27,524 bases of DNA from a virus, in IMG/VR virus record IMGVR_UViG_3300031951_020302, positions 1-27,524 of that record; one strand, given 5' to 3'. Under the pieces are notes generated by a model. It had not been told where the DNA came from. It made no database searches and worked only from the letters and a program-made list of their open reading frames with translations. Shown in pieces: positions 1 through 27,524 of the stretch. The translations under genes and the position numbers were made by a program. The first letter of the stretch is position 1, and every line of letters begins with the position of its first letter.

Positions 1-177
1 ATGGACGTAACTACAACAATCAGGCGTCTGATCGCTGCCCTTTTAAGAGGCGATCGCACTGACGCTCTTGAACTTACAGAAGCCCTTGATTCTTGGCTCG
101 ACAAAGGTGGATTTATTCCTGAGACCAGTGCGATCGTTTCAACGCTTGAAGATCTTTGCGATCGGTATGGAGAGTAG
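1..177 (+). CDS. Hypothetical protein, 58 aa, may begin upstream
   Basis: An open frame runs from the first base (ATG at 1) to TAG at 175-177 and encodes a small acidic, mostly helical protein (begins MDVTTTIRRLIAALLRGDRT). It carries a HIP1 site read as Gly-Asp-Arg. Because the frame is open at the window edge, the true start may lie further left. The codon pattern and same-strand neighbours support coding. No family is recognised. Confidence 0.55.
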   Translation: MDVTTTIRRLIAALLRGDRTDALELTEALDSWLDKGGFIPETSAIVSTLEDLCDRYGE

Positions 178-217
178 CCGTAATTTAAGACAAGTCTAAA
201 CTACTACAATCAAAACT

Positions 218-583
218 ATGGATTACTCTTCTGTATATACTGACGGCGCTGATATGGACTGGAACCCACTCGGAGCCATATTGCTATCCCATCGAATTCA
301 CAATCTCCCCGACTCCTCCCCTCAACAAGTTTACGCGCAGATCCAAAAGGATCTGGACATGCTGACTACGGGAGTTTTTAGGGTTGAAGACATTGCTTTA
401 GCCTTGGAATTGTACGCCCCAAGCAGGATTGCGGACAAGGATATTCCAGCCCTGACAAGAGACATAAACGAATGCACTTGCCAAGGAGAGTACCCTGTAA
501 CCACTGAGGCTTTGCTGATCTACATCGCAAATTTTGAAGCTGAACTCCTAGATCCTGACAGGATAATTGAAGATGAAGTTTAA
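218..583 (+). CDS. Hypothetical protein, 121 aa
   Basis: This frame encodes an acidic protein that looks largely helical and ends in a very acidic tail (IIEDEV). It has no signal peptide, membrane segment or recognised motif. Its stop overlaps the ATG of the PAPS-reductase-like gene by 11 bases, so the two are probably co-transcribed and translationally coupled. The start at 218 has no clear Shine-Dalgarno sequence. A TACAAT hexamer lies 12 bases upstream, but no good -35 partner is seen. I do not recognise the family. Confidence 0.7.
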   Translation: MDYSSVYTDGADMDWNPLGAILLSHRIHNLPDSSPQQVYAQIQKDLDMLTTGVFRVEDIALALELYAPSRIADKDIPALTRDINECTCQGEYPVTTEALLIYIANFEAELLDPDRIIEDEV

Positions 584-1370
584 AAATAATCGATTACTCA
601 TCTCTTTTAGTGGCGGAGAAACAAGTGCTTACATGGCTTACAAGCTCCTTGAGCAGTATCGCTATACCGACACTGAAATCGTTGTGGTCTTTGCCAATAC
701 TGGGCAGGAACACGAGGAAACACTTCGGTTTGTTGACGCTTGCGATAAAGCCTTTGACCTGAACTGCGTTTGGATTGAGGCGCTTCCGCAGTATGTAAGA
801 GGTTCTGGCACTCTAGCTAAAATTGTAGACTTCGAGTCTGCAAGTCGTAATGGGGAGCCTTTTGAGGCTGTCATAAAGAAATACGGCATCCCACACAGGG
901 CTAATCCCGTATGCTCTAGAGAGTTAAAACTTGTACCCATTCATGCCTATATGAGAAGCATCGGGCGGAAGAAAAATACCTACACTTCGGCTGTTGGCAT
1001 CCGCGTCAATAAGTTCTGGGGGTCTCAGCCATTCCGACTGCCCATAAAATCTTGGGAAGGCAACTGCAAAACGTGCTGGAAAAAGAGTAATCGCAAGCTC
1101 TATGCGATCGCTAGACAAAATCCAGAATGGTTCGACTTCTTTGCCGAAATGGAATTTCGATATTCCTCCTTTACTCCCGAAGGTAGGATCAACAGTGGAA
1201 AGCCGCCTCACTTCTTCTTCAGTCGAGGCAGGGATGTTACACAAGTCCTAGAAGCAGCATATTTAGGTGAATTCCTCCTCCCTGATGACGAGAGATTGCT
1301 AGGGCTTTCTCCTGATATTGAGTTGGACGTTCTTTCGACCTGCACAGAAAGCTGCGAAGCTTTTTATTAA
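573..1370 (+). CDS. PAPS-reductase-like / adenine nucleotide alpha hydrolase family protein, 265 aa
   Basis: The N-terminus has the PP-loop signature of the PAPS reductase and N-type ATP pyrophosphatase superfamily: SGGETS at residues 13-18, preceded by a hydrophobic strand (RLLISF). An ANTGQEHEET segment (41-50) matches the second nucleotide-site strand, and NPVCSREL lies at 111-118. A CKTC pair (C164, C167) and CTESC near the C-terminus (C257, C261) could ligate a metal or Fe-S cluster. Known family members activate substrates by adenylation, in sulfate reduction, tRNA thiolation or DNA sulfur modification (DndC). Stand-alone phage copies usually have no assigned substrate. I chose ATG 573 over the in-frame TTG at 567. 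No dnd/ssp or cys partner genes lie nearby, so the substrate is unknown. Confidence 0.85.
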   Translation: MKFKNNRLLISFSGGETSAYMAYKLLEQYRYTDTEIVVVFANTGQEHEETLRFVDACDKAFDLNCVWIEALPQYVRGSGTLAKIVDFESASRNGEPFEAVIKKYGIPHRANPVCSRELKLVPIHAYMRSIGRKKNTYTSAVGIRVNKFWGSQPFRLPIKSWEGNCKTCWKKSNRKLYAIARQNPEWFDFFAEMEFRYSSFTPEGRINSGKPPHFFFSRGRDVTQVLEAAYLGEFLLPDDERLLGLSPDIELDVLSTCTESCEAFY

Positions 1371-1401
1371 AAATTACACAAAAATGGCATAAAACACGGG
1401 C

Positions 1402-1800
1402 ATGAAAACAATAGTCCGCTTTCATCTTAGGCGTGGTGAACATTATCGCCACTGGCAGGTCAAGCGAGGGTCGGAAGTCCGCTACTACTGTCCCTCGCAG
1501 TACAGTCTCATTCTATGGGGTTGTCGCCTCCAAAATCACGCAAAGACAGCACAAAAGATCCACGATGGCGCAGAAAAATCGGTTTGCGCTTGGGTTGAAT
1601 GCGAGATGGTTGAAGTACACCTTGACTACCCGCAAGAAATTGCGGCTCAAGGTGAGATTACTTACAATCCTCGCATTACGCCGCACTGGATTCGTGATGG
1701 TGAAGCTTGTGACAAAGCTGAATTTCACCAAATGATTACTTATCAATCACAACTATATTGGGTGCAAGAACATGCAGACAATCTCCTACAGCTTTGCTAG
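1402..1800 (+). CDS. Hypothetical protein, 132 aa
   Basis: A mixed alpha/beta, His- and Trp-rich protein (begins MKTIVRFHLRRGEHYRHWQV). The segment HLDYPQEIAAQGEITYNP is well conserved in character, but I cannot place it in a family. A second long + frame (1433-1735) runs through the same DNA; this one is preferred because it has an ATG, fills the whole interval between neighbours and has a normal composition. Its 3' end overlaps the next gene by 29 bases. Confidence 0.7.
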   Translation: MKTIVRFHLRRGEHYRHWQVKRGSEVRYYCPSQYSLILWGCRLQNHAKTAQKIHDGAEKSVCAWVECEMVEVHLDYPQEIAAQGEITYNPRITPHWIRDGEACDKAEFHQMITYQSQLYWVQEHADNLLQLC

Positions 1801-2005
1801 TTCAAGGCAGATTCAAGAGTCCGAGTTTCACGTCATGGAGGAATTAACCCCTAACGGGTACTGGAATTTTACTGCGATCGTGGAGGACATTCGATTTCAC
1901 AAGATGTATATCGATGACGGCTCTCTGCGGAAGCAAGATCTTCTTGCTATGTTTCGCGAGTACATCCAGTCTGAACTGCCCAAAATCTTTGTAAACGAGG
2001 CTTAA
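1772..2005 (+). CDS. Hypothetical protein, 77 aa
   Basis: A short acidic protein with the segment GYWNFTAIVEDIRFHKMYID. The 5' end overlaps the preceding gene. An internal ATG inside CACGTCATGGAGG, 21 codons later, would give a shorter protein without overlap and cannot be excluded, since neither start has a strong ribosome binding site. It lies 4 bases before the next gene, in an operon-like series. No family recognised. Confidence 0.55.
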   Translation: MQTISYSFASSRQIQESEFHVMEELTPNGYWNFTAIVEDIRFHKMYIDDGSLRKQDLLAMFREYIQSELPKIFVNEA

Positions 2006-2009
2006 AGTC

Positions 2010-2234
2010 ATGGATAAAATGATCGCTATTAATTACAGTTGGTGGTTCGCCACCAACGAGAAGAGGGCTATCCCCAGTCGCTTTGAAGCTCTTCTTGAAG
2101 ATGCGGCAATGAACCGCATCTTTGAACAATTAAAAGAAGGGTGGTGTCACGAAGGGGAGCTTTCCGAGACTCTATACGATGGGAGGAAACCCGTAGAATT
2201 TCGAGGTTGGTGGAAATTTACCAAGGGTGCTTAA
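2010..2234 (+). CDS. Hypothetical protein, 74 aa
   Basis: A small Trp-rich protein (begins MDKMIAINYSWWFATNEKRA, ends FRGWWKFTKGA). It lies 4 bases after its upstream neighbour and 2 bases before the next gene, in the same direction, which suggests polycistronic expression. There is no signal peptide or recognised motif, and the function is unknown. Confidence 0.65.
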   Translation: MDKMIAINYSWWFATNEKRAIPSRFEALLEDAAMNRIFEQLKEGWCHEGELSETLYDGRKPVEFRGWWKFTKGA

Positions 2235-2236
2235 TC

Positions 2237-2416
2237 ATGGATTCACAAGTTCAAAACGCGATCGCATCTTACCAAGAAGCGCAAATCGCATTCGACGAAG
2301 CCACAGCTAAAGCCCAAGCATCCCTAGAAGCTTGCGGATGGCAGTGGGTGAAGAAGGATATTTCTGGGTATAGCGAGTCTGGCGACTATCAATACTGGAA
2401 TGCGATCGCCTTGTAA
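2237..2416 (+). CDS. Hypothetical helical protein with GWQ motif, 59 aa
   Basis: The gene starts at ATG 2237, although the open frame extends further upstream through the previous gene. The N-terminal ~35 residues are an Ala/Glu/Gln-rich probable coiled coil (QEAQIAFDEATAKAQASLEA), followed by CGWQWVKK. The same order, a helix and then a GWQ segment, appears in the next gene (RLTSEGWQPIEK), so the two may be diverged duplicates. The 3' end is formed by a HIP1 site read as AIA. Unknown function. Confidence 0.6.
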   Translation: MDSQVQNAIASYQEAQIAFDEATAKAQASLEACGWQWVKKDISGYSESGDYQYWNAIAL

Positions 2417-2437
2417 ACCTATCAGATAAACAAAATC

Positions 2438-2722
2438 ATGAACGAACAACTGCACGCCAAAATCGACGGATACCAAGAATCACTCCAAAGCCTTCGCGAA
2501 GAAGGGCAATCGTTGAGAGATCGACTCACGAGTGAGGGCTGGCAGCCTATCGAGAAATTTCTAGATTTGGGCTACAGCTACTGCTTAATCCATCCCGATT
2601 TGTTGTCCCTTTTACAGTCCAACAGAGATCTAAGCCATGACGAGGAAGACGACGTTCATTTCCTCAACAGGGAACTTAGCGCGGACGAGTGGGAGCAGAT
2701 CGTTGAGTTACCCCTATTTTAG
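2438..2722 (+). CDS. Hypothetical coiled-coil protein with GWQ motif, 94 aa
   Basis: The first 30 residues form a probable coiled coil rich in Gln, Glu and Leu. SEGWQPIEKF follows, then an acidic C-terminal part (HDEEDDVHFL). The helix-GWQ layout matches the preceding 59-residue protein, which suggests an old tandem duplication; the identity is low and this is an inference. The next gene begins 2 bases after the stop codon. Confidence 0.65.
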   Translation: MNEQLHAKIDGYQESLQSLREEGQSLRDRLTSEGWQPIEKFLDLGYSYCLIHPDLLSLLQSNRDLSHDEEDDVHFLNRELSADEWEQIVELPLF

Positions 2723-2724
2723 AT

Positions 2725-3030
2725 ATGCAGACCCCACAAACATTTGAAGAATTCAAAGCCCTAATACACGGGATGAGAGATCGAGAGCGATTCGTTTTTG
2801 ATCTCTCAAATCCCAACGAGGAGGAGGGTAGTGAGGTTGAATTCTACTTCACGATTCGGAGAGATCCAGATCATGAACCTCAAGGCAACCTTTATTACCA
2901 GTATCGCGATTCCCTTGGGAGACACCGAAAAGCGGAAGGTGACGACTTAGGAATGGAGAAGGGCAACAAGCGAATCACCAAACTTGGTGACGGTCAACTG
3001 CAAACATATTACTCTTGGCTAAAAAAATGA
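2725..3030 (+). CDS. Hypothetical acidic protein, 101 aa
   Basis: A soluble, highly charged protein with a beta-rich central part (VEFYFTIRR, LYYQYRDSLGRHRKAEGDD). Its TGA overlaps the ATG of the next gene (ATGA at 3027-3030), the usual mark of translational coupling. There are no cysteines, membrane segments or recognised motifs. Function unknown. Confidence 0.7.
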   Translation: MQTPQTFEEFKALIHGMRDRERFVFDLSNPNEEEGSEVEFYFTIRRDPDHEPQGNLYYQYRDSLGRHRKAEGDDLGMEKGNKRITKLGDGQLQTYYSWLKK

Positions 3031-3443
3031 AAATTATTGAGTTTCCCGATCACCTAATCCAAGAGCTTGAAGCTGCTCTTGGCGCACACAATAGCGATGT
3101 CATTAGCTCTATTTTCTCGCGGCATATCAGCGACGCAGTGATTGCTGTTACTGCTGAGGACATTGCTGCTCAGGCGATTGAGTGGGCAAACTTTCAATGG
3201 CCTGAGCATGAGGCGATTGATAAGTACTTTGACTTTAAGCGCTATTCTTTCGTTCAAGATACCCTGCTTAAAGAGCTTCTTGATATTGAGGCGATCGCCA
3301 ATCAAATCCAAGATGACTGGGATATGAACTCAAGTACATCGGCGGAAGCTATCTATGAAGCTCTATTTGCGATTTACAAAGAGTCCGCAATTCTGAACAA
3401 AATTTCCACCGCAGCAGCACAATATGAGGCAAACAATGGTTAA
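3027..3443 (+). CDS. Hypothetical helical protein, 138 aa
   Basis: ATG at 3027 is preferred over an in-frame TTG at 3015 because it forms the ATGA overlap with the previous stop. The product is acidic and strongly helical, with Ala/Ile-rich segments (AVTAEDIAAQAIEWANFQW). The start of the following gene lies within its last codons. The general layout is weakly like that of the next protein, so the pair could be distant paralogues, but I cannot show this by eye. No family recognised. Confidence 0.7.
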   Translation: MKIIEFPDHLIQELEAALGAHNSDVISSIFSRHISDAVIAVTAEDIAAQAIEWANFQWPEHEAIDKYFDFKRYSFVQDTLLKELLDIEAIANQIQDDWDMNSSTSAEAIYEALFAIYKESAILNKISTAAAQYEANNG

Positions 3444-3807
3444 AGTAATTACAGATGTTTGGGGTTTTGTCCATGCAATTCAACGTCAATTTGGATGCGA
3501 TCGCGAGATTCTTGAGCAACTAGTTGAGCGCTTCTCCGAAAATGTTGTTATTGCGGCGGACAGGTACGCGGTAGCTGACGCAATGTGTCGTATCGCTACC
3601 GAGGAAGCTTGCATGGTTGAAGGCTGGGGCGACAGAGATCTACTCCTTGAAGACCCCGACATCGAATGGGATCGCCTTATCGATGAGTGTCGAGATGTCG
3701 ATCAGGAGCAAGTCGGCTATACCTACGAAGCAATCAAGGAAGCCGTTAAACGCATCTATACCCCAAGTCAATGTGAAGAATTTGTATATCGGAACCTTCA
3801 TGTCTAA
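3436..3807 (+). CDS. Hypothetical helical protein, 123 aa
   Basis: The start at ATG 3436 is favoured over ATG 3424 because GAGG at 3426-3429 sits at the correct distance as ribosome binding site and would otherwise be inside the coding sequence. The protein is acidic and mainly helical (WGFVHAIQRQFGCDREILEQ; later WGDRDLLLEDPDIEWDRLID). It overlaps its upstream neighbour by 8 bases. Unknown function. Confidence 0.7.
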   Translation: MVKVITDVWGFVHAIQRQFGCDREILEQLVERFSENVVIAADRYAVADAMCRIATEEACMVEGWGDRDLLLEDPDIEWDRLIDECRDVDQEQVGYTYEAIKEAVKRIYTPSQCEEFVYRNLHV

Positions 3808-3846
3808 TGCGCCCAAACATTCATTTGAAAAATTTAGGAGAATCTT

Positions 3847-4191
3847 ATGACTAAAGACTGGCGGGAAGGTAATCTAACTGCTGTTAACTGTAGCGATTGG
3901 AGATCTGAATGGGATACAGGATCTTTCCTCCTTGTCTCCGACAAGCCCTGTTATCAGCATTCCGTCACAGGCAAATTTGTTTATTTTGCTATGGCAGAGA
4001 GTAAGGAGGATAAATACCGCATCTACGCGGTTCACGTTGGAGTGGACGGATCTCAGGATGGCTTCTGCTCTCCGTACTGCGACCTAACTCCAGAAGAAAA
4101 TATGAGGCTTGTCAACCGATGGGAGTGGGCTGTAAAGAAGTTCAACGAAGTCTACGAAGAGTGTGCAATGTACAGAACTCTTTACCCTTAA
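3847..4191 (+). CDS. Hypothetical protein, WREGNLTA family copy 1, 114 aa
   Basis: A beta-rich soluble protein. It shares with the next gene, in the same order, WREGNLTA near the N-terminus, W-DTGSFLL (WNTGAFLL in the partner), a Tyr-rich strand (YRIYAVHVGVDGSQDG versus YTVYSVPVAIDGTQNG), and a Cys pair in a CSPYCDLTP or CSYCQDIQP segment. The two are clear tandem paralogues. Each has a strong ribosome binding site in a matching leader (TTAGGAG, then a few bases, then TATG). No wider family is recognised. Confidence 0.75.
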   Translation: MTKDWREGNLTAVNCSDWRSEWDTGSFLLVSDKPCYQHSVTGKFVYFAMAESKEDKYRIYAVHVGVDGSQDGFCSPYCDLTPEENMRLVNRWEWAVKKFNEVYEECAMYRTLYP

Positions 4192-4239
4192 TATCATGCG
4201 ATCGCCTTAGCTTCGCGTTGGAAAAACTTAGGAGTACTT

Positions 4240-4641
4240 ATGGACAACGAATTGTCTTTAGCCGTCTCAGAACTACTGGGATGGCGTGAGGGGAATCTCA
4301 CCGCTCACATGAATGAGGGTTGGGATACTACATGGAATACGGGAGCCTTCCTGTTGATCGCGCCTAAGCCTTACTCCCAAAATTCAATATCTGGCGGGAA
4401 GTTTCGGTTTCTCGCTCTCGGCGAAAGAGTGGAAAGGCGAACAGGAAGGGTACTTTACACTGTCTACTCCGTACCCGTAGCAATAGACGGAACTCAAAAC
4501 GGTTCCTGCTCGTATTGCCAAGACATTCAACCCGATCCCGATCTGGAGGGCGTTGCTCAATGGTCTTGGATTAAAGGGAAATTTCAAGAGATTCACGAAT
4601 GCTTTGCTCAACGCCACGAGGAGATAAATAAATGCTATTAG
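4240..4641 (+). CDS. Hypothetical protein, WREGNLTA family copy 2, 133 aa
   Basis: A paralogue of the preceding gene, with about ten extra N-terminal residues (MDNELSLAVSELLG) and a longer central loop (GERVERRTGRVL). The shared blocks are WREGNLTA, WNTGAFLL, VAIDGTQNG and a CSYC motif that could bind a metal. The intervening 48 bases contain a HIP1 site and a leader like that of copy 1. The last codons overlap the next gene start. Function unknown. Confidence 0.75.
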   Translation: MDNELSLAVSELLGWREGNLTAHMNEGWDTTWNTGAFLLIAPKPYSQNSISGGKFRFLALGERVERRTGRVLYTVYSVPVAIDGTQNGSCSYCQDIQPDPDLEGVAQWSWIKGKFQEIHECFAQRHEEINKCY

Positions 4642-5042
4642 GATTTTACGATCGCAGCAACAACGGACTAGCTGTAGAGCTTTCGCCAGAGATGGCAAAA
4701 GCGATCGCTAGTCGTGCTAGAGAGATTTTTCATGTCACCTTGAACTGGGATGTCTCTAAAGTTCGGTATGCTCGATACGCCTTGGACTCGGTATCTAAGC
4801 TTCTTTGGGACGACAGCCCCACAGAAGAGGATCTCGACGCTTTCTTTACCCTGCCAGAAGGAACGGATTTATATGAATCTTACCTTGAATCAACTGGGGT
4901 TTGGATTGACGTTGAAAACGAGGAGCCTATGGTGTTCTGGGAAATCTACGACTCCTACGATCGCCAGAACACGCCTTATTTAAGTCTCGCGCAATTAGAT
5001 GCGATCGCCAACAACCAACCACTACCACAGGGGGACCTATGA
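4632..5042 (+). CDS. Hypothetical protein, 136 aa
   Basis: ATG 4632 follows AGGAG at 4619-4623. The protein is acidic, with a helical N-terminal part (LSPEMAKAIASRAREIFHVT) and a C-terminal part rich in aromatic residues (VFWEIYDSYDRQNTPYL). It overlaps the previous gene by 10 bases, and its TGA overlaps the next ATG (5039-5042). A HIP1 site near the 3' end is read as DAIA. No family recognised. Confidence 0.7.
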   Translation: MLLGFYDRSNNGLAVELSPEMAKAIASRAREIFHVTLNWDVSKVRYARYALDSVSKLLWDDSPTEEDLDAFFTLPEGTDLYESYLESTGVWIDVENEEPMVFWEIYDSYDRQNTPYLSLAQLDAIANNQPLPQGDL

Positions 5043-5239
5043 ATGCAACAACCGAAAACATCACCGATATCTGCGATCGCCTGATCGACACTCGCAATCC
5101 AAAAGCGATCGCGCAGGGACTAAAAGCCTTGCCTGATCACTCAAAGGTCGCTTACGCAAGTCTGTATGTCGGGTCAATACTGACTGATACAGATTTAGCT
5201 TTACTTGGGCGAGTACAGACTGAGTTATTGAAGAATTAA
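5039..5239 (+). CDS. Hypothetical small helical protein, 66 aa
   Basis: This gene starts in an ATGA overlap with its upstream neighbour. It encodes a compact helical protein without cysteines outside the first 15 residues (NITDICDRLIDTRNPKAIAQ). It is the last gene before the structured non-coding segment at 5241-5364. Unknown function. Confidence 0.65.
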   Translation: MNATTENITDICDRLIDTRNPKAIAQGLKALPDHSKVAYASLYVGSILTDTDLALLGRVQTELLKN

Positions 5240-5240
5240 A

Positions 5241-5364
5241 CACAATCTGATATTGTGGGAGTATTCGCGGGAGAGGTAATGCCTATCAGGTGGGGTGAGA
5301 TGCCCAAGACAAACCTCGGCGATCGCGAATACCTAATCCCTATCAGGGGTTGCTAGTAAGCAAC
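5241..5364 (+). ncRNA. Candidate structured RNA or long leader
   Basis: Between two genes the + strand can form: CACAAT/ATTGTG (5241-5246 with 5252-5257); a 9-bp stem GTATTCGCG/CGCGAATAC (5261-5269 with 5324-5332) enclosing GAGGT/ACCTC (5273-5277 with 5313-5317) and TGGG/CCCA (5291-5294 with 5303-5306); CCC-TATCA-GGG (5338-5348); and GTTGCT-AGTA-AGCAAC (5349-5364). The motif TAATNCCTATCAGG occurs twice (5277-5290, 5334-5347). The CCCTATCAGGGG hairpin is similar in style to cyanobacterial CRISPR-repeat hairpins. The last two hairpins compete for bases 5349-5351 if the first extends. No Rfam class is recognised. It could be a stand-alone RNA, an attenuator or DNA-level palindromes. Confidence 0.5.
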
Positions 5365-5368
5365 AGTA

Positions 5369-5391
5369 AAAACATTAGGTGAAACACATGA
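5369..5391 (+). repeat. Duplicated gene leader, copy 1
   Basis: 23 bases running from AAAACATTAGGTGAAACA through the ATG of the 95-aa gene recur identically at 5697-5719 in front of the next gene. The block contains the Shine-Dalgarno AGGTGA, so both genes have the same ribosome binding site and start context. Confidence 0.9.
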
Positions 5392-5675
5392 TTCAAGAAT
5401 TAGCTCAAGATATCCAAGACAACAACAAGTATAATGTCGGTTCTCTATGGGATTCTGCTCGAAAGTATTTTAAAGATACTGAGTATGACGAGGCTCAAGT
5501 TGAGATGTATTTCTTTGGGCTGAACGTAGCTCTTTCAAAGATCGGGAAAACCTACAAGTGGTCTTGGCTCAAGAGACTCGCCGAAGCCTTCTTCCTCCAC
5601 AACTCTTGGGATGAGTCATGGTCTTTAGATCCGCATTATCTCGACTGGTATGCTTCGGCTCCAGAACTTAAGTAG
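5388..5675 (+). CDS. Hypothetical protein, 95 aa
   Basis: ATG 5388 is chosen because the in-frame GTG at 5379 is part of the Shine-Dalgarno AGGTGA. The product is helical and rich in Trp and Tyr (YKWSWLKRLAEAFFLHNSWD). It lies between a predicted structured RNA and the Cas10d-like gene and shares its exact 23-base leader with the latter, so the two may be expressed in the same way. It is too small for a confident family guess. Unknown function. Confidence 0.7.
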   Translation: MIQELAQDIQDNNKYNVGSLWDSARKYFKDTEYDEAQVEMYFFGLNVALSKIGKTYKWSWLKRLAEAFFLHNSWDESWSLDPHYLDWYASAPELK

Positions 5676-5696
5676 GACGGCGAATTTCTCAGAAGC

Positions 5697-5719
5697 AAAA
5701 CATTAGGTGAAACACATGA
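5697..5719 (+). repeat. Duplicated gene leader, copy 2
   Basis: This is identical over 23 bases to 5369-5391 and again ends in the start codon of a gene. The upstream context (AGCAACAG in copy 1, AGAAGCAAAA in copy 2) is also similar, so the duplicated piece may once have been longer. Confidence 0.9.
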
Positions 5720-6567
5720 CTTGTCACTACACTTTAATATCCGAAGAATTTCTAAAGCTGGTCAACAAAGGTTCTGAAGACGATTTTACAAATCCAGATT
5801 TCTTTGAAGAATGTATTCAGGGAATACTCTCCTTGGTTCACGACGCTGGCTTTAATGCGGCTAACTGGGAGATGCTTTTCGCTACCTTGGCATGGCATTA
5901 CGATGGAGTTACAAAGGTATACCCTCCCGCCGAGTTTCAAGACAGAATTGTGACCAAGTATTGCCCCGACAAGGTTGGTATCCGATCTGTAGTCAAGCAG
6001 AGCCAAGAGTCAGGTCGGAAGTTTGGCGAAGCCCTTGACGAGATGGGGGTAGACAGAGGCAAGGCTTTTACGATCCTCGATGATTGCAGAACAGTTCTCG
6101 ATAACAATATTGAAAACGACAAGCAACGTACCACGATCGCTAAACATCCTAGTCCCCTATCTGTGCCACAGCATCTAGTCGATCTGTATCGAGCTTTCTA
6201 TCGAGCCGAAAAGCGTTTTGGCGCAACCAACACGGATGTATTAAAACCTATCTTAAGAGCGAAGGAGGTCGTGCTAAAAGCTCCTCGCAATACTAACTCC
6301 CTTGAGCTAACCCAAATGATTTTAGGGGATTTGTGCAACCTCATGCAGCAGATTCACAATGGTACAGCAAAAGGTCGGTATGTTATCCACCAGAGAGAAT
6401 GGGAGCAACAAGCTATTCTTGCTTTTGCTGATTTCTTTGTTAATCATCTACTGATGGAAACGTTTGGCGGCGATCGCTCCAAGATGTCATCTAAAACTGG
6501 TATCGGATTGATTGAAGATGCTTGTTCTGCCTTGTTTCGTTTAGAAGATCATAAGGAGTCTATTTAG
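5716..6567 (+). CDS. Putative Cas10d/Csc3 C-terminal (Cas11d-like) protein, 283 aa
   Basis: The start is ATG 5716 behind the repeated AGGTGA leader. Residues ~155-283 look like the C-terminal helical region of type I-D Cas10d (Csc3): LVDLYRAFYRAEKRFGATN, then LKPILRAKEVVLKAP, then a helix ending in MQQIHNGTAKGRYV, then REWEQQAILAFADFFVNHL, then a Gly-Asp-Arg segment followed by LIEDACSALFRLEDHKES. In Cas10d this end is also translated separately as the small subunit Cas11d. The match is from memory, not alignment. Residues 1-150 are helical and unassigned, and there is no HD or Palm domain. No other cas gene or CRISPR array is in the window, so it cannot act as a complete effector. A decoy subunit (anti-CRISPR) or a domesticated fragment are possibilities. 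Confidence 0.5.
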   Translation: MTCHYTLISEEFLKLVNKGSEDDFTNPDFFEECIQGILSLVHDAGFNAANWEMLFATLAWHYDGVTKVYPPAEFQDRIVTKYCPDKVGIRSVVKQSQESGRKFGEALDEMGVDRGKAFTILDDCRTVLDNNIENDKQRTTIAKHPSPLSVPQHLVDLYRAFYRAEKRFGATNTDVLKPILRAKEVVLKAPRNTNSLELTQMILGDLCNLMQQIHNGTAKGRYVIHQREWEQQAILAFADFFVNHLLMETFGGDRSKMSSKTGIGLIEDACSALFRLEDHKESI

Positions 6568-6568
6568 C

Positions 6569-6940
6569 ATGAAGAAATACACATTCAATGGCAAAGTTAC
6601 TCAAGTAGCGAGCTGCGTGCCAGCCTCGCAAGAGTCTGCTATGTGCGCCAACGATTTCTCCGAAATCCCCAACCATATCATTTACCCCGACGGAACTAGG
6701 TTTGATTTAGAGGAAGACCTCTTACTTGTCAAAGAAAATCAAAGGAAAAGTTCTCGTAACGGTTATTGGAGAATCCCCAATAAGTTTGGGTATTTGGCGG
6801 TTAAGGAGGAGTCTTCTCCAGACACTAATTATGGACGAGAGAACGGTCATGGCAACTGTCATTTCTCTATGACGATTCGGAGTGACATTGACGGGATTAA
6901 GTTTAAGCAGATCGAACGCAGCCCTGGATATGGGTTTTAG
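6569..6940 (+). CDS. Hypothetical protein, 123 aa, possibly truncated by an amber codon
   Basis: The gene starts one base after the previous stop, with AAGGAG at 6552-6557 as ribosome binding site. It encodes a soluble beta-rich protein (FNGKVTQVASCVPASQES; later SPDTNYGRENGHGNCHFSM). The TAG at 6938-6940 is followed in the same frame by 25 further codons up to TAA at 7016-7018. That tail reads like protein (SLLSKATELVAALEKTK). A single C-to-T change of CAG to TAG would explain this, so the gene may once have been 149 residues long. Unknown function. Confidence 0.65.
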   Translation: MKKYTFNGKVTQVASCVPASQESAMCANDFSEIPNHIIYPDGTRFDLEEDLLLVKENQRKSSRNGYWRIPNKFGYLAVKEESSPDTNYGRENGHGNCHFSMTIRSDIDGIKFKQIERSPGYGF

Positions 6941-7029
6941 ACGAATGAGGTTGTTATCCCAAATTCACTATTATCCAAAGCAACCGAATTGGTTGCCGCA
7001 CTAGAAAAAACTAAGTAAAGAACAAAACA

Positions 7030-7296
7030 ATGATTAATTATTCTTCAATCAACAAAATCGCTTCGACTGGTTTTTCTTGGGATCAGTTCCGCTAAGCACT
7101 TCAATTAATTGGTCGCTCTCAACCGTATTATGACGCTGAATTTCTTTGTGCCGCGATCGCTGGCGGTACTAATTTTTCTTTTGAGGAGATGAAGCTAATC
7201 AAAGAGGGGTTCGGAGAAATCCTGTCAAACTATCGCCGTCCTGACTTCGTGATCAGAGACTACAAGGCGCTTGTAGAAGCCTATCCTCGGAGGTAG
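7030..7296 (+). pseudogene. Broken small gene with internal ochre codon (88 codons)
   Basis: From ATG 7030 the frame reads 21 residues (ending GFSWDQFR), then TAA at 7093-7095, then 66 more sense codons to TAG at 7294-7296. The downstream part has clear protein character (AEFLCAAIAGGTNFSFEEMK; later YKALVEAYPRR) and no start codon near its beginning. A CAA-to-TAA transition would explain the interruption. The gap between flanking genes is exactly filled by this reading frame, which supports a formerly intact 88-residue gene. No family recognised. Confidence 0.6.
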
Positions 7297-7303
7297 TGTT
7301 TTT

Positions 7304-7388
7304 ATGTATTTCCCTTGGAGAGGATGAGGAGTCTTTTGCTCCATATCTTAACAACAGGGGTGATGAAGTCGAAATCTGCTTGCAGTAA
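7304..7388 (+). pseudogene. Possible frameshifted mini-gene
   Basis: ATG 7304 follows GGAGGT at 7289-7294 but stops after seven codons. A one-base change of frame near 7319-7320 opens a readable acidic tail (EDEESFAPYLNNRGDEVEIC) ending at TAA 7386-7388. The strong ribosome binding site and sensible amino acid composition suggest a small gene of ~28 residues broken by a single-base indel. It is short, so chance cannot be excluded. Confidence 0.35.
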
Positions 7389-7411
7389 TCCACAGGACAA
7401 GAATTAAAGCT

Positions 7412-7714
7412 ATGAAAAACTTTTCAATTACATCAATCCAGATCAGAGGTACTCTTGGGGCATCCTATTTCGGGGTTCTTGCTGGCACAAACGAGATTCC
7501 ATCCAATACTCAAGGCTACCCCAGTGTCAATGGCACTGAGATTGAAGGCGTGGTGGCGAAACTCCAGGCCGTAGCCGACAACGAATATATCGACGAATGG
7601 ATTGACTCCAATAATGTTGAGGAGGTTAAGGTAGAAGCCTTTGGGTATATCGAGAGATATTTAGACAGTATTGACGATCGTTACCCTACTCGCTGGTTCA
7701 TCTTTCTTAAATAA
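7412..7714 (+). CDS. Hypothetical protein, 100 aa
   Basis: This gene has AGGA at 7392-7395 upstream and encodes an acidic protein (SITSIQIRGTLGASYFGVLA; later VEAFGYIERYLDS). It is the first intact gene after the stretch of broken genes. There are no cysteines or membrane segments. Function unknown. Confidence 0.7.
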   Translation: MKNFSITSIQIRGTLGASYFGVLAGTNEIPSNTQGYPSVNGTEIEGVVAKLQAVADNEYIDEWIDSNNVEEVKVEAFGYIERYLDSIDDRYPTRWFIFLK

Positions 7715-7736
7715 TTATTCACAGGAGACTTTTGTT

Positions 7737-8060
7737 GTGACTACTCACGTTCTCATCGATTTCTTCCACTCTCGCAGTCAAGGCTATTTCGACTCCACTC
7801 CGCTAGGATCTAACACGACTCTTATCCATCCGAAGAAGCGATCGGTAAACCACTTCAGTGTCTGTACACTAGAGGGTGACGACAATCGTTCCGAGAAAAT
7901 TTCTGAAGGTTTAAAGCAGGCGCATAAAGACGCTCAAGAATTCATGATTGAAGAGTATGGAGACGATTGGAAACAGACCGCTTCGTACAGCTTTGGTTCT
8001 CTTGAGTTCTATGAAGAAGCAGAGCTTTCGCCTCGTGAACTTTCATACTTAGATAGTTGA
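7737..8060 (+). CDS. Hypothetical protein, 107 aa, GTG start
   Basis: The open frame extends up to 7671 inside the previous gene, but AGGAG at 7723-7727 places the start at GTG 7737 (reads MTTHVLIDFFHSRSQGYF). The protein is mixed alpha/beta with an acidic C-terminus (FYEEAELSPRELSYLDS). Its stop codon directly abuts the ATG of the next gene (TGAATG). No family recognised. Confidence 0.65.
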   Translation: MTTHVLIDFFHSRSQGYFDSTPLGSNTTLIHPKKRSVNHFSVCTLEGDDNRSEKISEGLKQAHKDAQEFMIEEYGDDWKQTASYSFGSLEFYEEAELSPRELSYLDS

Positions 8061-8249
8061 ATGAAATTCAAGAAGTTTCGAGATCTCGTAGCAGGCGATC
8101 GCTTCTTAATCCCAGATTTTGACTGGGAGGTAGCAAGCGGTCTCCCTGAGCCAATTAACGACAACAGACCTAATGGGCTGTGGAAAGTCTACACAGATAA
8201 GGGTAAGGCTTATTCTGCCCCCAATGAACTCGTAACCGTAGAGGACTAA
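8061..8249 (+). CDS. Hypothetical small beta protein, 62 aa
   Basis: It starts immediately after the previous stop. The sequence (KFRDLVAGDRFLIPD, then GLWKVYTDKGKAYSAPNELV) has the short-strand pattern of a small SH3-like or KOW-like barrel that is common in phage accessory proteins; this is only a resemblance. A HIP1 site encodes AGDRF. Function unknown. Confidence 0.65.
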   Translation: MKFKKFRDLVAGDRFLIPDFDWEVASGLPEPINDNRPNGLWKVYTDKGKAYSAPNELVTVED

Positions 8250-8263
8250 TGAGAGGACTAATG
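8241..8263 (+). repeat. Tandem duplication GAGGACTAATG x2
   Basis: GAGGACTAATG occurs at 8241-8251 and again at 8253-8263. The first copy is the end of the 62-residue gene; the second supplies a ribosome binding site (GAGG) and the start codon of the 41-residue gene. Confidence 0.85.
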
Positions 8264-8386
8264 GCTAAAACAGTGGTGAATCATAATAACAAACGATCGC
8301 CTAATCGCTCAGCCCGATACCCCGTTCGTCGCAACGGGGTTACTTATATCATCGTCAAATCTTACGACAACAAACAGGAGATTTAG
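8261..8386 (+). CDS. Hypothetical basic micro-protein, 41 aa
   Basis: ATG 8261 follows GAGAGGA at a suitable distance, and the frame runs to TAG 8384-8386, directly against the GTG of the next gene. The product is strongly basic (HNNKRSPNRSARYPVRRNGV) with a short C-terminal strand (TYIIVKSYD), compatible with nucleic acid binding. It fills an otherwise empty interval exactly, which supports a real gene. Function unknown. Confidence 0.55.
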   Translation: MAKTVVNHNNKRSPNRSARYPVRRNGVTYIIVKSYDNKQEI

Positions 8387-8704
8387 GTGGACTCAAAAGA
8401 ATTAAGCAAGATCGTCCAACAAATCGACGACCACTTTGAAGGACTCAAACGAGTTGAGCTTCAGGCACTTGTTGAGAGTGTTCGACTATATCCCGATGGC
8501 TTTGAGTTTTCCCGCAACATAGGCGAGAGGGTAGAGAGGTTTCGGATCGTGTCGGCTTTTATCTCTGGCGCTGACATTACTCTTGATGCTCGGATTTTTT
8601 ATCGTTGCAAAGTCTCAGCGTGGAACTCGTGGTCTGGACACTCGAGTCCTATTTCTGAGACGGCGATCACTTCATTTGTTAAACGCTTTTCACAGGAGGC
8701 TTAG
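8387..8704 (+). CDS. Hypothetical protein, YPxGFEF family copy 1, 105 aa, GTG start
   Basis: GTG 8387 lies 6 bases after AGGAG (8376-8380). The protein has a helical N-terminus (LSKIVQQIDDHFEGLKRVEL), then YPDGFEFSRN, a strand with ERFRIVSAFISG, then FYRCKVSAWNSW and a final helix after PISETAI. The neighbour to the right has all these blocks in the same order, so the two are tandem paralogues. A single cysteine sits in the conserved YRC motif. No known family. Confidence 0.75.
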   Translation: MDSKELSKIVQQIDDHFEGLKRVELQALVESVRLYPDGFEFSRNIGERVERFRIVSAFISGADITLDARIFYRCKVSAWNSWSGHSSPISETAITSFVKRFSQEA

Positions 8705-9019
8705 ATGAATCCAGAATTGCACGATGCTGCGAACAGCGTAATAGCTTGGGCAGAAGAGGTAAAACAACAAAAACTTCAAGAGCTTGCGGAACAGCATCGC
8801 ATCTACCCAAGCGGGTTCGAGTTTTACTACCCATCTACATCGGGCGAGCTAGAGCGAAGCCAAATACTAGGAGCTTTTCTCGGCGACTTTGCGATTGACA
8901 ATATTCAGGTTTGGTATCGCTGTAATGTCCCTTCTTGGACTCCTGAAGCGGATGAGATTATGCCCCTATCTGAGAGTGCGATCGCTAGAGCTATTGAAAG
9001 GTACGGAGTCCCCAGCTAA
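8705..9019 (+). CDS. Hypothetical protein, YPxGFEF family copy 2, 104 aa
   Basis: A diverged duplicate of the preceding gene. The shared elements are YPSGFEFYY, ERSQILGAFLGDF, WYRCNVPSW and PLSESAIARAIERYG. Its ATG directly follows the previous TAG, and GGAGG at 8696-8700 is its ribosome binding site. A HIP1 site near the 3' end is read as SAIAR. Function unknown. Confidence 0.75.
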   Translation: MNPELHDAANSVIAWAEEVKQQKLQELAEQHRIYPSGFEFYYPSTSGELERSQILGAFLGDFAIDNIQVWYRCNVPSWTPEADEIMPLSESAIARAIERYGVPS

Positions 9020-9098
9020 GTCATGAACAACAATCCGCGATCGCCACCCTACCCATGCCTTGAATAACACAAAACAACAACAAAACAACAGGTAGAAA

Positions 9099-9434
9099 AT
9101 GACAGACGAAGAATTTGCGGAAAAACTTGATCGATATCTTACCGTTCGAGCTGCTCAGCAGAAGCCAAAGAGAGGTCGCAAGAAGAAGGTGTTCGTTGAG
9201 ACTGTAGAGCCTGATTACGACAGCATGGACTTAGCAACCTTTGGTGATCACGTAAGCGACTCTATGGGTGATTGCACTGAACTGGCTATCAACGAGTTTA
9301 TGGACATGGCGCGATCGCACAGAAAAGGCAACACCCTTAAAGCCGTTGGTCACGGAGCTAAGGGTGTTGTAGGTACAGGGCTTGTGGTTTACGGAGTTGT
9401 GGAGTTGCTTCGAGTGGCTCTAGGTTCGGATTAG
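9099..9434 (+). CDS. Hypothetical membrane-anchored protein, 111 aa
   Basis: The protein has a helical N-terminus, a very basic segment (QQKPKRGRKKKVF, ~22-34), an acidic middle, and one C-terminal hydrophobic stretch (GVVGTGLVVYGVVELLRVAL, ~88-108) that could be a tail-anchor membrane helix. With the basic cluster it would probably be oriented with the N-terminus in the cytoplasm. The 79 bases upstream hold a HIP1 site and an A/C-rich leader. No family recognised. Confidence 0.7.
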   Translation: MTDEEFAEKLDRYLTVRAAQQKPKRGRKKKVFVETVEPDYDSMDLATFGDHVSDSMGDCTELAINEFMDMARSHRKGNTLKAVGHGAKGVVGTGLVVYGVVELLRVALGSD

Positions 9435-9467
9435 TTAGCTGCGATTATAAACATAAGGACTAAAACT

Positions 9468-9677
9468 ATGAAGCAATGCAAAAACTGTGGTGCTCCAGAG
9501 GATCTTCATCACTATCAGACCAATCAGTGTCCAGTCGGAGGACGGGAAGCCCCAGTCGGCAGAATGCAAGGATGGATGTCAACTGTCTTTGAGTGTGCAG
9601 ACAGTGAGATCGAGAGCCTGCGAAGCGAAGTAAGGGATTTGCGCCGTCGCATTCAAAAACTTGAGTCTATGAGATGA
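9468..9677 (+). CDS. Small zinc-motif coiled-coil protein, 69 aa
   Basis: The N-terminus has CKNC (C4, C7), then HHYQTNQC (H14, H15, C21), a plausible zinc ribbon or finger. The C-terminal 25 residues form a charged coiled coil (SEIESLRSEVRDLRRRIQKL). This arrangement suits a small DNA-, RNA- or protein-binding regulator. AAGGA precedes the ATG. The exact role is unknown. Confidence 0.7.
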   Translation: MKQCKNCGAPEDLHHYQTNQCPVGGREAPVGRMQGWMSTVFECADSEIESLRSEVRDLRRRIQKLESMR

Positions 9678-9735
9678 TCAAACGCGATTCGTCTGCGTCA
9701 GGCGATCACTTGTAAATATTATCAGGAGAAAATCG

Positions 9736-10107
9736 ATGGCAATTTTAGGATCTACAGAGTCCCTTTATTACCCCGTAACAATCAAGCCCGATCCTTCGGG
9801 TTTTGACCAGTGGATTGCCGATGGCGGAATACCTTTACACCCTTCAGACGACGATCTGCTGACCTATGAAGAATTTGAACGGGAGTGGAACCAGCAGGGC
9901 TGCGATATCTATGAACTCCCTGATGATGAGTTACCCGACAATCTACCTAATGGGGTTGAAGATGTCACTGGCAAGATCCTAAGCGAACCTGATCGCGTAT
10001 TTGCTGTGGTCTGCCCTTGGGGTATCCAGTATGTCGGTTTGGAGATTTTTACGGAGGACATGCTAGAGGATGACGAAGCAGTACCGAATCCGCCAAATAC
10101 TCCCTAA
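9736..10107 (+). CDS. Hypothetical acidic protein, 123 aa
   Basis: This gene has AGGAGA at 9723-9728 as ribosome binding site. The protein is very acidic and Pro-rich (SDDDLLTYEEFEREW; ELPDDELPDNLPNGVED; ends in VPNPPNTP). Strong acidity is seen in DNA-mimic phage proteins, but nothing else supports that role. The 3' end overlaps the next gene by 38 bases. Confidence 0.7.
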   Translation: MAILGSTESLYYPVTIKPDPSGFDQWIADGGIPLHPSDDDLLTYEEFEREWNQQGCDIYELPDDELPDNLPNGVEDVTGKILSEPDRVFAVVCPWGIQYVGLEIFTEDMLEDDEAVPNPPNTP

Positions 10108-10357
10108 CGGCGATCGCCTATATTCCCAATGTGCCACAGATAACATCCGCATACTCAAGTGGAATCTGTGGCGCTTGCGGGATAAGGATGATATGTCCAA
10201 GTATGCGATTGTCGATGATGCGGGTAATCTTTATCCGCAGTTGTTGATAGATGCGATCGCCGAAGATCTCGCCCGTGAAGCTAACTGGCGGAGGCGGATG
10301 GAGGCTAAGGCGATCGCGCAGAAACAGCAGAATAAATTATTGGTAAAACGACTATGA
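10070..10357 (+). CDS. Hypothetical basic protein, 95 aa
   Basis: It starts inside the end of the preceding gene in another frame, with a GAGGATGACG context. The N-terminal half is beta-rich (QYRIRQILPNGDRLYSQ) and the C-terminus is a long basic helix (REANWRRRMEAKAIAQKQQN) that could bind nucleic acid. Two HIP1 sites encode DAIAED and KAIAQ. Its stop overlaps the following ATG by 4 bases. Unknown function. Confidence 0.65.
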   Translation: MTKQYRIRQILPNGDRLYSQCATDNIRILKWNLWRLRDKDDMSKYAIVDDAGNLYPQLLIDAIAEDLAREANWRRRMEAKAIAQKQQNKLLVKRL

Positions 10358-10710
10358 CTACCGCAACATTTAGCTATTACAAGATGAATCGAAATATTCG
10401 TGTCCTTTTCCACGACCTTGGTTACAACTACTGGATTGACGAAAATACTAATTACCCAGAGGGTCTCGGAAATTGTTACCTATGTCACTCAATCGACACT
10501 CTTTCCAGGTGGGAGTGCGTTGGCGGAGTCGATGGGAGAGAGCCAATCTTTGATGATGGCGAAATTGTCGGCTACAAGAAATGGAGAGCAGACTTGCATC
10601 ACGAGTGGAACGAGGAGGTTGGTACTGATTCTGAGGTTATTTACGAAGGCGAAAGCCGAGATGAAGCTTTGAAGGCTTTATGGGAGAATCGGTTTAAATA
10701 TAGCTTTTAA
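10354..10710 (+). CDS. Hypothetical protein, 118 aa
   Basis: The protein is rich in aromatic residues (LFHDLGYNYWIDENTNYP, CYLC, KKWRADLHHEWNEEVG) with an acidic helix near the C-terminus. CYLC (C47, C50) could be half of a metal site. It is the first of four successive genes whose starts lie behind similar TAAATTATTGG-type leaders. Another + frame (10400-10672) in the same DNA has no such leader and was discarded. Unknown family. Confidence 0.7.
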   Translation: MTTATFSYYKMNRNIRVLFHDLGYNYWIDENTNYPEGLGNCYLCHSIDTLSRWECVGGVDGREPIFDDGEIVGYKKWRADLHHEWNEEVGTDSEVIYEGESRDEALKALWENRFKYSF

Positions 10711-10756
10711 CAGCGATCGCATCAAACGAACGAAGTAAATTATTGGCAAAAAGATT

Positions 10757-11056
10757 ATGAGTGATAACGACGGTCTGGGGTTTGTTATTAGAGATTTTTA
10801 CAATAAGCCTGCAATTTTTGAGTATGTAGGAACCCCAACAAATATGATTAGGTATCCCTATGTAGGAACCCCAACAAATATGATTAGGTATCCCTTAGAA
10901 GGACTATCTCTTGGGATTCGAGCTAGAGTCCGCGAGTTTGTCAAAGAGATAGAGAGGAACTGGTACGAGGAGGCTAGAGTCTCTGGCATCTGCCACACCT
11001 TCTTTATTGAGGTATTTCAGGATTTGGTCAAAGAGAAATACGGGTTGACAATGTAG
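10757..11056 (+). CDS. Hypothetical protein, CHTFF family copy 1, 99 aa, with internal repeat
   Basis: A tandem paralogue of the next gene, sharing GFVIRDF (GFVVRQV), F/YE-VG, SGICHTFFIEVF (SGVCHTFFNRVF) and EKYGL near the C-terminus. Copy 1 lacks the acidic middle of copy 2. It contains a perfect in-frame duplication of 12 residues (YVGTPTNMIRYP twice) encoded by 10823-10894. The leader AAATTATTGGCAAAAAGATT precedes the ATG. Function unknown. Confidence 0.7.
   Translation: MSDNDGLGFVIRDFYNKPAIFEYVGTPTNMIRYPYVGTPTNMIRYPLEGLSLGIRARVREFVKEIERNWYEEARVSGICHTFFIEVFQDLVKEKYGLTM
10823..10894 (+). repeat. Perfect 36-bp tandem duplication, two units
   Basis: The 36 bases at 10823-10858 are repeated without a mismatch at 10859-10894, inside and in frame with the 99-residue gene. 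Complete identity implies a recent event, probably replication slippage or unequal exchange. It adds 12 residues without breaking the frame. Confidence 0.95.
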
Positions 11057-11100
11057 GCGATCGCGGAGAAGGAGAGGTGTAAATTAATGGTAAAAAAAAT

Positions 11101-11478
11101 ATGGGTAGCAATGACAGTCATGGGTTTGTAGTGAGGCAAGTTGAAGGGATCTGGGGTATATACGAGATAGTTGGCGTTTCGTCAAAGGACGAAGCTATTA
11201 CCTGCCGCCTAGACAACCTCTCCGAGCAGATCTTCGAGATTGCCAAAGAATACGTTGAAGATCTTCCACGGACAACTATTTTATTCTTTCAAAAGCTGTC
11301 TGACACAACTTCAGAATGGATTATTGAGCTAGACGATCCTTTTGGGCTTGACTGTATGGGGAGCGACGACCCCAATTACGAGTGGCATAAAGAGGCTCTA
11401 GATTCTGGTGTTTGCCATACCTTCTTTAATCGGGTTTTTCGAGAGCTGTCTATCGAAAAGTATGGTTTGGCAAGTTGA
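11101..11478 (+). CDS. Hypothetical protein, CHTFF family copy 2, 125 aa
   Basis: This is the longer copy of the duplicated pair. It has GFVVRQV near the start, an acidic insert (EWIIELDDPFGLDCMGSDDP), then SGVCHTFFNRVFRELS and a C-terminal EKYGLAS. It is separated from copy 1 by 44 bases that carry a HIP1 site and a TGTAAATTAATGG leader. The invariant CHTFF block may be the functional core, but no family or catalytic site can be assigned. Confidence 0.75.
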   Translation: MGSNDSHGFVVRQVEGIWGIYEIVGVSSKDEAITCRLDNLSEQIFEIAKEYVEDLPRTTILFFQKLSDTTSEWIIELDDPFGLDCMGSDDPNYEWHKEALDSGVCHTFFNRVFRELSIEKYGLAS

Positions 11479-11523
11479 GGCGATCGCGCATGAACAAAGA
11501 TGTAAATTATTAGCGAGAAGGTT

Positions 11524-11937
11524 ATGACACAACTACACCCTGACGATACCGAGCCTAACAGCATTTTCTACAGCGATGAGAATTCTTTTCTCCGAGAGAT
11601 ACAGATTGAAGCTAAGGACTACGCGAGTAGTCAAAGATGCCCCAGTTGTAAGCACTATACCTACGAGTCAACTGGAGATGGCTATAACGAACCCAGAGAG
11701 TTTAACGATCGCGATATCCTGGACTGCTTACTTGCTCGCTACTGTGACAAGTCTCGCCCCAGGCAGGAGGATCTTGCGGCTCAAAGAGATCGGTATATTT
11801 CCGATAATTACGAAGCTCTGAGAGCACTTGATACCAATCAGGTAATTGTGTACCCCGACGGGGTGAGGCTTAGGGTTACTGTCTCTGTATGGGGTGAAGA
11901 CGGAGAAAACATGTTCGTGAATACTGAAGACGTTTAA
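11524..11937 (+). CDS. Hypothetical zinc-motif protein, MTQLHPDD family copy 1, 137 aa
   Basis: The protein begins MTQLHPDDTEP and has CPSCKHYTYESTGDGYNEPR around residues 40-60, followed by Cys residues further on (LDCLLARYC); together these could form a four-Cys metal site. A related gene at 12834 has the same N-terminus and CSRCKHYSVSETGDGWNEPR. The C-terminal third here (IVYPDGVRLRVTVSVWGED) is absent from that copy. The leader TGTAAATTATTAG lies upstream. Function unknown. Confidence 0.75.
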   Translation: MTQLHPDDTEPNSIFYSDENSFLREIQIEAKDYASSQRCPSCKHYTYESTGDGYNEPREFNDRDILDCLLARYCDKSRPRQEDLAAQRDRYISDNYEALRALDTNQVIVYPDGVRLRVTVSVWGEDGENMFVNTEDV

Positions 11938-12001
11938 ATCTTTGATGCCGTCAGGCGATCGCTCAAAAGAGCGTATGTAAACCAATAACGAGGAAATCGT
12001 C

Positions 12002-12406
12002 ATGAAAGCAATTCAATACAGTACGATTGGCTCATTAGAGTCATGTCGGCATCTTGCTGAGGAGTGGGCAGGCAATAATCTTGTAGGCATGGTAACTAGG
12101 GTTGGTTCGGCTTATAAAGCATCGCAGTGGAATGTCGAAGCTCTTATAAAAGCTTTTAAAAAAGACGCTGATCTCTGGCAAGACCAAAAGGATCTCGCTT
12201 TAAGTTTTGGGGTTCAGGCAAATCCCGACTCTTTAGATTTGGGCGAAGTGGAGATTGTTTTCGGTAAAAACTCTTGGTTTGATTTGGACTACAAGCGTGT
12301 TTGTGTGGGCACTCCAAATAACTACGAGTGGACTGCCTATGATGACTGCGCGGAGGCAATTCGTGAAGGTGTTAAACAAGCTCAAGCGATCTCAGGAGAA
12401 CTTTAA
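12002..12406 (+). CDS. Hypothetical protein, 134 aa
   Basis: A soluble alpha/beta protein (SLESCRHLAEEWAGNNLVG; later EVEIVFGKNSWFDLDY; helical end DDCAEAIREGVKQAQAIS). ACGAGGAA precedes the ATG. The spacer to its left has a HIP1 site and a TGTAAAC element similar to neighbouring leaders. The gap to the next gene is one base. It does not visibly belong to the neighbouring duplicated families. Function unknown. Confidence 0.7.
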   Translation: MKAIQYSTIGSLESCRHLAEEWAGNNLVGMVTRVGSAYKASQWNVEALIKAFKKDADLWQDQKDLALSFGVQANPDSLDLGEVEIVFGKNSWFDLDYKRVCVGTPNNYEWTAYDDCAEAIREGVKQAQAISGEL

Positions 12407-12407
12407 T

Positions 12408-12788
12408 ATGCTGCCAATCGAATTCGTAAATAGTGACACCAATCAATATATTTGCTACCTACTCAAAACTATCGAAGGTGGTGGACTACCCTTACCTTGG
12501 TCTAAAGAGGATAAATACAAGTTCGCTGACGAGCAATATGCAAAGGCTATTCTCGAAATGGGTGTGAGCCATTATGCTCCTAGCACCTTGCGTAATCTCG
12601 CAGAGATTCACGCCGAGCATTGGAGCAATTATCTTCTTGCATACGAGAGTGACGGTAGCGGCGACTGTAAATGGGTGCGATTCAACCGCGATAAGGACGG
12701 TAAGCTGTTTGCCGCCAACAGAGATGGAGAATCCCTCTGGGAGATCGACGAATCGGAGGTTAAGATTCTCGCTATTCCTCGTCAATAA
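12408..12788 (+). CDS. Hypothetical protein, 126 aa
   Basis: AGGAGAA at 12393-12399 fixes the start at ATG 12408, although the open frame continues upstream into the preceding gene. The protein has a helical central part (FADEQYAKAILEMGVSHY; LAEIHAEHWSNYLLAYES) and a beta C-terminus (CKWVRFNRDKDGKLFAANRD). A long antisense frame in the same DNA is a shadow. Unknown function. Confidence 0.7.
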   Translation: MLPIEFVNSDTNQYICYLLKTIEGGGLPLPWSKEDKYKFADEQYAKAILEMGVSHYAPSTLRNLAEIHAEHWSNYLLAYESDGSGDCKWVRFNRDKDGKLFAANRDGESLWEIDESEVKILAIPRQ

Positions 12789-12833
12789 GTAAGCGATCGC
12801 ACCAACAAGTAAAACTGCAAACAGGAACAAAAA

Positions 12834-12881
12834 ATGACGCAACTACACCCCGAACAAATGACGCAACTACACCCCGACGAC
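12834..12881 (+). repeat. Duplicated start region, 2 x 24 bp
   Basis: ATGACGCAACTACACCCC occurs at 12834-12851 and again at 12858-12875, in frame. The following codons differ (GAACAA versus GACGAC). The second unit matches the 5' end of the paralogue at 11524, so the first unit is the added one. Confidence 0.85.
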
Positions 12882-13256
12882 ACTAAGCCTCAAGATACTT
12901 TCTACGATGACAACCCTTTCCATGAGCCTTCGATAGTTGTTGACGCTAGGCGCTTCAGCGAAGATTGCGAAGGCGACGGGGAGTATTACGCTAATCGACC
13001 ATTATGCTCTAGGTGCAAGCATTATAGTGTCAGCGAAACTGGCGATGGGTGGAACGAACCTCGCGAAATCTGGGAGGACTGCTCCTTAAGGATCTGGGAC
13101 ACGGTTGACGAAGACGAAGTACCAACTATGGGTATAGAGCATTATGCCTCTAGATGCGATCGCTATGAATATCTTCCTCCACAAGAGGAAATCTACGAGA
13201 TCTATGAAGATATGCCTCCCGCAGAACTATTCGGTGGTGACGATATAGATTTCTAA
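12834..13256 (+). CDS. Hypothetical zinc-motif protein, MTQLHPDD family copy 2, 140 aa
   Basis: A paralogue of the gene at 11524. The start region is duplicated: MTQLHPEQ is followed at once by MTQLHPDDTKP, so ATG 12834 and ATG 12858 are both possible starts. It has CSRCKHYSVSETGDGWNEPR, then further Cys residues (DCSLRIW; ASRCDRYEYL), consistent with a metal site, and a very acidic C-terminus. Its stop codon overlaps a HIP1 site. It is the last gene before a strong terminator. Function unknown. Confidence 0.75.
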   Translation: MTQLHPEQMTQLHPDDTKPQDTFYDDNPFHEPSIVVDARRFSEDCEGDGEYYANRPLCSRCKHYSVSETGDGWNEPREIWEDCSLRIWDTVDEDEVPTMGIEHYASRCDRYEYLPPQEEIYEIYEDMPPAELFGGDDIDF

Positions 13257-13281
13257 GCGATCGCACCCTCAACCCATCCCC

Positions 13282-13320
13282 GCAAAACACCGATCTAAAT
13301 TAGATCGGTGTTTTGCTTTT
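13282..13320 (+). terminator. Rho-independent terminator
   Basis: A perfect 16-bp stem (GCAAAACACCGATCTA at 13282-13297 with its complement at 13301-13316) has a 3-base loop and is followed by TTTT. It lies directly after the long + strand series and should end that transcript. The A-rich 5' arm means it could also work weakly on the other strand. Confidence 0.9.
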
Positions 13321-13354
13321 GTGGTAGTATTATGGAAGAAATTTTCAAAAACCT

Positions 13355-13513
13355 ATGGAAGTAACACAAAAGCCACTTACTCCTGAGCAAAAGCGGCAGA
13401 GAGTTTTGACTGAGCAAAAAGCTGCCGAACTAAACCTAATTCCTACACCGATGCTATTGCAAATGGCAGCTAAGCAATTGGAGGATATCCAACCATGTAC
13501 GACCCCTACTTAG
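13355..13513 (+). CDS. Hypothetical helical protein, 52 aa
   Basis: This is the first gene after the terminator. ATG 13355 leads a frame to TAG 13511-13513 and encodes a charged helical protein (PLTPEQKRQRVLTEQKAAEL, then PTPMLLQMAAKQLEDIQP). It overlaps the next gene by 19 bases. There is no strong ribosome binding site. A TATTAT at 13328-13333 could be a -10 element, but no -35 is evident. Unknown function. Confidence 0.5.
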   Translation: MEVTQKPLTPEQKRQRVLTEQKAAELNLIPTPMLLQMAAKQLEDIQPCTTPT

Positions 13514-13722
13514 ACACGGACTGGACTCAAGTAAGTCCAGAAGTCAGCTATCTGCTATGGCTGACCGACGAAGAATTAAAACAAAAGCAAGGAGACGATA
13601 ATGCAAAACGTAGCTATAGAAGACGTGCTGAGAGAGTTGCTGGTCTTAATGGGGACACCCCCTCAAGAGAGATCTCTGGGGAAAGGTTTTTGCAAAATTC
13701 CATCGGGTTCGAGTGCGCTTGA
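13495..13722 (+). CDS. Hypothetical protein, 75 aa, overlapping the next gene
   Basis: ATG 13495 follows GGAGG at 13480-13484. The first ~36 residues (YDPYLDTDWTQVSPEVSYLL, then LTDEELKQKQGDD) look genuine, while the rest overlaps 122 bases of the well-supported 345-residue gene in another frame and has a weaker protein character. It may be a real overlapping gene or a short gene whose natural end was lost by a frameshift near 13600. Confidence 0.5.
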   Translation: MYDPYLDTDWTQVSPEVSYLLWLTDEELKQKQGDDNAKRSYRRRAERVAGLNGDTPSREISGERFLQNSIGFECA

Positions 13723-14638
13723 AATAGCGATCGATCCAAGATCGAATTATGGCTGGCAATACGATGACGGCAGTGGCGGTGCGTGGCCCAGTCTTGACGA
13801 AGAATGTTTTGAAGCTACTCTAATCAACTATCAGATTCGAGATATAACCCCAAAGCCTGAAAAGCTAGCCAAGATTAATGATGCGATCGCAGAGCTTGAA
13901 GACGATATTGCCGCCGCCAGAGATCCTAATCGCAGAGAAAGGAAACAGATCGACCTTGAGAAGAAGCACTCCGAGTTGATCGACTGCCACCATTATGTCT
14001 ACCTCTATTTCAAGGATAGAGAAAGATCTTATAAGTTGAGAATGAAGCCCACTAATAACTTCACGATGTCTCTCTTCAATCAGCTTTCTGTGCTGACCTC
14101 AAGCTCTCCGAACAAGCTTAAATCGCCGATAAAAGTAGCCCCAGAGATGAGAGCCAGTAGCAGGGACTCAGAGCGGAAAGTGACCTTCGCAAAAGTCTTC
14201 GTTGGCGACAATCCTGTTTGGGTAGGCGAAAAAAATCAAATAACTTCAAGGGAGTGGGCTAAGGTTTGGAGACAAAGAGTTGAGCAGGTTGGGAATACTA
14301 TCCGAAAATTGCATGACACTCAACAGCCTTATAACTCACAAGCCAGCCTTCCTGCTTACGAGGAAGATGATAGCGATCGCAGTCAATTAGCCTTGCCGCA
14401 TGGAGAGGATGCGATTGAAGCTGATTTTGAGGAGGTGGAAGACCCTAAAACCCTACTCAACGAAAAAGTCATAGCCAGAGCCAAAGCGCTCTGGGGTGAC
14501 AATTTTAAGGACAAGATAAGGGAGTATTCGGCAACACATTTTAATGGACTGTATCTTAGGGATATGACTGCTACTCAGTTGCAGAAATATCTTGAAGATC
14601 TAGAAGATGTTAAAACCCAACAAAAGAGAGTGGCATGA
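13601..14638 (+). CDS. Hypothetical protein, 345 aa, possible DNA-metabolism role
   Basis: ATG 13601 has a strong AGGAG (13591-13595). The N-terminal part contains KGFCKIPSGSSALEIAIDPR and a Gly-rich segment, followed by a charged coiled coil (~88-122, LAKINDAIAELEDDIAAARD). The centre (VTFAKVFVGDNPVWVGEKNQ) is beta-rich, the linker is acidic and variable (~245-275), and the C-terminus is a small helical domain (LYLRDMTATQLQKYLEDLED). A charged flexible linker before a compact C-terminal helical domain recalls phage single-strand annealing or SSB-type proteins, but no diagnostic motif is seen. Its stop overlaps the next ATG. It is the largest + strand gene here. Confidence 0.75.
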   Translation: MQNVAIEDVLRELLVLMGTPPQERSLGKGFCKIPSGSSALEIAIDPRSNYGWQYDDGSGGAWPSLDEECFEATLINYQIRDITPKPEKLAKINDAIAELEDDIAAARDPNRRERKQIDLEKKHSELIDCHHYVYLYFKDRERSYKLRMKPTNNFTMSLFNQLSVLTSSSPNKLKSPIKVAPEMRASSRDSERKVTFAKVFVGDNPVWVGEKNQITSREWAKVWRQRVEQVGNTIRKLHDTQQPYNSQASLPAYEEDDSDRSQLALPHGEDAIEADFEEVEDPKTLLNEKVIARAKALWGDNFKDKIREYSATHFNGLYLRDMTATQLQKYLEDLEDVKTQQKRVA

Positions 14639-15063
14639 ATCTAGTAAAAATCGTTACATGGCAATGTCCAATCTGCGGGAGTACCTATAGCGATGAGCAG
14701 AATGCGATCGCCTGTTCAAATCTAGAAGCTCCAGCACACCGATTTAAAGTCGGCGACACCGTGTACATCAAGGAGCGCTACCCCGACAACCCTAAGAAGC
14801 CATTGGTGTCGGTCAAGATCTCCGAGGTGTATGGATACTATAGAGAGGATCATCCTGACAAGCATGTACCTCAATACCTACTCGAAAAAGCCGTCCAAAC
14901 AGGTAAGTGCCACTGGTCTGGAAGTCCTCAAGTTGAGTATGGCGGGGGTGTTGTGGAATACCATCCCGCTTACGAATACGAGCTGTATGCACTTGGAGAT
15001 CCTTATCGCAGTGCGATCGTAATAGAAGATTTGGTTGGTAAGGAAAAACAGGGGGCAACATGA
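14635..15063 (+). CDS. Zinc-motif hypothetical protein, 142 aa
   Basis: This gene is coupled by ATGA overlap to its upstream neighbour. The N-terminus has CPICGSTYSDEQNAIAC (C11, C14, C27), a partial zinc-finger pattern. RFKVGDTVYIKERYPD follows, in the style of a small SH3-like barrel, and the C-terminal half is Tyr-rich. The zinc motif and barrel suggest binding of nucleic acid or protein. The stop overlaps the next ATG by 4 bases. A + frame at 14831-15022 is a shadow. Confidence 0.7.
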   Translation: MNLVKIVTWQCPICGSTYSDEQNAIACSNLEAPAHRFKVGDTVYIKERYPDNPKKPLVSVKISEVYGYYREDHPDKHVPQYLLEKAVQTGKCHWSGSPQVEYGGGVVEYHPAYEYELYALGDPYRSAIVIEDLVGKEKQGAT

Positions 15064-15284
15064 CCTTGAAAGGCAAAAAGCGGAAAGAAAGCCTAAAACC
15101 CTTCGTCTTCCACGATCTATACCAAGTTAAGTTCAACTACTTTGATCGGGTACAAAATATATGGGTGTTTGGAGCTGTGGAGAATGTCTTAACCACTGAA
15201 GGTAAAGCTCATCACGATCTAGCTGCCGAGGAAGTTAAACGTAAATACTATCGTTGTGAAATTGTTTCCGTTACTTATTGCTAA
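15060..15284 (+). CDS. Hypothetical basic protein, 74 aa
   Basis: The last gene of the + strand operon, starting in an ATGA overlap. It begins with a very basic segment (MTLKGKKRKESLKP), followed by beta-rich sequence (YQVKFNYFDRVQNIWVFGAV), an alpha helix (HHDLAAEEVKRKYY) and a final strand (RCEIVSVTYC). This strand-strand-helix-strand order resembles small phage proteins of unknown role. A terminator begins at the base after the stop. Confidence 0.7.
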   Translation: MTLKGKKRKESLKPFVFHDLYQVKFNYFDRVQNIWVFGAVENVLTTEGKAHHDLAAEEVKRKYYRCEIVSVTYC

Positions 15285-15317
15285 CAAAAGCCCGTCAATA
15301 TAATTGACGGGCTTTTG
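15285..15317. terminator. Bidirectional terminator between convergent operons
   Basis: A perfect 15-bp stem (CAAAAGCCCGTCAAT at 15285-15299, complement at 15303-15317) has a 3-base loop. T-rich arms are present on both strands. It sits exactly between the end of the + strand operon (15284) and the end of the - strand block (15335), so it can stop both transcripts. Confidence 0.9.
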
Positions 15318-15334
15318 TGTTATTCAGATCAGAA

Positions 15335-15748
15335 TTAAACGAGGTAACGACCCTTAGTTTCGTATACCAAGTCGGTCTTCTCAACGATCGCTTCAGAATC
15401 CACGGTCAAAGAACCCGAAGGCTTGACCGATCGCAAAAAGCATTTTTCGAGTAAGAAACCAGAAACATAAATGTCTGAGTAGCTGGGGTCAGTCTTCTTC
15501 ACCAAATTGCTGAGGTTGGCTTCAGCAGTAGATTGAAGGGTTGTAACCTCTGTTCCAGACAAGCCACTAACAGAGTACTGGATGGTTCGTTTCGCAGCGT
15601 TAAAAGGAGTGATATCTCCTGCATAGTTAACGTTGAAGGCAATCGAGTTGCCTTCGCCTAATGACAGTTCGCTTGGCTGGCAGACTCTTCCAGGCAAATC
15701 CGGGACTGACTGGAGAGTAATAGCAATAGTCATAGTGGTAGCTACCAA
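15335..15748 (-). CDS. Probable tail protein, single copy of the FDGY-type domain, 137 aa
   Basis: This is the last gene of the - strand structural block. Its pattern (KRTIQYSVSGLSGTEVTTLQ, then DIYVSGFLLEKCFLRSVKPS, then VEKTDLVYETKG) follows the domain repeated four times in the gene at 25540-26991 (KRRKVAITLKGTSPADYQKF, then ITIGGITLSNAVLTAVTPT, then ISDSLVLEYETRN). It is therefore probably a one-domain relative, perhaps a tail tube or tail-tip component. TTG 15748 has TAAGG at a good distance; ATG 15733, five codons later, is the alternative start. Confidence 0.65.
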   Translation of the reverse strand: MVATTMTIAITLQSVPDLPGRVCQPSELSLGEGNSIAFNVNYAGDITPFNAAKRTIQYSVSGLSGTEVTTLQSTAEANLSNLVKKTDPSYSDIYVSGFLLEKCFLRSVKPSGSLTVDSEAIVEKTDLVYETKGRYLV

Positions 15749-15802
15749 TAAGTTTCCCTTATCTTCACGAGATACTCGAAAACCTCATTGGAGCTTGCTC
15801 GA

Positions 15803-15883
15803 TTAGCGATCTAGAATACCGTTGTACAGAAGCCAAAGGATGTACCCGATCGCGACAACAGCCAAGCAAAGACCGAGAATCAA
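15803..15883 (-). CDS. Possible 26-aa single-span membrane peptide
   Basis: Between two structural genes the - strand encodes, from TTG 15883 to TAA 15803, one hydrophobic helix (LILGLCLAVVAIGYILWLLY) with an NGILDR tail. Hydrophobic mini-proteins of this form occur in phage late regions, sometimes as holins or spanin partners. No ribosome binding site is seen, the start codon is uncertain, and the length is small, so this is tentative. Confidence 0.3.
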   Translation of the reverse strand: MILGLCLAVVAIGYILWLLYNGILDR

Positions 15884-15908
15884 AAGTAGTGGATATTAAT
15901 CTGCGCCT

Positions 15909-16226
15909 CTAGGTAATAACGTTGTAAACGACGTAGAGCTTCGCATCGGTAGCGGAGGTATGTCCGCCAACCAGCGAATCGCCTGTTTCTAGTCGAAGAT
16001 CAGCAACCTCTCTGGGCTGATTCTTAAACATAGAAGTCTTATTCCATGCGTAAGCTGTAACGCTAGTAGAAGTATCTGCGACACCGATACTGATTGTTCC
16101 GCCGTCGGCGGATACTGTGCCGATCACATGGAGTATTTCAACAACCTCTCCAGAGCCAGCCGTTAATAAGTTCGTTGTCAGAGTTGAGGTCAAGTCAATC
16201 GATTCAGTTTTACGAGTAATAGTCAT
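15909..16226 (-). CDS. Probable virion protein, 105 aa
   Basis: An almost all-beta, Thr/Ser/Gly-rich small protein (VVEILHVIGTVSADGGTISI; later TDAKLYVVYNVIT), composition typical of small phage structural or fibre-associated proteins. It begins 2 bases after the stop of the large fibre gene, so it may be a fibre accessory or decoration protein. No specific family is recognised. Confidence 0.7.
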   Translation of the reverse strand: MTITRKTESIDLTSTLTTNLLTAGSGEVVEILHVIGTVSADGGTISIGVADTSTSVTAYAWNKTSMFKNQPREVADLRLETGDSLVGGHTSATDAKLYVVYNVIT

Positions 16227-16228
16227 AA

Positions 16229-19200
16229 TTAAGAGAAGGGATAAGTAGTAAAAGAGCCAGAGTTGTAAATCAGAGCCATTTCTGACAGGGTTAGGCGAGC
16301 ATTGTAGAAGCCAAGCTCGTCAATAAAAAGGTTGTTACCCGAACTGCCAACAACTAGGCTCCCATCAAAGGCGTTGAGAGTTTCCGCGCCGATACCATAG
16401 AATGTTTCTACAGCGTTGTTGTTGATCTTTAGCGCAATAATATCGTTGGCTTTATCGAACTGACCAATAATAGAAACCCACGATCCTTCGGGGAAAGAAT
16501 GTGTTGACGTACCTCCGACGGCTCCAGAGGGGACTGTGCCAGCCGTCAAATTAATAGTTCCATCGCCGTCAACGACTAGATACCACTGACTTGTCACCAA
16601 GAGTGTAAAATAACCAGAAGACAAAGACGCAATCTTTACCGCAAAGGAGAATGAAAGAGGGTTTGAGGCTACATCAAAACTAGATGGAGTCGTTGCGACC
16701 AAACCTCCTGTGTCGTGAAATACTGCCGCATTGTTTGATACTCCCGTAGCAGAGGTAACGACGCTGGAGCCATCAACCAGTGCTACTCCAAACAAAGTAT
16801 CTAAGCGATCGCCACTAGCTTCATTGAGATTCCAGTAAGCAAGCGTCTTGGCAAGCAAGGTATTAACCTGTGCTGCGCCGCCAGATCCCCATACCATACA
16901 GTCCAAAATGTCGTCGCCCGCATCGTAGGAACAAGTAATTAGGCTTCTGGTTGATGGGGTTACAGAAATATTGTCACTACCAATAAACCTGTATTTAGTG
17001 TCGAAGGTCAGAGCGCAGCCACCTGCTACAGGTTGCTTAAACAAAAACGTTAGTTCTTGACCGTCAATTAGGTTGGTTGGATTCCCCAACATTCTTGTTG
17101 CGCCTACAACAGTGGTCAGCCCAGCTTTAAAGTTGTTACTCAGAGAAGCGTCTACAGCAACTGTTGAGGCATCGGTCAAGTTGCTAGGGGTGGTTGCTTG
17201 ACTCTTAGTAAAAGATTGAGATCTATCTAAGGTCGCAATCTGCTCCGAAGTACCGCCAGAAGCATTTCTTAGCTTGAGAATATTGGTGTCATTGTAGAGA
17301 GCGATTTGGCTCCCTGTGGTGGTCGGAACAGTGCCAGAGGTGATAATTACACCAGTATTTGTACCAACAGTACCTGGCTCGCCTTTGTCCCCTGGAGTAC
17401 CCGTAAAGCCCCTCAGTCCTCGAACACCGCGAGGGATTGTTAGATTAATATTCTGAATGCCGCTACTGTCGGTAAGCGTCATTGCATAGTCGTATTCGTC
17501 TACACCTAAAGTTACCGTGCCCACTCCAAACCTTTGAAGTCGAATCCATCGACCTGCTTGGATTGAAGTCAAATCATTTGGCTTTGCGGCATAGGATGAG
17601 TCGGTTGTATCGTCAACCAAGTATGAGTCATTCTGGTATTGATACTCCCAGCGCAAACTGGCAACAATACACTTTTGAAGGTTCGGTGTAGTTGTGGAAC
17701 TCACGGCGCGAAGAGCATTAAGATCTGTTACGGGTGCGCGATTATATTTAGTCTTTTCAAATAATTCGCCGATGGTCGAATCAGCCTCAAGTACACATCC
17801 ATCCAAGGGCGAATGACTGATCGAGGTAACTCGATCAGTGTAGACAAACGCGATCGCCACCTCGTAGTTGGTAGACGAGAATACACTGCTACCTGACACT
17901 GGCGCGATCGCATAGCTAGCATCAGTAGCACGGTAAAGCCCAAAACTTGCCGCAGGATTACTGGGTAGAGACCCGATCGTTGTATCCGTGCCGCTTAATC
18001 CGATTGTAAAAGTCTGTGACGCTCCTGCTAGGACTACCCCATCAAAGTATCTAATCGTACCCCCGCCAACGGGTCGAACAAAGAATCTCACTCCCGAAGG
18101 GTTAAAATATCCTGCCCCAGATCCCGCAATCACATCGGGATAATCAGGACTAATATTTAGTGGGTAAGTAACAATAATTTGAAGAAGATTAGAAGAACTT
18201 AGGGCGTAGCTGCCAGACCATGTTTTTATATGCCCCAAACCATTAACCGTACCAACGATCGCTCTTAGTACCGCGCCTTCAATCGTAGAGCCAGCAACAT
18301 AGAGCGACCCGTTAATCGCCATAAATACATCCTGATTGGCGGTATTTGCTTCTAGTCCAACAACGCTTGACTCTGGAACAGCTTGAAATGTGTATCCACC
18401 TCCAGAAGATAGAGAGATAGTCCCAGAACCCTTAAGCGCTTTTGCTGAGTTTGCGCCAGAACTGGGAACTATTCTGCGGCGATCGTACTCTGCGGCGATA
18501 AAAGATCCGAGCAGGCTGGAGTCAGCATTGTACTGAGCAAAATCGGCGTACAAATACGGTGAAGCCCGCAAAACAGAACCCTGTACTGGGCGATTTTTTA
18601 ACTGAAAAGCTCGAAATTCAAGCCTTACCTGTAAAAAAACGGCGCTACCTACAGGCAAAGCCTTCTGAAGCACCATCCCTGTTTGCGCCCCAGAATAAGG
18701 AATGGCAGTGTTGACTACCATTGCTGAAGTATCGAGTTCGCCAGTAGTCTTGTTGACATAGCCCTGAAAAATGATTGAAGCAAGCCCGACAAACTGGCTC
18801 GACACGTCAACGTTGTCAAGATCGAAGGACAACCCAATTCGAGTACCACTGGGGATAGGGTTTGACTCGTTATTGACTAACCAAAAACCGATCGCTTTGC
18901 TTGCAGTGCCATCAACCCCATAATCAGGAGTTAGGACTACCGATGTGTCGGAGATATCAACGATCGCTACGTCTGCGCCATTTAATTCGGTCGTGTTGGG
19001 TACATAGGTAGAAAACACTTGTGGGTAAACATCTTTCCATCCCGTTGGCGCAAATACTGCGTCGTAAGCAACAAAGCGACTTGGTGAGGTGATCGCCCGA
19101 CGCATTCCATGTATAGGACTAGCAGGTAGCGCAGCTTCATTTACGACGGTTAACCCCGTAGTTGCAAGGTGTTGATCTTGTGTTAACTCAATGTTTGCTG

Positions 19201-19549
19201 GCAATCCATAGGGAGTTCCGTCAGTTTGGTATCCAGGAAATGTGGCAACAGTTACTGCGGTACTGACATCATTACTGACCGACATCAGTATTACATACTC
19301 ATGGATATCTGTACCGTTGATGCCGCCCACACTTGCTGGCTTTGCTCCCGATGGGATTGTAACAACAATCTTTTGCCCCGCGGCAACCGTTACCGACGCG
19401 ACAGCAGAAGCAGAGCTGTATCCCGCTCGGTTACGATACTGCAACCAAAAATACTTTGTACCAGTCTTGTCGGAGGTGATACTACCACTGCCTAATCCTA
19501 ATTGTGGCGAAGGAGGGGTAGCGGGAGTGCCTTGGTATTGGTAGCGCAT
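16229..19549 (-). CDS. Tail fibre / adhesin with collagen-like stretch and LamG-like domain, 1106 aa
   Basis: The N-terminal part (residues ~1-100) has fibronectin-like beta sequence with SGSITSDKTGTKYFWLQYRN. A long beta-rich shaft follows. At ~703-730 there is a short Gly-X-Y run (GVRGLRGFTGTPGDKGEPGT), as in phage collagen-like fibres. Next comes a fibre head module (NPTNLIDGQELTFLFKQP ... FIGSDNISVTPSTRSLITC), and the last ~200 residues resemble a concanavalin/LamG-like fold (YWNLNEASGDRLDTLFGVAL ... NLFIDELGFYNARLTLSEMA) that usually binds sugars. Its likely role is host-surface recognition. The frame stays open 24 codons upstream of the ATG with a basic, protein-like sequence, so the N-terminus is uncertain. 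Confidence 0.85.
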   Translation of the reverse strand: MRYQYQGTPATPPSPQLGLGSGSITSDKTGTKYFWLQYRNRAGYSSASAVASVTVAAGQKIVVTIPSGAKPASVGGINGTDIHEYVILMSVSNDVSTAVTVATFPGYQTDGTPYGLPANIELTQDQHLATTGLTVVNEAALPASPIHGMRRAITSPSRFVAYDAVFAPTGWKDVYPQVFSTYVPNTTELNGADVAIVDISDTSVVLTPDYGVDGTASKAIGFWLVNNESNPIPSGTRIGLSFDLDNVDVSSQFVGLASIIFQGYVNKTTGELDTSAMVVNTAIPYSGAQTGMVLQKALPVGSAVFLQVRLEFRAFQLKNRPVQGSVLRASPYLYADFAQYNADSSLLGSFIAAEYDRRRIVPSSGANSAKALKGSGTISLSSGGGYTFQAVPESSVVGLEANTANQDVFMAINGSLYVAGSTIEGAVLRAIVGTVNGLGHIKTWSGSYALSSSNLLQIIVTYPLNISPDYPDVIAGSGAGYFNPSGVRFFVRPVGGGTIRYFDGVVLAGASQTFTIGLSGTDTTIGSLPSNPAASFGLYRATDASYAIAPVSGSSVFSSTNYEVAIAFVYTDRVTSISHSPLDGCVLEADSTIGELFEKTKYNRAPVTDLNALRAVSSTTTPNLQKCIVASLRWEYQYQNDSYLVDDTTDSSYAAKPNDLTSIQAGRWIRLQRFGVGTVTLGVDEYDYAMTLTDSSGIQNINLTIPRGVRGLRGFTGTPGDKGEPGTVGTNTGVIITSGTVPTTTGSQIALYNDTNILKLRNASGGTSEQIATLDRSQSFTKSQATTPSNLTDASTVAVDASLSNNFKAGLTTVVGATRMLGNPTNLIDGQELTFLFKQPVAGGCALTFDTKYRFIGSDNISVTPSTRSLITCSYDAGDDILDCMVWGSGGAAQVNTLLAKTLAYWNLNEASGDRLDTLFGVALVDGSSVVTSATGVSNNAAVFHDTGGLVATTPSSFDVASNPLSFSFAVKIASLSSGYFTLLVTSQWYLVVDGDGTINLTAGTVPSGAVGGTSTHSFPEGSWVSIIGQFDKANDIIALKINNNAVETFYGIGAETLNAFDGSLVVGSSGNNLFIDELGFYNARLTLSEMALIYNSGSFTTYPFS

Positions 19550-19623
19550 AAAAGATAAATACTTTTTCTTTACGCTTCCACAGGTTGTTTTTGAGTTTCG
19601 AGGAGTAGCTTTTTTGGCGATCG

Positions 19624-21270
19624 CTAAGCAATATAGGCGCTCACATCAAGCGCAACATAACTAGTATCGGGTTGAGTTATAGAAACTGTCTGCTTCGTGG
19701 TTTTAGGATCGCTCCTTGATAGGTCGGTAATAAACACGTCAAGGGAGTCGATTGGTATTTGCTGCTCTGTTTTTGGATCTTGTTTAGTCAACGCTTGCAA
19801 TGGCACATTAAAAAGTGTCTGTCCCACAAGATTTGGTCGAAAGTATTTCAATATGTCGGTTAAATCATTGTCGGAGTCAAGCGGATTCTTAAACTTCGCT
19901 CTGGGGAACTCCCTTATATTGTTACCCTCGATCAGCAAGGTTTTGTGCTGGTCGCCGATCTTTTTGATAAAGATCACAGATTCCTGTTTTGCTCCGATCG
20001 CGATCGTGTATTCGAGATCTGTGCCGACATAATAGCCGTCTTCAAGAGAGTTGTACCCAAAAACCACTTTAACCGTCTGGTTTTGATCTTCGGCATAAAA
20101 GGTTCGGATTGATTGATCTACGGGCTTTATCGCGGGACTAATTTCGGTGTTATCCCCTAGTATTATTCGCGGGCTATCTGAAAACGTGGTAAAAGTAAAC
20201 TGATCGCTAGTGTAAGTACCTCTAATAACAATCCGTGATGGACTTGTATTGGTGTCTGCATAGAAGCCAAAGTCGGGAAGGGTGAAACTAAATACTGAAC
20301 TTAAAACTTCAACCAGTTCCGTCGCAACAGCGATCTCAGAGCGATCATCACTAGTAATAGTGTAAGTACAAGAGTGAGGAGTAGTCTCTAAAGTTCCATC
20401 AGGAGCGATCGCGTAGGTGGTGATAGTAACTGTGATTGAATCACCAACAATAGGACTAATAGCACTAAGAGAAAATGATGCAGACTGAATCCCTATTGTT
20501 TGAGTATCCGAATAATCCAGATTTCCTGCTGTAGATGTAAGTGTGTTGCCGTAATAGGTTACATACTTAATCTGAACCGCTTCTAAAAACCCCAGACTAT
20601 TGTTCCGACGCTTTAATGCGTGACCAAAAGCAGTGTAAAACCCGTTCTGAAAACACCGAAAGAATGGTAACTGGAATAGATCGGGGGAAAATCCCTTATT
20701 GCTATCTGGGTAGCTGGGGTCTGTACCGCCAAACCCTCCGTACACTTTGGGAATATCAATATCTTCAACGCGATTCTCCGTCTCTGACGTTACAGAAATC
20801 AAAGTTATTTTGTCGGCTTTCTTTAGTCTGATATTGACAATCCAATCGTTTAATCCTGTCCCCAAGTTGTTGATTGAAACAAGTCCAAAAAGCTCGTAAT
20901 TGCTTGGTAGTCGATAAACCTCAGTCGGTTCCGAGCGATCGCCTCCAACATAAAATACGCTTTCCTTGATATAGAGTATCTTAACTGGTCCGCCTTCTTC
21001 GTCCGATGCTGGTGGCTTATTTTTGCGTTTATACAGGGTTCTCTTCTGAACAGTGCCAGACTCTCGCGCCGACACTGCGTACCACTGTCCATCATCTGTT
21101 TGCAGCGCAACGCAACTACCTGCGGAAATGGGTGTGCCTGCGATCGCTCTTACCGTCGCATCCTCTCCAACGACGGTGCATTCACCATTCCCGTCAACAC
21201 CAATGGTATTGCCAAAGACAATCTTTTTTTGAGTCTTTAGTGCCGCAATTAATCTTTCTTCGGGAGTCAC
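19624..21270 (-). CDS. Putative tail structural protein, 548 aa, GTG start
   Basis: It begins with a GTGA overlap behind the 58-residue gene. A short N-terminal helix leads into a small beta-barrel-like segment (GVDGNGECTVVGEDATVRAI, SAGSCVALQTDDGQWYAVSA) of the kind found in baseplate and tail-tip proteins. A long beta-rich body follows, with one Thr/Ser-rich central immunoglobulin-like region (~265-375). The position between the large hub-like protein and the fibre suggests a tail-tip or fibre-connector role. No specific family is identified. Confidence 0.7.
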   Translation of the reverse strand: MTPEERLIAALKTQKKIVFGNTIGVDGNGECTVVGEDATVRAIAGTPISAGSCVALQTDDGQWYAVSARESGTVQKRTLYKRKNKPPASDEEGGPVKILYIKESVFYVGGDRSEPTEVYRLPSNYELFGLVSINNLGTGLNDWIVNIRLKKADKITLISVTSETENRVEDIDIPKVYGGFGGTDPSYPDSNKGFSPDLFQLPFFRCFQNGFYTAFGHALKRRNNSLGFLEAVQIKYVTYYGNTLTSTAGNLDYSDTQTIGIQSASFSLSAISPIVGDSITVTITTYAIAPDGTLETTPHSCTYTITSDDRSEIAVATELVEVLSSVFSFTLPDFGFYADTNTSPSRIVIRGTYTSDQFTFTTFSDSPRIILGDNTEISPAIKPVDQSIRTFYAEDQNQTVKVVFGYNSLEDGYYVGTDLEYTIAIGAKQESVIFIKKIGDQHKTLLIEGNNIREFPRAKFKNPLDSDNDLTDILKYFRPNLVGQTLFNVPLQALTKQDPKTEQQIPIDSLDVFITDLSRSDPKTTKQTVSITQPDTSYVALDVSAYIA

Positions 21271-21443
21271 GATTTTGTCAAGGTTGATTTGGAGATACTG
21301 ATAGCCTGAATATTAAAAGGGATTTCAAAGATCTTCCCGTTTTGAGAGATCTCCAACCCTGATTGGGTTGAAACAATCGAAGGAGTCGCATTCTTAATCA
21401 ACTCGGTAAACTTAGCAACAATTACATCTTCAGAAATGCTCAC
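21267..21443 (-). CDS. Small protein between tail genes, 58 aa, GTG start
   Basis: GTG 21443 overlaps the previous TGA (GTGA), with AGGAG 12 bases upstream in the end of the previous gene. The stop at 21267-21269 overlaps the next GTG in the same way. The product has an N-terminal helix (SEDVIVAKFTELIKNATPSI) and a beta C-terminus (KIFEIPFNIQAISISKSTLT). Coupling on both sides in the tail block makes a small tail or chaperone-like protein likely, but no family is recognised. Confidence 0.75.
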   Translation of the reverse strand: MSISEDVIVAKFTELIKNATPSIVSTQSGLEISQNGKIFEIPFNIQAISISKSTLTKS

Positions 21444-23899
21444 GACCTAAAACTCCTGCGTTGTGATTCATTGTAGACAAAATTACCACGCAAACTTGTG
21501 TCAAAGCTTGATATTCGCACATTGGGAGCGATCGCGCCATCACTATTCCGACTATAGGTTGATTGCGAGATGTTAACGGTTCGTGCTTGATCGTAGCCAC
21601 ATTCTACCTGCGTCCCCTCGGAGACGACAACCAATGAGCCGTTTTGCAAGCCCCGATATTCAAGGGATTGGGAGACACCAGAGATTCTTAGCTGTCCACT
21701 ACTAAATGTGACGCGATCGCCTGACTTTAGCGACGGATAATACCATGCAAGCTTTTTCGATGCGATCACGTTCTGCATTGCAACCATTCGCAAATCGGTT
21801 TCTAGTGTGGTTTTTGCCTCGGCAACAGTATTGGCATAGGGCAGATTCAACTCGCTGTTATCGGTGTATTTCAGGACGATATCGGCGGGATATGCCCCAA
21901 TCAAATCTGACGAAGCGTAGTACTTGTTATAGGTGTAAGCACTGTAGTCCGCTCTTGCTTCAATCCTTGCCTTTTCCTTGGCTGTTCCCCACCTCTTGAG
22001 CATTACCTGAGCCGTTGGAGGTTTACCTCTTTTAACTTCTTTAACCGCGTCCTGAGCTGCGTCCAAAAACGACCGACCTTGGGCAGTATCGTTTGTTGTT
22101 AATTCCTCGAATTTCTCAGCCTTGTCCCTAGCCAATGGAGAAGCTCCTGTACTAAAAGTGCGAGGCTTACTTGAGTCGTAGTCAAAAACCTTACGGATCA
22201 CACTCGTGTAAGACTCTTCCCCAGCAAAAATAAACTCAGGGCGATTATCTCCAGCCTTCCTCGTTACAGTTGGCAGGTACGGGTTAAAGGCAGGGCTTTT
22301 GGCGTAAGCAAAACAACTTTTAAAACTGCTCTCGGACTTAATCCAAAACGGCTCAGAGTCCGTTGGGTTTGCTGTAACAATACCAATAACATATTCAGGA
22401 TCTATTACGGCTATCCCATTCTGAGTGATATATCTAGGAGGAATATTCCCCCTAGAAGCAATATCTTGAGGAATGTCGGTATACTTCTGAACTTCAACTT
22501 GGAAAGGCGTGGGGGTAGACGCAGGGTATAGTGATCGCAGGGGGGCTATCTGAAATCCAGACTTACCGTTAACAGGGATCTTCTTCCAGTCGCATAGCTC
22601 AGCCGCATAGCGAAAAGTGTTGTAGAGGTTTGCGGAAACCGCAGGTGGAGTACTGTGTATTGACTCGTATTTTCCCTCAGTCTCTTTTTGTAGTCTGACG
22701 TATTTCCAACCCCGAGTCGTTGTACCCACCAAGTACTTGGCATTATCGAGGATCGTTTGATATCCGTTACCCCTTAAAATATTTGCTGAGTCGGGGTTGA
22801 TGTAGATCGGGACGACCCGCCCCGTAGAGGTCGCATAAACATTAAAGTAGCTAAGAATTGAAGAGTACTCATAAGTTACTTCCTGCTCCTCTACCTGAGT
22901 CCACCATAAACTAGGAGAGCCGTTTAAACGCAAAACAGTTCTCTTCCCCTCAATGGTTTGAAACTCGGCAACGTCAACCGCCCTAAATTTATAGCCGTAG
23001 ATGCGAGTCAACTCACTCTGCACAACCCCATCAACAATTTCGGTGCGAGTGTAAACTTTTTTAGGGCCAGATACATCAAAGTTCATGTCTAGAGACGCTA
23101 ACCTCCCACTTGCCTCTAAATAACTTAAAGTACTAGCGTCATCTCCCGTATCCCCGCCACCATTTTGAATTACTATTTCGGTCTGCGGGTTGATCGGGAG
23201 TAATAACTTATCTTCCTGATCGAAGGGGTCTTTAGAGAACTTGCCCGTGATAGCAACATTGTCAATGATTGGTAATACAGGATTCCGTTTTCTGCTGCCG
23301 TCGTCAATTACGAGATTGTCGGGGAATGCCCAACTACCTATATTGTTGATCGCAATCATCTTCACCGCATCAACATCCGAAAACCGTACAAAGCACCCTA
23401 ATCTGCGGCAATTAGTTTTTAGGATTTCCTCGAATGTTGTTTCAAGATTGTCTGGAGAGAAGAATATTGCAGGTCCAACATAGTTGATGCCAAGGAACGA
23501 CGTGATCGCCGCAACATTCACCCCAGTGGCATATCGAAACCGCGAAAAATTATCGGGTTGCACGAATGGACTGACACTAAACTTGCGCTGACATTTGGCT
23601 TTCCATTTCGAGTCAAGATTAATTACGACCTCATAGGTTTCGATATCGCCGCGACCATAGCGAGATCGCTTAACCGACACACCACTAGGCATCACCACGA
23701 AGCCGATTCCCTCAATAGTAATCGGTGTTAGGTTGGGGTATTTAGTAGTAATATCGTTAGCGAGATCTAATGTACATCCCTTGTAAGTGATCGTCCCAGA
23801 TGGATAATCTTCGAGCTTGTCCGTCCACTGCAAATTACCTACTTGTAGCGGGTAGGGAAGGTTTGGATAGCTGGTAAGTTGCTGAGTAATCGCAGACAT
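21440..23899 (-). CDS. Putative tail hub/baseplate protein, 819 aa
   Basis: The largest protein next to the fibre module. The N-terminal part (GNLQWTDKLEDYPSGTITYK; later YEVVINLDSKWKAKCQRKF) and the C-terminal part (LKSGDRVTFSSGQLRISGVS, then LEYRGLQNGSLVVV) are beta-rich and similar in style to tail hub or gp44/gpD-like proteins, which bind fibres and the tail tube. A Lys/Ala-rich helical segment lies at ~625-665. This assignment rests on size, order and composition, not on a recognised signature. The ATG follows GGTGGAAC on the coding strand. Confidence 0.65.
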   Translation of the reverse strand: MSAITQQLTSYPNLPYPLQVGNLQWTDKLEDYPSGTITYKGCTLDLANDITTKYPNLTPITIEGIGFVVMPSGVSVKRSRYGRGDIETYEVVINLDSKWKAKCQRKFSVSPFVQPDNFSRFRYATGVNVAAITSFLGINYVGPAIFFSPDNLETTFEEILKTNCRRLGCFVRFSDVDAVKMIAINNIGSWAFPDNLVIDDGSRKRNPVLPIIDNVAITGKFSKDPFDQEDKLLLPINPQTEIVIQNGGGDTGDDASTLSYLEASGRLASLDMNFDVSGPKKVYTRTEIVDGVVQSELTRIYGYKFRAVDVAEFQTIEGKRTVLRLNGSPSLWWTQVEEQEVTYEYSSILSYFNVYATSTGRVVPIYINPDSANILRGNGYQTILDNAKYLVGTTTRGWKYVRLQKETEGKYESIHSTPPAVSANLYNTFRYAAELCDWKKIPVNGKSGFQIAPLRSLYPASTPTPFQVEVQKYTDIPQDIASRGNIPPRYITQNGIAVIDPEYVIGIVTANPTDSEPFWIKSESSFKSCFAYAKSPAFNPYLPTVTRKAGDNRPEFIFAGEESYTSVIRKVFDYDSSKPRTFSTGASPLARDKAEKFEELTTNDTAQGRSFLDAAQDAVKEVKRGKPPTAQVMLKRWGTAKEKARIEARADYSAYTYNKYYASSDLIGAYPADIVLKYTDNSELNLPYANTVAEAKTTLETDLRMVAMQNVIASKKLAWYYPSLKSGDRVTFSSGQLRISGVSQSLEYRGLQNGSLVVVSEGTQVECGYDQARTVNISQSTYSRNSDGAIAPNVRISSFDTSLRGNFVYNESQRRSFRS

Positions 23900-23934
23900 T
23901 ATTTAGTTCCACCGCCAAAAGTCTCGACATCAAT

Positions 23935-24111
23935 TTATTTGACAGAGATCGCTGCATTAATGACCCCAAAATCTTCCCTATAGGCTTGCATATTCCGAGA
24001 TGTTTGTTTGCGGTATATTTGTTTTGGCGATCGCTGTTTTGGGGTCAAAGTCCAGAGGCGCGAGGTTGTTGGTGTGATTGGCTATTTAAAGAAGCCTTGG
24101 TGATTACGCAT
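23935..24111 (-). pseudogene. Small gene interrupted by an amber codon (59 codons)
   Basis: From ATG 24111, overlapping the stop of the upstream gene, nine codons (MRNHQGFFK) are followed by TAG at 24082-24084 and then 48 sense codons to TAA 23935. The second part has good protein character (TPKQRSPKQIYRKQTSRNMQ, then AYREDFGVINAAISVK) and is basic. A CAG-to-TAG change would explain it, or translation may start at an internal TTG. No strong ribosome binding site is seen at ATG 24111. Function unknown. Confidence 0.4.
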
Positions 24112-24955
24112 TGTAAGTAATGCTGCTAACCGTCTGCCTGCCATTTACAGGCGCTGGCTGTTCAACCTGAGATCCCGCAAACAATGTCATTGGCATGTAT
24201 AGCGTCACATACTTTTCGTCATCGGATAAAAATTCATAGACTTCGGGCGATCGCAAGTTTAAAGCTCTCAAATAAGTGCGCCCCGCAAAGTCGGAAACGA
24301 GTGTAAATTCTGGCAGTTCGTAGGTAGCGATCGCTGCGACAGGTTCCAATGCTAAATCTTGACGTAAATGCAGCATTGCCGCACCAGTGGGAAACGGGGC
24401 TGTTGGATAGACAAAGATTGCATCGGTATCAATACCATAGGTTCCTGTTACGCCGAGAGTTGGCGAGTACAAAAACAAAATACCGTCTACGGCAACGGGG
24501 CTGGGACTGGTAAATGTGCCCCATGTCGAGGTGTCGATACGATATACGTTTGTACTGCCAGTAGCGATCGCGGTAGCAGACACTGCCATATCTACTGAGA
24601 TACTGACTGCTTTACTGCCTTCATACATGTGTACAGTGTTGGAATCAACATTAAACCAAAACGAATTGGGTACAGCGAGTCTTGGCTCAACCTCGTTTGA
24701 GCCTGTTACCGATACCGCTTCAACATTGAAAGGGAATGTGTGTCGGTAGTGAAGTCCAGAATAAATAGGGTTGGCTGCATGGTAAACGATGGGCTGCAAT
24801 CCGATCGCGTTGGCATAAAGTACTGTGTAGTCACAACTAGCGATCGGAGCCATGCTACGCGATGAGCCTTGCCACAACCTCATAACACTAGCGCTGGTTT
24901 GAGATGGACTAGGTAGTGCGGTAGTAGGCAAATCATTGGAAGCGAGTTTAAACAT
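24104..24955 (-). CDS. Hypothetical virion-associated protein, 283 aa
   Basis: The protein is Ser/Thr/Ala-rich and beta-dominated (FPFNVEAVSVTGSNEVEPRL; SVSATAIATGSTNVY is partly similar in style), with a YLRALNLRSPEVYEFLSDDE segment and a final PAPVNGRQTVSSITYNA. Direction and position between tail genes suggest a structural protein. It is separated from the next upstream gene by the 584-base non-coding segment, so it is probably transcribed from a promoter inside that segment. No family recognised. Confidence 0.7.
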   Translation of the reverse strand: MFKLASNDLPTTALPSPSQTSASVMRLWQGSSRSMAPIASCDYTVLYANAIGLQPIVYHAANPIYSGLHYRHTFPFNVEAVSVTGSNEVEPRLAVPNSFWFNVDSNTVHMYEGSKAVSISVDMAVSATAIATGSTNVYRIDTSTWGTFTSPSPVAVDGILFLYSPTLGVTGTYGIDTDAIFVYPTAPFPTGAAMLHLRQDLALEPVAAIATYELPEFTLVSDFAGRTYLRALNLRSPEVYEFLSDDEKYVTLYMPMTLFAGSQVEQPAPVNGRQTVSSITYNA

Positions 24956-25352
24956 CTTAGAATCTTGTCTAATTGAGTATTGATTCAGATCGGAATTTCA
25001 TGACTGCACTAGATTTGAGCATGAAGAGTCCTTAGCTGAGTAATTACAATACTCAACAATTTTTAAGCCTTTCACTTAATCGCCTAAGTAGATATATCAA
25101 CCCATTGCACTGTAACTGCTGTTACTGGGTGAACTTCGTTTTGCGGGTGGCTGCTTTCAGGCTCTACTAACTGCGCTCATCTCTCCGATCGCTATTCGGA
25201 CACCACCGACATATTGCCTCCGTGTCTAGTTCAGTAAGAGCTTTGCTAGGCTCTTTCAACACGGGGTAAAGCTTAAAACAGCTCTGCACTGAGTCATCGC
25301 AAGTTTCGCCTTACAGGAGTACAGCTACCCAATATCCTGCGCTGACCACAAA
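24956..25352. ncRNA. Candidate large structured RNA in a gene-free interval
   Basis: No convincing ORF exists on either strand from 24956 to 25539. Nested complementary segments fill the interval: 24973-24981/25048-25056 (9 bp) around 24997-25002/25020-25025; 25100-25104/25126-25130 around 25112-25116/25121-25125; 25146-25150/25203-25207 around 25184-25188/25196-25200; 25220-25225/25259-25264 around 25236-25241/25250-25255; and 25265-25268/25326-25329. The set is a consistent multi-branched fold. The strand is undecided. Possible classes are a stand-alone transposon guide (omega/HEARO type), a large phage RNA such as GOLLD or ROOL, or an unknown class. I cannot match a consensus by eye. Confidence 0.5.
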
Positions 25353-25431
25353 CCAAGTAAAATCTTTATGCCGATACTTGCAAAACTATACTTTTAGCTG
25401 CTAATATCTAATACATAAGGATTTTACTTGG
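25353..25431. repeat. 18-bp inverted repeat with 43-base loop
   Basis: CCAAGTAAAATCTTTATG (25353-25370) pairs with CATAAGGATTTTACTTGG (25414-25431) at 17 of 18 positions. It sits at the right border of the structured interval and is followed by GTTTTTATT on the + strand, so it could be a hairpin of the same RNA, a weak terminator or one end of an inserted element. Confidence 0.85.
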
Positions 25432-25477
25432 ATGGTAGTTTTTATTGTGGTAAATCGATTCTAGCTTTCCAAGAAAT

Positions 25478-25530
25478 AAAAGTAAAGGGGTTGAACTGGT
25501 TTTCTGGTTCAACCCCTTTACTTTTGTTTT
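25478..25530. terminator. Strong terminator hairpin after the four-repeat tail gene
   Basis: A perfect 19-bp stem (25478-25496 with 25507-25525, arms AAAAGTAAAGGGGTTGAAC and complement) has a 10-base loop. T-rich ends are available for both directions (CTTTTGTTTT on +, CTTTTATTTC on -). It lies 10 bases beyond the end of the - strand gene at 25540 and would also stop any + strand transcript of the non-coding interval. Confidence 0.9.
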
Positions 25531-25539
25531 GGTTTTGTG

Positions 25540-26991
25540 TCAGTAATTCCAGTCAAGTGATTCGTAAACCAAAGTCATTGACTCGATTAACTTCTCCGCG
25601 CCAATAAAATACTCCTTGCCTGACGGCGTAGCACCAATCAGGTAGCAGTTGTTTAATGTTGCGCCGAGCAAGCTGATAGATCTTAGCGCGGGAGTAGACC
25701 CTTTTGATAGGGCAGTACGAGATGCGTTAGCTAGCGATCGCCATGCAATCACGTCACTCGCCTTAACCCCTGATAATCCCAATGTCACCGATTGACGAGC
25801 GAGAGCTACCTGTGTTTGCACTCCATTGCGATTAAGCAAGATCTGTGAGTTGTCGGCATCGGGAAAAGAGATTGAATCAACTTCATAACCATCAAAGAAA
25901 TTTGCTGCGCCCGCACCCGTTTGATCGTAAGACCAGTATTTGCTAATAAATTCGAGTTGGGTTGATGCGCGTATTTCCCGCCCGCTTACGGTTACGGTTT
26001 CTGAGGGAATGACATTGGTGAGAATTGCCGAGGGTATTGTGTAGCCAGCAACAGTTAACGAGATGGTGGCGGGATTAAGAGCGTCAGTAACATTTTCAAC
26101 CTTATGGATATAGTTAACCGCATACTCTGCGGGTGTGCCAATTACCGAAAAGGATATCCGCCGCTTAAAGGTTGGAACCTCGCGACGACCTGACCCTGCT
26201 TGGTTGATTACAAATATCTTTGTATCAGCGCCAACATTGATATTCGCGATCGGGTAGCCATCGAAAGTCCCCTGAGAGAACGGGACATCATAATTTCGAG
26301 TCTCATATTCTAGTACCAGAGAGTCACTAATTTTACCCAACCCTGTCGTGATTGAAGCGGTTGGCGTTACTGCTGTCAGTACTGCATTACTTAAAGTAAT
26401 ACCGCCAATAGTAATGTCTTCAGTCGGTGGTGCAAGCAGGTCGGTGTTCAGTAGGTTTAAAAATTTCTGATAATCGGCTGGTGAAGTACCTTTCAGGGTA
26501 ATCGCCACCTTGCGGCGCTTAACTACGGCAGTGCGAACTATGCCCGCATCGGCGTACTGAACACTAATCGAATCGCCGTCACCAAACTGAACCCCATCTA
26601 GCTCGACCGTATAGCCTTTAAAGTAGTCGAAGGCTACGCCGTGCGTCCAAGTATTGCTTTCGTAGAGCAGTCTTAAAGTCTCAACTATTTGAACTTCGCC
26701 TACCTGCAAAATACCCGTTACTTCTGCGGAAACGAGGCGACATCCCGACAAACTGCGACCACCGTAAGAAATGCTGTCACGAAAATCAGATCCCGCTTCT
26801 ACTGCGGACTGATAGTAAAGCACATCGGCATCTGAGACCCCAGTAATGGTTATCCCGATGTTTGGGCGATAGGCTTTGAATTTTTGGAGCGCAACCCCGT
26901 CCTGCTTGGTGAATTCCCTAGACTCCGCCTCGCCAAACTGAATACCATCTGGCGCGATCGCGAATCCATCAAATTGTAAAAGCGAAATCAT
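25540..26991 (-). CDS. Tail protein with four tandem ~120-residue domains, 483 aa
   Basis: The protein consists of four copies of one domain starting at residues 7 (FDGFAI), 124 (FKGYTV), 243 (FDGYPI) and 366 (FDGYEV). Each has an F-x-G-[FY] start, a basic strand (e.g. KRRKVAITLKGTSPADYQKF, FKRRISFSVIGTPAEYAVNY), a middle strand pair (GGITLSNAVLTAVTPT, AGYTIPSAILTNVIPS) and a final E-x-L-x-L-x-[YF]-x-[ST] strand (ETLRLLYES, DSLVLEYET, TQLEFISKY, ESMTLVYES). A related single domain is encoded at 15335-15748. Repeated beta domains with this late-operon position suggest a tail tube or distal-tail ring component. No exact family is recognised. Confidence 0.75.
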   Translation of the reverse strand: MISLLQFDGFAIAPDGIQFGEAESREFTKQDGVALQKFKAYRPNIGITITGVSDADVLYYQSAVEAGSDFRDSISYGGRSLSGCRLVSAEVTGILQVGEVQIVETLRLLYESNTWTHGVAFDYFKGYTVELDGVQFGDGDSISVQYADAGIVRTAVVKRRKVAITLKGTSPADYQKFLNLLNTDLLAPPTEDITIGGITLSNAVLTAVTPTASITTGLGKISDSLVLEYETRNYDVPFSQGTFDGYPIANINVGADTKIFVINQAGSGRREVPTFKRRISFSVIGTPAEYAVNYIHKVENVTDALNPATISLTVAGYTIPSAILTNVIPSETVTVSGREIRASTQLEFISKYWSYDQTGAGAANFFDGYEVDSISFPDADNSQILLNRNGVQTQVALARQSVTLGLSGVKASDVIAWRSLANASRTALSKGSTPALRSISLLGATLNNCYLIGATPSGKEYFIGAEKLIESMTLVYESLDWNY

Positions 26992-26996
26992 TGGCG

Positions 26997-27044
26997 CATC
27001 AAAAAGGCGATCGCTTTATTTAATGTGCGATCGCTTTTTTGATG
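26997..27044. terminator. HIP1-based hairpin, probable bidirectional terminator
   Basis: CATCAAAAAG + GCGATCGC (26997-27014) pairs with GCGATCGC + TTTTTTGATG (27027-27044) around a 12-base loop, with one G-U pair. Two HIP1 octamers form the core of the stem, and A/T runs flank it on both sides. It lies just upstream of the start of the four-repeat gene and could separate it from the genes further right. Confidence 0.75.
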
Positions 27045-27060
27045 TTCGATTATTGCGGAA

Positions 27061-27168
27061 TTAGGAAGCTTGGTGGCTACCCGACGTGATATCGGACTCT
27101 CTAATCATGGTGCGATCGCCTTTTCTATAACAAATATAAAAAATATCTTTTGCTTCATAGTCATACAT
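27061..27168 (-). CDS. Possible small protein, 35 aa
   Basis: An ATG at 27168, with GGAG immediately upstream, begins a frame of 35 codons (YDYEAKDIFYICYRKGDRT, then MIRESDITSGSHQAS) up to TAA 27061. The charged and aromatic composition is protein-like and it contains a HIP1 site read as KGDRT, but the ribosome binding site is too close to the ATG. It may be a fragment of a longer gene. Unknown function. Confidence 0.3.
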   Translation of the reverse strand: MYDYEAKDIFYICYRKGDRTMIRESDITSGSHQAS

Positions 27169-27216
27169 TCTCCGTTTTACCGGTTTCGGCGACGTGATAT
27201 TTTGGAGTAAGCATAG

Positions 27217-27375
27217 TTAGTCCTGATCTAGTATTGCTTTCTTGATTTTTGCTTCCTCAATTAGGCGATCGCACACATCTTTCGAGGTGTGCCCGTCCCA
27301 AGTAGGCGCTTTAAGTATCCACAGAGACTTAGGGATTAAGCCAACGAACTTTGTTGGTAGATGGTATGTAACCAT
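27217..27375 (-). pseudogene. 3' part of a gene abutting an IS end, 52 codons from the first ATG
   Basis: The frame is open from the IS boundary (~27400) to TAA 27217-27219. From ATG 27375 it reads MVTYHLPTKFVGLIPKSLWI, then LKAPTWDGHTSKDVCDRL and a charged helix. The frame extends upstream to the IS right end without another stop (CKLDGG before the Met), so it looks like the remaining C-terminal part of a gene cut by the insertion. A short intact gene starting at 27375 is the alternative. Family unknown. Confidence 0.45.
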
Positions 27376-27399
27376 GCCGCCATCAAGTTTGCATCCCGC

Positions 27400-27524
27400 A
27401 TTGACACTCCCCGCACTGAAGTGACGGGGATTCCTGATTCAGCGAGACAACTTGCCAGATAGACTTGCATCTAATTGGTAGAGGTCGAACTCTCCACAGG
27501 CGTGAATTTGGGTATGCCCTACCC
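27400..27524 (-). mobile_element. Right end of an IS200/IS605-type element
   Basis: Directly after the tnpB stop codon on the - strand comes an imperfect hairpin (CCCCG at 27409-27413 with CGGGG at 27425-27429, and CACT with AGTG inside, one bulged A), as in the right ends of IS200/IS605 elements. These are moved by a Y1 transposase and carry no terminal inverted repeats. Only the right end is in the window. The exact cleavage point is not certain; TCAA at about 27402-27405 on the coding strand is a candidate. Confidence 0.65.
27439..27524 (-). CDS. tnpB: TnpB C-terminus (partial; RNA-guided nuclease of IS200/IS605)
   Basis: Only the last 27 codons are present, reading in from the right edge (GHTQIHACGEFDLYQLDASL, then SGKLSR and a stop at 27439-27441). 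The G-H-T-x-I-x-A-C/S-G ending followed by a variable tail is as I remember it for cyanobacterial TnpB-type proteins, and the hairpin just downstream supports this. In this family the 3' end of the gene also encodes the guide (omega) RNA. The rest of the gene lies outside the window. Confidence 0.6.
   Translation of the reverse strand, partial: VGHTQIHACGEFDLYQLDASLSGKLSR

Follow-up and report, generated by a model that had tools for sequence, protein, structure and literature searches.

To our knowledge, few large structured RNAs have been described in phages, and among them ROOL and GOLLD are without known function. Both are often located near tRNA islands and assemble into a homo-oligomeric RNA cage, and ROOL is longer than the ~450-nt RNA described here. 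ROOL is a large, stand-alone, pseudoknotted non-coding phage RNA for which no protein partner is known, and GOLLD is a large structured phage RNA whose expression increases during lysis; ROOL and GOLLD form RNA-only assemblies, and neither has a known protein partner (PMC12286853). For HEARO, or omega RNA, a cyanobacterial example of 343 nt occurs in Limnospira (PMC12286853).

The DNA analyzed, referred to as the window, is the whole 27,524-nt stretch of IMG/VR record IMGVR_UViG_3300031951_020302. Its RNA resembles ROOL in being large, stand-alone, pseudoknotted and phage-borne with no known protein partner, but it lacks an Rfam match in the copies tested and has no tRNA island beside it. With GOLLD it shares the character of a large structured phage RNA, whereas many GOLLD members exceed 800 nt and the window RNA, at ~450 nt, has no Rfam match. 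ROOL and GOLLD are the best analogy, and by model match the RNA is a member of neither. It is like the HEARO/omega RNAs of IscB and IsrB in being compact, structured, a few hundred nucleotides long and cyanobacterial in occurrence, but it has no covariance-model match and no adjoining HNH/RuvC nuclease gene. Group I and group II introns are likewise mobile structured RNAs in phages, but the window RNA is intergenic, splits no coding sequence and has no Rfam match.

Gap and flanking genes

The minus-strand genes at 24104-24955 and 25540-26991 are separated by 584 bases, which confirms the gap in the tail gene block recorded in the earlier note, and no stop-to-stop frame lying wholly inside the gap exceeds 47 amino acids. 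In Aphanizomenon phage CL131, a distant phage without the gap, gp031 is the counterpart of the 283-aa gene at 24104-24955 (20% identity, E 2e-9, in a single comparison); gp030, which precedes it by ~1 base, has the PHROG 35535 domain that is also found in the 483-aa protein of the window. Because the matching genes abut in CL131, the gap is probably sequence added in the lineage of the window phage. Elsewhere in the window, positions 567-1370 hold a PAPS-reductase-like phage gene, and the matching PHROG is classed under moron, auxiliary metabolic gene and host takeover.

Nested inverted repeats had been described in the gap and are present, with arms of 26 nt (25345-25370/25414-25439, 85% match), 23 nt (25474-25496/25507-25529, 96% match) and 10 nt (24973-24982/25047-25056), but two of these, the 26-nt one and the 10-nt one at 24973, are for the most part specific to the window copy. 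Folding energy alone made a weak case for a structured RNA and did not separate the strands. Over the whole 490 nt the z-score was -3.9 (plus strand) and -3.1 (minus strand), a signal derived from hairpins close to the end at 25540; for the ~300 nt in the middle, z was -1.2 and -0.1, no better than shuffled sequence. Screening by energy only would have missed the RNA, as z is near 0 in its core.

Homologous copies

Searches of IMG/VR with the flanking tail proteins initially returned only near-identical contigs of the same phage, BLASTN of the element against phage and plasmid collections returned only chance 20-25-mers, and three extra contigs from a 16-mer scan were all chance matches. BLAST of Pseudanabaenaceae gave two short matches, both in genome G023 and separated by 1.2 kb, which are CRISPR spacers, and the segments matched by the spacers were used as search patterns in IMG/VR, yielding contigs L050 (50.5 kb) and L051 (12.2 kb). 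Both carry the whole element at 83-85% identity to the window copy, in a gene context that differs from the window, and portal and terminase genes are present in these phages. At the DNA level, window-type and L050-type phages match strongly only in the RNA element; beyond it, one small protein family was common to the stretches compared, and nothing else was detectable there. Two adjacent small ORFs of the window (8387-8704 and 8705-9019), unassigned in PHROGs, are both 30-40% similar to the same L050 protein, and no other protein connecting the two types of phage was found.

A covariance model of the core (R1) was built on the window, L050 and L051 sequences, without the fourth copy, L080, which the R1 search then located inside the L050 phage, ~31 kb from the first copy. 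L080 is a diverged paralogue, with 68% identity to the L050 copy over ~600 nt (E 1e-62) and 66-67% identity to the other copies over the RNA proper. Copies that are still 84% identical differ by indels of 1, 2 and 5 nt. The comparative set comprised four sequences from three lineages and three gene contexts, two of the copies being in one phage. Genes beside the copies are unassigned or of tail type, apart from a DUF1391 gene; the DUF1391-family gene adjoining the RNA in L050 (2209-2391, Pfam PF07151) encodes 60 amino acids.

Known RNA classes and coding potential

Scanning the window with Rfam 15 at gathering cut-offs gave 0 matches, with ROOL and GOLLD included, and in permissive scans the window, L050 and L080 copies had only sub-threshold matches, which fell mostly on the inverted repeat. 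The classes named for comparison in the earlier note (group I/II introns, HEARO, GOLLD and ROOL) had no acceptable Rfam match in the copies tested, and the HEARO model was absent among matches up to E 10 in the window and E 5 in L050 and L080. No IscB/IsrB-type (HNH/RuvC) nuclease gene lies beside any copy, which, with the HEARO result, speaks against the suggestion of a HEARO/omega-type transposon guide RNA. ARAGORN predicted no tmRNA or tRNA inside the element; no tRNA was found in the window, L050, L080, L011 or L013, and L051 has one tRNA-Pro, 2.2 kb from the element. No long reading frame is conserved across the four copies, and a translated search of ten fragments of the element against PHROGs gave no match, so that the protein-coding remnant considered earlier was not found. 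On these comparisons we class the element as a new family of phage RNA that is large and stand-alone, matched by no catalogued RNA family.

Covariation and structure model

For the first three sequences, which represent two lineages, four helices had at least two compensatory double changes, against a mean of 0.07 in column shuffles (0/300). P1, P5 and PK were also kept in L080; the fourth helix (A2 columns 239-243/337-341) uses the same bases as PK and excludes it, is unpaired in L080 and was rejected. In the four-copy alignment the whole model was 93.8% paired and contained 17 double-change base pairs, whereas shuffles gave a mean of 7.5 and none of 500 was as high; the number fell to 0-2 when helix partners were slid. 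Because helices are kept by compensatory change in four copies, we accept that, as judged by covariation, the gap contains a conserved multi-helix structured RNA with more than 10 helices and one pseudoknot (Table 1). The covariation and the lack of an Rfam match bear out the large structured phage RNA of unknown class that had been proposed. Its span is revised from the interval first given for it (24956-25440) to ~25451-25001, and its upstream signals (25458-25529) fall outside that interval.

P6 encloses the invariant GAUGACUCAGUGCA and has two bases in common with P5, and PK joins a strand within P7 to a distant strand outside it, forming a pseudoknot that crosses P7. As aligned, L080 does not retain P8, P10 or the inner portion of P11. 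All four copies have long invariant stretches that are unpaired or partly paired (GAUGACUCAGUGCA, UUAGCAGCUA and UGCUCAAAUCUAG), which would fit an RNA making tertiary or intermolecular contacts. The 3′ end, at ~25001-25006, is the edge of conservation, and there is no U-run 3′ of P14.

Table 1. Features of the RNA locus in window coordinates
Feature	Position	Strand	Details
Inverted repeat / bidirectional terminator-like hairpin	25474..25529	.	overlaps -35 element
-35 element TTTACT	25481..25486	-	spacer exactly 17 nt in 4/4 copies
-10 element TAGAAT	25458..25463	-	TAnnAT in all four copies; its last base lies 7 nt before 25451
RNA gene, ~450 nt	25001..25451	-	homologous in L050, L051, L080; 17 double-change pairs; strand by G-U
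5′ domain	25345..25451	-	P1 25451-25445/25351-25345, with P3 and P4 inside; P1 2 double changes
Hairpin P5	25313..25340	-	25340-25335/25318-25313; double changes 4 (hand alignment), 2 (MAFFT)
P6	25266..25314	-	GUAAGGC 25314-25308 with GCUUUAC 25272-25266
P7	25220..25264	-	25264-25258/25226-25220, P8 inside
Pseudoknot PK	25130..25233	-	UGAACU 25233-25228 with AGUUCA 25135-25130; 3 double changes
P9	25146..25207	-	25207-25202/25151-25146, contains P10 (25200-25184); P9 1 double change
P11a/P11b hairpin	25100..25130	-	
3′ hairpins	25006..25078	-	P12 25078-25064, P13 25057-25035, P14 25020-25006; P12 2 double changes; P14 loop conserved
CRISPR spacer match, genome G023	25005..25030	-	26/26
Second G023 CRISPR spacer match	25231..25265	+	33/35; same spacer 37/37 identical to L051

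Strand and probable promoter

When helices were defined by Watson-Crick pairs only, which is strand-neutral and fairer than a count over the eight helices, their G-U extensions in all four copies numbered 6 on the minus strand and 0 on the plus strand. Over the eight helices, which had been chosen on the minus strand, there were 21 G-U cells on the minus strand and 0 on the plus strand. The RNA (minus) strand is purine-rich (54-55%) and the plus strand pyrimidine-rich. All four copies have TTTACT-17-TAnnAT followed by six unconserved bases and then the A of ACCAC, the first base of P1; this promoter was identified by consensus only and matches 8-9 of 12 consensus positions. The RNA very probably has its own sigma-70-type promoter with a start at the first base of P1, which places its likely 5′ end at 25451. 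A second promoter reading, TTGCAA..TAAGAT, which is conserved inside the element, was dropped.

From the G-U extensions and the conserved promoter and start, the RNA is read on the minus strand from ~25451 to ~25001, co-directional with the tail genes and not on the plus strand as the earlier note had it. The strong inverted repeat thereby becomes an upstream feature; the conserved minus-strand promoter overlaps it, and the proposal that it terminates the RNA was given up. The lower 10 bp of this repeat (25474-25529) are identical in all copies (window, L050, L051 and L080) and the upper stem varies freely with pairing kept; in three copies no gene is directed at it.

Distribution, CRISPR spacers and probable hosts

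The CRISPR array of G023 (Pseudanabaenaceae; contig L048) was examined over 3.5 kb, with 45 repeat copies, and has 77 exact repeats in 9 kb. Several of its spacers match these phages, and two target the same ~0.5-kb RNA gene, a non-coding RNA gene being here a shared target of host CRISPR immunity. Downstream of the gap, the window encodes an 819-aa protein that has a 60%-identical relative in Pseudanabaena sp. ‘Roaring Creek’ (L017). Together, the G023 spacers and this relative point to Pseudanabaena-type cyanobacteria as the likely hosts. The earlier note had suggested a search for further copies in cyanobacterial genomes; models R1 and R2 identified no chromosomal copy in samples of 386 and 388 cyanobacterial genomes or in the 38 of the family. 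Weak R1/R2 hits in cyanobacterial genomes (L072-L076) were judged likely chance, the only other hit being the G023 spacer. As no chromosomal copy was found, the family seems to be restricted to phages and to be rare in the collections now available.

Proposed function and alternative explanations

We favor, at a probability of roughly 0.6, a large stand-alone non-coding phage RNA gene with its own promoter that acts in trans during infection. Its sigma-70-type promoter (TTTACT-17-TAnnAT) would give a transcript starting at the first base of P1, and the folded RNA would act in trans while Pseudanabaena-type hosts are being infected, by itself or together with a host component, a style of action that has also been proposed for ROOL and GOLLD. 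The RNA is followed on its strand by a tail gene in the window and by a DUF1391 gene in L050 and L051, and the next gene is convergent in L080. Because the downstream genes differ, and one is convergent, the RNA is by gene order not a fixed cis leader. Since, in the stretches compared, it has neither a constant downstream gene nor a recognizable protein partner, it probably acts in trans and has no phage protein as partner. More tentatively, it may be a new class of phage RNA machine of ~450 nt, pseudoknotted, with its own promoter, present in 1-2 copies in unrelated phages of one cyanobacterial group and using no phage protein, as an RNA-only assembly, a ribozyme or by capture of a host component. 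A ~450-nt RNA common to unrelated phages, with a paralogue in one genome, a structure model and a candidate host group, is directly testable.

Action in cis, as the 5′ leader of a tail-gene mRNA controlling the 283-aa gene at 24955, would suit an RNA that lies on the tail-gene strand, ends ~45 nt before the start codon and has its promoter (25486-25458) after a terminator-like repeat that would stop read-through from the 25540 gene. The next same-strand gene in L050 and L051, however, is an unrelated DUF1391-family gene ~270 nt away and the gene after the L080 copy is convergent, so that a leader is unlikely, though such a role could have been gained in the window phage alone. A plus-strand RNA terminated at the inverted repeat is less probable still. 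The repeat followed by T-rich sequence would be a good terminator, which no minus-strand gene in L050 or L051 needs, and there is a weak promoter-like site at 24936-24963; against this, the plus strand has none of the G-U helix extensions (6 on the minus strand), none of the 21 G-U cells in the helices chosen on the minus strand and no conserved promoter, and it is pyrimidine-rich. A choice of the plus strand based on the terminator was abandoned on the G-U evidence from L080.

A regulator or decoy directed at a system of the host or of a rival phage, such as one that blocks CRISPR or host RNA machinery, could be useful to several phages, and the RNA is common to unrelated phages of one host group, with its ~0.5-kb gene targeted by two of the few phage-matching G023 spacers. 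Shared DNA is nevertheless sufficient to explain the retained spacers and no sequence link to a host repeat or host RNA was found, which leaves this role improbable. It is very doubtful that the RNA is a stand-alone guide of a transposon nuclease (a HEARO/omega RNA of IscB/IsrB, or a TnpB reRNA): the sequence past the conserved 3′ end does differ with context, as a 3′ guide would, and a near-identical phage carries an IS605-type element with TnpB, but the HEARO model matched none of the three copies tested up to E 5-10, the IS605 insertion is dissimilar and no such nuclease gene adjoins any copy. Least credible is a decayed protein gene or mobile DNA repeat with no RNA role. Such a remnant would account for a position that varies between phages and for the lack of the gap in distant phage CL131, but not for the 17 compensatory pairs, the lack of a PHROGs remnant or the 1-, 2- and 5-nt indels at 84% identity.

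Insertion elements near the locus

Contig L011, from a near-identical phage, carries at 8138-9832 a 1.7-kb IS605-type element with TnpA- and TnpB-like ORFs; the RNA element has no similarity to it. Its insertion site corresponds to 27180/27181 of the window, where the site is empty. Homology with the sister contig ends at 27400, the window continuing to 27524, and positions 27401-27433 resemble the terminus of an L017 element of IS605 type (86%). The end of the window is a second, different IS insertion, ~220 bp from the L011 insertion site.
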